NCBI GenBank assembly: GCA_019637265.1
Contig: JAHBVY010000003.1
Coordinates: 372,001-436,000, forward strand
Origin: Polyangiaceae bacterium
GTDB lineage: Bacteria; Myxococcota_A; Polyangia; Polyangiales; Polyangiaceae
Length of the DNA stretch: 64,000 nt
Reading direction: 5' to 3'
Made by a program: the position numbers and the translations under genes
Part shown: positions 1 to 64,000 of the stretch, piece after piece
How positions within the stretch are numbered: the stretch's first letter is position 1
How the letters are laid out: each line of letters opens with the position of its first letter
The notes under the pieces: generated by a model
What the model saw: only the letters and a program-made list of their open reading frames with translations
Told to the model about the DNA's origin: nothing
The model's database searches: none

Positions 1-605
1 TTGGTGCTCTTCTCGCTCGTCACGTGGTTGTCCGTCTGAGCGTCGAAGGTGATGCCCGGCACCAGCTCCCACACGTCGAAGCCTTGGTCGATGCCTTTCC
101 CACGACCAAAATACATATGCGCCTGCACGCCCATGGTGCGGATGCCTTGCTTCTGCATCGACTCCTGGATGAAGTCGTTGCTCTCGCGGTAACCTGTGAA
201 GAACCACCCGTCGCGGTACAGGGTGGAGGCGAGCTTGCCGCTCAGCATGCAGGTGACGCTCTGCGCGGTGTAGCTCGTGACCGAGCGGTAGTCGTCGTAG
301 ACCACCGCCTCCTTGGTGAGCGCGGTGAGGTTCGGCGCGATGTCGCGCTCATAACCAGCCCAGGGCATGTCGGCGCGCAGCGAGTCCACGGTGAGCAGCA
401 GCACGTTGACCGGCTTCTCGGGTCGCGTCGGCTTGGGCTTCGGGGGTGGCTCCGCCGGCGCGCTCGGTGCGGCGCTCACCTGAGCTTCGGCGCTCGTCGT
501 CGGCTTCGCGCTGGAGCCAGTGCTCGCGCCTGGATCGGTGGTCCCTTGTTGACTGCAACCGAGCGAGAACAGCCCGATCAGCACGCTACATGAGGCGATA
601 CGCAT
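1..605 (-). CDS. Sulfatase-like hydrolase lipoprotein, 3' end truncated by window
   Basis: The gene begins with ATG at 605 and runs off the left edge, so only about the first 200 residues are visible. Residues 1-17 look like a lipoprotein signal (hydrophobic stretch ending in SLGC), followed by a Pro/Ala/Ser-rich linker to about residue 65. The catalytic domain starts with NVLLLTVDSLRAD, the metal-binding Asp segment of the alkaline phosphatase/sulfatase superfamily. At the place of the usual C/S-x-P-x-R formylglycine motif the sequence is T-A-Q-S-V-T-C-M-L-S-G (residues 113-123), so the nucleophile position is Thr and both Pro and Arg are absent. This suggests a phosphotransferase or phosphodiesterase-like member rather than a true sulfatase. 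It is probably anchored in the envelope. The exact substrate cannot be inferred. Confidence 0.8.
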   Translation of the reverse strand, partial: MRIASCSVLIGLFSLGCSQQGTTDPGASTGSSAKPTTSAEAQVSAAPSAPAEPPPKPKPTRPEKPVNVLLLTVDSLRADMPWAGYERDIAPNLTALTKEAVVYDDYRSVTSYTAQSVTCMLSGKLASTLYRDGWFFTGYRESNDFIQESMQKQGIRTMGVQAHMYFGRGKGIDQGFDVWELVPGITFDAQTDNHVTSEKST

Positions 606-891
606 TCTCCTGGGCGCCTAGCGCGCGGCGCATGGGGAGGCCAAGAAAAGCGCCCGGGGGAGGCGCCTTCTTCGCTCATGCCGCACGTCGCGTCTGAGCT
701 CGTGGATACGATGTGGGAATGCGGGGCGCTGGTGGATGGTTCCAGCTCTTCACGCGGCTGCACCCGGGGCAGCTCTGGGCGCGAACGTCATGAGCGCGGG
801 GACGAGCAGGCGTGGAGCGCAGAGCGAAGGAGCGCGAGGTGAGGGTCGCTAGGTGAGGGTCGCGCGTACGACGTGATGCTCGATGCGCGGC

Positions 892-1707
892 TCAGGGCGC
901 GGCGGCGAGCGGCTCACGATCCGAGCGTGCGTGAGGCCAAGTGAGGCCCGCGCCGAGCTTCGCCTGAGCGCGCTCACCGGCGTCGTGGAAGCGCGCCGCG
1001 AGCGCTCGCAGTAGCGCGCGCTGAGTGGTCTCACGCAGTCGCCGTTCGCGTGGCGCATCGCGGGTGTCGCTGCGCACCTCGATGCGGAGCTGACACAGGG
1101 CGTCCGTTTCGCCAAGGTCATGGATCGCGAGCCAGCCCATCATCCAACCCGGGCTCCACTCGGGGAAGCGCTTCTTCGGATCGTGGAAGAGCTTGGGCGC
1201 GGCCAGGTGGGTGACGTGGAACACCGCCGCGTAGCGCCGCTCGGCCAGCTCCGAGAGCTTGCTCAGCGCCTCCTCCGCTGCCTTCGTGCTCATGAGCTCG
1301 CGGCGCGCCTTGGCGGCGGTGCCGGGGCGGTACAGCGGCTCCAGCGCCTGCAAGTCCGATGAAGTCAGCTCATTGGTCAAATCAAGACTGAAAAGCTGAC
1401 GACCATCGGGCCGCGCGTCCGTCACGTCGAGGACCAGCGTGTCCTTCGCGAGATCACCGCTCGCGAGGTCCGTGCAGCTGCGGTCCTTCGGGTTCTGCGG
1501 CAGCTCCCAGTCGCCGCGCAGGCGCTGCTCCACCCGGTGCCGCTCGAAGGCCACGCGCTCCGTGAGCACGCTTAGCTGACTATCCGGCACGTCGCTGCGC
1601 GCGAGGGATGCCGCGGGTGGCTTGGCCGTGGGTGACTCGCAGGCGCCGAGCGCGCACGCGAGCGCGGCGACGATCATCGGGGAGAGGGCTCGCTCAGCGT
1701 GGCGCAC
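892..1707 (-). CDS. Hypothetical lipoprotein
   Basis: This 271-residue product carries a lipoprotein signal (AALACALGAC, lipobox L-G-A-C near residue 23), then a soluble domain with no family I recognise. Start candidates are the codon at 1707 and an internal ATG at 1677 (MIVAALACALG), which would give a more typical signal peptide; I keep the longer form. The mature part is rich in Arg, Leu and Glu and predicted helical, with one conserved-looking aromatic stretch (FPEWSPGWMMGWLAIHD, around residues 182-198). It precedes the sulfatase-like gene on the same strand with a 286-bp gap, so the two need not be co-transcribed. Function is unknown; an envelope location is inferred only from the signal. 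Confidence 0.7.
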   Translation of the reverse strand: MRHAERALSPMIVAALACALGACESPTAKPPAASLARSDVPDSQLSVLTERVAFERHRVEQRLRGDWELPQNPKDRSCTDLASGDLAKDTLVLDVTDARPDGRQLFSLDLTNELTSSDLQALEPLYRPGTAAKARRELMSTKAAEEALSKLSELAERRYAAVFHVTHLAAPKLFHDPKKRFPEWSPGWMMGWLAIHDLGETDALCQLRIEVRSDTRDAPRERRLRETTQRALLRALAARFHDAGERAQAKLGAGLTWPHARSDREPLAAAP

Positions 1708-1796
1708 AGGGAGGGCCTAGCGGGCGGTCGCGCCGTGGGGCAACAAACCGGCCTGAGGCTGGGGTGCGCCTCAGTGCCGCGTGCTATGGCGGCCGG

Positions 1797-2924
1797 GTGT
1801 TGGCCTTGCAAGCGCTCACCCCAGAGGAGCTCAGCCAAGCGCTGCCGGAGCTGCGGCTCGCGGAGGCGCGGCGCATCGTCTCGTCGCTCCATCGCAGCGG
1901 GAGGCTCGAGGCGGCGATCCCTCAGGTGCGGCGGAGCGCGCTCTCGGCGGTGCGCGCGGCGACCCACGTCCCCGGGCTCGAGCGGGTGTCGCTGAGCGAG
2001 AGCGCGCTCGATCCGTTCGTGAAGCTGGTGCTGCGCGTGCCGGGGGGCGACCTGATCGAGACCGTCAGGATCCCGCTCGAACGCCCCGGGCGCTTCTCCA
2101 TCTGCGTGAGCGCGCAGGTGGGCTGCGCGCTCGCGTGCGCCTTCTGCGCCACGGGGAAGCTCGGCCTCAGGCGTAACCTCGCGGTGTGGGAGATCGTGGA
2201 GCAGGTGCGCGAAGCCGCGAGCACGCTCGGCGCGGGTCAGCGCGTGCATGGCGTGGTGTTTCAAGGGATGGGGGAGCCGCTCGCCAACCTCGATCAGGTG
2301 CTCGGCGCCATCCGCGTGCTGAACGAGCCGAGCGGCCTCGCCATCGACGCGCGCAACATCACCGTGTGCACCGCCGGGCTCCCTTCGGGGATCCGGCGGC
2401 TCGCGCGTGAGGCGCCGAAGGTGCGCCTGGGGCTCTCGCTCGGCAGCGCGCTGCCCGAGGTGCGGGGTCGCCTGATGCCGATCACGAACGCGCACTCGTT
2501 CGACGCGGTGATGGAGGCCGCGGTGGAGCACGCTCGGCTCACGCGGCGCGCGCCGATGTGGGCGCTGACGCTGCTCGCGGGGGTGAACGACGACGAGGAG
2601 ACCGCGCGTCGCCTGGCGGATCGCATCGCGTGGTTCACGGAGCAAGCCGGGGTGCGCCCGCGCCTCAGCTTGATCCCTTACAACGCGACCTCACTCGGCG
2701 AGGGCGATCCGTTCTCGCGGAGCCCCCAGGCGGTGGAGGAGCGCTTCCGTGAAGTGCTCAGGGATCGGGGGGTTGGGAGCCACCGTCGCTACAGCGGGGG
2801 CGGCGACGTCGGGGCAGCGTGCGGTCAGCTCGCTGCGCGCGCCCAGGGCGTGAGCGGCCCAGGGCGTGAGCGGCAAGGACCGATCGATAGGGGCGCGATC
2901 GGTAAGGCCGCGATAGGCGCTTAA
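1797..2924 (+). CDS. rlmN: 23S rRNA (adenine-C2)-methyltransferase RlmN family, radical SAM
   Basis: RlmN-type enzymes methylate C2 of A2503 in 23S rRNA, and A37 of some tRNAs, by radical SAM chemistry. The 375-residue product carries the radical SAM triad as CALACAFC (Cys110, 114, 117), the upstream Cys103 in ICVSAQVGC, a GMGEPLANLDQVLGAI segment, and the C-terminal AACGQL motif whose Cys342 matches the residue that carries the methyl adduct in RlmN. The start is placed at GTG 1797 because the family N-terminus begins near LQALTPEEL; upstream codons overlap the divergent lipoprotein gene and look non-coding. The extreme C-terminus after AACGQLA is not family-like and coincides with a 16-bp tandem duplication. 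Cfr is less likely because the gene sits in a housekeeping-like setting with no resistance context. Confidence 0.9.
   Translation: MLALQALTPEELSQALPELRLAEARRIVSSLHRSGRLEAAIPQVRRSALSAVRAATHVPGLERVSLSESALDPFVKLVLRVPGGDLIETVRIPLERPGRFSICVSAQVGCALACAFCATGKLGLRRNLAVWEIVEQVREAASTLGAGQRVHGVVFQGMGEPLANLDQVLGAIRVLNEPSGLAIDARNITVCTAGLPSGIRRLAREAPKVRLGLSLGSALPEVRGRLMPITNAHSFDAVMEAAVEHARLTRRAPMWALTLLAGVNDDEETARRLADRIAWFTEQAGVRPRLSLIPYNATSLGEGDPFSRSPQAVEERFREVLRDRGVGSHRRYSGGGDVGAACGQLAARAQGVSGPGRERQGPIDRGAIGKAAIGA
2841..2872. repeat. 16-bp tandem duplication in the rlmN 3' end
   Basis: The unit GCCCAGGGCGTGAGCG occurs twice in a row at 2841-2856 and 2857-2872. Sixteen is not a multiple of three, so the duplication changes the reading frame of the last residues of rlmN downstream of the catalytic AACGQL motif. 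Confidence 0.9.
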
Positions 2925-2986
2925 AGCGTGCCCCCGCCTCGAAGGTGCTTGGCGCGCGCCGGGCGTCGCGCCTATCTTAGGCGATC

Positions 2987-4657
2987 ATGGCGGATCTGCG
3001 AGAGCTCCTCCGGTACTTGGAGCGTGACGACATCAGCGCGCTCATCTTACAGACCGACGCGGCCACCTCCGTGGAGTACCAAGGTCAGCGCCGCTGGTTG
3101 GGGCGTGAGCCGCTCAGCGCGGCCGACCTCGCGGCGCTGGTGCGCGGCACTGGGCTCACCGCCTTGATCCCGCCGCGCGATAGCGATGGCGCGCTGACGC
3201 CGGTCGAGCTGTTCGGGGCGCGCTACGCCGCGCGCGTCGCCCGACGCGGCGATCTGCTGCGCTTCCACATCACGCTGGGTGCCGCGGCGCCGGCTTCGGG
3301 TGTGTCCGCCGCTTCACTGCTCGAGGAGACGGTGCGCGTGCCGGTGGTCGCGCCGGCGCCTTCGAGCCCGCTCAGCTCACCTCACAGCGCGCTCAGCTCG
3401 CCCCACGGCGCAGCCCTCGAGCTCGATGATCCAGCGAGCGCCCTCGAGGACGATGACGAGCTGAGCTTGGACCTCGCGGAGGCGCCCCCGGTCGCTAGCA
3501 GCTCACTCTGGCTCGAGCGCCCTTCGGGGCTCGAGCAGGCGCTCGCCTTCGCGCGGGAGCACGGCGCGAGCGATCTCCACATCACCTCCGATCGCCCGAT
3601 CCAGATCCGCCGCGTGGGTCAGCTGATCCCGGTGAGCGATCCGATCCCACACGGCGACGTGGAGCGCTGGTTGCTCCCCAGCGCGGGAGCCCACCAAGCG
3701 GCGCTCAGCGAGCTGGGGTACGCGGATTTCTCGCTGGAGCTCGAGCGGGGCGGCCGGGTGCGCGCCAACCTGTGCCGTCACCGCGCGGGGCTCAAGGGCT
3801 GCTACCGGCTGGTGATGAACGAGCCGCCCAGCATCGAGCAGCTAGGCTTACCACCGGAGGTGATGCGCATCACCGGGCAGCACCAAGGCTTGGTGGTGGT
3901 GGCGGGGCCGAACGGCCAGGGCAAGAGCACCACGATGGCGGCGCTGGTGGACTGGTTCAACGAGAACAAGAGCGTCCACATCATCACGGTGGAAGATCCG
4001 ATCGAGATCCGTCACCCCGTGAAGCGCGCGCTGGTGAGCCAACGTGAGGTAGGGTCGCACACCGCGAGCTTCTACACCGCGCTGAAGGGGAGCCTGCGTG
4101 AGGACCCCGACGTGATCGCGATCGGTGAGCTGCGTGACCGTGAGACGGTGGAGATGGCGCTCTCCGCCGCGGAGACGGGGCACCTGGTGCTGGCCACCAT
4201 GAGCACCCCGTCAGGTGCCAAGACCATCGATCGCCTGATCGAGCTGTTCCCGCCGGACGATCAGGCGCAGGTGCGTGCCACCATGGCCGGCGCCCTCAAG
4301 TTCGTGTTGAGCCAGCGCCTGGTGCCCACCTTGGATGGTGAAGGGATGGTGGCCGCGGTGGAGCTCATCACCGGTAACGTGCCGCTGTGGAAGCTGATCC
4401 GCGACAACAAGCTGTTTCAGCTACCCAGCTTGCTCCAGCGCGGCCGCTCGTACGGGATGCTGCGCATCGAGGACTCTCTGTCGGACTTGGTGCGCGCCGG
4501 GAAAATCAGCGCGGACGTGGCGCGCGCCTTCGCGGATGATCCGCGGGCGGTGGATGGGGCGGCGCGGTCTGCCGCGGCCGCGCCCGAGCCCGACGCGCCT
4601 CGAGCGGACGCCGGACGGCGTGGGCTCAAGGGCCTGTTTGGGCGCAAGGAGGGCTGA
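2987..4657 (+). CDS. PilT/PilU-like secretion ATPase with extra N-terminal domain
   Basis: This 556-residue protein belongs to the type IV pilus retraction (PilT/PilU) branch of secretion ATPases. Residues 1-100 form an extra domain I do not recognise, residues 100-165 are a Ser/Ala/acidic linker, and the PilT-like N2 domain begins near FAREHGASDLHIT. The Walker A is GPNGQGKSTT with Lys313; the Asp box is TVEDPIEI; the Walker B region is VIAIGELRDRETV. The His box, normally GH..(F/G)TLHT, reads GHLVLATMST, so the His is replaced by Ser. A C-terminal basic tail (GRRGLKGLFGRK) ends the protein. The stop overlaps the next start (TGATG), so it is translationally coupled to the PilT-like gene. I infer an accessory or regulatory retraction ATPase, similar in role to PilU. 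Confidence 0.85.
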   Translation: MADLRELLRYLERDDISALILQTDAATSVEYQGQRRWLGREPLSAADLAALVRGTGLTALIPPRDSDGALTPVELFGARYAARVARRGDLLRFHITLGAAAPASGVSAASLLEETVRVPVVAPAPSSPLSSPHSALSSPHGAALELDDPASALEDDDELSLDLAEAPPVASSSLWLERPSGLEQALAFAREHGASDLHITSDRPIQIRRVGQLIPVSDPIPHGDVERWLLPSAGAHQAALSELGYADFSLELERGGRVRANLCRHRAGLKGCYRLVMNEPPSIEQLGLPPEVMRITGQHQGLVVVAGPNGQGKSTTMAALVDWFNENKSVHIITVEDPIEIRHPVKRALVSQREVGSHTASFYTALKGSLREDPDVIAIGELRDRETVEMALSAAETGHLVLATMSTPSGAKTIDRLIELFPPDDQAQVRATMAGALKFVLSQRLVPTLDGEGMVAAVELITGNVPLWKLIRDNKLFQLPSLLQRGRSYGMLRIEDSLSDLVRAGKISADVARAFADDPRAVDGAARSAAAAPEPDAPRADAGRRGLKGLFGRKEG

Positions 4658-5745
4658 TGGCCAAGATCGATCGCTTGTTCGATGTGCTGCTCCAGCGCGG
4701 CGGCTCCGACCTGCACCTCGCGGTGGGTTACCCGCCCACGCTGCGCGTGAAGGGAGAGCTCGTGAGGGTCTCGCAGACGCCGCTCACGCACCGTGAGCTG
4801 GACGAGCTGCTCGGCGAGATCTGCGACGCGGAGCGCTACACCGGGTTCAAGGAGGCGAAGGATCTCGATTTCGCCTACGCCTACGAGGACAAGGCGCGCT
4901 TTCGCGCGAACTACTTTTGGAAGTGGTCAGGCCCGGCGGCGGTGTTCCGCACCATCCCCAGCAAGATCTTGACGGCTGAGCAGCTCGACTTACCAGCTGC
5001 GGTGGTGGGGCTCGCGCGGCGCCGCTCGGGGCTGGTGCTGGTGACGGGGCCGACGGGCAGCGGCAAGAGCACCACGCTGGCGGCGATGGTCCACGAGATC
5101 AACGCCTCGCGCGCCGGGCACATCCTGACGATCGAGGACCCCGTCGAGTTCGTGCACCAGCCGATCAGCTGTCAGATCACGCACCGCGAGGTGGGCCTCG
5201 ACACGCCGAGCTTCGCTGACGCCATCCGCAGCGCCGGGCGCGAGAACGCCGACGTGATTCTGGTGGGGGAGCTCCGCGGGCAAGAGACGATGCGCCTCGC
5301 GCTGCAGCTCGCGAGCTTCGGCTGCCTGGTGTTCGCCACGGTGCACACCAACTCGGCGCCGGCCACCATCGATCGCTTCATCAACGCCTTCCCCCACGCT
5401 CAGCAGTCGCAGATCCGGGGGATGTTGGCGGATGCCTTGGCGGGCATCGTGGCGCAGCAGCTGCTCAAGCGGGCTGACGGCACCGGGCGCGTCGCGGCGC
5501 ACGAGATCTTGATCGCGAACGCGGGCGTGGCCTCCACCATCCGTGAGGCGAAGACCAACATGATCGTGAACCTGATCCAGTCGGGCGCCCAAGTGGGGAT
5601 GCAGACGATGGACGCCGCGCTCGAGCGCCTGCTGAAGTCAGGCATGGTGACCGCGCGCGACGCCGTGGAGAAGGCGAACGACAAGGAGTATTTCTCGCGC
5701 CTACCGGAGGTGGCCGCCGCGCTGGGTGAAGAGGCGGCGGTGTGA
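4657..5745 (+). CDS. pilT: Type IV pilus retraction ATPase PilT-like
   Basis: The 362-residue product is full length for PilT, the hexameric ATPase that disassembles type IV pili and powers twitching motility at the cytoplasmic membrane. Visible motifs are SDLHLAVGYPP at the N-terminus, Walker A GPTGSGKSTT (Lys137), Asp box TIEDPVEF, Walker B VILVGELRGQET, and an intact His box ending in FATVHT, followed by ATIDRFI and the AHEILIANAGV segment. It differs from canonical PilT in GELRG where GEMRD is usual. It overlaps the preceding ATPase gene by one base, so the two are one operon and probably act together. No other pilus genes are in the window. Confidence 0.9.
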   Translation: MAKIDRLFDVLLQRGGSDLHLAVGYPPTLRVKGELVRVSQTPLTHRELDELLGEICDAERYTGFKEAKDLDFAYAYEDKARFRANYFWKWSGPAAVFRTIPSKILTAEQLDLPAAVVGLARRRSGLVLVTGPTGSGKSTTLAAMVHEINASRAGHILTIEDPVEFVHQPISCQITHREVGLDTPSFADAIRSAGRENADVILVGELRGQETMRLALQLASFGCLVFATVHTNSAPATIDRFINAFPHAQQSQIRGMLADALAGIVAQQLLKRADGTGRVAAHEILIANAGVASTIREAKTNMIVNLIQSGAQVGMQTMDAALERLLKSGMVTARDAVEKANDKEYFSRLPEVAAALGEEAAV

Positions 5746-5750
5746 GGCCG

Positions 5751-6683
5751 TCAGCCCTCCAGGCGCTGCGCCGCGTGGTACTCGAGGGTTAGGTTGGGGG
5801 CCTCGTTCGTCAGCATCGCGGCTGTGAGCTCGCGCTGGCTCAGCTTGCCCTGCGCCTCCACGAGCAGCGCGCGCCGGATCTTGCGGGGCGCGCTCGGCGC
5901 GCGTTGAGTCACCAGGGCCACCAAGGCGGCGCTGAGCGGCGCGAGGCTCGGGTTGTGAGCGGCGCTCTCCGCGTAAGGCGCGGCGACGATGGCGCCGTCT
6001 TCAGCCTCCAATGCGACGGCTGCCAGCGCGCCAGAGTACGGCGCGTGGGAGCGCTCCGCCGCGGCGATGCCTGCCGCGAGCAGCGGCTCGGCGCCGGGCG
6101 GCGACACGAGCGGCGTTCGGGGCGATGACAACAGCGCGGCGCTGACGCCCAAGGCGCGCGGACCAAACGGGTGCGGCAGCAGCTCCTCGAGGCGGCTCCG
6201 GAGCGGGGGCTCCGCCGTCGCCTCACGCGGGGCGATGAACAAGGACGGTGAGCTGCCTAGCTCCTGGAGGAACTGACGGCAGTAGCCGCAAGGCATGGCG
6301 GAGACCGCCAGGAGCTCGATCTCGGTTTGGTTGTTCACCCAGGCGCTCACCACGGCGGCTTGCTCTGCGTGGACACTGAAGCTGAGCGGTCCACGCGGCG
6401 GCTCCCAATTCGCGCCGAGGTGGAGGTCATGGCTAGACCCTCCTTGACGACATGCCGCGATCGCCCCCACCCGGAAGCCCGAGGTGGGCGCCTCCGCGTA
6501 GGCCATGGCCACCGGCAACAGTCGCGTGAGCAGCTGCTCGGTGTCGAGCGCCTCATGGCTCAGGAGCCAGCGCGTGAGCTGGGCCGGGACCACCGCGCGC
6601 TCCTCCAGCGCAGCCTCCAGCGCACGGCGCGCTTCGAAGCTGAAGGGGCTGAGCGCGCTCGCGAGGCGTGATGGATCAGGCAC
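5751..6683 (-). CDS. cdd: Cytidine deaminase, dimeric two-domain type
   Basis: Cytidine deaminase converts cytidine and deoxycytidine to uridine and deoxyuridine in pyrimidine salvage. The protein has the two-domain layout of E. coli Cdd: an N-terminal catalytic domain with HAE (His105, Glu107) and PCGYCRQF (Cys132, Cys135) that bind zinc and water, and a C-terminal degenerate copy (AIAAAERSHAPYSG, then AESAAHNPSLAPL). At 310 residues it is slightly longer than the 294 of E. coli. The start is set at GTG 6683 because family similarity begins there and TGAGG lies upstream; the frame stays open to 6803. It converges on pilT with a five-base gap and no visible terminator between them. Confidence 0.9.
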   Translation of the reverse strand: MPDPSRLASALSPFSFEARRALEAALEERAVVPAQLTRWLLSHEALDTEQLLTRLLPVAMAYAEAPTSGFRVGAIAACRQGGSSHDLHLGANWEPPRGPLSFSVHAEQAAVVSAWVNNQTEIELLAVSAMPCGYCRQFLQELGSSPSLFIAPREATAEPPLRSRLEELLPHPFGPRALGVSAALLSSPRTPLVSPPGAEPLLAAGIAAAERSHAPYSGALAAVALEAEDGAIVAAPYAESAAHNPSLAPLSAALVALVTQRAPSAPRKIRRALLVEAQGKLSQRELTAAMLTNEAPNLTLEYHAAQRLEG

Positions 6684-6837
6684 CGCGCCAGCATACCTCA
6701 CGAGCTCAGCCGCACCTGGCGCGCTGCGGACGAGGGGTATCCATGGCAGACGCCGCACGCCTGGCGCGCGGCAGCGATGAACAAAAACGCGCGCGGCGAC
6801 CAAGAGGCCGCCGCAGGGTGCTGCTCAGCACCTTGTG

Positions 6838-7740
6838 TTACCAGGAGGGCGGGGGCTCTGCGAAGCCACCGGGGAACGGATCCGCGTCGTGGCGGCGGCG
6901 CGTCTCCCCTGGGCCCCAGCCCCAGCGGTCGCCTTGCTCGTGGAAGAAGGCGACGCCAATCACCCCGACGTTGCGCGAGCTGCCCTTACGCGCGGCGTAG
7001 GAGCCATCCACGCTGCCGAATCGGAACGAGGCCACCGTGTCCGTCGAGCGCCGGAACCCATCGATTTCCACCGTGGAATAAGGCATCACGATGTAGCCGC
7101 GCTTGGTGAAGGCGCCCTCGCGGCCATCGATCACATCCAGCCCGTCCACCGTGGCCACCGCCTCGACGCGCGCCGGGGTGTGGTTTTGGATCTGGATGAC
7201 GTAGCGCTGGCCATGCTGCCCCACCACGTAGTTGCGCCCGCCGCTCTGCACGCCCGGCAGGGGCCGCCGCGCGTCGTCGAGGAGCCGCACCGTCAGCGCC
7301 CCGCCCGACACCGAGATCACGCCTTGGTCGTGGGTCACGAAGCCACCGCGGGTCATCTCCTGGACGCCCTGACGGTCATTGTAGAAGAACGACGCCACGG
7401 CGCTGGGGCTGACTGAATCCGCACGGAAAAATGGCGTGGTGGAGATGCGACTGACGCGGGTCTCGCCCCAGGTGGTGCCGAGCCCAGGGCGGCGCGGGCT
7501 GGGCTGGGCGACGTCCGCGTGGCGGTCGGCGGCCGCGCCGCTCGCGGCGGGGGCGCTCTCGTCGTACGGCTCGCCGGCGGACTCGGACTCGGCGTGCGGG
7601 GCGTAGCCAGCTTGGGGCTGCGCGGGGGGCGGCGCTTCGGCTGCCTCACTCCGGGTTGGCGCGCCGCTGGGGGGCGGCGCGGAGCCAGCGCAGGCGAAGG
7701 TGAATAGGGCGGGGACCAGGAGGAGCAGCTGAGGTCGCAT
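6838..7740 (-). CDS. Envelope lipoprotein with modules X-Y, paralog of the next gene
   Basis: A 300-residue predicted lipoprotein (signal ending TFACAGS) with a Pro/Ala/Glu-rich linker to about residue 80. Two conserved modules follow: X (residues 86-131, GLGTTWGE then FYNDRQGV) and Y (residues 148-268, with TVDGLDVIDG, KRGYIVMPY, EIDGFR, SFRFG, NVGVIGVAFF). A short tail GGFAEPPPSW ends it. The adjacent gene at 7841-8716 has the same two modules in the order Y-X with a similar tail, so these are tandem paralogs with swapped modules. Module Y resembles a family of secreted domains common in predatory and myxobacterial genomes, but I cannot assign a function. The ATG at 7740 is a clean start. 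A neighbour gap of 100 bp makes shared transcription possible. Confidence 0.75.
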   Translation of the reverse strand: MRPQLLLLVPALFTFACAGSAPPPSGAPTRSEAAEAPPPAQPQAGYAPHAESESAGEPYDESAPAASGAAADRHADVAQPSPRRPGLGTTWGETRVSRISTTPFFRADSVSPSAVASFFYNDRQGVQEMTRGGFVTHDQGVISVSGGALTVRLLDDARRPLPGVQSGGRNYVVGQHGQRYVIQIQNHTPARVEAVATVDGLDVIDGREGAFTKRGYIVMPYSTVEIDGFRRSTDTVASFRFGSVDGSYAARKGSSRNVGVIGVAFFHEQGDRWGWGPGETRRRHDADPFPGGFAEPPPSW

Positions 7741-7840
7741 GGGGCCGAGAACGGGGGGCTAGGGGGCGGCTTACACAGGGTGCGTTGGGATTTTGCTCCT
7801 GTCAGCGACGTGGATTAGCGAGGGCTTGGCGCCGTTCCCG

Positions 7841-8716
7841 TCAGCGACGGCTCACTGGTTGGCCGGGGAAGGGATTGGGGTTGGGCTCGTCGCTGGGTGG
7901 CTCGGCGAACCCCGGCGCCCATGTCGGCGCCGGTCGGATCCCCCGCGCGCGGAGCCCCTCCTGATCGTCGTAGCGGAGGCTCAGCACCTCCGCCGGGGCG
8001 CGCGCGGCGCGCTCGAAGCGAGTTCGGCTGGTGGGTGACCACTGCTGCTCCCCCCAACCGGTGCCCAGGTTGCCCTCCTTGGCGCGCGGCTGGGCAGGCG
8101 CTGCGGCGGAGCCTGGAGCGCGCTGGAGGTCGTCGCGTTGCCCAAGGGGCGCGTGGCGGCTGAAGCGAGGCAAACGCTCCTCGAACACCGCGAGCCCGAT
8201 CACACCCACGTGCTGGGGGGTGCCGCGAAGCGCCGAGTAAGAGCGCTCCGGCGTGGAGAAGCGGAAGGCGCGCGTGGTGTCCTGGCTGTCGCGGAAGCCA
8301 TCGATCACGATCGAGTCGTACGCCGCGATGATGTAGCCGCGCTGCTCGAAGTCGCCTGGTTGCCCCGTGATCACGCTGCGCCCATCCACCGTCGGCAGCA
8401 CCTCCACGCGGCGCCCGCTGCGGTTGAACACGCGCAGCGCGTAGCGATCCCCCGCGCGCCCCAGGACGACCTGCTCGCCTCGATGTGGGTAAACCGGGAG
8501 CGCGCGGCCGCTGGTGTCTTCCACCCGGAGCTCGATGGAGCTGCCGCGCACCGACTCCAGCGGGGCCACGGAGGTGGTGGTGTCGCTGAGCGGCGCGCTG
8601 AGCGGTTGCCCCACCGTGCCATCCGGGGTGCACATGCGGGTCAAGGTGACGCCGAGGACGGCGCCCCCCAGCGCCCAACCAGCTGCCTTCAGTTTCCAAG
8701 AGGAGGATTCAGCCAT
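7841..8716 (-). CDS. Membrane-anchored envelope protein with modules Y-X
   Basis: The 291-residue product starts at ATG 8716 (MAESSSWKLKAAGW); a longer reading to TTG 8794 is possible but its N-terminus is poor in coding character. A single hydrophobic segment (GWALGGAVLGVTLT, about residues 14-26) suggests a membrane anchor. Module Y occupies residues 61-180 (ALPVYPHRGEQ, TVDGRSVITG, QRGYIIAAY, VIDGFRDSQDTTRAFRF, HVGVIGLAVF) and module X residues 216-261 (NLGTGWGEQQ, RYDDQEGL), followed by GFAEPPSDEP. The order is the reverse of that in the downstream paralog. A Pro/Ala/Gln/Arg linker joins the modules. Function is unknown; a shared envelope role with the neighbour is inferred from similarity and adjacency. 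Confidence 0.75.
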   Translation of the reverse strand: MAESSSWKLKAAGWALGGAVLGVTLTRMCTPDGTVGQPLSAPLSDTTTSVAPLESVRGSSIELRVEDTSGRALPVYPHRGEQVVLGRAGDRYALRVFNRSGRRVEVLPTVDGRSVITGQPGDFEQRGYIIAAYDSIVIDGFRDSQDTTRAFRFSTPERSYSALRGTPQHVGVIGLAVFEERLPRFSRHAPLGQRDDLQRAPGSAAAPAQPRAKEGNLGTGWGEQQWSPTSRTRFERAARAPAEVLSLRYDDQEGLRARGIRPAPTWAPGFAEPPSDEPNPNPFPGQPVSRR

Positions 8717-8881
8717 GAGGGGCGGTGAGACGCGCGGCGGTGTGGAAGGGTTTGTGCGCGGTGGAAAAAGGCGGCTTCGTCGCGCCCACCGCAAAAACGT
8801 AGCGCGCCGCAGATCGCGGCGCGCTGGGTGCCGTCAAGGCAACCGTTTCGAAGCAATGACTACCCGTCCAACCCCCCGTCC

Positions 8882-9607
8882 TCAGGGCGCCGACGCGAAG
8901 GTGGCGCTCCGCACTTGATGCAGGCGGAAGCGGCTGTCGTTGTCGAGCGCTGGATCCACGGAGCCGCTGTTCGTGCGGGTGAGGGTGACGGTGAGATCGC
9001 AGGTCTCCTTGTCCTCTTCATTCACGCCCGTGGAGCGCAGCTTGTCCGCGCCGATGGTGTACTCGGTGCTGCCCGACGCGGGCTTGAAGCTCTCGTCGAA
9101 GATGCAGGCACCCTCCACCTCGAGCTCCAGCGAGCCCGATTCGCCGTTGTCCCACTTGATGGTGATGGCGTCCGTCTTGCGCGAGGGGGTGCCGGTGGGC
9201 AGCTCAGTGAACTGGAACGGCGCCGGCAGCAGGCCGCTGTTGCCCAGCGCGTCGGTGTCATTCGGGCGGTTCAGCGCGATCGAGAACTCCTCGCCTGCGG
9301 CGGCGGTCGCGAAGTTCGCCTCGTAGCGGCCACCAGCCTCGGCGGTGGTGAGCGTCTTAGTCTCGCCGCCGGCCGTGGCGGTGAGGTTGTCGCCATTCTC
9401 CAAGATGACGTAGGTGTTGCTCTGGTCACCACCCACCACCAGCGTGGCGCGCGCGGTGGAGGAGGTGTCGTTCTTCGCGGTCACCTCGAACAGGCCCACG
9501 ATGCCGCCGGTCTTGATGTTGTCCGATGAGACCGTCTCTTCGGCGCAGCCAGCCATGGTCAGGGTGCTGAGGAGCGCGAGGGGAAGCAAGCGAGATAAGT
9601 TGGACAT
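8882..9607 (-). CDS. Hypothetical secreted lipoprotein
   Basis: This 241-residue lipoprotein has a clear signal (LLPLALLSTLTMAGCAEE, lipobox M-A-G-C) and a good ribosome site (AAGGAG) before ATG 9607. The mature part alternates short beta-type stretches rich in Thr, Gly, Ser and Asp, with two Cys (in EGACIFDES and KETCDLTVTL) that could form a disulfide. Composition suggests an immunoglobulin-like or beta-sandwich secreted domain, but no family is recognised. It is the first gene of a minus-strand run with the two module-swapped paralogs, though a 165-bp gap separates them. Confidence 0.7.
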   Translation of the reverse strand: MSNLSRLLPLALLSTLTMAGCAEETVSSDNIKTGGIVGLFEVTAKNDTSSTARATLVVGGDQSNTYVILENGDNLTATAGGETKTLTTAEAGGRYEANFATAAAGEEFSIALNRPNDTDALGNSGLLPAPFQFTELPTGTPSRKTDAITIKWDNGESGSLELEVEGACIFDESFKPASGSTEYTIGADKLRSTGVNEEDKETCDLTVTLTRTNSGSVDPALDNDSRFRLHQVRSATFASAP

Positions 9608-10241
9608 CAGTTCAGTTCTCCTTCGGTGCCGCAGGCTCGTGGGAGGCCCGCGGGGGGATTCGGTGACGCCCTGTTACGGTGCGCCTTGGGTTCTGAGGCC
9701 TCTCTATCAAGGTTCGTGCCGCTTAGGGGAGGGCGAGCAATGCACAGCGAGCTGCTTCAGCGCGCCAAGTGCGGCATCAGCCTCCGGGGAGACCAGCACC
9801 GCGCAGCGAACTCAGTGTGGCGCCGGCAGCCCTCGTGGATCGAGCTGCTCTGCGACATGAAGCGGTCCAACTCACTCCTTTGCTGGGAGGGTTTTTGGGG
9901 GTTTGGCAGGTCGCTACACGGCCGCGCCCCGCTCCCCCCCAGGTGCCCACGCCCACCCCTCCCCACCACTGCAGCCCCCACACCTAGACGGCGCCCACGT
10001 CGCGGTGTGGCGCTGAGTCACACCGCTGCAGGACACACCCCACGGTGACATGGAGCGTAACCGAGCCCCCCGCCCTGTAACCACGCGGCCCCAGGCTTCG
10101 CCCCGAGGCCGCGCGGGTTCCGCCGAGGCTGCCTGATCGGCGCCCAGTAGCTGAGGTTGGCTCACCTTCGTGAAATCGCCTTGGAGCCGCTCGGTGGCTC
10201 CTGTAATCCTGAGGGGCCCCCTTGGGCTTGGAGGATCTCTT
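9608..10241. other. Divergent intergenic region, no gene seen
   Basis: This 634-bp stretch separates two divergently transcribed lipoprotein genes, so it must hold both promoters, but I cannot place -35/-10 boxes with confidence. It contains a copy of the dispersed G-rich repeat at 9891 and a GC hairpin candidate (CGCGGCC ... GGCCGCG) near 10085-10120. Open frames here have no family features and are rich in Arg and Pro, as expected of non-coding high-GC DNA. Confidence 0.6.
9891..9908 (+). repeat. Dispersed G-rich repeat, copy a
   Basis: GTTTTTGGGGGTTTGGCA, a member of the family whose core is TTTTGGGGGTTTGGCA. It lies in the divergent intergenic region upstream of the IgGFc-binding-domain gene. 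Confidence 0.7.
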
Positions 10242-11975
10242 ATGCGCTTCGCGTCCCGTACCCACTTCGCTCGCCCCATCTCGCTCGCTTCCCTGGCCTT
10301 GCTCGCCAGCGCTTTCAGCTCAGGGTGCTCGGCGGATGGCGGCGGTTCGAGTGTCAGCGGCGGCAACGGTGGGAGTGGCAACTCAGGCGGCTCGGGGGGG
10401 ACGAGCGGCGCCGGTGCGTTCGGTGGTACGGGTGGCTTGCTAGTCGACGCGGGTGGCTCCGGCGGTGGCACGCAGCAGCCAGGGGTGCCGGAGACCTGTG
10501 AAGAGGCCATCCGGCAGAAGAGCTACATCGGTTGTGAGTATTGGCCCACGGTGACCTCGAATGGCAAATTGAACGCCATCTTCGAGTTCGCCGTCGTCGC
10601 CGCCAACCCCACCAAGTCCACGGCCGACGTCATTGTCCGTCGCGGCGGCAACCAGGTCGCGCAGCAATCGATCCCGCCGGGCGGGATCGTCACCATCAAG
10701 CTGCCGTGGGTGTCCGCGCTGCGACAAGATCAAGGCCGCTCGTCGGTGCAAGTGGCGCAGGGCGCCTACCACGTGGAGAGCTCGGTGCCGATCACGCTGT
10801 ACCAGTTCAATCCCTTGGAGTTCCGCATGGGCGCCACCAACTCGTCTTCGAATGATGCGTCCTTGCTCCTGCCCACCACCGCGCTGGGCACGGACTATTA
10901 CGCGATGACTTACCCCACCCTCCACCTTGCCTTCCGTCATTGGTCAGGCAACCCGACCACATGGTTAGACGATCCGGGTTTCATCGCTATAACGGCGACG
11001 GAGGATGGTACTGAGGTGACCGTTACCAGCACCGCCCACACGCGTAGTGGTAGCGGTGTTGGCGCATTGAGCCCGGGCCAAACCGGCACCTACCAGCTGA
11101 ACCGCGGGGATGTACTACAGCTAGTGAGCGGTCTCATGCCAGCCCAAGAGACTCCCCTGCCCGGTAGGCCGTGTGGCACCCAACTCGTCGACATCGATGG
11201 AACGACGGCAGTCATGTGCCCCTCTCCCCCAGAGTACGACCTCACCGGCAGCCGCATCCAGGCGAACAAGCGCATTAGTGTTATCGCTGGCCACGACTGC
11301 ACCTTCATCCCCTACAGCCGCTGGGCCTGCGATCACATCGAGGAGAGCATGTTCCCCACGGAAACGCTGGGGCAAGACTTGATCGTGACAGCGCCTCAGT
11401 CGGTGCGCCACATCACCACCGAGCCAGGGCGCCCGGACAACATGTTCGTGCGCGTGATGTCAGCGGCGGACGGCAACACCATCGACTTCGACCCGCCGGT
11501 GAACCCGAGCGTCACCCTGAACGCGGGCCAGTGGATTGAGATCGGCCCCGTCACGCAGGATTTCCGGGTTCGCTCGGGCGACCGCGTGATGGTGGCGCAA
11601 TTCATGGTGGGGGAGGACTTCCAGGGGAGCAGCGCGGGTGCTGGCGATCCGGCGCTGTCCGTGGCCATCCCCGTCGAGCAGTACCGGGTGGAGTACACCT
11701 TCCTGGCGCCCGCCACCTTCACCTACAACTACGTGAACGTGATCGCCAAGCCAGGCGCGCAGATCACCCTCAACGGCAGCCTCATTGATTCGTCGCGATT
11801 CAGCCCCGTGGGTAGCACTGGGTACAGCGTGGCGCGTCTGCAGGTCCCGGGTGGCGCGCACGCCATGAAGGGGGACGACAACTTCGGCATCGTGGTGTAC
11901 GGCTACGCCCCTTACACCAGCTACATGTACCCAGGTGGCCTCAACCTGGAGAAGGTGGAGATCATCCCGCGTTGA
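10242..11975 (+). CDS. Lipoprotein with IgGFc-binding-protein-type domain
   Basis: The start is ATG 10242, preceded by GGAGG at good spacing. The 577-residue product has a lipoprotein signal (LALLASAFSSGCSAD), then a Gly/Ser-rich linker (residues 29-70). A Cys-containing segment (CEEAIRQKSYIGCEYWP) opens the large domain, which matches the IgGFc-binding protein N-terminal region: FEFAVVAANPT, QVAQQSIPPGGIVTIKLPW, YHVESSVPITLYQFNPL, SNDASLLLPTTALG, ISVIAGHDC, and a late DDNFGIVVYGYAPYTSYMYPGG. In other bacteria this domain appears in large secreted or surface proteins; its ligand is unknown here. It converges with the next gene across a strong hairpin terminator. Confidence 0.85.
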   Translation: MRFASRTHFARPISLASLALLASAFSSGCSADGGGSSVSGGNGGSGNSGGSGGTSGAGAFGGTGGLLVDAGGSGGGTQQPGVPETCEEAIRQKSYIGCEYWPTVTSNGKLNAIFEFAVVAANPTKSTADVIVRRGGNQVAQQSIPPGGIVTIKLPWVSALRQDQGRSSVQVAQGAYHVESSVPITLYQFNPLEFRMGATNSSSNDASLLLPTTALGTDYYAMTYPTLHLAFRHWSGNPTTWLDDPGFIAITATEDGTEVTVTSTAHTRSGSGVGALSPGQTGTYQLNRGDVLQLVSGLMPAQETPLPGRPCGTQLVDIDGTTAVMCPSPPEYDLTGSRIQANKRISVIAGHDCTFIPYSRWACDHIEESMFPTETLGQDLIVTAPQSVRHITTEPGRPDNMFVRVMSAADGNTIDFDPPVNPSVTLNAGQWIEIGPVTQDFRVRSGDRVMVAQFMVGEDFQGSSAGAGDPALSVAIPVEQYRVEYTFLAPATFTYNYVNVIAKPGAQITLNGSLIDSSRFSPVGSTGYSVARLQVPGGAHAMKGDDNFGIVVYGYAPYTSYMYPGGLNLEKVEIIPR

Positions 11976-11996
11976 GTTGAGGTCGTGCTACGTGAT

Positions 11997-12024
11997 AAGA
12001 GGGCACCCTGGTGGGTGCCCTCTT
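11997..12024. terminator. Bidirectional terminator hairpin
   Basis: A perfect 12-bp stem (AAGAGGGCACCC at 11997-12008 paired with GGGTGCCCTCTT at 12013-12024) with loop TGGT. It sits between the convergent genes ending at 11975 and 12035. The A- and T-ended stem base makes it plausible as a terminator on both strands. Confidence 0.85.
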
Positions 12025-12034
12025 GCATGGGTGC

Positions 12035-14434
12035 TCAGTCGCCCTGGATCACCAGGTTCTCATCGCATACCCCGACGCGGAACATGGACTCCAACACCTT
12101 CGCGTAGAGGTCCGCTTCTGCCTCACTCCCGGGATTAGCGCCTTCTAAGCATACCTTCATGGCGTTCATGATGTCATGGGGCGTTCCCCAGCGCGCGATC
12201 ACGTTGCCGTGCTGGGGACGATTCTGAACGAGGTGATCCCCATTGTTGCAGAGGAACTTCAACACGGAGGCATGGCAGGCGTTCGTCACGTTCGCGTCGA
12301 TCCAGCCAGGGCTACAGACATTGGCTGGCACACCCCAGGAGGTACAGGTGGGCCCGGGGAGGCCCATACCGGGAACGCAAGCAGGCCCATAGATGCACGC
12401 GTCGAACCCCCCCATTGCTGGTTCACCTGGTGGCGGCTCGGGCATGCTTCCAGGCACCGGCCCTGTATCCGCGAGGCAAGCACCCACGCTGTCTAACCCT
12501 GCATCGGGGAAGGAGGCGAAGTGGGGTACTGAGCCCTCGTTCGACAGGTCGGGACGGGGCAAATGCGAGTAAGTGGAGCGGAAATTGATGCTAGGGTCGA
12601 AGTACTCGATGCCGTAGTCGGAGAACGAACCAACTCGCAGCCGTGACTTCTCGGGGCCAATCCCAGAATTGAACGGTAGGCTCACGTTTGGGCTTTGGTA
12701 GATGGTCCAGTTGTTGGTGTAGCTCACGGTGAAGGGGCCAACGACTAGATTCAAGTGTATTACGGCAGCGATAGTCAACGGGTTCCAATTGAAGCTGACG
12801 CGGTGCTCAGGGATCGCGATGAAGTTCGCCTGATTGACGAAGGGCTCATACAGTACGGGTGGATTCGTATAGCCCACGCTGGGCAGCAGCTTCGCCCCGT
12901 GAACCACGCTCACCTGATCACGGAAGGTGGTCAGGCGTTGAGTTTCGATCCCGAGCCACGACGAGCCACTCACCCCGATTTGCAGGCTCACCGGGCCGCT
13001 GCTTTGGTTGAATCCCCCCGTAACGCTCAGCCCAGCAGACTGAGCAACTCGGTCGGCAACCGTGAGCGAGCGGTCATCCTGGGCGTAAACGCGATGCCTG
13101 GTACCCTCGCTCCCGCTCGGAGATCCGGTCGGTTGATACCAGAACCTATAGTCGTTGTTCTCTCGGACCGCTGTCCCCTGCGGAAACCAATTTGGTGGGT
13201 TAGGGAAATATGGATCTATCGGAGAGTCCGATCCCACGCTCCAAGGGCGGTAGTTGCCACCTGTTTCCTTGTCCATCTGGTAGGTGCGCTGCGCAGGAGC
13301 ATACCAGGCTGCTCCCCCCGAGAGCGTGGTGCTGAACGGATTCGCCTGCCCGTTCACAGGGAGTAGCACGCCATACTGTGCGTCTAGGTTCATCACCGCC
13401 GAGAGTGTGATGAACCCCGCGAAAGTTGCGATTGGGTAGCTCGCATTCAGACTCCCTTGGGTACGTTGACCCCTGAAGGCGTCCGCGTGCTGGGTATTCA
13501 CCCACACCCGATTGCCTGCCTCCTGAGAGACCAGGATGGAGTCGCCGCTGGCCCAGGCCACGGTGCGCTTCATCCCTCCAAGCGTCGGGATCCCAAGGCC
13601 ATGTATCGGCGCGAGCTCCGAGGTCAGCGAGATGGGGATGACGAAGGCGTTCGCGATGGGAGATGAGGTGTTCTTATGGACTTTCCCGATTGAGATTGAC
13701 GACGCTGAGTAGCCCACGTCCCAGAACTCCAGGTCCAGCGCGGAGGTCGTACCGAAGGTGCGTCCCCGGTTGGGGTGTAGGAAGAGGAGGTCTTGTTGAC
13801 GCGCGGCCTCGCGCATGGAGCAGTAGCTGCGGGCGCCGCGGTACCGTAGCTCCTCGAGGGCGTAGGGTTGCGGGTGATAGCTCGTCAGGCCGTTGATGGC
13901 TAACGCGCGAGTCTCGATGGGCTTGTACGCGCGCAGCCACTTGGTGGTGGTGACGGGGGGGATATAGACGCTGCTTGGGTTCGCACCCAATTGCACGAGC
14001 TTGGTCTTGTAGTCGTTCAGCAGCGTGGTGAGCGACGTTGAGTCATCCAGGATCTGATCGGTCAGCCCCTCCAAGTCGCTCATCTTCTGGCTCAGGCTGT
14101 TCGGCCCATGGTTCCAGAGCGTGCTCACGTAGGCTGGGTAGTTGGTTTGGGTCGCGACGTGCCCGTTGCCTCCAGTCCCCCACTGCGGCCCCAGGCTGGC
14201 TTGGCAGCTGGGGCACTGGGTGGGGCCAAAGGGTGGCGTTGGGGCGACCGCGATGTTCGTGCCCGGGCGGCCAGCAGGGAATGGGTTGCCCGAGTGGGGC
14301 GCTGACGCAGGCCCCGACAACCAGAAATCGTAGGCGAAGGCCTCGGAGATCGTGCGGGTGTCCACGAGCTCGTTGTCCCCAGCGCTGCAACCCAGGGCGA
14401 TCAGCCCAGCCCAATACCAGTTCCGGTTCCGCAT
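12035..14434 (-). CDS. Large secreted lipoprotein of unknown function
   Basis: The start is ATG 14434 with AGGA upstream, giving 799 residues with a lipoprotein-like signal (WAGLIALGCSAG). No known domain is recognised. The sequence is rich in aromatic residues, Pro, Ser and Asn, which is typical of secreted beta-rich proteins. A CPSC pair lies near residue 75, and the C-terminal ~170 residues are Cys-rich (CLADTG, CIYGPACVPG, CTSWGVPANVCSPGW, CHASVLKFLCNN, VCLEGANP, VGVCDENL), suggesting a disulfide-stabilised domain. The codon third positions look less GC-biased than in neighbours, by eye. The gene converges with the IgGFc-type gene. Homologs, if any, may be limited to related myxobacteria. 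Confidence 0.75.
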   Translation of the reverse strand: MRNRNWYWAGLIALGCSAGDNELVDTRTISEAFAYDFWLSGPASAPHSGNPFPAGRPGTNIAVAPTPPFGPTQCPSCQASLGPQWGTGGNGHVATQTNYPAYVSTLWNHGPNSLSQKMSDLEGLTDQILDDSTSLTTLLNDYKTKLVQLGANPSSVYIPPVTTTKWLRAYKPIETRALAINGLTSYHPQPYALEELRYRGARSYCSMREAARQQDLLFLHPNRGRTFGTTSALDLEFWDVGYSASSISIGKVHKNTSSPIANAFVIPISLTSELAPIHGLGIPTLGGMKRTVAWASGDSILVSQEAGNRVWVNTQHADAFRGQRTQGSLNASYPIATFAGFITLSAVMNLDAQYGVLLPVNGQANPFSTTLSGGAAWYAPAQRTYQMDKETGGNYRPWSVGSDSPIDPYFPNPPNWFPQGTAVRENNDYRFWYQPTGSPSGSEGTRHRVYAQDDRSLTVADRVAQSAGLSVTGGFNQSSGPVSLQIGVSGSSWLGIETQRLTTFRDQVSVVHGAKLLPSVGYTNPPVLYEPFVNQANFIAIPEHRVSFNWNPLTIAAVIHLNLVVGPFTVSYTNNWTIYQSPNVSLPFNSGIGPEKSRLRVGSFSDYGIEYFDPSINFRSTYSHLPRPDLSNEGSVPHFASFPDAGLDSVGACLADTGPVPGSMPEPPPGEPAMGGFDACIYGPACVPGMGLPGPTCTSWGVPANVCSPGWIDANVTNACHASVLKFLCNNGDHLVQNRPQHGNVIARWGTPHDIMNAMKVCLEGANPGSEAEADLYAKVLESMFRVGVCDENLVIQGD

Positions 14435-14483
14435 GGGTCCTGGTGTACCAGTTCGTGACGATGGAGTCACGCGAGACGGCGCT

Positions 14484-14518
14484 TTTCATATTTTGTCGCG
14501 TCTTTTCCTATGTTAGAG
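14484..14518. promoter_or_regulatory. AT-rich divergent promoter region
   Basis: A T-rich stretch (TTTTCATATTTTGTCGCG then TCTTTTCCTATGTTAGAG) stands out in high-GC surroundings between the divergent starts at 14434 and 14647. It probably holds promoter elements for one or both genes; specific boxes cannot be assigned. Confidence 0.35.
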
Positions 14519-14646
14519 TGGTCCGCAGCGCGTTCATCGCGCGCTCTACTCCGGGTCCGGGTGCTCAGGACCCGAGCTGGAAACGCGCTCCCTGTGGGTC
14601 AGCCCGCTTCTGACCCGGCCCCCGCCCGTGGTACACGCGGCGTCCC

Positions 14647-16362
14647 ATGCGCTACTCCCGAGCACTCCTCCCCACGGTCAAAGAGGCGCCGGCGGACGCC
14701 ACCACTGCGAGCCACGTGCTGCTCCTGCGCGCTGGCTACGTGCGCCGGATTGGTGCCGGGATTTACTCGTTCCTGCCGCTCGGCGTGCGGGTGCTGCGCA
14801 AGGTGGAGCGCGTGGTGCGCGAGGAGATGGACCGCGCGGGCGCCGAGGAGGTGCTGCTGCCGGCGCTGCTCCCCGCGGAGTATTTTCAGGAGACGGACCG
14901 CTGGACGCAGTTCGGCGACACCTTGCTGCGCCTGAAGGATCGTAAGGGGGGCGACTATCACCTGGGGCCCACCCACGAGGAGATCATCACGGATCTCGCG
15001 CGGCGCGAGCTCCACAGCTACCGCGACCTCCCGAAGAACTTGTACCAGATCCAGACCAAGTTCCGTGACGAGCCGCGGCCCCGCGCGGGGCTCCTGCGCT
15101 GCCGCGAGTTCCTGATGAAGGACGCTTACTCCTTCGACGTGAGCGAGGAGGCCGCGCAAAAAAGCTACGAGGCGATGCGGCTCGCGTACCGGCGCATCTT
15201 CGATCGCCTGGGGTTCGACTACCGCATGGTGAGCGCGGACTCGGGCGCCATGGGTGGCTCCACCAGCGCCGAGTTCCAGGTGCTGGTGCAGAGCGGTGAG
15301 GACATCCTCGCGGCGTGCAGCGCTTGTGAGTACGCCGCCAACGTGGAGGTGGCGGAGACCACGGCGACGCCGGAGCGCGGCCCTGCGGAGCCACCCGCGG
15401 TGGAGCGCGTGGCGACGCCAACCCAGCGCACCATCGAGGAGGTCTCGAGCTTCCTGGGGAAGGCGCCGGAGGACTTCTTGAAGAGCCTGGTCTACGTGGC
15501 CGGCGATCAAACGGTGCTGGCCGTGGTGCGCGGCGATCACGAGGTGAACGAGATCAAGCTGGCGCGCGCGCTCGGCGTGGATGAAGTGCACCTCGCGGGG
15601 CCGGAGGAGGTGCGCCGGGTCACCGGCGCGGAGGTGGGCTTCGCCGGGCCCGTCGGGTTTCAGGGGCGCGTGGTGGTGGATCGCGACGCCGCGAGCGTGA
15701 AGGGCGGCGTCGCTGGCGCCAATGAGTCCGGCTTCCACCTGCTCCACGTGACGCACGGCCGCGACTACCAGGGCGACGTGATGATTATCCGTGCGGCAAC
15801 GGACGGCGACGCTTGCCCCAGCTGCGCCGCGCCACTCAAGCTCTATCGCGGCGTGGAGGCGGGGCACATCTTCATCTTGGGGACGCACTACTCCGCGAAG
15901 ATGGGCGCCACGTTCCTCGATGAGAAGCAGGAGAAGCGCCCGCTGGTGATGGGCTGCTACGGCATCGGCGTGTCGCGCCTGGTGGCGGCGGCCATCGAGC
16001 AGCACCACGACAAGGACGGCATCCGCTGGCCGATGAGCATGGCACCTTACCATGTGCACCTCACCCAGCTCGGCGCCGAGCCCGAGGTCGTGGAGGCCGT
16101 GGCGGAGCTCACGCAGGCGCTCGAGCGGGCGGGGGTGGAGGTGCTGGTGGACGATCGCAGCGAGCGCCCCGGCGCGAAGTTCAAGGACGCTGACCTGATC
16201 GGTGTCCCGCTGCGCGTCACCATCGGCGCGCGCTCGCTCCAGGCGGGCGGCGTGGAGATCAAGCGCCGTGACAACCCAGATCCGAAATCCGCAGAGCTCG
16301 TCCCGCTCGCGGAGGCGAGCGCCCGCCTGACCGCGCTGGTGCGAGAGCTGGGTGGGCTGTGA
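14647..16362 (+). CDS. proS: Prolyl-tRNA synthetase, bacterial type with editing domain
   Basis: ProS charges tRNA-Pro with proline in the cytoplasm. The 571-residue product is full length for the bacterial form. Class II motifs are visible: motif 1 around YVRRIGAGIYSFLPLG, motif 2 TKFRDEPRPRAGLLRCREF, and motif 3 MGCYGIGVSRL. Between motifs 2 and 3 an INS editing domain spans roughly residues 225-385 (TIEEVSSFLG, VVRGDHEVNEIKL, GFAGPVGF, VAGANESGFH), which hydrolyses misacylated Ala-tRNA-Pro. A C-terminal anticodon-binding domain follows (VLVDDRSERPGAKFKDADLIGVP). The stop overlaps the next start by four bases, coupling it to the cystathionine gamma-synthase gene. Confidence 0.95.
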   Translation: MRYSRALLPTVKEAPADATTASHVLLLRAGYVRRIGAGIYSFLPLGVRVLRKVERVVREEMDRAGAEEVLLPALLPAEYFQETDRWTQFGDTLLRLKDRKGGDYHLGPTHEEIITDLARRELHSYRDLPKNLYQIQTKFRDEPRPRAGLLRCREFLMKDAYSFDVSEEAAQKSYEAMRLAYRRIFDRLGFDYRMVSADSGAMGGSTSAEFQVLVQSGEDILAACSACEYAANVEVAETTATPERGPAEPPAVERVATPTQRTIEEVSSFLGKAPEDFLKSLVYVAGDQTVLAVVRGDHEVNEIKLARALGVDEVHLAGPEEVRRVTGAEVGFAGPVGFQGRVVVDRDAASVKGGVAGANESGFHLLHVTHGRDYQGDVMIIRAATDGDACPSCAAPLKLYRGVEAGHIFILGTHYSAKMGATFLDEKQEKRPLVMGCYGIGVSRLVAAAIEQHHDKDGIRWPMSMAPYHVHLTQLGAEPEVVEAVAELTQALERAGVEVLVDDRSERPGAKFKDADLIGVPLRVTIGARSLQAGGVEIKRRDNPDPKSAELVPLAEASARLTALVRELGGL

Positions 16363-17621
16363 GCGGATCTGACGATCGCGGCCGGCCCTTCGTGGCGGGC
16401 CCCGAGAGCGGCCGTCGCGATACGCTCCCGGTAGGCACCGCAGGCATCGGCTCCACCCAGGCGGTGCACGCCGGGGTGCCCCCGCTGCGCCCCAACCACG
16501 CGCTGGCGCCGGCCATCGCGCAGACGGCGACCTACAAGTTTCGCGATACGGCGGAGCTCGTCCGTTACATGCAGGGTGGCGATCCGGATCCGCATCGTGA
16601 GGAGTATGGCCGCTACGGCAACCCCACGGTCCAGGAGCTGGAGCAGCGCATGGCGGCGCTCGAGGGCACGGAGGAGAGCCTCGCGTTCGCGAGCGGGATG
16701 TCCGCCATCACCACCCTGCTTCTCGGCCTGACGAAGGCGGGGGATCACGTGGTGCTGTTCGATGACTGCTACCGTCGCACTCGGCAGTTCGTGACCACGG
16801 TGCTCTCACGCTTTGGGGTGGAGCACACGTTAGTACCAGCGACTGACCTCAAGGCGCTCGACCAAGCCATCACGCCGAAGACGCGCGTGGTGCTGAGTGA
16901 GTCTCCCTCCAACCCTTACAACCACTGCCTCGACCTCGAGGAGCTGGCCGCCGTGTGTCGCCGTCATGGGCGCGTGCGCAGCGTGGTGGATGCCACCTTC
17001 GCCACGCCTTACAACTGCCGTCCGGCCGCCTTCGGGGTGGATTTGGTGGTGCACAGCGCGACCAAGTACCTGGGTGGCCACAACGACGTGATGGGCGGCG
17101 TGGTGTCAGGGCCTCGTCAGCTCATCTCACTTTTGCGGGAGACGCGCGGGGTGCTGGGTGGGGTGCTCGATCCACACGCCGCTTTCTTGCTGCTGCGAGG
17201 CTTGCGCACGCTGGGCGTGCGGATGGAGCGTCAGAACCGGAGCGCGCAGGCGGTGGCGATGGCGCTCCGGGCGCACTCCAAGATTGAGCGGGTGTTCTAC
17301 GCGGGGCTCGTAGAGCACCCTTCTTACCCCGTCGCCAGTCGTCAGCTGCGAGGCGCGGGCGGTATCGTCAGCTTCATTGTCCAAGGCGGTGAGCAGGCGG
17401 CGAGCCGCCTCGTGGATCACTGCCAGCTGGCGACGCTGGCCTCTTCGCTCGGCGGCGTGGAGACGCTGATCGAGCAGCCGCGCTTCATGAGCTACTTCGA
17501 GCTGGATGAAGCGGGCCTGCGCCAGGTGGGCATCGACCCAGCGCTCGTGCGCCTCGCGGTGGGTATCGAGGACACGGATGACATCGTGAGCGACCTGCTC
17601 CACGCGCTGGATTACGTGTAG
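16359..17621 (+). CDS. metB: Cystathionine gamma-synthase family PLP enzyme, plant-like
   Basis: This 420-residue enzyme belongs to the Cys/Met-metabolism PLP family. The PLP lysine is Lys236 in HSATKYLGGH; other family marks are YGRYGNPT, LAFASGMSAIT, SESPSNPYN and VDATFATPYN. The stretch VVLFDDCYRRTRQF is close to plant cystathionine gamma-synthases, which condense an activated homoserine with cysteine to cystathionine. A lyase or O-acylhomoserine sulfhydrylase role cannot be excluded by eye. About 35 N-terminal residues precede the family start; GTG 16359 overlaps the proS stop as GTGA, which supports coupling, although an internal start is possible. With cystathionine beta-synthase and AhcY elsewhere in the window it fits methionine synthesis and transsulfuration. 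Confidence 0.85.
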   Translation: MSGSDDRGRPFVAGPESGRRDTLPVGTAGIGSTQAVHAGVPPLRPNHALAPAIAQTATYKFRDTAELVRYMQGGDPDPHREEYGRYGNPTVQELEQRMAALEGTEESLAFASGMSAITTLLLGLTKAGDHVVLFDDCYRRTRQFVTTVLSRFGVEHTLVPATDLKALDQAITPKTRVVLSESPSNPYNHCLDLEELAAVCRRHGRVRSVVDATFATPYNCRPAAFGVDLVVHSATKYLGGHNDVMGGVVSGPRQLISLLRETRGVLGGVLDPHAAFLLLRGLRTLGVRMERQNRSAQAVAMALRAHSKIERVFYAGLVEHPSYPVASRQLRGAGGIVSFIVQGGEQAASRLVDHCQLATLASSLGGVETLIEQPRFMSYFELDEAGLRQVGIDPALVRLAVGIEDTDDIVSDLLHALDYV

Positions 17622-17670
17622 GCGCTAGTCGAGCTGCGCTGACTGTGTACCCAGTCAATGCCTAGATTGA

Positions 17671-17765
17671 GGGTTTGGGGGTTGGACGGCACCGCGCCGT
17701 GAGGTGCTCATCGGCGCGCGCCGCACAGTGACGGATGCTGCGGTGCCGTCTAACCCCCCGAAAAA
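17671..17765. repeat. 95-bp inverted-repeat element, G-rich repeat family copies d
   Basis: The left arm GGGGGTTGGACGGCACCGC (17677-17695) is matched by the reverse complement at 17740-17758 with one mismatch, separated by 44 bp. Outside the arms the left side reads GAGGGTTT and the right side GTTTTTCG when reversed, extending the family similarity. The element lies between convergent genes, so it may act as a terminator, but its arms are also the dispersed repeat, so it resembles a small non-autonomous mobile element. Confidence 0.8.
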
Positions 17766-17807
17766 CTTGTAAGTCTCTGTAAGTCGCTAGTCGCTCGGTC
17801 AGCACGG

Positions 17808-19610
17808 CTAGTGCCAGCTCAGCGGGCCCACGGGGAGGCCTCGCGCGTCCACGCTGCTCGGTATCAGCGCGCGGCCATCGTCGGTCAGCGCGAGCACGTC
17901 GAGGCGGTGCTCGTCATCGCGGAGGTGATCCAAGGTGGCGAGCGCCACACCGCGTCGGAGGTCGATGAGGTACGGCGACACCCAGCTGAGGTGCCTTTGG
18001 TGCAGCTGCTCCGCGGCGCGGTCCACCGTCAGTGAGAGCCTCGTCCACTCGACGCGCGGCTTCGTCGGCGGCTCACCCACGCGCGCGGCCGGGCGCACCT
18101 CGGCGAGCCACAGCTCATCAGCGCGACGCACCAGCGCGCGCGCCTCGAAGGTGCTGAGCACCAAGTCGCCCACCGCGAGCGGGTGCAGCGCGCCGGTGTC
18201 CAGGTCGAGCAGCGTGGTCTCGTTACCGGGGTAAAAGGCGAGCAGGCGCTCGGGGCGCGCGGCGGCTTCGGAGTCCGTGTGGATGGGCGCCAGGGTGAAG
18301 CCGAGCGGCGTCCTGATGGGGGTGCTTGGGGTGGTGTTGATGAGCCAAACAGACTGTCTGGTGCCCTGTATTTTGCGCTCGTCCTCGCTGTGGTCGCAGG
18401 TGGTGACCAGGGCGCCTCGCTCTGGATCGGCGTGGATGAGCCTCGCGCGGCAGGCTGCGGGCGCGAGCTCACGGGGGGCGCGTCGTGCGCCGGCGGCCCA
18501 GGCTTGCAGCAACTCTCCCCCGGCCCCCCGAACGAGCAAGGAATCGCCGAACGGCGTGATCAACGCATCTTCACGCTGCGGCCGCGCGTCATGGCGCGCG
18601 GCCTTGTCGCCCGGAGGCTTGCCGTGATGCGCGCCGTGAGGCGAGTCATTTCCTGATGGAAATTGAAGCGGGATCACGCGGGTGAACACGGTGTCGCCGC
18701 GGTGCGGGTGGACGCTGTAGCTCATGACGGGTGCGCGACAGCGCCGGGAGCGGGGGCCCTCGGGGGTGAGGGGGAGCACGGGGGAGGGCCAGTCGAGGCG
18801 ACCGTTGCCGTTCGTGTCGTCGATGAGCACTTGGAGGACGAGCCAGCGGGCGTCCGCGCTGAGCCTCAGGCGGTACACGCTGCCGCGGCCCGGGGCGAGG
18901 GTTTGCTCGCGGCCGGTCGGCAGATCGCGGAGCACGAGCGCTTCGGTGCCGCCCCGCGCGCCGGGTGGTTGCCTCAGGTAGGCCAGGGTGCTGCCTTTCG
19001 CGTCGAAGGAGAAGGCGCGGTGAGGGAGCTCGCGGCTCGTGTCTTCGCGGGCGTCGGCGCCGAGCGCGCTGAGATCGACGCGCGCGCCGGTGTGGTCGTC
19101 GAGCAGGTGGACGCGGCCGCCGGCGGTGAACAAGAGCCAGCGCCCGGTGGGGTCGGCGTCCAAGAGCTCTTGAATCGGTTCACCGAGGCCCGCGCCGCGC
19201 ACCAAGTAGGTCGTCAGTGAATCGCCCTTTGGCTCACCGCGGGCGCCCAGCTCGAAGCCGACTTGACCATCGCCGTCGGTGTCCTCTCGACTCTGACACA
19301 GGGCGACCCAGCGACCGTTCGGGCTCGCCGCGCGGAGCAGCAGCGGCGCCGCGCCGCCCATGTTTCCTTGAGGTAATACAACTGGCGTTGGTGAGGGTCG
19401 GGTCGGGGGCTCTTCGTATTTGTCAGTTGAGCTGATGGTGCCGCTGGCGGCGGGAGGCGGTGCGCTCGCAGCCGGTGGGCTTCCGCAGGCGCCCTGAACG
19501 AGCGTGCAGACGGACGCGAGCAGCGCGGACCTAGCGCCAACTGGTAAGGCCAAGGCACATCGGTCTTGCCGTGCGGCGCTTCGCGCTGCTCTTGAGGCGT
19601 CCCTCGGCAC
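17808..19610 (-). CDS. Large secreted lipoprotein, beta-propeller-like
   Basis: The product of about 600 residues carries a lipoprotein signal ending VQGACGSPP near residue 42, then a Pro/Ser/Ala linker. The mature part has repeated propeller-type strands: SPNGRWVALCQSREDTDGDGQ, DPTGRWLLFTAGG, DAKGSTLAYLRQPPG, SADARWLVLQVL, and DTNGNGRLDW. These resemble TolB/WD40-like propeller blades with DxDGDGxxxx calcium-type loops. Start choice is uncertain: GTG 19610 opens the frame and overlaps the upstream region of the divergent gene, while TTG codons about 20 residues in would give a more usual signal length. Function is unknown; a periplasmic or surface scaffold is inferred. Confidence 0.7.
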   Translation of the reverse strand: MPRDASRAARSAARQDRCALALPVGARSALLASVCTLVQGACGSPPAASAPPPAASGTISSTDKYEEPPTRPSPTPVVLPQGNMGGAAPLLLRAASPNGRWVALCQSREDTDGDGQVGFELGARGEPKGDSLTTYLVRGAGLGEPIQELLDADPTGRWLLFTAGGRVHLLDDHTGARVDLSALGADAREDTSRELPHRAFSFDAKGSTLAYLRQPPGARGGTEALVLRDLPTGREQTLAPGRGSVYRLRLSADARWLVLQVLIDDTNGNGRLDWPSPVLPLTPEGPRSRRCRAPVMSYSVHPHRGDTVFTRVIPLQFPSGNDSPHGAHHGKPPGDKAARHDARPQREDALITPFGDSLLVRGAGGELLQAWAAGARRAPRELAPAACRARLIHADPERGALVTTCDHSEDERKIQGTRQSVWLINTTPSTPIRTPLGFTLAPIHTDSEAAARPERLLAFYPGNETTLLDLDTGALHPLAVGDLVLSTFEARALVRRADELWLAEVRPAARVGEPPTKPRVEWTRLSLTVDRAAEQLHQRHLSWVSPYLIDLRRGVALATLDHLRDDEHRLDVLALTDDGRALIPSSVDARGLPVGPLSWH

Positions 19611-19633
19611 GGTTCGCTGCTATCATCGGCGCC

Positions 19634-20116
19634 ATGTGGTGTCGATCCTGGGCGCTTCCTGTCGTCTCGCTCGCGGCCTCGCTGCTCCTGGGTTGCGGCA
19701 GTAAGGACTCCGTGGCGCTGAGCGCGCACATCTCGCAAGCCGAGCTGGAGCTCGATCGGGTGACCCTCGGCGCGGTGCTCGCCGGCGGCTTCGAGGTCAC
19801 GTTGGAGCTAGGTCCGGAGGCGAGCGAGGCCACGGAGGTGAGCCTCGAGGCCTTCGCCCTCGCGCCCGCGAACGGGGGTGGCGATCTGGCGGTGAGCTTC
19901 GCGCCCGAGGCGGCCGAGCGCTTCCCGCTGAAGCTCGGCGTGGGCGAGCTCAAGCGAGTGGAGTTCAGCTTGCCGCAGGACATCCTCTCCGCGGACGCTG
20001 AGGCCGAGCTGTGCCAAGGCCCCATCGAGATCCGCGGCGCGCTGCGCGACACCCTGAGCGGCGGTGGCCTCACCTCGCTGCGCAGCCGCTCGATGGAGGT
20101 CACCGGCTGCCGCTGA
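19634..20116 (+). CDS. Small lipoprotein
   Basis: ATG 19634 opens a 160-residue lipoprotein (SLAASLLLGCGSKD, lipobox L-L-G-C). The mature domain is acidic and beta-rich (ISQAELELDRVTLGAVLAGGFEVTLELG), with two Cys that may pair (AELCQGP and the final VTGCR). No family is recognised. It is transcribed away from the propeller-like lipoprotein, sharing a very short divergent region, and could be co-regulated with it. Confidence 0.65.
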   Translation: MWCRSWALPVVSLAASLLLGCGSKDSVALSAHISQAELELDRVTLGAVLAGGFEVTLELGPEASEATEVSLEAFALAPANGGGDLAVSFAPEAAERFPLKLGVGELKRVEFSLPQDILSADAEAELCQGPIEIRGALRDTLSGGGLTSLRSRSMEVTGCR

Positions 20117-20200
20117 GGGCGTCTGGGTGCTTTGCTGGTGGCGCAGGTGGGCGCTGCCGGGGCTACGCTGTTTCGTCCGCTAGCGCGCCTTGCTCGAGGG

Positions 20201-20233
20201 GTTTTGGGGGTTTGGCACCGCGCCGCGGGTGCC
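20201..20233 (+). repeat. Dispersed G-rich repeat, copy b, with hairpin
   Basis: GTTTTGGGGGTTTGGCACC followed eight bases later by GGTGCC, so the GGCACC end of the repeat can pair in a short stem. It lies about 100 bp upstream of icmF in the same orientation. Confidence 0.7.
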
Positions 20234-20330
20234 GCCCAAGGCGCTGGTGCGCCGCACCGCGTCGTCACGCCCCGTCTTGGCCTCGCGCGCGTCTACTGAT
20301 TCGCGCGCCGGGCCGCGCTATGTAGGCCCT

Positions 20331-23300
20331 GTGACTCAAGCTGTCCCCGTTCAGCCCGCCCCATCACCTGCCACGAGCGCTGCGAGCACCTCGAACGCTC
20401 CGAAGTCAGCGGAGCGCTACAAGCCGCGGCACCACGTGCGCATCGTCACCGCGGCGTCGCTGTTCGACGGTCACGACGCCTCGATCAACATCATGCGCCG
20501 CATCCTGCAGAGCAGCGGCGCCGAGGTGATCCACCTGGGGCACAACCGGAGCGTCGAGGAGATAGTCTCCTGCGCCATCCAGGAAGACGCTCAGGGGATC
20601 TGCCTGACGAGCTACCAGGGCGGTCACGTGGAGTACCTGAAGTACATGCGCGATCTTTTGAAGGAGCGCGGCGCGAACATCAAGATCTACGGCGGTGGCG
20701 GCGGCACCATTTTACCGCAGGAGATCGAGGAGCTGCACGCCTATGGCATCGACCGCATCTTCTCCCCGGATGACGGCCGGGCCCTGGGCCTGCAAGGGAT
20801 GATCGACCTGGTGATGCAGGGCTGCGATTTCCAGGTGGGCCATCCTGAGGACGCGGCGAGCCTCTTGCCGCAGCTCTCCACAGAGCAGCCCGCGGTGCTC
20901 GCGCGCCTGATCTCGCTGGTGGAGAACTTCCCCGAGGAGACGAGCGAGCTCCAGGCGGAGCTGCGTCGCGCGGAGGAGCAGCGCGGTGCGGCCGCCGCCT
21001 CCGGTCCGGGGCGGCTCGCGCCGGTGCTCGGCATCACGGGGACCGGCGGCTCTGGCAAATCCAGCTTGGTGGATGAGCTGGTGCGGCGTTTCCTCGCGGA
21101 ACACAGCGAGGGCCGGGTGGCGATCGTCAGCGTGGACCCCTCCAAGCGTAAGACGGGCGGCGCGCTCTTGGGCGACCGCATCCGCATGAACGCGATCCAC
21201 ACCCCGCGCGTGTACATGCGCTCCTTGGCGACGCGTCAGAGCAACCTCGCGCTGAGCCGCTACGTGGCCCACAGCATCCAGCTGTGTCGCCTGGCTGGTT
21301 ACGATTTGGTGATCGTGGAGACGAGCGGCATCGGCCAGAGCGACACCGAGATCACTGAGCACTCGGACGTGTCGCTCTACGTGATGACGGCGGAGTACGG
21401 CGCGGCGACGCAGCTCGAGAAGATCGACATGCTCGACTTCGCTGATGTCATCGCCATCAACAAGTTCGATAAGCGCGGGAGCCTGGACGCGCTCCGCGAC
21501 GTGCGGAAGCAGTACAAGCGCAATCATCAACTCTTCAGCTCGGCTGACGAAGAGCTGCCCATCTTCGGCAGCATCGCCTCCCAGTTCAACGACCCTGGTA
21601 CGACGCGGCTCTACCAGCGCTTGATGCAGGTGATCCGCGAGCGAACGGGCGCGCCGCTCGCGGGCGCCTCTCAGGCGGACGCGCGGAAGAGTGAGGAGCA
21701 GCTCATCATCCCCCCGGAGCGCGTGCGTTACCTCGCGGAGATCTCGGAGAGCAGCGCGGCCTACGACGCGTTCGTGGCGGAGCAGCGCGCGGTGGCGAGC
21801 GCGCTGTATCAGCTGGCGGGCGCCATCCAGGCGCTCACCCAGGAGCCGACGGCGGCGGGACGCGAAGCGAGCCCCTGGTTCTCGCTGCCCGAGCTCCCGG
21901 CAGACGAGGGGCGGAACCCAGCGCTGGCAGCGCTGGTCGCCCGCTACCAGGAGCTGGCGCCGCGGCTCCACCACGAGTGCCAGCGGCTGCTCAGCGAGTG
22001 GCCGGCCACCCAGCTGCGTTACCGTGCGGAAAATTACGAGTACCGCGTGCGCGACAAGGTGCTCACCCAGCCGCTGTTCACGGAGTCGCTATCGCACCTC
22101 CGGGTGCCGAAGGTGGCGCTCCCGCGCTACGAAGACTGGGGCGACGTGCTCCGTTGGCTGCTCACGGAGAACGTGCCGGGGGAGTTCCCCTACGCGGCGG
22201 GGGTGTTCCCGCTCAAGCGCGAGGGGGAGGACCCTGCGCGGATGTTCGCGGGGGAGGGCGGCCCCGAGCGCACCAACAAGCGCTTTCACTACGTCTCTAG
22301 CGGGATGCCCGCCAAGCGGCTCTCCACGGCCTTCGACTCGGTGACGCTCTACGGTGAAGATCCTGACTTTCGTCCGGACATCTTCGGGAAGGTGGGCAAC
22401 AGCGGCGTCAGCGTGGCGAACGTGGACGACGCGAAGAAGCTCTACAGCGGCTTCGACTTGGCGGCGCCGAGCACCAGCGTGTCGATGACCATCAACGGGC
22501 CGGCGCCGATGCTGCTCGGCTTCTTCCTGAACGCCGCGGTGGATCAAGGCTGTGAGCGCTACCTCCGCGAGCAGGGGCAGACGGAGGCCGTGCAGCAGCG
22601 AATCGAGGCGCTGTATCAGGAGCGTGGGCTGCCGCGTCCGGCGTATCAGGGCGCGCTTCCGGACGGAAACGATGGCCTGGGCTTGCTCCTGCTCGGCGTG
22701 AGCGGGGACGAGGTGCTGCCGCGCGAGACCTACGAGCGCATCAAGGCGGACGTGCTCTCACGGGTGCGCGGCACGGTGCAGGCGGACATCCTGAAGGAGG
22801 ACCAGGCGCAGAACACCTGCATCTTCTCCACCGAGTTCGCCCTCAGGATGATGGGGGACATCCAGCAGTATTTCATCGACCACCGGGTGCGGAACTTCTA
22901 CTCCGTCTCCGTCAGCGGCTATCACATCGCGGAGGCTGGCGCGAACCCCATCAGTCAGCTCGCCTTCACGCTCGCGAACGGCTTCACCTTCGTGGAGTAT
23001 TACCTCTCGAGAGGGATGAAAATCGACGATTTTGCGCCGAATTTCAGCTTCTTCTTCTCGAACGGGATGGATCCTGAGTACTCGGTGATGGGGCGCGTTG
23101 CCCGGCGGATTTGGGCCAAGGCGATCCGCGACAAGTACCAGGGCAGTGAGCGCAGCCAGAAGCTCAAGTACCACATCCAGACTTCGGGCCGCTCGCTCCA
23201 CGCCCAGGAGATCGCCTTCAACGACATCCGCACCACGCTCCAGGCGCTGTACGCGCTCTACGACAACTGCAACTCCCTCCACACCAACGCTTATGACGAG

Positions 23301-23867
23301 GCCATCACCACGCCTACGGAGGAGAGCGTGCGGCGCGCGATGGCGATCCAGCTCATCATCAACAAAGAGCTGGGGCTGAACAGCAATGAGAACCCACTCC
23401 AGGGCTCGTTCATCATCGAGGAGCTGACGGACCTCGTGGAGCAGGCGGTGCTCGCGGAGTTCCGCGCCATCTCCGAGCGTGGCGGTGTGCTGGGCGCGAT
23501 GGAGCGCATGTACCAGCGCTCCAAGATCCAAGAAGAGAGCCTCTACTACGAGCAGCTGAAGCACACAGGTAAGCTGCCCATCGTGGGGGTGAACACCTTC
23601 CTCGACAGCAAGGGGTCACCCACCGTGGTGCCGGCGGAGGTGATCCGCTCCACGGACGATGAGAAGCGCTACGCCATCGCGTCGCGTGACGCGTTTCAGC
23701 TGAGGAACCAAGCGCGCGCGGAGATCGCGTTGAAGGCGCTCCGCGAGGTGGCGCTGGCCAACCAGAACCTGTTCGAGGCGCTGATGGAGACCACCAAGGT
23801 GTGCACCCTGGGCCAAATCAGCAGCGCTCTGTACGAGGTGGGCGGTCAGTACCGACGCAATATGTGA
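20331..23867 (+). CDS. icmF: Fused isobutyryl-CoA mutase (IcmF)
   Basis: IcmF is an adenosylcobalamin enzyme that interconverts isobutyryl-CoA and n-butyryl-CoA and carries its own G-protein chaperone. The 1178-residue product shows the three parts in order: B12-binding domain with DGHDAS (cobalt-ligand His48) and [14 protein letters not shown]; MeaI-type GTPase with P-loop GTGGSGKSS (Lys243) and INKFDKRG; and the mutase TIM-barrel from about residue 560 with MTINGPAPM and [12 protein letters not shown]. The start is GTG 20331, followed by a 30-residue Pro/Ala/Ser-rich leader that is longer than in many homologs. The frame is open upstream into the G-rich repeat, but that part is not family-like. 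It converges on the sulfite reductase operon with a five-base gap. Confidence 0.93.
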
Positions 23868-23872
23868 GGCGC

Positions 23873-24361
23873 TCAGCGCGCGATACGGCGGAACAGCGGG
23901 CGCCGCTCATCGGCCGCGGCTTGATAGCTTTGGCTGAAGTCGTTGAAGGCTTCGAGCGCGCTCTCCAGGCTGCGGCCGGGGGCCATGACGAAGCTCGTGT
24001 AGCCGCAGCGCGCCATGTAAAAGAGCTGGTCGCGGAGCACGTGGCCGAAGGCGCGGAGCTCACCTTGATAGCCGTAGCGGTCGCGGAGCAGGCGCCCGGT
24101 GGTGTAGCCGCGGCCGTCGGTGAACTTGGGGAACTCCACCATGATGAGGTCGAGCAGCGGGAGCTCGGCGGCGACGTCTGTCGGGAGCTGGTCGCTCTTG
24201 AGGCGCACGCCGACGCGCCCGGTGTGCTGCGCCAGGCGCTCGCGCTCGCTCTGGAGGCGGCTCAGCGTGACGGTGACGTCGCCCGCGCTGGGGATGGGTG
24301 TGTCGTCGTCCAGGTGCGTGAACGAGTCATCGACGATGGCTCTGTCTTGGATGATCAGCAT
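23873..24361 (-). CDS. DUF934 protein of sulfite reductase operon
   Basis: This 162-residue protein matches the DUF934 family, which is regularly encoded beside siroheme sulfite reductase and predicted to help electron transfer or assembly in assimilatory sulfite reduction. Typical features are the acidic aromatic N-terminus, GVRLKSDQ, LDLIMVEFPKFTDGRGYTTGRLLR, and YQGELRAFGHVLRDQLFYMARCG. It follows the reductase gene by 22 bp on the same strand, so it is the last gene of a three-gene operon. The biochemical role of the family is not settled. Confidence 0.88.
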   Translation of the reverse strand: MLIIQDRAIVDDSFTHLDDDTPIPSAGDVTVTLSRLQSERERLAQHTGRVGVRLKSDQLPTDVAAELPLLDLIMVEFPKFTDGRGYTTGRLLRDRYGYQGELRAFGHVLRDQLFYMARCGYTSFVMAPGRSLESALEAFNDFSQSYQAAADERRPLFRRIAR

Positions 24362-24383
24362 CGATCGGCTCCTTCCAAGTTCA

Positions 24384-26126
24384 TCAGGTTCCCTGAGTTT
24401 CAGGGGCAGCGACGGTGGTAGCGCTCGCGGCGCGCGCGCTCGCGGCAGGGCGTTTGTCCTTCTTCGCGTCGGGGTAAGCGGCCTCTTTGAAGGGCTCGAG
24501 GCCGACGCGGCGCAGGGCGTCGATGAAGGGCTCGTCCGGTGATTCGCGCAGGGTGAGGTAGCGCTGAATCACGCGGTCCACCGCGTCCACGATCTCATGC
24601 TTCGCGAACGCGGGCCCGAGGATCTTCCCGATCGCGGCGTCGTTGCCCGGCGCGCCGCCGAGCATCAGCTGGTAGAACTCCTCACCGCGCTTGTCGATGC
24701 CGAGCACCCCAATGTTGCCGATGTGGTGGTGACCGCAGGCGTTGATGCAGCCGCTCATCTTGAGGCTGACGTCCCCGATGTCGTTCAGGTAGTCGACGTC
24801 GTCGAAGCGCGCGCTGATGGCCTCCGCGATGGGGATGGAGGTGGCGTTCGCCAGCGTGCAGTAGTCGAGCCCGGGGCAGCAGATGATATCCGTCAGCTTA
24901 CCTGCGTTGGCCGTCGCGAGGCCCAGCGGCAGGAGCTCCGCGTGGAGCGCGGGGAGGTCCTCCGTCTTCACGTCGGGCAGCACCAGGTTCTGCGCGTGGG
25001 TGACCACCAGGCGCCCCTGGGTGTACCGCTCCGAGAGGTCAGCCAAGGCGTCCATCTGCTCGTGGGTGAGGTCGCCTGGTGGCTGTCCGGGCGCCTTCAC
25101 GGCGATGGTGACGATGGTGTAGCCCGGCACCTTGTGGTGCCGCGTGTTGTTCCGTACCCACTGCCCGAAGGCGCGGTCTTTCCCCAGAGAAAAGGACGCG
25201 AGGCGCGCGTCCGAGCTCGGCAGCTCCTCATAAGCCGCCGGGATGAAGTAGCGGCGGATGCGCTCGAGCTCCTCCTCCGTCACGTCAATCGCGCTGTCTT
25301 TGATGAGCGCCCACTCTTCGTCCACCAGGCGCTTGAACTCGGCGGCGCCGAGGGCATCCACCAAGATCTTGATGCGCGCCTTGAACTTGTTGTCGCGCCG
25401 CCCGAACAGGTTGTACACGCGGAGGATGGCCTCGAGGTAGCTGATGAGGCTCGCCTGCGGCAGGAACTCGTGGATCACCTCGCCCACCAGCGGCGTGCGC
25501 CCCAGGCCGCCGCCCACGATCACCTCGAACCCGCGCTGGCCCTCGGCGTTCTCCAAGATGCGCAGGCCGATGTCGTGGAAGCGCACCGCGGCGCGGTCCT
25601 CATCCGGCGCGCCCGTCACCGCTATCTTGAACTTCCTCGGCAGGAAGGCGAATTCCGGGTGGAAAGTGGACCACTGACGGATGAGCTCGCACCAGGGGCG
25701 CGGGTCCTCTATCTCGTCGCGCGCCACCCCCGCGTAGGCGTCGGCCGTGGTGTTGCGGATGCAGTTGCCGCTGGTCTGGATGGAGTGCATCTGCACGTCG
25801 GCGAGCTCATCCAAGATGTCAGGGACGTCCACCAGCTTGATCCAGTTGAACTGGATGTTCTGGCGCGTGCTGAGGTGGCCATAGCCCTTGTCGTAGGTCC
25901 GCGCGATGTGCGCCAGGCGGCGTAGCCTCCGGCTCGTCAGGAACCCATACGGGATCGCGATGCGCAGCATGTACGCGTGCAGCTGCATGTAGACGCCGTT
26001 CTGGAGCCGGAGCGGCTTGAACTCGTCCTCCGTGATCTCCCCCGCCAGGCGCCGCGCGACTTGCCCGCGGAACTGCGCCGCGCGCTCCTCCACCAGCCGC
26101 TGATCGATCTCGTCGTATTGGTACAT
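24384..26126 (-). CDS. cysI: Siroheme sulfite/nitrite reductase hemoprotein
   Basis: The 580-residue enzyme reduces sulfite to sulfide, or possibly nitrite to ammonia, using a siroheme coupled to a [4Fe-4S] cluster. The cluster ligands appear as CPGLDYC (around residues 412-418) and CINAC (around 457-461), the C-x5-C and C-x3-C pattern of the family. Siroheme-binding stretches include HLSTRQNIQFNWI and SIQTSGNCIRNTT. The C-terminal ~30 residues are an Ala/Thr/Lys-rich tail beyond the family. The flanking DUF2849 and DUF934 genes and the divergent LysR gene point to assimilatory sulfite reduction rather than nitrite. A two-base gap separates it from the upstream DUF2849 gene. Confidence 0.92.
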   Translation of the reverse strand: MYQYDEIDQRLVEERAAQFRGQVARRLAGEITEDEFKPLRLQNGVYMQLHAYMLRIAIPYGFLTSRRLRRLAHIARTYDKGYGHLSTRQNIQFNWIKLVDVPDILDELADVQMHSIQTSGNCIRNTTADAYAGVARDEIEDPRPWCELIRQWSTFHPEFAFLPRKFKIAVTGAPDEDRAAVRFHDIGLRILENAEGQRGFEVIVGGGLGRTPLVGEVIHEFLPQASLISYLEAILRVYNLFGRRDNKFKARIKILVDALGAAEFKRLVDEEWALIKDSAIDVTEEELERIRRYFIPAAYEELPSSDARLASFSLGKDRAFGQWVRNNTRHHKVPGYTIVTIAVKAPGQPPGDLTHEQMDALADLSERYTQGRLVVTHAQNLVLPDVKTEDLPALHAELLPLGLATANAGKLTDIICCPGLDYCTLANATSIPIAEAISARFDDVDYLNDIGDVSLKMSGCINACGHHHIGNIGVLGIDKRGEEFYQLMLGGAPGNDAAIGKILGPAFAKHEIVDAVDRVIQRYLTLRESPDEPFIDALRRVGLEPFKEAAYPDAKKDKRPAASARAASATTVAAPETQGT

Positions 26127-26128
26127 GG

Positions 26129-26413
26129 TCAGCTCGCCCGAGGTAGCGCCACCGTGGGGCCCTGGCTGCGGATGCGCTCGCGGGTGGACAGCGGCATCGG
26201 CACGCCCGCCTCCACCTTCACCGGGAAGGCGTAAGGATCACAGACGATCGCCTGCTGCGTCTGCAGCTCGGCGAGCGCCGCCTCCAAGCGCTCGGCGTCC
26301 TCCACCACCCAGGCCTCGCTCAGGTTCGGGCTGAGCCGGCCGTCCGGCGTGCGGTAGACGACCGTCCCCGTCTCCGTCTCGTTCGCTGTCACAACCGCGG
26401 GCAAAGCAGCCAT
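26129..26413 (-). CDS. DUF2849 small protein of sulfite reductase operon
   Basis: ATG 26413 with CAGGG upstream gives 94 residues; a GTG at 26431 would add six. The sequence VVTANETETGTVVYRTPDGRLSPNL matches the DUF2849 family, which is found next to sulfite reductase genes. It is the first gene of the operon and ends two bases before the reductase start. Its role is unknown, though the neighbourhood suggests a helper of sulfite reduction. Confidence 0.8.
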   Translation of the reverse strand: MAALPAVVTANETETGTVVYRTPDGRLSPNLSEAWVVEDAERLEAALAELQTQQAIVCDPYAFPVKVEAGVPMPLSTRERIRSQGPTVALPRAS

Positions 26414-26450
26414 GGCGGAACCCTGGCTCACGCCGAGGGATAAGTTGAAG

Positions 26451-26487
26451 ACATAATGCTCATGTTTGACATAATCAGAAGTTATGT
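26451..26487. promoter_or_regulatory. LysR-type operator array in divergent promoter
   Basis: Three half-sites occur in 37 bp: ACATAA at 26451-26456, ACATAA at 26469-26474, and TTATGT at 26482-26487. The last two form a perfect palindrome ACATAA-N7-TTATGT with the T-N11-A form expected of LysR regulators. The region lies between the DUF2849 start (26413) and the LysR gene (26500), so it probably controls both. It is strikingly AT-rich for this genome. Confidence 0.75.
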
Positions 26488-26499
26488 AACCCTCCGAGG

Positions 26500-27411
26500 G
26501 TGAACCTGAACCAGCTGCGGGTTTTCCACGCGGTGGCCACCCGGGGCACCGTCACCGGGGCGGCCAAGGCGCTCCACGTGAGCCAGCCCGCGGTTTCGAA
26601 GCAGCTGAAGGAGCTCGAGCTCGCGGTGGGGGCGGCGCTGTTCGATCGCGTACCGCGCGGGCTCTCCCTCACGCAGGCGGGGCAGCTCGTGCTGGCGCAC
26701 ACGAGCCGCATCTTCGCGGAGGAGGCGAGCTTGGAGGGGGAGCTCGCGGCGCTGCTCGGTGTGGCCTCGGGGCGGCTCTCCGTGGGGGCGAGCACGACCA
26801 TCGGCAACTACCTGGTGCCGACCCTGTTCGGGCTCTACCGCGAGCTGCACCCGGCCATCGAGCTCGAGCTGGTGATCGCCAACACGCAGGACATCCAGCG
26901 CGCGGTGCTGGATAACCGCGTGGATTTGGGTTTGGTGGAGGGCGGCGTTCAGGCGCCCTCGCTCGAGACGCGCGTCTTCGGTGAAGACGAGATGGTGGCG
27001 ATAGTCGCCCCGGGCGATCCGCTGCTCGGCCGCGCGCCGCTCGAGCCTCAGGGGTTGGCTGATGCGCCGCTCATCGCGCGCGAGCCTGGCTCCGGCACCC
27101 GCGAGGTGATCGAGGAGGCCTTCACGAAGCTTCACGTGGAGCTCACGCCGCGCATGGTGCTTGGCAGCACGGAGGCCATCAAGCAAGCCGTGGCCGCGCG
27201 CCTCGGGGTGGCGATGGTCTCGCGCCTGGCCGTGCAAGCAGAACTCGCCAGTGGTCAGCTATCCGAGCTGAAACTGAGCTGCCCCCCCGTCCGCCGCCGC
27301 CTCTACGCCGCCCGCCTCATCGGCAAACGCGAGAGCCCCGCCCTCGGCGCCTTCCTGCCCCTCCTGTCAGTACCCAGCCCCAAGCGCCGACCGTCCGCGT
27401 ACCGAATTTGA
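26500..27411 (+). CDS. LysR-type regulator of sulfite reductase operon
   Basis: The 303-residue product is a typical LysR regulator: N-terminal winged HTH (LRVFHAVATRGTVTGAAKALHVSQPAVSKQLKELE split over residues 6-40) and a periplasmic-binding-like effector domain (residues 90-290, e.g. LSVGASTTIGNYLVP, DLGLVEGGV, EPGSGTREVIEEAF). It starts at GTG 26500, 86 bp from the divergent sulfite reductase operon, with a palindromic operator between. It is closer in look to the CysL/CbbR type than to CysB. I infer control of sulfur assimilation and autoregulation from position. It converges on the nuclease gene across a G-rich repeat copy. Confidence 0.9.
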   Translation: MNLNQLRVFHAVATRGTVTGAAKALHVSQPAVSKQLKELELAVGAALFDRVPRGLSLTQAGQLVLAHTSRIFAEEASLEGELAALLGVASGRLSVGASTTIGNYLVPTLFGLYRELHPAIELELVIANTQDIQRAVLDNRVDLGLVEGGVQAPSLETRVFGEDEMVAIVAPGDPLLGRAPLEPQGLADAPLIAREPGSGTREVIEEAFTKLHVELTPRMVLGSTEAIKQAVAARLGVAMVSRLAVQAELASGQLSELKLSCPPVRRRLYAARLIGKRESPALGAFLPLLSVPSPKRRPSAYRI

Positions 27412-27457
27412 GGGTGAGGATCAGTCGTGCGTTGTTGCGTCTGTGCTGGGCGTGCGT

Positions 27458-27490
27458 GGGGTTGGACGGTACCGCGACCGCGCGGAACCG
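27458..27490 (+). repeat. Dispersed G-rich repeat, copy e, with hairpin
   Basis: GGGGTTGGACGGTACCGCG continues into a hairpin: CGGTACCGCG (27467-27476), loop ACCG, CGCGGAACCG (27481-27490), one mismatch in ten. It lies between the convergent LysR and nuclease genes. Confidence 0.7.
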
Positions 27491-27530
27491 CGAGGTAGTC
27501 AGGGGCTGTGGTGCCTGAGCCCCTGCCCAC

Positions 27531-28019
27531 CTACGGCACGAACCGCCTGCGGCCTTGCAGCACGATCTCCCACCAACCGAAGGTTTGGGCGATGACGTGG
27601 TCGAGCTGCCAGGTGCCGCTGTCGATGCGGTCCTTCGTGCGGCGCCCGGTGGGCTCGTTGTCCTCACCGGGGAGGCAGTAGGCGGCGAGCTCGGAGCACT
27701 GCAAGAGGTGCAGCACCCCCTCTGAGAAGCCGGCGCCCGCGTAGACGATGACGCCGGGCATCCGCATCGCTTGCAAGTCTTGCAGCGCGTACGGGATCTT
27801 CTCGTCCACCGTGCCGGGGGAGTCTTGGTACTTGCACTCCACCGCCAGGGCGACGCTGCTCGGCGGGTGCAGCACCAACAAATCCACCCGGCGCTGCTTG
27901 CCGATGATGGAGGTGCCCAGCGGCACCTCCTCATAGATTTGAAGGCCGCGCTCGGCGTAGTTCGCGTGCAGGTAGCCGGCGATCAGGCGGCGGTACTCGT
28001 TGCCCGTCATGCGCTCCAC
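27531..28019 (-). CDS. PD-(D/E)XK nuclease, candidate restriction endonuclease
   Basis: The 162-residue protein has a PD-(D/E)XK core: Asp46 in RRVDLLVL, then Glu61-Cys-Lys63 in AVECKYQ, with Glu31/Glu32 upstream and Gln65 after the Lys. This fold cleaves DNA in many type II restriction enzymes. It starts 11 bases after the stop of the adjacent DNA methyltransferase gene on the same strand, the usual layout of an M-R operon. The size is small but within range for a PD-(D/E)XK endonuclease. The target sequence cannot be read from the protein. An alternative is a non-restriction nuclease carried with an orphan methylase. Confidence 0.75.
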   Translation of the reverse strand: MERMTGNEYRRLIAGYLHANYAERGLQIYEEVPLGTSIIGKQRRVDLLVLHPPSSVALAVECKYQDSPGTVDEKIPYALQDLQAMRMPGVIVYAGAGFSEGVLHLLQCSELAAYCLPGEDNEPTGRRTKDRIDSGTWQLDHVIAQTFGWWEIVLQGRRRFVP

Positions 28020-28030
28020 TTCCCAGCCCG

Positions 28031-29029
28031 TTAGCCACTAGCCCAGCTCATGAGGCCTTCGGTGTGGAGGCCGCCGGCTGCCGTGAGCCGCTCCGCGCTC
28101 AGGGCGAGCGCTTGCGGTGAGATGTCCGACCCCAAGAAGTGACGACCCAGGCCGAGGGCGGCGACGCCGGTGGAGCCCGAGCCACAGAATGGGTCCACCA
28201 CCAGCTCACCCTGGGTGGTGCTCTGCTGCACCAGCACCGACGCCAGCTCCGCTGGCTTTTCCGTGGGGTAACCCTTGGCGATGCGGGGGAAGCTCAAAAT
28301 ATCTGCGATGCCGAGGTCGTTCAGCTTGCGCTTGCCCTTCTCGAAGAAGAGCACCAGCTCATAGCGCGAGCGGTAGTGGTACCCCATGCCGATGCGCTGT
28401 TTGTCCCACACGAGCGGCTTCCAGAACTTGAAGCCGACCGCCTCCGCCGCGGGCTTGGCGTGGAACATCGTCTCTTGATCGCAGAAGAGGTAGAAGTGGC
28501 GGTCCTTCTTCAGCACGCGGTGCGCCTCGCGAAACAGCTCCGGGAGGCGCGCGTTGGGGAAGATTTGGAACCAGTCGTTGCTGGACGCCTTGCTGTGCTT
28601 GAGCCGCGTGGTGGTGCCGATGGCGCGGTGCTTCTCCAGCGACTCATAGGGAGGATCCGTGACGATGAGGTCCACGCTGGCGCTGGCGAGCTGGCTGAGC
28701 CACTCCACCGCGTCGAGCTGCGCCAGGTCGAAGCGGACGGGGCCATCGGCACCTAGCCGTGGCGCCGATGGATCGGCTTCGAACAAGCTGGGCTGCTCCC
28801 GGGGCACGCCGCTGGAGCCTGCCACCGATGCGCCGCGGCGGACACGGGCAGCAGCGGAGGGCTCGCGCACGGCGACCGCGGCGAGCGAGGTGCCATGCGG
28901 TGAAGCCGCGCTGGGACGGGCATGGACAGCCGTCCAACCCCCAAAACCAGCAGACGAAGGTGAGGTGGCGTGATCCGAGGCGACGACGTTGCGAGCGTCC
29001 GCCAGTGGGTTGGACAGCGAGTCAGTCAT
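28031..29029 (-). CDS. DNA N6-adenine or N4-cytosine methyltransferase, beta-type motif order
   Basis: The 332-residue product (ATG 29029) has methyltransferase motif IV DPPY at residues 125-128, PTEKP near 256, and the SAM-binding motif I DPFCGSGSTG at 279-288. Motif IV before motif I is the beta-class order; DPPY indicates amino-group methylation of adenine or cytosine. Residues 1-100 are a low-complexity extension rich in Ala, Ser, Pro and Arg, partly derived from a G-rich repeat (reading AGFGGWTAV). The frame is open to 29176, but that part reads through a REP palindrome (GAGFKPA) and is unlikely to be translated. It is followed directly by a PD-(D/E)XK nuclease gene, so a type II restriction-modification pair is the best reading. 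Confidence 0.88.
   Translation of the reverse strand: MTDSLSNPLADARNVVASDHATSPSSAGFGGWTAVHARPSAASPHGTSLAAVAVREPSAAARVRRGASVAGSSGVPREQPSLFEADPSAPRLGADGPVRFDLAQLDAVEWLSQLASASVDLIVTDPPYESLEKHRAIGTTTRLKHSKASSNDWFQIFPNARLPELFREAHRVLKKDRHFYLFCDQETMFHAKPAAEAVGFKFWKPLVWDKQRIGMGYHYRSRYELVLFFEKGKRKLNDLGIADILSFPRIAKGYPTEKPAELASVLVQQSTTQGELVVDPFCGSGSTGVAALGLGRHFLGSDISPQALALSAERLTAAGGLHTEGLMSWASG
28929..28948 (-). repeat. Dispersed G-rich repeat, copy f, inside methyltransferase gene
   Basis: On the minus strand the sequence reads GGTTTTGGGGGTTGGACGGC, matching copies at 17677 and 54645. It falls within the low-complexity N-terminal extension of the methyltransferase. Confidence 0.65.
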
Positions 29030-29136
29030 GCTGAACAGGGAGATAGCACTGCCCTTGCGTGCAGTCTCCATCAAACACGCGGCAATGTGACAGAATATGT
29101 CACAGACAAACAGGTGACGAGGGCGCGTAGGTTGGC

Positions 29137-29161
29137 GGGCGGGTTTGAAACCCGCCCCTAC
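29137..29161. repeat. REP-like palindrome 1
   Basis: GGGCGGGTTTGAAACCCGCCC followed by CTAC. The 21-base core is a perfect palindrome with TTTGAAA in the middle. The same element recurs at 33743, 33898, 44265 and 60113. This kind of palindrome is common between genes in several bacterial phyla. Confidence 0.85.
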
Positions 29162-29190
29162 CGAGGCGCTGGTCACGACGCCACGCGCAT

Positions 29191-29341
29191 GCCATTGATT
29201 TGCATGTGGAAAATGTGTTCATCGCGGAGCGCCGCGAGCTCCTGCGCGACGCCATTAGTTTGCATATGGAAACTAAGCCCACGAAGTGCCGGCCCGAACC
29301 ACGCGAGCGCCTCCGTGGCGCCATTCATTTACATATGGAAA
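29191..29341. repeat. Three AT-rich direct repeats
   Basis: A 22-base AT-rich motif, consensus GCCATTNATTTGCATATGG followed by AAA, occurs at 29191-29212, 29251-29272 and 29320-29341, spaced by 60 and 69 bp. Read on the plus strand, copies 2 and 3 and their upstream sequence encode a similar peptide, RE-x-LR-x-AI-x-LHME, in one open frame, so they may be a relic of a coding tandem repeat. No gene is called here. The whole stretch 29030-29382 is otherwise non-coding and holds the methyltransferase promoter and a REP palindrome. Confidence 0.7.
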
Positions 29342-29382
29342 TTCTTCCAGCGCCAAAGCGCCACCCCAAAGCCCCCAAACAC

Positions 29383-30180
29383 CTAAGGCGCGCCCGCGTC
29401 GGGATCCAGCGGGTTCCCGTCGAGGTCCGTATCCAGGTAGGCATCCTTACGAGGGCTCGACACCTTCACCCGCACGCGGATGCTCATGCTCCGCGGCAGG
29501 TCGCGCTTCACGCTCACGAAGCCCACGTGCGCGTCCTCGATGCGGAGCTCCGTCAGCGCGCGCCCGGCGAGGGGCGGGATGCGATCCAAGCTCACCTCGG
29601 ACAACTGGAACAGGTTGTCCTCCAGCTTGCCGGTGCCCTGCAGCTTGACCGGCACCGGTGAGCTCACCTCACCTTCTTTATAGATGTACTGGTCCACGTT
29701 CGAGGGCCGCGCGGGGTCCTGTGCTTGGAGCACGATGCGCGCCGGGTAGATGCGCAGCTCGAGCGCCATCACGTCGCCGCCCACCGCCTCCCGCAGCTTC
29801 GCCATCGCGTCGGCGAGCGGCTTCTCCGTGAGCAGGGAGGGCCCGATGGGCAGCGCCGAGGTGCTCGGCGCGGGGGGATGCGGCTCCGGTGGCGGTGAGC
29901 GATTGCAGCCGAAGGCGCCACCGAGCCCGAGCAGCGCGGCGAGCAAGCAGGCGCGCGAGACGGCGGGCAGGCCCGCTAGAGCGACGATCAGTTTGCCACC
30001 ACGCGAGCCCGGAAGAGCGCCCCCATGCAGGGCGAGGGCGCGTTCTTCCAGGCTCTCCGCGTGCTGCTGCTCCCCTTCGCACAGCGAAAGTTGCTGATTT
30101 GAGGGCGACCAACGGTTGACCGTTCGTCGTCCTGGGCGAGGGGAGGTGCTTTGCACGGGGTGAGGGGAGGTGCTTCGCAC
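29383..30180 (-). CDS. Lipoprotein, function unknown
   Basis: The frame encodes up to 265 residues. A strong lipoprotein signal (ACLLAALLGLGGAFGCNRS) ends near residue 92, so the true start is probably internal; a TTG codon at the beginning of that hydrophobic run would give a signal of usual length, but no ATG or GTG is available and the start stays open. The mature domain, about 170 residues, has ALELRIYPARIVLQAQDP, VDQYIYKEGEVSSPVPVKL and SMSIRVRVKVSSPRKDAYLDTD. It looks like a beta-rich periplasmic domain without a known family. The gene ends shortly after the three AT-rich repeats. Confidence 0.65.
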   Translation of the reverse strand: MRSTSPHPVQSTSPRPGRRTVNRWSPSNQQLSLCEGEQQHAESLEERALALHGGALPGSRGGKLIVALAGLPAVSRACLLAALLGLGGAFGCNRSPPPEPHPPAPSTSALPIGPSLLTEKPLADAMAKLREAVGGDVMALELRIYPARIVLQAQDPARPSNVDQYIYKEGEVSSPVPVKLQGTGKLEDNLFQLSEVSLDRIPPLAGRALTELRIEDAHVGFVSVKRDLPRSMSIRVRVKVSSPRKDAYLDTDLDGNPLDPDAGAP

Positions 30181-30185
30181 AGGGG
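30138..30185. repeat. 24-bp tandem repeat, two copies
   Basis: GAGGGGAGGTGCTTTGCAC plus GGGGT is repeated at once with small changes (TTTGCAC to TTCGCAC), period 24. It overlaps the open 5' end of the lipoprotein frame, supporting a start further inside that gene. Confidence 0.75.
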
Positions 30186-30285
30186 TTGGGCGCGTTGAGG
30201 GGCGAACCGCGATATCGTACGGAACGCTGACGATCCGGGAGTGACGATCTGGGAGTGCTGACGCGGGGCCGTGGGTGTCGGGATT

Positions 30286-31119
30286 TTACACGGGGACGTT
30301 GAAGTCGCGCAGGGCGGCGTTCAGGCTGGTCTTCTTGTCGGTGCTCTCCTTGCGCTGACCGATGATCAACGCGCAGGGCACCTGAAACTCTCCCGCCGGG
30401 AAGCGCTTGCTGCGCATCCCGGGGATGACCACGCTGCGCGCCGGGACGCGCCCGCGGTGCTCCACGGGCTCACTGCCGGTGACGTCGATGATGGCGGTGG
30501 AGGCGGTGAGCGTCACCCCCGCGCCGACCACCGCCTCACGCTCGATGAGCATGCCCTCCACCACGATGCAGCGCGAGCCAATGAAGCAGCCATCTTCGAT
30601 GATGACCGGCTGCGCGCCGGGCGGCTCCAGCACCCCGCCGATCCCCACGCCGCCAGATAGGTGGCAATCCTGACCAATTTGCGCGCAGGACCCAACCGTG
30701 GCCCACGTGTCCACCATGGTGCCCGCCCCCACGTAGGCCCCGATGTTCACGTACGAGGGCATGACGATCGCGGAGCGCTCCACGTGCGCGCCGTAGCGCA
30801 CCGTGCCCGGCGGCACCACGCGCACCCCAGCTTCAGCCAGGCCGCGCTTGAGCGGGATTTTATCGTAGAACTCGATGGGGCCGGCGTGCGTGGTCTCCAT
30901 CCCTTGTACGCTGAAGTACAAGAGCACCGCCTGCTTGAGCCAGGCGTGCGTCTCCCAGCGCCCGGGCTCGATGGGGGTGGCGACGCGCAGCGCGCCGCTA
31001 TCCAGCTGGGCGACCACGTCGAGCACCGCTTGGCGGTGCGGCTCGCTGCTGAGCAGCGCGCGATCGGCGAAGGCGGCCTCGATGAGCGGCCGCGGGTGAC
31101 TCGGGCTCGGCGCAGACAT
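30286..31119 (-). CDS. dapD: 2,3,4,5-tetrahydropyridine-2,6-dicarboxylate N-succinyltransferase
   Basis: DapD transfers a succinyl group from succinyl-CoA to tetrahydrodipicolinate in the succinylase branch of lysine and diaminopimelate synthesis. The 277-residue product (ATG 31119) matches the E. coli enzyme in length and motifs: TPIEPGRWETHAWLKQAVLLYF at the N-terminus (shown here in part), then left-handed beta-helix hexapeptide repeats including AGTMVDTWATVGSCAQIG and LSGGVGIGGVLEPPGAQP, and VIIEDGCFIGSRCIVVEG. It lies alone among unrelated genes. The frame is open upstream but the extension has no family similarity. Confidence 0.95.
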   Translation of the reverse strand: MSAPSPSHPRPLIEAAFADRALLSSEPHRQAVLDVVAQLDSGALRVATPIEPGRWETHAWLKQAVLLYFSVQGMETTHAGPIEFYDKIPLKRGLAEAGVRVVPPGTVRYGAHVERSAIVMPSYVNIGAYVGAGTMVDTWATVGSCAQIGQDCHLSGGVGIGGVLEPPGAQPVIIEDGCFIGSRCIVVEGMLIEREAVVGAGVTLTASTAIIDVTGSEPVEHRGRVPARSVVIPGMRSKRFPAGEFQVPCALIIGQRKESTDKKTSLNAALRDFNVPV

Positions 31120-31172
31120 GGGGTGTCCATGTACTGACGCGCTCAGGTCAGGGCAAGCCTTGGCTGCGCGAG

Positions 31173-31988
31173 CTAGCTCTGCTGGATGCGCTCCGGGCCC
31201 CACTCGAAGCGGAGGGCGCCGGGGCGCTCCGTGAGCTGCGCATGCGACCAACCCGCCGCGGCCTTCAGCACCTCGAGGCTCGGCGCGATGGTGCTCGGCA
31301 CCCCCACCGTGAGGGAGTCTGACTCCGCGGTGTCGAGCGCCTCGATCTCCAGCGTGGCGCCGCGCTCACCCTGGGTCACCGTCACCCGCGCGGGCCGGGT
31401 GCCACTATCCGTCACCCAGGAGAGGCCGAGCAGCACCAGCCGCGTCGCCAGGTGCGGATTCACGAGCAGCTCCGAGTTGGCCGTCTCCGTGTACAGCGCG
31501 ACGTGCAGGCGCGGCCCCGCGGCCTCCCCACCCGACGTGAGCGCTTGCACCGCGAGCTGCGTGAGATCCAGGTGGAGCTCACGCTGGGTCAGCGCCTCAT
31601 CCAAGCAGTCCGCGAGCGCGCGCACCGCGTCCAGCTCGGCTGTTTTGCGGGCGACTACCAGCTCCAGATCGAGCCGACGCCGTGCGGTCATTGCGCGCCG
31701 CCGCACCCGCGCCAGCGCCTCCGTGAGCTCCTTCACGCGCGGCTCCGCGAAGGCCTGCAGCGCGGCGAAGCTGTCCAGCGCCTCCGCTGGACCCAAACCG
31801 AGCAGCTGCGTCAGCGTCTGCGGGAGACGCTGACACGAGGCGTGCACATCTGGGATCACCATGGAGAGCGCGCGCGGCCCCACGCGGATCGACTTGAGCA
31901 GCTGCTCCAGGTTGTGGAGCGCGCCGACGGTGTCCCGCAGGGCTCCGCGGGCGCGTCCTCGATCACTCTGTGTCGCGCTGGTCGGCAT
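31173..31988 (-). CDS. Degenerate histidine-kinase-like protein
   Basis: A 271-residue soluble protein starting at ATG 31988 with GGAA upstream. The N-terminal half is helical (GALHNLEQLLKSI, then a Glu/Arg/Leu-rich helical pair RVKELTEALARVRRRAMTARR). The C-terminal half (LTSGGEAAGPRLHVAL, HLATRLVLLGLSWVTDSG, RVTVTQGERGATLEIEAL) is reminiscent of a HATPase_c fold: a decayed N-box and a strand, but no clear G1/G2 boxes. I read it as a possible kinase-like or signalling protein that has lost ATP-binding residues. The family assignment is tentative. It lies 53 bp upstream of dapD on the same strand. Confidence 0.6.
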   Translation of the reverse strand: MPTSATQSDRGRARGALRDTVGALHNLEQLLKSIRVGPRALSMVIPDVHASCQRLPQTLTQLLGLGPAEALDSFAALQAFAEPRVKELTEALARVRRRAMTARRRLDLELVVARKTAELDAVRALADCLDEALTQRELHLDLTQLAVQALTSGGEAAGPRLHVALYTETANSELLVNPHLATRLVLLGLSWVTDSGTRPARVTVTQGERGATLEIEALDTAESDSLTVGVPSTIAPSLEVLKAAAGWSHAQLTERPGALRFEWGPERIQQS

Positions 31989-32073
31989 ATTCCGTGCGTT
32001 ATTTAGGGCCGCGCCGACGCGCGCCTAGCCCCCGTTCGTCCCTCTAGCTCTCACCTGGCTCCCCACCGGGAGC

Positions 32074-32493
32074 TTACAGCAAGTCGTGGCCGGGGAAGAA
32101 GTAGGCCGTCTCGATCAGGCCGTTCTCCTCCGAGTCCGAGCCGTGCGTCGCGTTCTCCCCCAGGTTCGCGCCGAACTGCTTGCGGATGGTGCCCTCGTCG
32201 GCCTTGGCCGGATCCGTCGCGCCGATGACCTGGCGCCAATGCGCCACCGCGTCCTCCCGCTCGAGCGCGGCCAACACCACCGGCCCACGGCTCATGAAGG
32301 TGCACAGCTCGTCGAAGAACGGGCGCTCGCGATGCACCGCGTAGAAGCCCTCCGCCTGCGTGCGGGTGAGGTGCGCCTGACGCAGGGCGACGATGCGGAA
32401 ACCCTCATCCAACACGCGCTGGATGATGTGCCCCGAGACCTTCTTCTCTACGGCGTCGGGCTTGATGATGCACAGGGTGCGCTGGACTGACAT
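32074..32493 (-). CDS. ndk: Nucleoside diphosphate kinase
   Basis: Ndk transfers the gamma-phosphate between nucleoside tri- and diphosphates through a phosphohistidine. The 139-residue product is full length. It begins QRTLCIIKPDAV and has the active site NATHGSDS with His117 as phospho-carrier. It starts at ATG 32493 and is transcribed away from the hotdog-type gene. No partner gene is evident. Confidence 0.96.
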   Translation of the reverse strand: MSVQRTLCIIKPDAVEKKVSGHIIQRVLDEGFRIVALRQAHLTRTQAEGFYAVHRERPFFDELCTFMSRGPVVLAALEREDAVAHWRQVIGATDPAKADEGTIRKQFGANLGENATHGSDSEENGLIETAYFFPGHDLL

Positions 32494-32807
32494 GAGTGCT
32501 CCTAGCTGAGTTGGGGGCTGAATGCCGCGGCCCTCTTAGCACCATTTTTTGGCTAGGGGGAAGCATGCGCGCGTCGCGAACGTCGCGTGCTGGGACGTCC
32601 ACTGGTCTCGGTACTGCTCGGCGTATGAAGGGGTTTTGGGGGTTCGCCCCAGGCTCACGGCGCTGCGCGTCTTCGCGAGCTGCCGTCAGGTTGCGGTACA
32701 CGGTGGTGTGCGTGACACACTGGCGCTCGTATACCAGAGCCGAACGCCGGCCCACGTCATCCCTGGGGGTGAGCTGCTCGGCGTGGTAGCTCGCAGTCGA
32801 CCAGAGC
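32494..32807. other. Divergent intergenic region
   Basis: 314 bp between ndk and the divergent hotdog-type gene. It contains a G-rich repeat copy at 32631 and a short inverted repeat GTGTGCGTGACACAC near 32703. Promoters must be here but cannot be assigned by eye. Confidence 0.5.
32631..32650 (+). repeat. Dispersed G-rich repeat, copy c
   Basis: GGGTTTTGGGGGTTCGCCCC, a family copy in which TTTGGCA is replaced by TTCGCCCC, allowing a four-base GGGG/CCCC stem. Confidence 0.6.
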
Positions 32808-33746
32808 ATGCAGTTCCCCAGCATCAGCGAGACCTTCCTGACGGGCGCGCCGCGCGAGGTGGGCCGCGCCAGTTATTCGGTGCGCTACGAGGACATCACC
32901 CAGGTGGGGCGGCTGCGGCTGGAGGCGGTGCCGCAAGGCGTGGGGCTCAGCGCTTGGCGTGATCTGGTGGCGCGCACGCCGCTGATGCAGCTCGTCACCC
33001 GCCAGGGCCTCGCCGCGATCCCCTCACGGTTCTTCATCGAGGTCACCGGCGGCCCGCTCTCCATCCGTGACCCGCTGGAGTCGGTGTCGCGCTACGCGCT
33101 GGGGCGCGTGGCCTCTGCCGACGGAAAGACAGTGCGACTGCTCATGAATTTCCACACGGATGTTTATGGCGTGGTGGGGCGCACCTACCCGCCGCGGCCA
33201 CCGAACCGCGGCGAGCGGATCCACGTGGGGCGCATCTTCTCGGAGCAGGTGTGGACGCGGCTGTTCGCGCCGCCCGGTGAGCGCCGCGTGCTCGAGTTAC
33301 CCCCTGAGCACGGCGTGGCCGAGCTGCCGCTCGAGGACTACGCGTGGCGCGAGCCGAGCGCCGCGAGCGCGCTGCCGGAGGGCGCCAACCTGCTCGACGC
33401 GGCGCCGGTACCAGACAGCGTGCTCCAGCATTTCGGCCTCGTGCACACGGACGCCAACCAGCACGTGAACAGCCTGGTGTACCCGCGCCTGGTAGAAGAA
33501 GCCGGCCTCCGCGCGCTCGCGCGGCGCGGCCTCGATTTCGCGCGCCTGGGGGTGAAGCTCGAGCTCGCCTTCGCGCGCCCTTGCTTCGCCGGGCAGACGT
33601 ACCGCTTCCGAGCGCAAGTCTTCGAGCAGCCGAGTGAAGCCGGCGTAAGGCTCGGGGTGCTCGTGTCGCTCCACCCTGCCGCTTCGTCATCAGAGCGTAT
33701 TGAAGAGAAAGCGCACCTGCACGCCAGGCTCTGGTTTGATGAGTAG
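32808..33746 (+). CDS. Double-hotdog acyl-thioesterase-like protein
   Basis: A 312-residue protein with a hotdog-type C-terminal half: FGLVHTDANQHVNSLVYPRLVEEAGL resembles the thioesterase active-site helix, followed by VKLELAFARPCFAGQTYRFRAQVFE. The N-terminal half (YSVRYEDITQVGRLRLEAV, MNFHTDVYGVVGRTYPP) looks like a second, diverged hotdog unit. Acyl-ACP or acyl-CoA thioesterase, or hydratase-like activity, is therefore plausible; the family is not certain. The stop codon TAG lies inside a REP-like palindrome that starts at 33743. Neighbours give no further clue. Confidence 0.7.
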   Translation: MQFPSISETFLTGAPREVGRASYSVRYEDITQVGRLRLEAVPQGVGLSAWRDLVARTPLMQLVTRQGLAAIPSRFFIEVTGGPLSIRDPLESVSRYALGRVASADGKTVRLLMNFHTDVYGVVGRTYPPRPPNRGERIHVGRIFSEQVWTRLFAPPGERRVLELPPEHGVAELPLEDYAWREPSAASALPEGANLLDAAPVPDSVLQHFGLVHTDANQHVNSLVYPRLVEEAGLRALARRGLDFARLGVKLELAFARPCFAGQTYRFRAQVFEQPSEAGVRLGVLVSLHPAASSSERIEEKAHLHARLWFDE

Positions 33747-33770
33747 GGGCGGGTTTCAAACCCGTCCGCT
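33743..33770. repeat. REP-like palindrome 2, overlaps a stop codon
   Basis: GTAGGGGCGGGTTTCAAACC continuing into CGTCCGCT. The first TAG is the stop of the hotdog-type gene. Together with palindrome 3 it bounds a 127-bp spacer that contains a diverged direct repeat (TCAGTTTGACCGACGTGA and TCAGCTTGGCTGACGTGA). Confidence 0.85.
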
Positions 33771-33897
33771 AGATTCGATCAGTTTGACCGACGTGATGCC
33801 CGCGTCTCTGTGCCCAATTGTCCGGCGCGCCCACTAGGCGTCATTGGGTGCCGTATAAGTCAGCTTGGCTGACGTGACGTCCGCGCGCCTCATCGCT

Positions 33898-33930
33898 GGT
33901 AGGGGCGGGTTTCTAAACCCGCCCGCTACT
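33898..33930. repeat. REP-like palindrome 3, supplies a stop codon
   Basis: GGTAGGGGCGGGTTTCTAAA followed by CCCGCCCGCTACTCG. The CTA near its right end is the stop codon of the convergent minus-strand lipoprotein gene, so both flanking genes end in REP palindromes. Confidence 0.85.
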
Positions 33931-34852
33931 CGTCATCCACGAGGCCTGGGTGCAGGGCGAGCATGAAGCTATCGACGTCACCGTGGGTGGGGTGTTGTAA
34001 GTCTAGCTTACTATACAGGGTGGCCTCGCCATCCTGCACCTGGTGCCGGATGGTGATGACGGGGTAGAGCCACGCGGGGGACACCAGGGCGCGCCCGCGG
34101 ATCTCGACGTTTGGGGCGCCAACGCTGGCCTCCCCCGAGGCGCGGTAACGCCACTCGAAGCGCAGCTCCGCAATAGGCAGATCAACTGATGTATCCTGCA
34201 CCGTGTGGGGGGCGAACCGGATCAGCTCGTACTCCCGCTCGGAGTGGACCTTCACGCCGTCTTCATCCAAGGTGGAGTCCACGCGCCACACGGCGCCTGG
34301 CCCCACCGGCTCACTCGGGAGTGGGTCGCAGAGCCGCGCCGGCGCGAGGCTCAAGATGTCTAACGGCGGCTTCGCCTGATACCCATCGCGAAAGCCACCC
34401 GAGCGCATCTCAGTGTGCAGCGTCAGGCTGTGCGCCTCCGGCTCAGTCGTGGCGATGCTCACGCTGAACCCGTCAGCGCCTGGAACGACCCCAATCTTCC
34501 CCCGGATCTGCAACGTCTGCGAGGTAGCCCCATTCACGGTCGCCCAGCTGCTCCCCACCACCGCGCGCGCCTGCGCCGCTTCGTCAGTCACCCGAAGCGG
34601 GCTGAGTGAGTGCCGCGGCTCACCCCCATGATCGAGGATCGTGACCCGCGCGCTGGAAGCCTCACTGAAGGCAAACTCGGGTGTTTGCGCCTGCCCCGCG
34701 TCCTCTCGAGCCTCCCCAGCCTCACCCCCCGCCCCCGCTTGGCCCCCCCCCGAAGGCGCCGCGTGCCGCGCCGAGGAGCCAGGCCCTCCCGAACCACCAC
34801 AAGCCACCAAGAACCCGCCAAGCAGCACGGCGTGAAGGCGATGGTTCAACAT
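33926..34852 (-). CDS. Lipoprotein, function unknown
   Basis: ATG 34852 gives 308 residues with a lipoprotein signal (LLGGFLVACGGSG) and a Gly/Ala/Ser/Glu linker to about residue 60. The mature domain alternates strands: ASSARVTILDHGGEPRH, VTDEAAQARAVVGSSW, LQIRGKIGVVPGADGFSVSI, RVDSTLDEDGVKVHSEREYELI, VEIRGRALVSPAWLYPVITI. Composition fits a beta-sandwich secreted protein. No family recognised. Its stop is inside REP palindrome 3. It follows the small lipoprotein gene by 61 bp and may share its transcript. Confidence 0.7.
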   Translation of the reverse strand: MLNHRLHAVLLGGFLVACGGSGGPGSSARHAAPSGGGQAGAGGEAGEAREDAGQAQTPEFAFSEASSARVTILDHGGEPRHSLSPLRVTDEAAQARAVVGSSWATVNGATSQTLQIRGKIGVVPGADGFSVSIATTEPEAHSLTLHTEMRSGGFRDGYQAKPPLDILSLAPARLCDPLPSEPVGPGAVWRVDSTLDEDGVKVHSEREYELIRFAPHTVQDTSVDLPIAELRFEWRYRASGEASVGAPNVEIRGRALVSPAWLYPVITIRHQVQDGEATLYSKLDLQHPTHGDVDSFMLALHPGLVDDE

Positions 34853-34913
34853 CAGCGCTTTTCTGTCCGGAGGTGGCCAAAGAGCTGCAGAGCAGCACCC
34901 ATGGCTCGACGCG

Positions 34914-35237
34914 TTACCGGATGATGTGTAGGAACCGGTTCTCGTCGTTGTCGTCGTTCCGCCGCATTTGCAGCACCACGCCGACGGCCCCAGCGCCGAA
35001 GGCCGCGTGGGTGAGCGGCACCACGCGCGATGAGCTGGACTTCTCCGGTACCTCGCAGATGCAAGCGTCCGAATACTCACCCATGAAGACCATCCCAGCC
35101 ATCTGCATCCCCTCTGCGGAGCACTTCTTCTCACACCCAGCGCGGCCGTCCTTCACGTGGGCCGAGCCGGTGAAGCTGGTCGCACACGCCCCAAGCGTGG
35201 TGGCAAGGAGTGATATGATGATGAAGCTGCGGTTCAT
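34914..35237 (-). CDS. Small lipoprotein
   Basis: A 107-residue lipoprotein (IIISLLATTLGACATSF, lipobox L-G-A-C). The mature part has four Cys in two pairs (GCEKKC and ACIC) that probably form disulfides or bind metal, and a central hydrophobic stretch (PLTHAAFGAGAVGVVLQM) that could be a membrane segment. It is the first gene of a two-gene run divergent from cystathionine beta-synthase. Function unknown. Confidence 0.65.
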   Translation of the reverse strand: MNRSFIIISLLATTLGACATSFTGSAHVKDGRAGCEKKCSAEGMQMAGMVFMGEYSDACICEVPEKSSSSRVVPLTHAAFGAGAVGVVLQMRRNDDNDENRFLHIIR

Positions 35238-35449
35238 GAGGGGCCTCCTGGTCGGTGCGAGCCGTGAAACGGTTACCAGAGCGCGCGTGCCGCGCGATGC
35301 TCGCGCACAGCTGTCGGGTGCGTCAACGCTCGCGGCTCAAACCCAGGCTTTTTGTCGCAGTTTGCTGCTCCCGGTGTTGCGGCCGGGGCGGTGAGTCGGT
35401 AGTCAGCGGTTTGGGTTGGCGCAGGGCGCCGCCCTTGAAGGAGGCTTGG

Positions 35450-36820
<1,371 letters not shown>

Positions 36821-36824
36821 CGCC

Positions 36825-38000
36825 TCAGCGCTCACCGAGCGCCGTGATCGCCACCCCGAGGTAGGCCGCGAGCCTGAGCGGCGGCAAATCGGAGGTGTTG
36901 GGCTCGCCCTCGTACTGGCGCTCCTTGATCTGAGCGTCGAACAAGATCCCAAACACACCGTCGACACGGTCGCCGAGCCCAAGCCTGAGCTCGGCCATGC
37001 CCGTGAGCAGCAGCGCGCGGTGGATCTCCCGTTCGTCACCCGCTTTGATGAAGGCGCGCGACGAGATCCCAGCGCCCCAGCGCGAAGGGAAGCCGCGGTC
37101 GAGCCCGAAGGTGGCCAAGATGCGAGTCGTCAGGTGCTCTTGCGAGCTGAGCTCGAAGGCGGTGGTGGCGTCGGAGGAGAGCCGCACGCCGGGGGCGAGG
37201 AGCGAGCGCTGATGCACCGCCTCGAACGCGACGCCCAGGCCCCACAGCGGGCCGTCGCCTCCGAGGTAGCGGCTGGCGGCGTAGTGCGGCTCGATGTCGA
37301 AGCGCCATGGCGTGGGGCGCCGCACCGGGGCCTGCTGGCGCTCCCTCGGAGCGGGCTTGCTGGCGGCGCTTGGCGAAGGGCTTCGGCGCTGTTTCGATGA
37401 GCCGGCCTCTTTGGGTTGGGGGGTTGGTAACGCTGCGCGTCGATCCGCTTCACTGCCTAGCGCCTCCACGGCCGTGCGGATCACCAACGCGAGCTCCTCG
37501 AAGTGCACCTCCGTGGTGGCGCCGTCGCGCGGCACCTGGCGCTGACTCACGATCTCTCCGCCCTGCGTGAAGAACACGCGAGTGGGGCCCGCCTCGCTCA
37601 GCTCCACCCACACCCGGAGCGGGCCGCGATCACTCTGAGAGACTTGCTCCGCGAGCCGCTCTGGATCGAGCCGCCGACTCTGCACTGGCACCTTGAGCTG
37701 CCGCTCGAGGATGGCGTGGAGCTCCAGGGCCTCGCTCGGCGTGCCGGCGATCCGCACGGAGAGGCCGTCGCCCTCGGCGATGGCCAGGCGCGGCGCGAGC
37801 GCGCAGGTCACGACAGTGAGGGTCGCGATCCAGAATTTCAATGTGGTAAAATTAACTGCTCGCGCCTCGCGTTGCGTCGTGCGCGTGATGAGCGCTTCGC
37901 GCGATACGCCGAGCGCTGCGCAGCCCGCTCCACGCAGCGCGCTCCGCGACCCTCCCCGGCGGGCATCGGCTGCGCGGCGCGACCCACCTCGCAGGGCCAT
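36825..38000 (-). CDS. Envelope protein with C-terminal beta-rich domain, sigma/anti-sigma operon
   Basis: The ATG at 38000 overlaps the stop of the anti-sigma gene (TGATG), so translation is coupled. The 391-residue product has an unusual basic N-terminal extension of about 50 residues before a hydrophobic signal (WIATLTVVTCALAPRLAIAEGD). An internal TTG at 37841 would give a normal signal. The mature N-terminal part (VRIAGTPSEALELHAILERQ, VWVELSEAGPTRVFFTQGG) is followed by a Pro/Ser/Arg linker and a C-terminal domain with alternating amphipathic strands (WRFDIEPHYAASRYL, WGLGVAFEAVH, LRLGLGDRVDGVFGILFD), resembling an outer-membrane barrel. Probably an envelope target or sensor linked to the ECF sigma system. 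Confidence 0.65.
   Translation of the reverse strand: MALRGGSRRAADARRGGSRSALRGAGCAALGVSREALITRTTQREARAVNFTTLKFWIATLTVVTCALAPRLAIAEGDGLSVRIAGTPSEALELHAILERQLKVPVQSRRLDPERLAEQVSQSDRGPLRVWVELSEAGPTRVFFTQGGEIVSQRQVPRDGATTEVHFEELALVIRTAVEALGSEADRRAALPTPQPKEAGSSKQRRSPSPSAASKPAPRERQQAPVRRPTPWRFDIEPHYAASRYLGGDGPLWGLGVAFEAVHQRSLLAPGVRLSSDATTAFELSSQEHLTTRILATFGLDRGFPSRWGAGISSRAFIKAGDEREIHRALLLTGMAELRLGLGDRVDGVFGILFDAQIKERQYEGEPNTSDLPPLRLAAYLGVAITALGER
37411..37431 (+). repeat. Dispersed G-rich repeat, copy n, intragenic
   Basis: TTGGGTTGGGGGGTTGGTAA followed by C. It lies within the Pro-rich linker of the envelope protein gene on the opposite strand and is closest to the GGGGGTTGGTAGC subfamily. Confidence 0.5.
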
Positions 38001-39085
38001 CAGGGCGTCAGGTGTCGCTGCGCTTCGGCGCGGGCGGCGGAGTCGGGGTAGTGCTTCAAGAGCTCGCGCCAGGCGCGCGCTGCTTCGCTCGACTGACCGA
38101 GCTGGCTCAGGGCGCGGGCGCGGCCGATCAGCGCCTCCTCGCTGAGCACCGGGCGCGCCTCGCCCGCGCCGAGGTAGGCGTCGTAGTGCGCGAGCGCTCG
38201 AGCTGGGTGCCCCTCGTCGAGGGCCAGCTGAGCCAGCAGCGCGCGCGCCGCGCGCGCCTCCGGTGTGCCGGCGTGCTCCTTCACCAAGGCCGTGTAGTGC
38301 TGACTGGCCGCCGCGAGATCACCTCGCCCGCGCGCGCGGTTACCCGCGGCGAAGCGCTCGGCGGCTGACAGCGACGCTGGGGTGCGCTCCCCGAGATGGG
38401 CAGCGCGCTGAGCGGTGGCTGCCAGGGTTGGGCGCTTCGCGGGGGTGCGCTGAGCGGGCGCCTCCGCCATGGCGGCGACTGGCGTGGTATGGGTACCTGA
38501 CGCACCAGGGGAGGGCGACGTGGCACCCGTGGGTGGCGGCTCAGCGCTCGGCTCCTCCGCGGTGCCTGGCGGTTCACTGCCAAACCCCCGATCCCCGATC
38601 GCGCTGATTCCGCGAGGAATGGCGGCGCTCGGCGCGGTCGCGGCGAGTTGAGCTTCGGGTGGCGCGGGCGCGAAGCCCACCCACGCCGCCGCGGTGCCGC
38701 TCACCAGCAGCAGGCTGACGGCCCAGCGGCTCCGCCGCGGTGAGGGCAGGCGCACCCATGGGTGCTGATGACTTGGTGCCATCACCTTGCCCAAGCCCGG
38801 CTCATCACCGCGCGGCTCAGCGGATGGGTCGCGCTCATCGCTGACGTGCGGCGCCGCCTCTGTCAGTCGCTCCAGCGCGCCGGCGAGGGCCTCATCCGTC
38901 TCCAGGGACTCCAGGTGGAACGCGCGCCGCGCCTCACGCTCCCAGCGACAGTCAGCGCAGCGTACCAGATGCGCCTCCAAGCGGCCGCGCTCCTCGGGAG
39001 ACAGCGTGCCAGCGGCCTCCTTGTCGAACAGCTCCTCCGGGTGTAGGTCCGTCACCCGCGCCAGCTTGGGCCCTTGCGTCGTCAT
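38000..39085 (-). CDS. Zinc-finger anti-sigma factor with TPR region
   Basis: The 361-residue protein begins with an anti-sigma zinc-finger: His39-x3-Cys43-x2-Cys46 in HLVRCADC. A single membrane segment follows near residues 119-140 (WAVSLLLVSGTAAAWVGFA), then a long Pro/Ala/Thr-rich linker, and a C-terminal helical region with two or three TPR-like units (RARGRGDLAAASQHYTALVKE, LDEGHPARALAHYDAYL, LGQSSEAARAWRELLKHYPD). It overlaps the upstream ECF sigma gene by four bases (ATGA) and the downstream gene by one, so it is the middle of a coupled operon. It is inferred to bind the ECF sigma at the membrane until a signal releases it. Confidence 0.85.
   Translation of the reverse strand: MTTQGPKLARVTDLHPEELFDKEAAGTLSPEERGRLEAHLVRCADCRWEREARRAFHLESLETDEALAGALERLTEAAPHVSDERDPSAEPRGDEPGLGKVMAPSHQHPWVRLPSPRRSRWAVSLLLVSGTAAAWVGFAPAPPEAQLAATAPSAAIPRGISAIGDRGFGSEPPGTAEEPSAEPPPTGATSPSPGASGTHTTPVAAMAEAPAQRTPAKRPTLAATAQRAAHLGERTPASLSAAERFAAGNRARGRGDLAAASQHYTALVKEHAGTPEARAARALLAQLALDEGHPARALAHYDAYLGAGEARPVLSEEALIGRARALSQLGQSSEAARAWRELLKHYPDSAARAEAQRHLTP
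38577..38593 (-). repeat. Dispersed G-rich repeat, copy q, intragenic
   Basis: On the minus strand GATCGGGGGTTTGGCAG, matching the GGGGGTTTGGCA subfamily, within the Pro-rich linker of the anti-sigma gene. Confidence 0.5.
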
Positions 39086-39663
39086 CGCGCCTCCTTCGTG
39101 CGGTGCGCGCTCTCGACGCGCTCCCGCAGGGCGGCCTTGGCGAGGCGGAGGCGGCTCTTCACGGTGTTGCGCGGCACCTCCGTCATGGCGGCGATTTCTT
39201 CGATGGAAAATCCGAGCACGGTGCGCAGCGCGAGCGTCTCCGCTTGCTCCTCCGAGAGCTCGCCCAACAGCGCGCGCACGTGGTGCGTCAGGGCCTCGGT
39301 GGGTTGCTTCACGTCTGCGCCCAGCTCCTCCGCATAGCTCTTGTGCACCGCCTCACGGCGCTGCTCCCGGCGCCGGGCGGAGAGCGCCGTGCGGGTCGTG
39401 ATACGGCTCGCGTAGGTGCTCAAGGATGATTCCATGCGGAAATTAGATAGGCTGCGGATCAGCGCCACGAAGGCCTGCTGCGCCACGTCGTCCACGTCGC
39501 GGTGGTCAGCCCCCAGGATCGCGCGCACCGTGCGGTGCACCAGCGGGCGAAGCTCACGCAAGAGCTCGGTGATGGCGTCGAGCTCGCCGTCGATCGCCCG
39601 CTCCACGAGCGCCCGGTGGCTCGCGGGTAGCTGGGCGGCGCTGGCTGTGGGCTCGTGGCTCAT
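39082..39663 (-). CDS. ECF-type RNA polymerase sigma factor
   Basis: The 193-residue sigma factor has region 2 (DVDDVAQQAFVALIRSLSNF) and region 4 (LGFSIEEIAAMTEVPRNTVKSRL), typical of the extracytoplasmic-function group. No region 1 or 3 is present. It directs transcription in response to envelope signals under control of the zinc-finger anti-sigma factor encoded next. It lies nine bases after the RpoH-like sigma gene, so two sigma factors are in one operon. Confidence 0.92.
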   Translation of the reverse strand: MSHEPTASAAQLPASHRALVERAIDGELDAITELLRELRPLVHRTVRAILGADHRDVDDVAQQAFVALIRSLSNFRMESSLSTYASRITTRTALSARRREQRREAVHKSYAEELGADVKQPTEALTHHVRALLGELSEEQAETLALRTVLGFSIEEIAAMTEVPRNTVKSRLRLAKAALRERVESAHRTKEAR

Positions 39664-39672
39664 GCGGCTTCC

Positions 39673-40569
39673 TCAGGAGACTAGCAAGAGCTCCGCCTCG
39701 CGTGGCAGGCGGCGCAGGTGCTGCTCGATTTTACGCTTGGCGCGCAGCTCGAGCTGCCGCACCCGCTCGCGCGACACCCCCAGGAGCGCGCCGAGCTCGC
39801 TCAGCGACAGCTCCTGCTCCGGGCTCGCCATCAGGTGAGACTGGACGATCAGCCGCTCGCGCTCATCGAGTAGCTGAAGCGCGCCCCGCACCACCTCACG
39901 CTGCGCTTCGGTGAGCTCGCGGTCCAGCAGCACCTGCTCGGAGGAGGGACCTGGCTCGGTCAGCTCATCCAACCGGGTGAGGCCGGAGGCGCCGATGGGC
40001 TCGTCGAGCGCCAGATCTTTACGGGACCACTCGGTGATCTGCTGGCGCAGCACCTCCACGCTCACGCCCGTTGCGGCGGCCAGCTCCTGATCGACCCGAT
40101 CGGCGTCACCCGACGCCTGGATCTGCCGCGCCCGCTCGTGGCGCAGCGGGTAGATGCGGCGCTGGAGCTTGCTGCGCGCGGCGGGCACCAGCGAGCGACT
40201 ATTCCACACGAAGGAGAGCATCTCCGAGCGGATCCAGAAGCTGGCGTAGGTCATGAAGCGCAGGCCGCGGTCAGGCTCGAAGGTGTCGCAGGCGCGCAGC
40301 AGCCCGACGCGCCCCGCGGCGACCAAGTCTTCGAGCGGCGCGCGCGTCGAGGCGTACTTGTGCGCCAGGCGCCGCACCGCCTCGAGGTGCGCCTCCACCA
40401 AGCGGTTGCGCGCCTGGATGTCGCCCGCCTCCCGGAACGCGCGGCCCAGGGCTTGTTCTTCGTCGCGAGTCAAGGTGACGAGTGGGTGCCCGGCGGCCGC
40501 GGCGCCGTTCAATGAACGCGCAGAGCCGCACCGCGCGCGGACCTCGGCGGGGAGGGCGTGAATAAGCAT
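39673..40569 (-). CDS. RpoH-like sigma-70 family factor
   Basis: The 298-residue product is a group 3 sigma factor with regions 1.2 to 4. Region 2 includes LEDLVAAGRVGLLRACDTFEPD and RFMTYASFWIRSEMLSFV; the segment KLQRRIYPLR resembles the RpoH box that marks sigma-32. Region 4 ends in SLSELGALLGVSRERVRQLE. Heat-shock or stress control is the family expectation, but the box is divergent and a different stress role is possible. It leads a minus-strand operon that continues with the ECF sigma and anti-sigma genes. Confidence 0.85.
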   Translation of the reverse strand: MLIHALPAEVRARCGSARSLNGAAAAGHPLVTLTRDEEQALGRAFREAGDIQARNRLVEAHLEAVRRLAHKYASTRAPLEDLVAAGRVGLLRACDTFEPDRGLRFMTYASFWIRSEMLSFVWNSRSLVPAARSKLQRRIYPLRHERARQIQASGDADRVDQELAAATGVSVEVLRQQITEWSRKDLALDEPIGASGLTRLDELTEPGPSSEQVLLDRELTEAQREVVRGALQLLDERERLIVQSHLMASPEQELSLSELGALLGVSRERVRQLELRAKRKIEQHLRRLPREAELLLVS

Positions 40570-40614
40570 GAGGATCTAGGCGCCCGTCGCGCGCCGATCG
40601 GGTCAACCGAGCGT

Positions 40615-40670
40615 GTCGTTTTTCGATCTTCGGCCACGGGGCCAGCCCCAACCCGAAGCACAAAAACGAC
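40615..40670. repeat. Inverted repeat between sucD and the RpoH-like gene
   Basis: GTCGTTTTTCGATCTTCGG is matched in reverse complement by CCGAAGCACAAAAACGAC, with a small bulge and a 19-base loop. It lies upstream of the RpoH-like gene and downstream of sucD on the same strand, so it may act as terminator or regulatory structure. Confidence 0.7.
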
Positions 40671-40700
40671 TGCGGGCGCCGCAGATGCAGCGCCCACACA

Positions 40701-40724
40701 GGGCGAATGATGATTCGCCCCTAC
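40701..40724. repeat. REP-like palindrome variant
   Basis: GGGCGAATGATGATTCGCCC followed by CTAC. It shares the flanking GGGCG...CGCCCCTAC with the main palindromes but has AATGATGATT as centre. Confidence 0.8.
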
Positions 40725-40737
40725 CGGCCAGGGCGTC

Positions 40738-41631
40738 TCAGAGCAGGCTCTTCAGGGTGACGCCCATCTCCGCTGGGGTGGGGGCCACCTTGATGCCGGC
40801 GGCCTCCAACGCGGCGATCTTGTCCTTCGCCGTGCCCTTGCCGCCGCTGATGATGGCGCCCGCGTGACCCATGCGCTTGCCGGGGGGCGCCGTGGTGCCC
40901 GCGATGAAGGCCGCGACCGGCTTCTTCATGTGCTCTTGGATCCACGCGGCGGCGCTCTCCTCGGCGTTGCCGCCGATCTCGCCCATCATCATCACCGCCT
41001 CAGTATCAGGATCCTCATTGAACAGCTTCAGGCAGTCGATGAAGTCGAGGCCACCCACTGGGTCGCCACCGATGCCGATGGCCGTGCTCTGACCGAGGCC
41101 GAGCGCCGTGAGCTGCCCCACCGCCTCATACGTCAGAGTTCCTGACCGACTCACGACGCCGATCCTCCCGGGGCGGTGGATGTGCCCTGGCATGATGCCG
41201 ATCTTACACTCGCCGGGCGTGATGACGCCGGGGCAGTTGGGCCCCACCATGCGCGTTTTGCTGCCCTCCAGCTTGCGCCGCACGCGGATCATGTCCATCA
41301 CCGGGACACCCTCCGTGATGGGGATGACCAGCTCACAGCCCGCGTCGATGGCCTCCAAGATGGCGTCCGCCGCGCCGAGCGGCGGCACGAAGATGCAGCT
41401 CACGGTGGCGCCGGTTTGGCGCACCGCCTCACCCACGGTGTCGAACACCGGCACCTTCACCGGCTTACCATCGGGCCCCTCCGCGCTGAACTCCTCACCG
41501 CCGCGATTCGGGGTCACGCCGGCGACGATCTGCGTGCCGTAGGCGATGCACTGACGCGCGTGGAACGACCCAGTGTTACCGGTGATGCCCTGGACTAGGA
41601 CGCGGGTGTCTTTCCCAATCAAAACACTCAT
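40738..41631 (-). CDS. sucD: Succinyl-CoA ligase alpha subunit
   Basis: SucD is the alpha subunit of succinyl-CoA synthetase, which makes ATP or GTP from succinyl-CoA in the TCA cycle. The 297-residue product has the CoA-binding N-terminus ([14 protein letters not shown]), the GPNCPGVI loop and the phospho-histidine His256 in [15 protein letters not shown]. It starts 17 bp after the sucC stop, in one operon. Confidence 0.96.
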
Positions 41632-41648
41632 TTCAAATCCTCCTAGCT

Positions 41649-42848
<1,200 letters not shown>

Positions 42849-42942
42849 CGCTCAGCCTTTCGCTGGGTCTCAGGGCTCATCGCCGCTCCCTCCGGTGCTT
42901 CATCCGTAGCCCTTCGGGGATTATCCATGTGGGATGATTTGT

Positions 42943-42993
42943 GGCGCTCGGTTACCTGCGGCGCTCGATTACGTTGGGCGCTCGGTCACTCGA
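42943..42993. repeat. 17-bp tandem repeat, three copies
   Basis: GGCGCTCGGTTACCTGC at 42943, GGCGCTCGATTACGTTG at 42960 and GGCGCTCGGTCACTCGA at 42977 follow each other exactly. A related GGCGCTCGAGG occurs at 43023. They lie just upstream of sucC. Confidence 0.8.
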
Positions 42994-43018
42994 GGCGCGA
43001 TCCTTCTTGGATCGCGCC
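42994..43018. terminator. Hairpin downstream of mdh
   Basis: A perfect 10-bp stem GGCGCGATCC/GGATCGCGCC with loop TTCTT. On the minus strand it follows the mdh stop (43072) and precedes sucC. There is no T-run, so termination would not be of the simple intrinsic type. Confidence 0.65.
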
Positions 43019-43071
43019 CTTGGCGCTCGAGGTGGCGCGCTGGAGCTGGCTCCTGGCGCGCCACGTCGCGA

Positions 43072-44013
43072 TCACTCCGCGCTGGCCTTCACCACGTCCA
43101 CGACGGACTGCACGCTCGCCGCGCTCTTGGCCAGCGCCGCCTTCTCACCCTCCGTGAGCGGCAGCTCCACGATCTGCTCGACGCCGCCGGCGCCGATGAT
43201 GGCCGGCACACCGAGGTAGATGTCCGTGTAGCCGTACTGGCCAGTCAGGTAGGCTGCTGAAGGCAGCAGGCGCTTCTCGTCGTTCAGGTAGGCCTCGGCC
43301 ATGCTGATCGCGGAGGCGGCCGGCGCGTAGTAAGCGCTGGTGCCCATCAACTTCACGATCTCACCGCCGCCGGTGCGGGTGCGGTTCACGATGCTCTCGA
43401 GCTTCTCTGCCGAGATGAAGCGGCTGATCTCCACGCCGCTCACGGTGGTGTAGCTGAGCAGCGGCACCATGTCGTCCCCGTGGCCGCCGAGCACCATCGC
43501 GCGCACGTCCTTCACGCTGACGCCCGCCTCACGCGCGAGGAACAGGCTGAAGCGCGCGCTGTCGAGCACGCCCGCCATCCCCACGACCTTTTCCGCCGGG
43601 AAACCAGTGCGGCGCTTGAACTCGTAGACCATCGCGTCCAGCGGGTTGCTGATGACGATGACGAAGGCGTCCGGACAGTGCTTCTTGGCGTTGTCCGCCA
43701 CGTTGCGGATGATGGGCAGGTTGATGCCCACCAGGTCGTCGCGGCTCTGCCCTGGCTTACGCGGCACGCCGGCGGTGATGATGATGACGTCGGCGCCAGC
43801 GCAGTCTTCCCAGTTGGAGGTGCCGATCACGCGGGCGTCGGCGCCGCTCTGGGTGGAGGCCTGCTCGAGGTCGAGCGCCTTGCCCTTGGCGAAGTCTTCC
43901 TTCTGCGGGATGTCGAACAGCACGACGTCGCCGAGCTGCTTCATGACCGCGAGGTTGGCGAGCTCACCGCCGATGTTACCGGCGCCGATGAGGGCGATCT
44001 TCTTTCTTGCCAT
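43072..44013 (-). CDS. mdh: Malate dehydrogenase
   Basis: Mdh oxidises malate to oxaloacetate with NAD in the TCA cycle. The 313-residue product is of the LDH-like type: N-terminal [11 protein letters not shown] nucleotide-binding loop, [16 protein letters not shown] substrate loop, [10 protein letters not shown], and catalytic His178 in [12 protein letters not shown]. It starts at ATG 44013 and leads the mdh-sucC-sucD cluster. Confidence 0.96.
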
Positions 44014-44322
44014 AGCTGGTTGTTCTCCGTTCAGGCGTGCCGCGCGAGGGGGAAGGCGCCGCGGCAGCTCTCCGTGCAGGGCCTGTCAGGGGCGGTGCAG
44101 GGGAGCGCCGGCGCGCATCGAGCGGCCAGGCCGAGGGGCGAGTAACCCACTGGTCCCGGCGCGGCAACCGCCGCCATCATCGCCCGAGCTTTCCGCGGCG
44201 TTGTGGCCCGAACGCGGCCGAGCGCCTGCGTCATGTCCGTTGCCTGAGTCGCTGCCTGAGGCGGGTAGGGGTGGGTTTCAAACCCACCCGGCCGCACGTC
44301 TCGTGTACCCGCGCCAGGCGCC
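44014..44322. other. Intergenic region upstream of mdh
   Basis: 309 bp without a gene. It should hold the mdh promoter; no clear boxes are seen. A REP-like palindrome lies at 44265-44289 near the end of the next minus-strand gene. Confidence 0.5.
44265..44289. repeat. REP-like palindrome 4
   Basis: GTAGGGGTGGGTTTCAAACC followed by CACCC. Here both arms changed together (GGTGGG and CCCACC), which keeps the palindrome and shows selection or recent copying of the fold. Confidence 0.85.
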
Positions 44323-44787
44323 TCAAAAGCCGGCCATGGAGAGCCGTGTGTTCAGGTCCGCTAGCAGCCGCTGCGCCTCACTCGGAGCCCCCGCGAGCTC
44401 CGCCAAGCGAGCGCGCCCTGCGACGGCGAAGGGCACCGCGCGCGCCGCGCGGCGACCGAGCAGCTCCACCAAGCGATTCAGCTCACGCGCCTCATCGGCG
44501 GGGGTGAGCGCCGGTGAGGCTTCGGGAGCCTCGCTTGGATCGTCAGTTTCCATGAAGAAACCTTGGGGCGCTGCGGAGGCGGCTCGCGCCAAGATGGCGA
44601 GCAGCCGCTCCGCGTCGTCGCGCTCCGGCTGAGGGAGCTCGGGGGTCATCATCTCCAAGCGAGGTAACAGCGCGTAGAGCTCCACCGGGGGGCCGTAGCA
44701 CAGCGCTCGCGGCGCGGTATGGCGCGCTGCCCTAACGGTGGCTTGGGACGTGGTGCAGGCAAACCCCCAAAACAAAAAGCCGACCAT
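44323..44787 (-). CDS. Hypothetical lipoprotein with repeat-derived signal peptide
   Basis: The best start is ATG 44787, giving 154 residues. The N-terminus MVGFLFWGFACTTSQ looks like a short lipoprotein signal and is encoded by a copy of the dispersed G-rich repeat. The rest is mostly helical (AERLLAILARAASAAP, EARELNRLVELLGRRAARAV, EAQRLLADLNTRL). No family is recognised. The frame stays open to 44868, overlapping the divergent methyltransferase start. Because the signal is repeat-derived, translation should be confirmed. Confidence 0.5.
   Translation of the reverse strand: MVGFLFWGFACTTSQATVRAARHTAPRALCYGPPVELYALLPRLEMMTPELPQPERDDAERLLAILARAASAAPQGFFMETDDPSEAPEASPALTPADEARELNRLVELLGRRAARAVPFAVAGRARLAELAGAPSEAQRLLADLNTRLSMAGF
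44755..44779 (-). repeat. Dispersed G-rich repeat, copy g
   Basis: On the minus strand CTTTTTGTTTTGGGGGTTTG followed by CCTGC, closest to the copy at 58978 (GGGGGTTTGCCTG). It encodes FWGFAC at the start of the minus-strand lipoprotein. Confidence 0.65.
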
Positions 44788-44832
44788 CAGCCTTGGTTTG
44801 ACGCGGCGCGATCCCCGGGGCAGCCAGGGCGC

Positions 44833-45627
44833 GTGGCTTACGATCCAGCGCTCTACGAGCTCACGCATCGCGGTAACCCGGGGGACGTCGAGTTTTATTC
44901 GAGGGCCTGTGAGGGCGCGCGCTCGGTGTTGGAGCTGGGCACGGGCTACGGGCGGATCGCGCTCGGGCTCGCGGCGGCGGGGTATGAGGTGGTGGGCCTC
45001 GAGCTCGACCCGGGTTTGCTCGAGCTGGCCCGCGCGGCGAAGGCAGCGCAGCTGGAGGCGGCGGGCGCTGAGGTGAAGGTGGGAGCGGCAACAGTCAGTG
45101 AGACTGATAGTCTGGAGTTTGTATTAGGGGACATGCGTCAGTTCGAGCTCGGGCGGCGCTTCGATCGCGTCATCATCCCGCACAGCGGGCTCTATTGCCT
45201 GCTCGAGCCGGGCGAGGTGGCGAGCTGCCTCCGCGCGGCGCGCGCGCACCTCTGCCCCGGGGGCCTCTTGGTGCTGGACGGCTACGCGGCCGATGATTTC
45301 CACGAGGAATCTTTGCCGGAGGACGTCCCCGACGATCAGCTCGAGCCCATCACCGAGATCGAGGCGCAGGGCACGCGCTACACGGTGTTCGAGCAGAGCC
45401 GTTGGGATCGCGACTCGCAGCGCATCGACGCCACCTACCTCTACCGCGAAGAGCCCAGCGGTCGTGAGGTGCGCTACCTACTTCCTCAGCGCTACCTCCT
45501 ACGTCGCGAGCTCGAGGCGCTCCTGGACGCGGCTGGCTTCAGCGTGAGCCTCGTGCGCGGCAGCTTCAGCGGCGACGCCTACGATGAGGACGCCGAGCAC
45601 CTGATCGTGATCGCAGAAGCGAGCTAG
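44833..45627 (+). CDS. Class I SAM-dependent methyltransferase
   Basis: GTG 44833 with CAGGG upstream gives 264 residues. The SAM-binding motif I is VLELGTGYGRIALGLA, followed by VVGLELDPGLLELAR (motif II), FVLGDMRQFEL, and a post-core barrel half with LLVLDGYAADDF and FEQSRWDRDSQRID. The substrate is unknown; similar small enzymes methylate metabolites. It is divergent from the repeat-led lipoprotein and 34 bp upstream of the OmpA-like gene, so it may share a transcript with it. Confidence 0.85.
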   Translation: MAYDPALYELTHRGNPGDVEFYSRACEGARSVLELGTGYGRIALGLAAAGYEVVGLELDPGLLELARAAKAAQLEAAGAEVKVGAATVSETDSLEFVLGDMRQFELGRRFDRVIIPHSGLYCLLEPGEVASCLRAARAHLCPGGLLVLDGYAADDFHEESLPEDVPDDQLEPITEIEAQGTRYTVFEQSRWDRDSQRIDATYLYREEPSGREVRYLLPQRYLLRRELEALLDAAGFSVSLVRGSFSGDAYDEDAEHLIVIAEAS

Positions 45628-45661
45628 CGGGGGCTGCGGCGCTGGGTGTAGGCTCGGCGCC

Positions 45662-46495
45662 GTGAACAGCTCACTTGCAGGTTCGAGGCGCGGTCAGGCT
45701 CGGTTGTGGCGAGGGACGTTCGGGGTCCTGACGTTGGCGCTGGGGTACGCCGCGTGTGGGCCGGCGGCTTCGGCGGATCGCTGCACGTATGAGGGCTGGG
45801 CGGGGGAGTGTCAGCTGCGGGGCGTCACCAAGATCCGCGAGATTGAGTCGTTTCCACGCGCCTACGCCGTGTTCGAGGTGGCGTACGAGCCCACGGACAA
45901 CGAGTCGCCGCTGAGCCCGCCGACGTCGCGCTTCGAGGTGTCGATGCCAGCGGACGCAGAGGACAGCTTCCGTGACCACCTCGCGGCGTACGCACGGGTG
46001 GCCTGCCGCGTGGCGCCGGACGATCCCGAGGCGTGTCGCTCCGGGCGCCTCGCGGTGGCGGTGCCGCCCTACGAGCCGCCAGCTGTCGCTCAGCGCGCCG
46101 AGGAGCCGGTCGGCTGCCGCGCGCTCGAGACACGCGGCGCCGCCGCGCCCGACTTCCAAGCGGGGCGCACGCTGAGCCAAGAGCTCGACTTCGAGCCCAA
46201 CCAGAGCACCCTGGGACCCGCTTCGGACGCTGCGCTCCGCACGCTGGTGGCTCAGCTCCAAGGGAATCCCAAGTGGCAATGCGTGGCGGTGACCGGCTTC
46301 GTCACCTACGGTGAAGACCGCAGCCTCGCCGAAGCGCGCGCCCGCGCCGTGAAGCAGCGCCTGGTGGAGCTAGGCCTCGAAGCGTCGCGCTTCGTCACCT
46401 TCGGAGCCGCCCTCGGCGCCGCCCCTGAAGAAGACCGCATCGCCCGCCCCGAAGAGCGCCGCGTGCGCCTCAAGGTGCTGATCGAGCGTCAGTAG
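45662..46495 (+). CDS. OmpA-family peptidoglycan-associated lipoprotein
   Basis: The 277-residue product (GTG 45662) has a signal with candidate lipid Cys in ALGYAACGPA. A middle domain with four Cys (CTYEGWAGECQLRG, ACRVAPDDPEACRSG) leads to a C-terminal OmpA domain: LDFEPNQSTLGPASDAALRTLV and SLAEARARAVKQRLVELG, the pattern that binds diaminopimelate in peptidoglycan. It probably links the outer membrane to the wall. It ends just before direct repeat DR-L. Confidence 0.82.
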   Translation: MNSSLAGSRRGQARLWRGTFGVLTLALGYAACGPAASADRCTYEGWAGECQLRGVTKIREIESFPRAYAVFEVAYEPTDNESPLSPPTSRFEVSMPADAEDSFRDHLAAYARVACRVAPDDPEACRSGRLAVAVPPYEPPAVAQRAEEPVGCRALETRGAAAPDFQAGRTLSQELDFEPNQSTLGPASDAALRTLVAQLQGNPKWQCVAVTGFVTYGEDRSLAEARARAVKQRLVELGLEASRFVTFGAALGAAPEEDRIARPEERRVRLKVLIERQ

Positions 46496-46502
46496 GGCGC
46501 GT

Positions 46503-46524
46503 GGGTTGGTAGCCTCGGGAGCCG
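46503..46524 (+). repeat. Direct repeat DR-L left of HTH-ImmA/PIN module
   Basis: A 22-base sequence beginning GGGTTGGTAGC and ending TCGGGAGCCG. It matches DR-R at 48293-48314 in 20 of 22 positions. It also belongs to the GGGGGTTGGTAGC branch of the dispersed repeat. Confidence 0.75.
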
Positions 46525-46544
46525 TTGACGATGGGTGGCCCAGC

Positions 46545-47726
46545 GTGTCACGGTCCACGGAGGTGAAGGTCGCTGGTTCGTACGACAGCCTGAGCGAGCT
46601 TCGAGAGAAGCTCTTGGGGCTCCGGGTCGAGACAGTCGCCGAGGCGACTGGCATCGCTTCGGAGCGGCTGCGCGCTGTGGAGGCAGGAGCCCCCGCCTCG
46701 GTGCTCGAGCTCGAGCTATTGGGCGATGCATACGGCATCGACGCCGACGCGCTCTACGATCGGCCGATCGTGCTGGCTGACGGTTGCGCCATTGGCGCCC
46801 TCGCAAGCCTCGATGAGTTTCGTGACGTGGGTCAGCTCACCCGCGTGCGCATCGTGCGCGCAGCGAACGCGGCGCGCGATCTGATCGCGCTACGAGGGCT
46901 CCTGGGCGACGAAATCGCCGCCTTGCCAAAGCTCTCCTCGCCCAACCCAGTACAGAGCCCCTACGAGCAGGGGGCGGCCTTGGCGCGCGAGCTGAGGAAG
47001 CTGTTGGGCCTTGGTGTTGAGCCCATCGCGTCGATGCGCGATCTGGTGTCGGTGCTGCTCCCCGGTGTTCAGGTGCTCTATGCGGACTTAGGACACCAAG
47101 GGCCGGCTGGCCTCTCCTTCGCGGACGCCACGCGAGGTCCGGCGGTTGTGCTCAATCTTCGCGGCAAGAATGAGAATGCCGCGGTCCGTCGCTTCAGCCT
47201 CGCTCACGAGCTCTGCCACTTGTTGGTGGACTGGAACGACGCCCTGCCGCTCGCTTCCATCTCGGGCTACCTGAGCGACGCTGGTCTCGAGCGTGAGCAG
47301 CGTGCCAACGGCTTCGCGGTGCGTTTCCTCTGTCCAGAGACGGTGGTCTACCGGTTGCGCGACGCTCATGAGGATGAGGCGCTCCGCGTGGTGATGGGTG
47401 AGTACAAGCTGCACTACCAGGCTGCCCGGCTCTACCTTCGAAACGAGGCCAACTTCCACCTGCCTGAGCGCCTGCCGAGCCTGCTGCCCGACCCGAGCCT
47501 CGAGGCCGTCGAGGCGCCACGCGCAGTGTTGGAGTTCCCACTCCCAGAGGTACCTCCGGAGCGCCGTGGCAGCTTTGCCGAAGCTGCCGTTCGCGCTTGG
47601 TCACGCGCCTTGCTCTCTCGCGACGCCTTCGGTGAGCAGCTGAGGGTCACCGCCGGCGCTGAGCTAGAGCGTGTGGCTGACTACTTCGGCCTCGACATCC
47701 CAGAGGACGACGCGATCGCGAGCTGA
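46545..47726 (+). CDS. HTH plus ImmA/IrrE-type metallopeptidase
   Basis: The protein of about 393 residues combines an N-terminal Xre-like helix-turn-helix (LREKLLGLRVETVAEATGIASERLRAVE) with a COG2856 ImmA/IrrE-type zinc peptidase: HELCH (His221, Glu222, His225), then REQRANGFAVRFLCPE with a downstream Glu ligand. Such proteins cleave repressors or act as antitoxin-like regulators in prophages, ICEs and toxin-antitoxin pairs. The start is uncertain: GTG 46545 and GTG 46563 are candidates. A PIN-domain gene follows two bases after the stop, so the two form one unit. The pair is bounded by 22-bp direct repeats. Confidence 0.88.
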   Translation: MSRSTEVKVAGSYDSLSELREKLLGLRVETVAEATGIASERLRAVEAGAPASVLELELLGDAYGIDADALYDRPIVLADGCAIGALASLDEFRDVGQLTRVRIVRAANAARDLIALRGLLGDEIAALPKLSSPNPVQSPYEQGAALARELRKLLGLGVEPIASMRDLVSVLLPGVQVLYADLGHQGPAGLSFADATRGPAVVLNLRGKNENAAVRRFSLAHELCHLLVDWNDALPLASISGYLSDAGLEREQRANGFAVRFLCPETVVYRLRDAHEDEALRVVMGEYKLHYQAARLYLRNEANFHLPERLPSLLPDPSLEAVEAPRAVLEFPLPEVPPERRGSFAEAAVRAWSRALLSRDAFGEQLRVTAGAELERVADYFGLDIPEDDAIAS

Positions 47727-47728
47727 GG

Positions 47729-48274
47729 ATGCGGTCGGTCTTGCTCGACGCCGACGCATTCCGGTGCCTCCACGGGCTGAAGCTGCTCGACCTCGTGCTC
47801 AGCGCGCTAGCTCGCATGACGTCAGTCAGTGTGACGGAGTACATCGCCAGACATGAGCTGAACCTACTCAGTCGGGAGATCGGTCGTTTAGAGTCCTCAG
47901 GGCTACTTCGGGTCGAGATTGTGATCGCCGGAAGCGCTGCTGGGAAGCGCTTCCGTGAGTTTCGTCGCGTGGCTGACAAAGGCGAGGCCGAGGCGATCGC
48001 GTGGGCGCTTGATTTCGCCTCGGAGGAGCGCCCACTGTTCGTCACGCGCGACAAGGGCGCGACGCGCTTCGCGCAGGAACAGCGAGTTCCCGTGACCGAT
48101 GTGCTGGGTGCCATCGTGGAGGCATGCGAGCTAGGTGAGCTGGCTCCGGAGGTTGCACGCCAGGCCTTGGTTGTCTGGGATGACCCTCAAGTGCAGTTGT
48201 GCCGTCCGGCGCAGTACACCGGCCTCGACGCCGAGTGGGCGAGGCGCGTGTCCTCGCGTGCCGCCTGGGCTTAG
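47729..48274 (+). CDS. PIN-like nuclease domain protein
   Basis: The 181-residue protein shows a PIN-like pattern of acidic residues: Asp7 and Asp9 in LLDADAF, Glu37 in SVTEYI, Asp83 and the GEAEAIAWA helix (Glu86, Glu88), and Asp108 in LFVTRDKGA. PIN domains are metal-dependent ribonucleases and frequent toxins. It is translated two bases after the HTH-ImmA gene. I infer a toxin-antitoxin or defence module in which the HTH-peptidase controls the PIN protein. Catalytic activity is not proven by sequence alone. Confidence 0.82.
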   Translation: MRSVLLDADAFRCLHGLKLLDLVLSALARMTSVSVTEYIARHELNLLSREIGRLESSGLLRVEIVIAGSAAGKRFREFRRVADKGEAEAIAWALDFASEERPLFVTRDKGATRFAQEQRVPVTDVLGAIVEACELGELAPEVARQALVVWDDPQVQLCRPAQYTGLDAEWARRVSSRAAWA

Positions 48275-48292
48275 GAGCGAGATGGGGGCTGG

Positions 48293-48314
48293 GGGTTGGT
48301 AGCTTTGGGAGCCG
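48293..48314 (+). repeat. Direct repeat DR-R right of HTH-ImmA/PIN module
   Basis: GGGTTGGTAGC then TTTGGGAGCCG, two C-to-T differences from DR-L. Same orientation, 1790 bp apart, so the two repeats enclose exactly the two-gene module. Confidence 0.75.
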
Positions 48315-48441
48315 CCGTGTGGTGGCGCAGTCGCTTGGGTGGCGTCACACGACGCGTAGCGGCGCCTGATTGGCTACGAAAGGCGCGCGCTCCCCGCGCG
48401 CTGGTGCTGCCGCGAGCGGGGCCTCGTGTTAGTGTGCCGCG

Positions 48442-49389
48442 ATGCGCTCGCTCGGCTCTTGGCTCCTGTTTCCGCTGACCTTCACTGCGCTCGGCGCGCT
48501 CGGTCACCTCGCCGTGGGCTGCTCGGCGAGTGGTACGAGCGATGGCGGGCCGAATGGCGGCGGCTCGGGCGCGACGTCCGGCTCTGGAGCCTCGGGGGGA
48601 ACCGCGGGGACCGCTGGGGGTGGCTTCGGCGGCACCGGTGGCGATTTGCTAGGTGACGGCGGCGACACCACGCCCACAGGTCAGGTTTACGGACATAGTC
48701 CGGATACGCTGTATGAGGTGGAGCCCTATAGCAAGACGGTCACCGTCGTCGGGCGCTTCAATTGCTTGGGGGGCGGTGAGATGTGGGATATCGCCGTGGA
48801 CGCCAAGGGGAAGATGCTGGGGAGCGTCTCCACCGGGTTTGGTACAGGGATGCTGGTCGACATCGACCCGAAGACCGCCAGCTGCACTCACGTCGCCAAT
48901 GGCGATTTCCCCAACTCACTCGGCTACATCCCAGTCGGAGCGCTCGACCCTGATGTGGAGGCGCTGGTCGGCTACAACGTCGCGCAGTACCTCCGCATCA
49001 GGCCCGACACCGGGGAGATCTTCCCCATCGGCAATCTCAACCCGAACCCCACGGGGCAAAACTGGGTGTCCAGCGGCGACGTGGTGTCGGTGCAGGGTGG
49101 CAAGACTTACCTCACCGTCCATCTCCAGTTTGGCAGTGACACGAACGACTCCCTCGCGGAGATCGATCCAAAGACCGGCAAGGTGGTCCGCATCATCGGT
49201 CAGACAGGCTACCCACAGCTGTACGGCCTCGGTTACTGGGCGAACACCGCGTACGGCTTCAGCGCCACCGGCGTCCTCATCAGCATCGATCTCGACACCG
49301 GCGCCGGCACCCCCATCCCGCTGCCGAGCATCCCCTCCGGCTTGTCCTTCTACGGCGCCGGGACGACCACCTCAGCGCCTATTCGGTGA
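48442..49389 (+). CDS. Gly-rich lipoprotein with propeller-like domain
   Basis: The 315-residue product starts at ATG 48442, with a lipoprotein signal ending LAVGCSASG and a long Gly/Ser/Thr linker (residues 28-72), a hallmark of lipoproteins in this organism. The mature part has repeated strands and turns (TLYEVEPYSKTVTVVGRF, MWDIAVDAKGKMLGSV, LVDIDPKTASCTHVA, LAEIDPKTGKVVRIIGQTG, LISIDLDTGAGTPIPL), suggesting a beta-propeller. Function unknown. It follows the DR-R repeat. Confidence 0.75.
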   Translation: MRSLGSWLLFPLTFTALGALGHLAVGCSASGTSDGGPNGGGSGATSGSGASGGTAGTAGGGFGGTGGDLLGDGGDTTPTGQVYGHSPDTLYEVEPYSKTVTVVGRFNCLGGGEMWDIAVDAKGKMLGSVSTGFGTGMLVDIDPKTASCTHVANGDFPNSLGYIPVGALDPDVEALVGYNVAQYLRIRPDTGEIFPIGNLNPNPTGQNWVSSGDVVSVQGGKTYLTVHLQFGSDTNDSLAEIDPKTGKVVRIIGQTGYPQLYGLGYWANTAYGFSATGVLISIDLDTGAGTPIPLPSIPSGLSFYGAGTTTSAPIR

Positions 49390-49584
49390 GGTTTTGGCTC
49401 CGGTCACTCTCGTCCGGGGCCGCGCACGCAGCGCGCTCGCATCACCCAGCTCGAGCCGTGCGGTGAGCGCGGGCCGTGAGCGGCTTCGGATTCGAGCGGC
49501 GCCTTGGATCGTCGCGCGGCGCGGGTAGTTCGGGGCGCATACTTTGCGCCTTGACGGTCCAGTGGGGCGGCCAAACTGTGGGGC

Positions 49585-49962
49585 ATGCGGTACTTGCGCC
49601 TCATGCTCGCGGACAAGCGTTTGATTGGAGCGGCTGGGGTGGTGTTGGGCCTCCTGGCGACGGGGTGTGATTGGGGGTGCAATGACGACTACGTGTATCC
49701 GGCGTACCGAATTCGGGTTTCGGATGCGCGGACTGGCGCGGCCATTTGTGACGCGGAGGTGAGCGTCAATGGTCGTTCGGCGTCTCTCTATGAGCGTGGC
49801 TGCGAGTACGTGAGGCAGATTACGGATGACGGTATGTCAGAGATCACGGTCGTCAGAGCAGGATACGAATCGCTGACGCGCGAGGTCTCTACCTCATACG
49901 AAAAGGATGATTGTGGCAAGGCGCTCCCCAAGCGGGTGTCGATCAAGCTGCATCCGTTGTAG
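49585..49962 (+). CDS. Small lipoprotein with carboxypeptidase-regulatory-like fold
   Basis: A 125-residue lipoprotein (VVLGLLATGCDWG). The mature part, YRIRVSDARTGAAICDAEVSVNGRSASL ... ITVVRAGYESLTREVS, matches the strand pattern of carboxypeptidase regulatory-like domains, often used as surface-exposed binding units. Four Cys may form two disulfides. Function unknown. It converges on the gene at 49988 with a 25-base gap. Confidence 0.65.
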   Translation: MRYLRLMLADKRLIGAAGVVLGLLATGCDWGCNDDYVYPAYRIRVSDARTGAAICDAEVSVNGRSASLYERGCEYVRQITDDGMSEITVVRAGYESLTREVSTSYEKDDCGKALPKRVSIKLHPL

Positions 49963-49987
49963 TGCGTAACCTGACGGAGACTGGCGC

Positions 49988-51295
49988 TCAGCAGCGGCAG
50001 ATGGGGGTGCTCACCGCGAGGCTCAGGTAGGGCGTTTCTGAGCCGGGGAGGCGGAGGCCGTCGCTGTCCCATAGGGTGGCTCCGTCACCGATGATGACGT
50101 GGGTGGGGAGTTCGCGTGCCTCGCGGAGCTCCACGGTGCGGAGGCGCCCGCCGGGGAGCACCTCGAACACGCCGGTGAGCGTCGCGTCGAAGTCGCCGCA
50201 GCCCTCCGAGGCGAGCAGCGACCAACCGATGTAGCGCGGCTCGCCGCTTCCCCAGAAGCGGAGCTCGGGCTTCAGCTCCGAGTGGTGCTCCCAGCTGGCC
50301 GCAGCGCTCGGGTCGGGCGGGGTTTGAGCCCGCAGGTACCGCGCGTAGCGCGCTTGATGCGCGCGGTAGTTGGGGGTGCCTTGGAGCAGCTCGAGCGCGC
50401 GCGCCGCGAGGGCGAAGGCTCGCTTGTCGTCGGGCGCGGGGGTGAGCTGAGCGAGCACCTCCAGCGCCTGAGCTTGGCTCGGCTGGGTGAGGAGGCGACC
50501 GTAGCTGGGGGCATTAGTGGGTGTGACTGACGACATGGGCGGTGTAGTTGCGGATCGTGCCGTGGGCTGAGCGGCGCGCTGAGCAGCCGCCACCAACGCG
50601 CCGCAGGGCGCCGTGGCGCACAGGTCCACCACGACGAGGCCCGGATCATGGCTCTGACTCCACGCGAGCTGCGCTAGCGCTGCGTCGCTGGGCGCGGACG
50701 GTGGCGAGGAGGCTTCTTCCATGTCGTAAATGCGCCGGAGCACGACGAGACCGCTCAGCGGCACCTCGCGCGAGCTGCCGTCTTCGTGGAACACCTCGGC
50801 ATAGCCGAGCGGTTCGCTGAGGGCGGCCTTCGCTGTGCCGTTGGCTGGAAGCTTGGGGGGCGCGCCCGCGTGGGATGGGGAGTGCTCGCTCCGAGCCAGG
50901 TGGTGCGCGACGGCGCTCAGCTGGCTTTCGCCGATGCGCCGGGTCGCCGCCACCATCAACCCACCGCGCGCTGAAGCGAGCTGCGGCGCGCCTTCACCCC
51001 AATTGGGGTCGCTCACGCCGAGCACCAGCCAGCGGTCTTCGATGATGGGGAGCAGCCTCCCGTGTGCGCGCTGTTCGGGCTCGGCGCGCGGTGCGGGGAG
51101 CCGTGGCGCGTAGGGTGTGAGCGCTGGCGCGCGCGCGTCGCCAGGTGCCTCCACGGGGCACTCGGTGCTGGGCGTTGCTTCTCCGTGCTGCCCAGCGCAG
51201 GCCGCGCCGGTGTGGGCGTTGCTGCGGGGTGCGCAAGCGCTCACGGCGAGGGTGAGGCCGAGCAGCGCGCTGAGGGGGAGGTGAAGGGGAGCCAC
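49988..51295 (-). CDS. Lipoprotein, function unknown
   Basis: The likely start is GTG 51295, giving 435 residues with signal LSALLGLTLAVSACAPRSN. The frame is open upstream to 51400 through a G-rich repeat copy, which is not expected to be translated. The mature part is Ala/Pro-rich, with helical segments (ALEVLAQLTPAPDDKRAFALAARALELL) and a C-terminal Cys-containing part (SEGCGDFDATLTGVFEV, TPICRC). It has no recognised family. Start choice is tentative because no Shine-Dalgarno is clear. Confidence 0.6.
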   Translation of the reverse strand: MAPLHLPLSALLGLTLAVSACAPRSNAHTGAACAGQHGEATPSTECPVEAPGDARAPALTPYAPRLPAPRAEPEQRAHGRLLPIIEDRWLVLGVSDPNWGEGAPQLASARGGLMVAATRRIGESQLSAVAHHLARSEHSPSHAGAPPKLPANGTAKAALSEPLGYAEVFHEDGSSREVPLSGLVVLRRIYDMEEASSPPSAPSDAALAQLAWSQSHDPGLVVVDLCATAPCGALVAAAQRAAQPTARSATTPPMSSVTPTNAPSYGRLLTQPSQAQALEVLAQLTPAPDDKRAFALAARALELLQGTPNYRAHQARYARYLRAQTPPDPSAAASWEHHSELKPELRFWGSGEPRYIGWSLLASEGCGDFDATLTGVFEVLPGGRLRTVELREARELPTHVIIGDGATLWDSDGLRLPGSETPYLSLAVSTPICRC

Positions 51296-51382
51296 GCTCA
51301 AGGGACAGCAACGAACGTGCCACGGAGGCGCGGCGAGGTCACGGTGGCCGCGGTGACTGCGGCGCCGCGCGGCTTCTGCCGC

Positions 51383-51406
51383 TGCTACCAACCCCCCCAA
51401 AAAAAT
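51383..51406 (-). repeat. Dispersed G-rich repeat, copy k
   Basis: On the minus strand GATTTTTTTGGGGGGGTTGG followed by TAGC, of the GGGGGTTGGTAGC branch. It lies upstream of the lipoprotein start. Confidence 0.6.
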
Positions 51407-51483
51407 CGAGCGGTGAGCCCCGGGGACTAGCCCAGGGCGCCGCCGCGTCGATGTGGCCCTATCCTGTGGCGAGGGAGCCTTGA

Positions 51484-51507
51484 GTGCGTGTCACGGGGGA
51501 CACGCAC
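51484..51507. terminator. Hairpin downstream of ahcY
   Basis: A perfect 9-bp stem GTGCGTGTC/GACACGCAC with loop ACGGGG. It follows the ahcY stop (51530) on the minus strand. A short duplicated GCGGCTCAGTAGCG lies between. Confidence 0.7.
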
Positions 51508-51529
51508 GGCGGCTCAGTAGCGCTGCGGC

Positions 51530-52960
51530 TCAGTAGCGGTAGTGGTCGGGCTTGAAGGGGCCCTCTTGTGCCACGCCGATGTACTGCGCTTGGTCGGGGG
51601 TGAGGGTGGTCAGCTTGGCGCCCAACTTGCTCAGGTGCAGCCGCGCCACCTCTTCATCCAGCTGCTTCGGGAGCACGTACACACCCACGTCCCGCCGGTT
51701 GGTCCAGAGGTCGATCTGCGCCAGCGTCTGGTTGGTGAAGCTGTTGCTCATCACGAAGCTGGGGTGGCCGGTGGCGCAGCCGAGGTTCACCAGGCGACCC
51801 TCCGCCAAGAGGAAGATGCTGTGACCATCCGGGAAGGTGAACATATCCACCTGCGGCTTGATGTTGGTGCGCTTGATGCCTGGATAGGCCATCAACTTGG
51901 CCACTTGGATCTCGTTGTCGAAGTGGCCAATGTTGCACACGATGGCCTGGTCTTTCATCTTGGCCATGTGGTCAATCGTGATGACGTCCTTGTTGCCGGT
52001 GGTGGTGACGTAGATGTCAGCAAAGGGGAGCGCGTCCTCCACCGTGGTCACCTTGTAACCTGCCATGCAGGCCTGGAGCGCGCAGATGGGGTCAATCTCC
52101 GTGACGCACACCTGCGCCCGGTGTGAGGCGAGCGCCTCCGCGGAGCCCTTGCCTACGTCCCCATAGCCGCAAATGACCGCCGTCTTCCCGGCGAGCATCA
52201 CGTCCGTCGCGCGCTTGATGCCGTCCACCAAGCTCTCGCGGCAACCGTAGACGTTGTCGAACTTGCTCTTGGTGACGGAGTCATTGACGTTGATGGCCGG
52301 CACCAGGAGCTCGCCCTTCTCGTGCATTTGGTACAAGCGGTGGACGCCGGTGGTGGTCTCCTCCGAGACGCCGATCCACTCCGACACCACGCGGTGCCAG
52401 TGCTTCGGGTCCTGCTTCAGCACGCGCTTCAGCAGCTTGTTGATGATGGCGAGCTCTTCGTTGTCCGTGGGCTCGTCCAGGATGCTGGCGTCCTTCTCGG
52501 CGGCGTAGCCGCGGTGGATGAGCAGGGTCGCGTCCCCGCCGTCGTCCACGATGATCTGCGGGCCCTTGCCGTCGGGCCAGGTGAGCGCGCGGAAGGTCAG
52601 GTCCCAATACTCTTCCAGGGTCTCGCCCTTGAACGCGAACACGGGGGTGCCCGACTTGGCGATGGCGGCCGCGGCGTGATCTTGCGTGGAGAAGATGTTG
52701 CACGAGGCCCAGCGCACGTCCGCGCCGAGCTCCTTCAGCGTCTCGATGAGCACCGCCGTTTGGATGGTCATGTGGAGCGAGCCGGAGACGCGCGCGCCAG
52801 CGAGGGGCTTGGTTTTGCCGTACTTCTCGCGGGTGGCCATCAGGCCTGGCATCTCGTGCTCGGCGATCTGGATCTCCTTGCGACCCCAGTCAGCCAAGCT
52901 GATGTCTTTGACGACGTAGTCAGGGGAGTTGCTGGTTGGTACCGAAACGCTCTGTGTCAT
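51530..52960 (-). CDS. ahcY: Adenosylhomocysteinase
   Basis: AhcY hydrolyses S-adenosylhomocysteine to adenosine and homocysteine, relieving product inhibition of methyltransferases. The 476-residue product is full length for bacterial enzymes with the insert. Motifs are [16 protein letters not shown], the NAD loop [31 protein letters not shown], and the C-terminal KPDHYRY. It follows icd on the same strand with a 131-bp gap. Confidence 0.96.
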
Positions 52961-53066
52961 CTGTCTGTCCTCTCACTGCCTCGGGCCCGTGGCCCGGCTC
53001 TCTATTCTGATCGCTGGTCGCGTTCGGACCAAGCTGGGGTCGCTCTCTACTTCTCTCGATCGTGAT

Positions 53067-53085
53067 GGGGGGCTGTGCGCCCCCC
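53067..53085. terminator. Hairpin after icd
   Basis: GGGGGGC/GCCCCCC stem with loop TGTGC, a few bases past the icd stop on the minus strand. No T-run follows, so its terminator role is provisional. Confidence 0.55.
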
Positions 53086-53091
53086 TGGGGG

Positions 53092-54480
<1,389 letters not shown>

Positions 54481-54644
54481 ATGCTGCGAATTCCTTGGGA
54501 GATCGAGGGTTGCTAGCCGCTCACCCGGCCGCGCCCGGCGTGCGCGACCCGCGCGGAGAGCGGGGACGCTGCGAGTACCCCGGGGCCAGGCGCCTGGCAA
54601 GGGTCGCGCGGCGCGGGGTGGTGGCGCCCGCTGAGGACTTCAAG

Positions 54645-54669
54645 GATTGAGGGGGTTGGACGGCACCGC
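54645..54669 (+). repeat. Dispersed G-rich repeat, copy j
   Basis: GATTGAGGGGGTTGGACGGC followed by ACCGC, near-identical to the left arm of the element at 17671. It lies upstream of icd. Confidence 0.7.
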
Positions 54670-54705
54670 ATGGGAGCGCGCTGCTCGCAGAACGCTGGGT
54701 GGCTC

Positions 54706-54884
54706 CCCGCCGAGTCTGCAAGGCTCAGCCCGGTGAAGCTCCCGGAAGCTGCGACGGATGCCGCGATCGCGCCCGCCTTCTGAGTCCGCAAGGACTCAGC
54801 CCCATTGAAGCTAGCCGAAGGAGATCGGCTCGCCGCAGATCTCGCCCCCTTCTGAGTCCTCAGGGACTCAGCCCCATTGAGGCT
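54706..54884 (+). repeat. Three hairpin repeats with CRISPR-like spacing
   Basis: A 37-base unit occurs at 54776-54812 and 54848-54884, and a degenerate copy at about 54706-54740. Each holds an 8-bp palindrome (CTGAGTCC-N4-GGACTCAG) and ends in CAGCCCCATTGA(A/G)GCT. The units are separated by 35-base spacers at both positions. This is the form of a CRISPR repeat with ATTGAAGC 3' end. Against this, the two spacers share GCCGC, GATC and CGCCC in the same places, so the array may be diverged tandem copies of a 72-bp unit. No cas gene is in the window. It lies in the 654-bp gap between icd and the cytochrome gene, which holds no gene otherwise. Confidence 0.6.
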
Positions 54885-55134
54885 GCGCGCGCGTGGAGGC
54901 TTCGTCGAGGCTGTGAGGTCAGCGGGAGGGGCCTCGAGGCTGTGCCCTGTGCGGTCACGAAACCCGCCGCGCGGCCGGGTGAGGGTTGCTATGGTCGGCG
55001 CGATGCGGGAGCGAGCTGGGCGGGAGCGGGAGTGCTTGGGTGAGGGTGCGCCTTCGGAGGGCGCGTGCTCGCTGCCCGCGTGCTCTGCGCCTGGAGGCTT
55101 CGCGTCCGAAGGCTTGGGGCTGGGAGGCGTTGGG

Positions 55135-55866
55135 GTGGCGCTTCGAGGGTTGAGTCAGTATACTTGTCTATTGGGGGCCGCGTTCCTGCTGAGCTGCGGG
55201 CCGCCGCCCAAGGCGCCCGAGCCGGAGACCCCAGCGGTGGCGCGGCGCTCGAAGGCGGCGGTGGACGACTGCGCGGAGCAGCCTGGCAAGCCGCCGCCCA
55301 AGCCGCTCGAGCGCGAGTACCAGGGGGTGGCGAAGGCCGCGCGCTGCGATCGCGAGGTGTACACCATCATGGGTGGCGTGGTGCACAGCCTGGGCGTGCC
55401 GTGTGAGCATTGCCACGTGCCCGGCGACTACCGCGCGATGACGCACAAGAAGCACGTGGCCAACTGGATGGCCACTGAGCTCATCCCGGCGCTACGCACC
55501 AAGACGGGGCGCGATGTGGAGTGTCGTGATTGTCATCGAGTGGGCGAAGAGGGCACTCCGAAGCCGCTCGGTAAGGACCGCGAGCGCGGCGAAGTGCTGG
55601 AGTGGATGAACCTCCAGCTAGTCGCCCGCTTCGAGACCAAGGACGGCGGCGCCCTCCACTGCAAAGCCTGCCACGGCGGAACCCTGGGGAGCCCCGAGTT
55701 CCGCAGCAAGGTCATTTTAGCTGACATCATGGGAGACAACAGCTTCTCCATTCAGGTGGCCTCTGGTGCACCCGATTCCGGTGTAGAAACACCGGGTGAC
55801 GGGGAGGCTGACGGTGAGCTAGAGGGTGATTCGTTGGACGCCGGGGTGCTACCGGTTGAGCGCTGA
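55135..55866 (+). CDS. Triheme cytochrome c lipoprotein
   Basis: The start is GTG 55135 behind GGGAGG, giving 243 residues. The lipid Cys is in GAAFLLSCGPP. Three CxxCH heme sites are visible: C90-EH-C93-H, C130-RD-C133-H and C176-KA-C179-H. MGGVVHSLGVPCEHCHVPGDYRAM and KHVANWMATELI resemble the tetraheme cytochrome subunit of reaction centres, of which this seems a triheme relative. Electron transfer at the outer face of a membrane is expected. The frame is open upstream to 54877 but the extension is not family-like. A small gene follows after 10 bases. Confidence 0.82.
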   Translation: MALRGLSQYTCLLGAAFLLSCGPPPKAPEPETPAVARRSKAAVDDCAEQPGKPPPKPLEREYQGVAKAARCDREVYTIMGGVVHSLGVPCEHCHVPGDYRAMTHKKHVANWMATELIPALRTKTGRDVECRDCHRVGEEGTPKPLGKDRERGEVLEWMNLQLVARFETKDGGALHCKACHGGTLGSPEFRSKVILADIMGDNSFSIQVASGAPDSGVETPGDGEADGELEGDSLDAGVLPVER

Positions 55867-55876
55867 GGTGCAGGTG

Positions 55877-56164
55877 ATGCCAACAACAGCCCTCATAGCG
55901 GCACTCGCTGAGCTCAGGGGCCTCCTGGCTCGGCCGGGGAACGACTTCTCGTGGTCGAGCTGGGAGGACGCCGCCGATGCGCTCGCCTGCGTCGATGAGC
56001 AGCTGGCTCAGCTCGGCGCGGGCGTGGTTCCGGATCTCTCGTTGCTGCTCGTACCGACTTGCCCCGCGCAGGAGGTGAGCCTGAGCTCAGGTTGGGCGAA
56101 GGAGTACCTCGCTGTCACGGCGCGCATCGAGGACGCGCTCGAGCAGCTCGGCGAGCACGCGTGA
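55877..56164 (+). CDS. Small hypothetical protein
   Basis: ATG 55877, preceded by AGGTG, gives 95 residues. The sequence is helical and acidic (LIAALAELRGLLARPGN, WEDAADALACVDEQLAQLG, ARIEDALEQLGEHA). No family recognised. It starts 10 bases after the triheme cytochrome stop and is probably in the same transcript. Confidence 0.6.
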   Translation: MPTTALIAALAELRGLLARPGNDFSWSSWEDAADALACVDEQLAQLGAGVVPDLSLLLVPTCPAQEVSLSSGWAKEYLAVTARIEDALEQLGEHA

Positions 56165-56354
56165 GCACTGGACGAGGCCGGCTTGCTGCCTAGGCGGCCG
56201 CAGGCTACGCTGCGGTGTTCTGCCCGCAAAATATCTGCCCTCCACCAATAGAGGTCCGGCGCGTGAGTCCCACCATCTTCACCGAGCGCGGGTATCGGTT
56301 CTTTTTCTTCTCGCTGGAAGAGTTGGGCCGATCCCGATTTGGTGGACACCTTCA

Positions 56355-57233
56355 TTATGCAGCCTCACGGGCTGACTGCAACTTCAATTCAAACTCAACT
56401 GGGCTCTCGTAGCCAAGCGTAGAATGCAACCTGCGATCGTTGTAGAAATCGTCAATGTACCTCTCGATCAGGGCTCTCGCTTGGGCGCGCGTGTAGAGCG
56501 TCTCGTGGTCGAGGCACTCGCCCTTGATGGTCGCGAAGAAGCTCTCAGCGACCGCATTGTCCCAGCAGTCGCCCTTCCTGCTCATGCTTACCTCGAAGCC
56601 GTGCCACGCGAGCGCAGCTCGGTAGTCGGCGCTCGCGTACACCGCGCCTCGATCGGAGTGGTGGAGGCAGTCTCGAGGAGGGCGCCGAGCTGCCACAGCG
56701 CGCGCGAGCGCCTCGAGTGCAAGCAGACGATCGTTGTTGGCGCTGGTGGCCCATCCCACGACGCGACGCGAGCACAGGTCGAGGATGGCGGCCAAGTACA
56801 GCCAGCCCTCGTGCGTCCAGACGTACGTCACGTCGGTGACCCACGCCGCGTTGAGTGTGTTGACGTCGAAGCTTCTGCCGAGCACGTTGGCTGCGATCGG
56901 CTCGCTGTGCTTCGAGTCGGTCGTGGCCTTGAACCGGCGTCGACGCTTCACCGAAAGCCCTTCGCGCTTGCGCAGACGAGCCACTCGTCTATGGCTGACA
57001 CGCCATCCCTTCTTCCTCAGTCCGCGGAGAATACGGCGGCTGCCGTAGGTTCCCTTACCTTCGTCGTGGAGCCCCACGATCACCCGAGCAAGGCGGTCAT
57101 CCTCCAGCGCTCGTGGCGATGCAGGGCGCTCGCGCCACGCGTAGAAGCCGCTCTTCGAGACTCCAAGTACCTCGCACATCACTCGAACCGGGAAGCAGGC
57201 CTTCTCCGCGAGGATGAACGTGAACTTGCTCAC
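56355..57233 (-). CDS. IS3-family transposase OrfB, DDE integrase core
   Basis: The 292-residue product carries the DDE triad: Asp134 in WVTDVTYV, Asp194 in HHSDRGAVY and Glu230 in NAVAESFFATIKGE, with an N-terminal HTH_21-like part (LGVSKSGFYAWRERP). It starts at GTG 57233 overlapping the OrfA stop as GTGA. It is normally made as an OrfAB fusion by -1 frameshift on A7 near 57263. The triad and length are intact. Confidence 0.94.
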   Translation of the reverse strand: MSKFTFILAEKACFPVRVMCEVLGVSKSGFYAWRERPASPRALEDDRLARVIVGLHDEGKGTYGSRRILRGLRKKGWRVSHRRVARLRKREGLSVKRRRRFKATTDSKHSEPIAANVLGRSFDVNTLNAAWVTDVTYVWTHEGWLYLAAILDLCSRRVVGWATSANNDRLLALEALARAVAARRPPRDCLHHSDRGAVYASADYRAALAWHGFEVSMSRKGDCWDNAVAESFFATIKGECLDHETLYTRAQARALIERYIDDFYNDRRLHSTLGYESPVEFELKLQSAREAA

Positions 57234-57526
57234 GTCGTCTCCTTCGCGAAGAAGGCCGCCGCTTTTTTTAGTATCTCGCGCTCCATCTCAAGGCGACGCA
57301 CCCGCTTGCGAAGCGCGCCTAGCTCTTCGCGCTCAGCCGTCGTCAGCGTCGCGGTAGGTGTCGGGCTCGCGTCTGCCTCCGCTCGCTTCACCCATTCGCG
57401 CAGTGAACCTTCGGTCAGATCCAGGTCCTTGGCGACCTGCGCAAGGCTTCGATCGCCGCGCTCGCAGAGGCGAACCGCATCCGCCTTGAACTCAGCCGTA
57501 AATGTCCGTCGTTTTCGTCGTGCCAT
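57230..57526 (-). CDS. IS3-family transposase OrfA
   Basis: The 98-residue OrfA has a basic N-terminus (MARRKRRTFTAEFKADAVRL), a helix-turn-helix (SLAQVAKDLDLTEGSLREWVK) and a leucine-zipper-like helix (EELGALRKRVRRLEMEREILKK) used for dimerisation. The run CTA-AAA-AAA-GCG near the end is a -1 slip site joining it to OrfB. Confidence 0.93.
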   Translation of the reverse strand: MARRKRRTFTAEFKADAVRLCERGDRSLAQVAKDLDLTEGSLREWVKRAEADASPTPTATLTTAEREELGALRKRVRRLEMEREILKKAAAFFAKETT

Positions 57527-57728
57527 GGTCTACTCCTCGCGCATTCAAGCGCATTTCGGGAGTGTCCACAAAACCGGGATCAGCCCAAGTCCCGCATGCA
57601 TGTGCACGTCCGGTCCGGCGATGGCGAGGCGAAATTCTGGCTTGAACCGTTTGTCCAGTTGGCGAAGAATTATCGGTACACGCCCCAGCAGATCCGTCAG
57701 ATTCAAGGCATTGTAGAGGCACGTCGAG

Positions 57729-57995
57729 ATGAGCTCACAACCGCATGGGAAAAGCACTTCAGCCATCGAGGTGACTGATATCTCCCCGCACGGGATTTGG
57801 GTGTTGGCTCGAGGGGAGGAGGTCTTCCTTCCCTATGAGACCTTCCCTTGGTTCAAGAGGGGCACGGTAGAGGCCGTGCTCAACGTCGAGGAACAGTCGC
57901 CTGGTCGCTACTACTGGCCCGATTTGGATATCGATCTGAGCTTGGACATCATGAAGCACCCTGAGAAGTACCCACTTACATTCGAGCGGTCGTAG
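57729..57995 (+). CDS. DUF2442 protein, predicted antitoxin partner of DUF4160
   Basis: The 88-residue product contains the DUF2442 signature ISPHGIWVLARGEEVFLPYETFPWF and YYWPDLDIDLSLDIMKHPEKYPL. The start at 57729 overlaps the end of the DUF4160 frame by 50 bases; GTG 57771 is an alternative. DUF4160-DUF2442 neighbours are predicted toxin-antitoxin pairs. Here the partner is broken by an IS, while this gene is intact. Confidence 0.82.
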   Translation: MSSQPHGKSTSAIEVTDISPHGIWVLARGEEVFLPYETFPWFKRGTVEAVLNVEEQSPGRYYWPDLDIDLSLDIMKHPEKYPLTFERS

Positions 57996-58060
57996 GATGA
58001 CTCTAGAGTTGCTCCCGATCACGGTGGCGGCAAACTGATCGGCGCTCTTGACAGGCTCAC

Positions 58061-58120
58061 GGGCACTTAGGCCATCTCATGGGCACTTAGGCCATCTCAT
58101 GGGCACTTAGGCCATCTCAC
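58061..58120. repeat. 20-bp tandem repeat, three copies plus partial
   Basis: GGGCACTTAGGCCATCTCAT occurs at 58061, 58081 and 58101 (last base C), followed by a partial GGGCACCTGGGCC. The TCA of the last unit provides the stop codon of the minus-strand gene at 58117. The period is not a multiple of three, so the array is outside the coding region. Confidence 0.9.
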
Positions 58121-58893
58121 GGGCACCTGGGCCCCGGCCCGGTGCAGCAGCTGGGCCCGCCTGCGGCGCAGTCTGTGCTCCACTGGCAGCTGCTGAGGCA
58201 GAACTGCCAGGCGCTGGAGCCGCAGCAGCGCCAGTTGCTGCCTGCTCGGTACTCGCAGGCGCTGGCGGGCTTGAGCCCGCACTCTGCGGGGTAGCTGCAG
58301 TCCAGCTGACAGACACGCTGCGAGCAGCCGTCGCAGCCGGTGGAGTCGGTCTCGCCTGGAGCGCACTCACCTTGGGCACCGCAGCCGCTCCACGCGCCCC
58401 AGGTGCAGCTGCTGGTGCAAGTGCGGAGCCGCACACCGCAGTTGCCGCAGGGCTCAGTCTCGTCTTCACCAGGATCACATTCGCCGCAGGGAGCGGTGCC
58501 GCCCGCGCCACCCGCACCCGTGCCACCCGCACCGCCAGCGCCGGAGCCACCAGAGCCGCTCACAGCGCCCGCGCCACCGACGGCACCACCCGCGCCTCCC
58601 GCCCCTGCGACTCCGCCGGAGCCGCCCACCGCACCGCCAAACCCCCCGCTCCCCCCCCAAGCGGTGTTACCGGTGCCCCCGTTCCCACCGGATGGCGAGC
58701 CCGCCGCGCCGCCGTCACCCGCGGTGCCCGCCGAGCTGGCTCCCGCGGAGGCGTCGAAGTCCGTATCCACCGTGGCGATCTCGCCGCCCTCGGCGCAGGC
58801 ACCCAGCGCGACCGCGGCGATCAACGCCCACGCCGGGAGGGACCGAACGATCGGGCTGTTGGCCGAACCGGCTGACGTGAGCGAAGGGCGCAT
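58117..58893 (-). CDS. Gly-rich lipoprotein with Cys-rich C-terminal domain
   Basis: The 258-residue product has signal AALIAAVALGACAE-like features (WALIAAVALGACAEGG) and a long Gly/Ala/Ser repeat region (residues 45-130). The C-terminal domain is Cys-rich: CGECDPGEDETEPCGNCGVRLRTC, SSCTWGAWSGCGAQGECAPGE, CDGCSQRVCQLDC. This pattern, with repeated CGxCG and W-GxWxxC, is known in secreted proteins of myxobacteria. It is likely surface exposed. Function unknown. Confidence 0.78.
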   Translation of the reverse strand: MRPSLTSAGSANSPIVRSLPAWALIAAVALGACAEGGEIATVDTDFDASAGASSAGTAGDGGAAGSPSGGNGGTGNTAWGGSGGFGGAVGGSGGVAGAGGAGGAVGGAGAVSGSGGSGAGGAGGTGAGGAGGTAPCGECDPGEDETEPCGNCGVRLRTCTSSCTWGAWSGCGAQGECAPGETDSTGCDGCSQRVCQLDCSYPAECGLKPASACEYRAGSNWRCCGSSAWQFCLSSCQWSTDCAAGGPSCCTGPGPRCP

Positions 58894-58977
58894 GGCTCAT
58901 CTTACCTCAGCGGGCGCTCGGCGCGTAGCGGGGAAGCGCTGGGCAGGGCTCCGTGCGCGTCCTTGGCCGAGGATCAT

Positions 58978-58996
58978 GGGTTTGGGGGTTTGCCTG
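58978..58996 (+). repeat. Dispersed G-rich repeat, copy h
   Basis: GGGTTTGGGGGTTTGCCTG, matching copy g at 44755 in the TTTGCCTG branch. Confidence 0.6.
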
Positions 58997-59164
58997 TCTC
59001 GAGCCGCGCGGCGCCGCCAGGGCTGTGCCCCGCTCGGTCACTTGGATCGCCTCGGTCACTCATACACCGCGTTCGCGCCGCGCCTCTCCCAAGAGCAGGA
59101 GCCGGCGTCATGACCCTGCAGCGTCATCACCGCGCGCGCCGCGTGAGCGGCGTCTGGCCACGGT

Positions 59165-59390
59165 GAGATTCCACGCGGCAGAACCTGCGGCTCGAGCGGC
59201 CCGTTCTGAGATTCCGCGCGGCAGAACCGTCACCCACCGCGCCCCGTTCTGAGATTCCGCGTGGCAGAACCAGCCAGCTACTGCCGCGGGCGAACCGGAG
59301 ACAGCGTCCATCCCAAGATTTTCCGCGCGGCGGAGCGCGCTCGCGAGCTCGACCGCGGCGCCTGCGCCGGAGATTCCACGCGGCAGAACC
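59165..59390. repeat. Stem-loop direct repeats in intergenic region
   Basis: GAGATTCC(A/G)CG(C/T)GGCAGAAC occurs at 59165, 59208, 59251 and 59370, with a degenerate copy near 59315. The first three are 43 bp apart. In the second and third the preceding GTTCTG pairs with CAGAAC, forming a stem of six. The 593-bp stretch 58894-59486 otherwise contains no gene. Confidence 0.75.
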
Positions 59391-59486
59391 CGCAGATTCT
59401 ACGTACGGGTCGCGAAAGGGCGCAAAAGCCTGCGCGCGGACGATTGGGCGTCGACGAGTCTGAAGATGGGTGTTAGGAGCTGGCTC

Positions 59487-60065
59487 GTGGCTACCAAGAA
59501 GCGAATCGTCTGGCCTGAAACCGCGTTCTCTCGTGCACCCGCCCTCGGCGCTAACGACGCCGTGGCGATCGGGCGCGTCGTCTACCAGCATTTCCCGCAC
59601 ACCTCCGTCCCGGAGATCGTGAAGAGCGAGCAGCTGAACCTCACGTCCATGACCTTGAACCGCTGTCTCGCTGCCTACCGGGTGGCGACGGAGCTCGGTG
59701 AGGGCAACTGGGAGCACCTCTCCTTCGCCATGCTCCGCACGCTGGATTCGCTCGCGGAGCGGCAGCAGGCGCAGGTGGCGAAGCGCGCGTCGAAGGAGAA
59801 GTGGTCAGCTCACCAGCTGCAAGCTGAGGTCGCGCGCCTGAACAAGCAGAAGAAGGGGAAGCGGCGCGGTCGCCCGGCGCTCCCGAGCATCGTGCGCGCG
59901 GTGAACCAGCTCACCAGTTTTGCGGCGTCTCCGCGTGGCATCGGGGCCAGCCTCGATTCAATCCCGGAGCTCACGCCGGATCAGGCGGGGCGCCTACGCC
60001 AGGCGACGCAGGCGCTTCAGGCTGAGCTGAGGAGCCTGGATAGCCGCCTCAGGCAGGCGCTGTAG
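59487..60065 (+). CDS. Hypothetical protein, basic and helical
   Basis: GTG 59487 with TTAGGAG upstream gives 192 residues; an ATG 21 bases earlier is also in frame but lacks a clear site. The N-terminal half has helical segments (AVAIGRVVYQHF, SVPEIVKSEQLNL) and the C-terminal half is basic (AEVARLNKQKKGKRRGRP), ending in heptad-like ATQALQAELRSLDSRLRQAL. Nucleic-acid binding is possible. No family recognised. Confidence 0.55.
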   Translation: MATKKRIVWPETAFSRAPALGANDAVAIGRVVYQHFPHTSVPEIVKSEQLNLTSMTLNRCLAAYRVATELGEGNWEHLSFAMLRTLDSLAERQQAQVAKRASKEKWSAHQLQAEVARLNKQKKGKRRGRPALPSIVRAVNQLTSFAASPRGIGASLDSIPELTPDQAGRLRQATQALQAELRSLDSRLRQAL

Positions 60066-60112
60066 AGAGCGCCGCCACCAGGTCGCGCTCTGCAAAATGA
60101 GGCGATGATCGT

Positions 60113-60137
60113 GGGCGGGTTTGAAACCCGCCCCTAC
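60113..60137. repeat. REP-like palindrome 5
   Basis: GGGCGGGTTTGAAACCCGCCC followed by CTAC, identical to palindrome 1 at 29137. Confidence 0.9.
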
Positions 60138-60181
60138 AGGATTGGCGCCGCACGTCGGGAGCCGGCGCGTCCTGGGTGCAT

Positions 60182-60268
60182 GGTCAGGGCGCCATCCTAG
60201 CACGTGTTCGGCGTCGGGCGTCGGATGGTCCGCGCCCTTCAGGCATGTGGTCAGGGTGCCATCCTAGC
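60182..60268. repeat. 20-bp direct repeat, two copies
   Basis: GGTCAGGG(C/T)GCCATCCTAGC at 60182-60201 and 60249-60268 differ at one base. The second overlaps the stop codon of the LysR gene. Confidence 0.85.
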
Positions 60269-61202
60269 GTGGGTTCTGCGCCTCGCGGTGGCCGCGGCGG
60301 GTCCAGGGCTGCGCCGCGAGGTGGCTCATCAGGTGCTCGCGGAAGGCGCGCACCTTCGCCGAGAGCTGCCGTGCCGTGGGGTAAACCAGGTACAGCGCGC
60401 CGAGGATAGCGGTGTTTTCGCTCAAGAGCTGCGTCAGGCGCCCGGCGGTGACGTCCTGCGCCACGATGAAGCTCGGGAGCTGGGCCACCCCGGCGTGCGC
60501 TAGCGCGGCGCTGCGGAGGAACGCGAAGTCCCTGCCATAGAGCCCCCCGTGGACCTCCATTTCGAGGAGCCCCTCCGGGCCCTCCACGGTCCAACGGTGG
60601 GGCGCTGATTGTCCACGAAAGAGCAGGCACTCGTGCGCCGCGAGGTCGCTCAGCGTGAGCAGCGCGGGACGCCCCGCGAGGTACTCCGGGCTCGCGAAGA
60701 TCCCGAACTCCACGTCAGAGAGCTTGGTGGCGATCAGCGAAGAGTCCGCCAGTCGCCCCGCGCGCAGCGCGACGTCGAAGCCCTCCTCCACCAAGTTCAC
60801 CGTGCGCTGCGTGATCTCCACCTCCACCTCCACCTCTTGGTGCAGCTCACGGAAGCTCCGTAGAATTTCCCCCAGGTAACTCACCCCGAAGTCGATGGGC
60901 GCCGTCACGCGCAAGAGGCCGCGCGGGACGTCTTGATCATCGCTCACGCTGCGCGCCGCCTCCTCGAGGTCGTCCATGGCCTTGGACACCCGCTCGAAGA
61001 ACGACGCGCCCACCTCCGTCAGGCGGAGCTGCCGCGTGGTGCGGTGGATGAGGCGCGCGCCCAGCTCTTGCTCGAGCCGCGTCACGCGCCGGCTCACGGT
61101 GCTCTTGGGGATCCGTAGGCGCTCGCCCGCCGCGGTGAAGCTGCCGGTCTTCACCACCTGGATGAAGACCTCCACGCCGCTCAGGTCCATTGCTCCCGCC
61201 AT
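60264..61202 (-). CDS. LysR-type transcriptional regulator
   Basis: The 312-residue product is a LysR regulator with HTH (FIQVVKTGSFTAAGERLRIPKSTVSRRVTRLEQELG, residues 13-48) and effector domain (residues 94-300, RVTAPIDFGVSYLGEI, FDVALRAGRLADSSLIA). It follows the amidohydrolase gene by 34 bp on the same strand and may regulate it. Start choice is between ATG 61202 and 61190. The stop lies in the 20-bp repeat. Confidence 0.9.
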   Translation of the reverse strand: MAGAMDLSGVEVFIQVVKTGSFTAAGERLRIPKSTVSRRVTRLEQELGARLIHRTTRQLRLTEVGASFFERVSKAMDDLEEAARSVSDDQDVPRGLLRVTAPIDFGVSYLGEILRSFRELHQEVEVEVEITQRTVNLVEEGFDVALRAGRLADSSLIATKLSDVEFGIFASPEYLAGRPALLTLSDLAAHECLLFRGQSAPHRWTVEGPEGLLEMEVHGGLYGRDFAFLRSAALAHAGVAQLPSFIVAQDVTAGRLTQLLSENTAILGALYLVYPTARQLSAKVRAFREHLMSHLAAQPWTRRGHREAQNPR

Positions 61203-61236
61203 GGCTCAGCGCTTGCCTCCGCTCAGCAACCCGCGC

Positions 61237-62991
61237 TCAGCACCCAGCGCGCAGGAGCCGCCCGGGTAGCTCACCCGTCAGCTGACCGTTCTTGGTGATG
61301 GCGGTGCCGTGCACCAAGGTGGCGCGGTAACCCTCCGCGTCTTGCAGGAGGCGCTTGCCCCCCGCTGGCAAGTCCTCCACCAGCCGCGGGCGGCGGAGCC
61401 GCAGGCCCTCGAAGTCGATCACGTTGAGGTCAGCGCGCTTACCTACCTCGAGCGTGCCGCGATCCGTCAGGCCCACGTAGCGCGCCGTGTCGTGCGCGAG
61501 CATTTGCACCACGCGCTCCAGAGATAGGCCACTATCCTGCCGATCTCGCGCCCAGTGGCTCAGCATGAAGGTGGGGAAGCTCGCGTCGCAGATGGTGCCG
61601 ACGTGCGCCCCGCCGTCGCTCAAGCCGGGCAAGGCCAGCGGGTTATGCAGCATCGTCTTCACGTTGTTCAGATCGAAGTCGATGTAGTTGTAGAGCGGGA
61701 AGTAGAGGAGCTCCTTGCCGTCGCTCTCGAGCAGCGCGTCGTACACGGCGGACAGCGCGCTCACGCCGCGCGCCTTGCCCTCGTAGTAGAGCGAGTCTTC
61801 CAGCTTGGGCTCATAGTCAGGGTACTCACCCAAACGGAACAGGCGGAGTGACACGAAGTCCAGGTTGGCGAGCAGCTTGTCGGCCAGCGGTGGGATGGGG
61901 CTGCCGTCGCCGGCGACGGGCTCCGACTGCTCGGAGAGCAGCCGCGCCTTGAACGCCGGGTCGCGCATCGCCTTCACGCGCTCCGCGAGCGGCAGGTGGG
62001 AGATGGCCTTGTAGCTGGGGAAGCCCATGAAGGGGTGGAAGGTGGCCTCCAGCCCGAGCATCACGCCGATGGCGCGCGCCGCCACCTGGACGTGGATGGG
62101 GACGCCGGCGCTCGCGGAGCGCTCGCAGCGCTCGAGGATACGGCGCCACTGGGTGGGGTCGTTGTCCCGTTGGAGCAGGGACACGCTCACGTGGTGCCCA
62201 CGGGCGGCCTTGGCCATCTCCTCGATGACGTCGAACTCCCCGTCGAAGCGCTCGAGAGAAATATCCATGTCGAAATCACTGACGGCCTGCAGCACGCCGT
62301 GGCCGAGCGGCTGGATGGCGCGGGCGATGCCGGTGAGCTCGCGCGCCGTCGCCTCCGCCGCGGGGGTGGGGCTGCCGTCCTTCGAGCGGTGGTTGTCCGT
62401 GCGACCGGTGCTGAAGCCGAAGGCGCCCGCCTCCACCGCCTCACGCACGAGCGCCGCCATCTTCGCGACGTCGTCCTCCGTGGCGACCTCGCTCGCCAGC
62501 GCGCGCTCGCCCATCACGTAGACGCGCAGGGCGTCGTGGGTCGCCATCAGGCCGTAGTCCATGGCGTGCGGGAAATCGACGGCCTGCATGTACTCTTGGA
62601 AGGTCTCCCAGCGCCAGTTGATGCCCTCCGCCAGCGCGGTGCCCGGGATGTCCTCCACCCCCTCCATCAGCTCGATCAGCCGCTCGCGATCTTGTTTCCG
62701 CACGGGAGCGAAGCCGACGCCGCAGCTGCCCATGATGCAGGTGGTCACGCCGTGCAGCGACGAAGGCGCGAGATCCGCATCCCAGGACACCTGACCATCG
62801 TAGTGCGTGTGGATGTCGACGAAGCCGGGGGTCACGATGGCGCCCTCCGCGTCCAGCGTCTCCTTCGCGCTCCCGCTGCACTCGCCGATCTCCACGATGC
62901 GGCCCGCCTCGATGCCGATGTTGGCGCGGCGGCGTCCCGCGCCGGTGCCGTCCACCACGGTGCCGCCCACGATCTTCAGATCAAAAGCCAT
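61237..62991 (-). CDS. D-aminoacylase-type amidohydrolase
   Basis: The 584-residue enzyme is an amidohydrolase of the N-acyl-D-amino-acid deacylase group. Metal-binding and fold motifs are [33 protein letters not shown], and [27 protein letters not shown] ends the beta-sandwich part. The substrate, perhaps an N-acyl-D-amino acid or related amide, is not fixed by sequence. It is probably cotranscribed with the LysR gene. Confidence 0.88.
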
Positions 62992-63065
62992 GGCCGCAAT
63001 CTAGCACGGCCAGGCCGAGCGCCCGACGCCTTCCGGCGTAGACCAGGTCGGGCTCGTCTCAAGGA

Positions 63066-63086
63066 TTTTTAGGGGGTTTGGCAGCG
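63066..63086 (+). repeat. Dispersed G-rich repeat, copy i
   Basis: TTTTTAGGGGGTTTGGCAGC followed by G, in the intergenic region between the GMC oxidoreductase and amidohydrolase genes. Confidence 0.65.
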
Positions 63087-63177
63087 CGCTCTGGTGCCTG
63101 ACCATCTAGGCAAGCGCCCTCACGGCAGCGCACGGCCACACCTCCTTGAAGAGCTCAGCCCGCGACGTCGGTCGCGC

Positions 63178-64000
63178 TCACGAATGGGGCGCGGTGGGCA
63201 AATCGCCCAGGCGGCGGCTGATGAGGTCACACATGGCCATGATGGTGGCTTGCGGGTTCACGGCGCTCGGGCTGGGGAAGATGCTGGCGTCGCAGATGTA
63301 GAGGTTCTCTAACCCTTTCACGCGTCCGCGGTCGTCCACCACGCCCTCGTCACCCTCGCTCATACGGCAGGAGCCGAACACGTGGTTCATCGTCATCTGC
63401 AGGTGCCGCGCGCCGATGCGCGGGCTCAGGAGCTGCTCGGTGTCGGTCAGCGTCTTCAGCTCATCGGCCACCACTGGGATCCCCGTGTGCACGTAGCGCG
63501 CGCCGATGCCGAGCAGCCCATCCGCGGCGCGCTTCATGCCGCGCAGCACCGGCCGCGCTTCGGTGTCGGGGATCCACAGCTTCATGTCGGGCATGCCGTT
63601 TCGCTTCGCGCGCACCCGCCCCGTGACGTTCGCGCGGTAAACCAGGGCGATCACGGTCGCATACTTGAGCTCCGGCAGCTTCTCCAGGAAGCGCAGCCCC
63701 ACGTCACCCCAGCGCACCATGAGCACGCTGGGTGACGCCCACAGGCTCTCGTACTTGAGCCCCAAGATGTCCTCGCTGATCGCGCCCCAACCCTGCGTGG
63801 CGCCTATCCAAGGATCCACCACTTCGTCAAGTACACCGACCATCCCGCCGCCCACGTGGGCGAACAGCGTGGCGCCCACGCGGTCGCTCGGGTTGATGCC
63901 GCTCATCTGCAAGATGACCGGCGTGTGCATGGTGCCGGCGGCCATCACCACGGTGTTCGCGCGCACGCGGAACTTCCCCACCGGGCGCCTCCCCACCGGG
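63178..64000 (-). CDS. GMC oxidoreductase, N-terminal part missing
   Basis: Only the C-terminal part is in the window; the gene runs beyond 64000. GMC enzymes are FAD-dependent alcohol or sugar oxidases and dehydrogenases. Visible features include VVMAAGTMHTPVILQMSGI (part of the FAD domain), HVFGSCRMSEGDEGVVDDRGRVKGL (shown in part) and NLYICDASIFPSPSAVNPQATIMAM, the FAD-closing C-terminal motif. Substrate unknown. Downstream is the amidohydrolase gene on the same strand. Confidence 0.9.
   Translation of the reverse strand, partial: PVGRRPVGKFRVRANTVVMAAGTMHTPVILQMSGINPSDRVGATLFAHVGGGMVGVLDEVVDPWIGATQGWGAISEDILGLKYESLWASPSVLMVRWGDVGLRFLEKLPELKYATVIALVYRANVTGRVRAKRNGMPDMKLWIPDTEARPVLRGMKRAADGLLGIGARYVHTGIPVVADELKTLTDTEQLLSPRIGARHLQMTMNHVFGSCRMSEGDEGVVDDRGRVKGLENLYICDASIFPSPSAVNPQATIMAMCDLISRRLGDLPTAPHS

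Follow-up and report, generated by a model that had tools for sequence, protein, structure and literature searches.

Two adjoining genes in the window, i.e., the whole 64,000-nt stretch of DNA analysed here, raise the question of what a peptidase-like protein and a nuclease-like protein encoded between two direct repeats do together, and whether these repeats are what moves them. An earlier note had seen in this layout a mobile toxin-antitoxin or defence cassette, with the peptidase as sensor/antitoxin and a PIN protein as RNase effector. The upstream gene (46563..47726, + strand) encodes a helix-turn-helix domain (HTH; XRE/DdrO-like) fused to Peptidase_M78 (ImmA/IrrE, RmrA-like) and is a predicted RmrA-like antitoxin/sensor on the combined evidence of Pfam, PADLOC, alignment and a structural model. 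The downstream gene (47729..48274, + strand) encodes a PIN-fold protein of 181 aa, a predicted RNase toxin by its AlphaFold model, PDB matches, PADLOC and alignment. As had been noted, only 2 nt separate the end of the first open reading frame at 47726 from the start of the second. Since homologues start there, the HTH gene probably begins at GTG 46563 (387 aa) and not at TTG 46506. A possible operon promoter, TTGACG-N17-TCACGG (46525..46553, + strand), was read from the sequence directly 3' of the first repeat copy, and the TTGACG-N17 layout also lies upstream of two homologues (L023 and L024); a search upstream of the pair for a conserved operator palindrome found none. The neighbours in the window are a methyltransferase gene, an OmpA-domain gene and a DUF6923 gene, and no integrase, phage or recombinase gene was seen adjoining the pair at this locus. 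Several genes of the window (near 2987, 45662, 48442 and 62991) have a TAnnnT hexamer 6-8 nt 5' of the start codon, a pattern that suggests putative leaderless promoters.

The HTH-peptidase matched Peptidase_M78 in Pfam (PF06114; E = 1.8e-8) and the RmrA profile in PADLOC (E = 1.2e-11), and on these matches it has the HTH plus ImmA/IrrE (M78) composition of the RosmerTA antitoxin RmrA. Its HExxH motif corresponds to H215, E216 and H219, with E245 as the probable third ligand of the site, and all of these residues were invariant in an alignment of seven sequences. In the structural model (pLDDT 89.8) the peptidase part resembled CapP and IrrE/PprI (M78 fold) and the HTH resembled DdrO at identities of 35-39%. 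A tblastn search of phages with the HTH protein as query gave no matches. The same genome holds a second Peptidase_M78 match (L138; G000:C16:276932-277063), located within a 455-aa open frame.

Searches of Pfam and NCBIfam found no family for the PIN protein, and none of the RmrT models in PADLOC matched it; its match there was a weak one (E = 2.6e-5) to PDC-S70, a putative defence family with a PIN nuclease (PMC12988326). The AlphaFold model (pLDDT 92.9) has a PIN fold, for which the best PDB match was VapC4 (5h4g; Z = 12.1), with HARP and VapC chains closely behind. Foldseek E-values were modest (1.5e-3 at best), and searching PDB sequences with the PIN profile returned nothing credible. Residues D7, D9, E43, E86, E88 and D108 were invariant among six aligned sequences, and the assignment to the PIN domain draws on both this alignment and the fold match. 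The earlier note had named a lack of conservation of the acidic residues as grounds for abandoning its reading; these residues proved to be conserved.

We then turn to the pairing itself, for which the earlier note had advised a look in other genomes. All seven other full-length PIN homologues (L023, L024, L025, L026, L027, L112 and L113) lie directly 3' of an HTH-M78 homologue, in the same gene order and at distances from a gap of 10 nt to an overlap of 16 nt; with the window included, an HTH-fused gene adjoins a PIN gene in 8/8 full-length pairs, which makes the pair a conserved operon. The homologous pairs span Myxococcota, Deltaproteobacteria and Magnetococcales, and one of them (L024) is carried by a family-level relative, G004. 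An HTH-M78 relative (L005) has no detectable PIN of the window's PIN family. The PIN protein of the window belongs to a compact subfamily that is unseen by Pfam and NCBIfam and whose members, in several lineages, are linked with an HTH-peptidase partner.

Among known systems, COG2856-PIN operons are predicted to be toxin-antitoxin systems, and COG2856 was found paired with PIN in 60 cases (Makarova 2009, PMC2701414). The window pair is like them in its HTH-fused COG2856-type gene, its PIN gene and its scattered distribution, whereas its PIN subfamily is not recognised by the Pfam or NCBIfam models. Proteins with an ImmA domain have been confirmed as antitoxins of RosmerTA, and in NetFlax they are associated with PIN-like domains (PMC10440598). 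With RosmerTA (RmrA + RmrT, NetFlax node D25) the pair shares the N-terminal HTH, the M78 partner and the two-gene operon, and PIN-like partners are on record for node D25 (PMC10440598). However, the window protein is only remotely similar to the RmrA profile and the predicted toxin matches no RmrT model; the toxins of that system are diverse. Since there was no RmrT match and PDC-S70 only, we did not file the pair as RosmerTA proper. CapP-CapH and IrrE(PprI)-DdrO are alike in peptidase fold, HExxH and DdrO-like HTH, but in the window a single protein combines HTH and peptidase, and its partner gene encodes a PIN nuclease. VapBC also has a PIN-fold toxin (VapC4, VapC21), but the PIN protein of the window is longer, only 10-20% identical, and partnered by an HTH-peptidase that is not of VapB type. 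The 7/7 pairing, the invariant acidic residues, the PIN fold and the position in the COG2856-PIN/RosmerTA zone all argue for the functional half of the earlier proposal, peptidase sensor/antitoxin and PIN RNase, which held up as a prediction; the other half, mobility by way of the repeats, did not. The two genes probably encode a metallopeptidase-type antitoxin and an RNA-cutting PIN toxin.

Full homologues of the pair are patchy (4/377 phylum genomes), the flanking genes are unrelated from locus to locus and mostly housekeeping in the loci scanned, and in several loci the pair has a lower GC3 than the genes around it (0.59/0.64 vs about 0.95 in L025, for example). In G001, a genome of the same genus, the methyltransferase, OmpA, DUF6923 and following genes occur together on one contig and the pair is absent; although the completeness of this genome is 82%, the contig runs through the syntenic place without a break. 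The junction is not a clean empty site, since DUF6923 is inverted there relative to its syntenic neighbours (L048, G001:C696, 2598-4394 vs 45662-49389 of the window), and a repeat copy was looked for at the junction and not found. The comparison with relatives that the earlier note had recommended gave the expected absence of the pair, but not the single repeat copy that was to mark it. Patchy spread, unrelated contexts and absence in G001 fit a horizontally moving toxin-antitoxin or defence module. They also bear on the possibility that the HTH-M78 protein is an IrrE/DdrO-like housekeeping stress regulator and the PIN protein a non-toxic RNA-processing enzyme, a reading consistent with the folds, which overlap with those of IrrE/DdrO and of HARP PIN proteins of the RNase P type; considering how very patchy the spread is, that the neighbourhoods change and that the pair is missing in a same-genus genome, we regard it as rather improbable.

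Searches for a full PIN homologue on plasmids or viral contigs found none. Remote HTH-M78 relatives do occur on viral contigs (L116, L117, L119, L120, L124, L131 and L134), where a PIN-like gene of a different family follows at a distance of 15 nt or overlaps by 4 nt, in the same order as in the window; these PIN-like genes match PDC-S70 down to E = 5e-12. Comparing the profiles of the window and viral-contig PIN families gave no significant match, so we claim no common descent for the two. From its sequence and distribution, then, the module that we take to be a toxin-antitoxin operon does look horizontally acquired, but not via the flanking repeats.

The direct repeats at 46503-46524 and 48293-48314 are indeed 20/22 identical, as the earlier note had it. 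Their match between the 250-nt flanks exceeded 30/30 shuffles, and a degenerate 20-mer without mismatch occurs at only these two sites in the 5.7-Mb genome. Together with the absence of the pair at the G001 syntenic site, these properties would be expected if the 22-bp direct repeats belonged to the pair, as att sites or target duplications at the ends of a mobile cassette. However, the 10-mer GGTTGGTAGC has 66 genome copies vs 12 for the reversed control, 60 of them intergenic and in both orientations (by a simple codon-score caller), and a second box, CRCAG(T/G)C, lies downstream of 50/66 copies (offset 32 or 33 nt in 44 of them). The dispersed element is ~55 nt long and comprises a G-rich head, GGGGGTTGGTAGC, a variable GC-rich middle of ~22 nt and then GGCRCCRCAGTCRC at fixed spacing; in its strict two-box form it has 42 copies in the genome, against 1 for the reversed control, and 56 related genomes together yielded one match. 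One further member of strict two-box form lies in the window at 51349-51404 (- strand). The second flanking copy is a full two-box intergenic element (48286..48347, + strand; 31.9 bits), and the first (46503..46524, + strand) is the head only, near background at 10.1 bits (E = 0.034), the best reversed-window match scoring 8.2 bits. Both copies therefore belong to a dispersed family, as had been proposed, the first of them marginally. The ten extra bases said to be common to these two copies only are literally so, but this is meaningless: across the next 12 positions, 59 of 2145 member pairs equal or exceed them in likeness, so the flanking copies do not stand out from many pairs of members drawn at random, and in the 50 nt after that their rank is 1383rd of 2145. 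At such a distance, 1.35 member pairs are expected by chance and 3 were observed. None of the other 7 homologous pairs has such repeats around it; L112 has an 11-nt flank match, above 30 shuffles, in simple GC-rich sequence.

Considering this dispersed membership, ordinary likeness, chance spacing and absence around the other pairs, the repeats do not mark the limits of the pair. Neither element-specific repeats nor a single copy at an empty site were found, the G001 junction lacks a repeat copy and no recombinase gene adjoins, all of which makes a repeat-bounded cassette very improbable. The flanking repeats are of an ordinary kind that is scattered between genes in this genome, and not the cassette ends for which the earlier note had taken them. 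A promoter or terminator role was rejected because they occur in both orientations relative to genes. A REP/RAYT reading was likewise rejected, as no Y1 transposase was found in the genome and no shared fold among the copies, although the fold test is a weak one (consensus energy zero on a gapped alignment). An Rfam search of the element copies tested gave no match. Flanking repeats in this genome need to be checked against dispersed elements before any cassette is called.

Our main reading, to which we give a probability of about 0.7, is that of a horizontally transmitted two-gene toxin-antitoxin operon in which a peptidase switch would release the predicted PIN toxin. The upstream protein, with its DdrO-like HTH, IrrE/CapP-like zinc peptidase and conserved C-terminal region, would repress its own promoter and keep inactive the PIN nuclease that is translated along with it. 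The peptidase would be turned on by a stress signal, plausibly single-stranded DNA, by which PprI and CapP, both related peptidases, are activated (PMC10904395). The activated protein would cut itself or a sister copy; repression would be lifted and the PIN protein freed to cut RNA, and growth would stop. We infer toxicity, neutralisation, self-cleavage and trigger alike. The operon would probably have an anti-phage or DNA-damage role. A three-part system, as put forward for COG2856-PIN operons (PMC2701414), would have the peptidase cleave a separate XRE repressor/antitoxin encoded elsewhere, with the PIN protein regulated indirectly. However, the HTH-peptidase has an HTH of its own, and a non-exhaustive scan of the flanks recognised no additional XRE gene next to the pair; we consider this arrangement improbable.

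Within the toxin-antitoxin reading, it is a tentative and still doubtful proposal that a single protein acts as sensor, repressor and antitoxin, and that single-stranded DNA triggers its peptidase to destroy the protein in cis or trans, thereby inducing and releasing a toxin of this PIN subfamily. If true, such a one-protein switch would combine the switch known from CapP/CapH or PprI/DdrO with the action of a toxin-antitoxin pair. The two genes offer a small and clean system for asking whether RmrA-like proteins free their toxins by self-cleavage.
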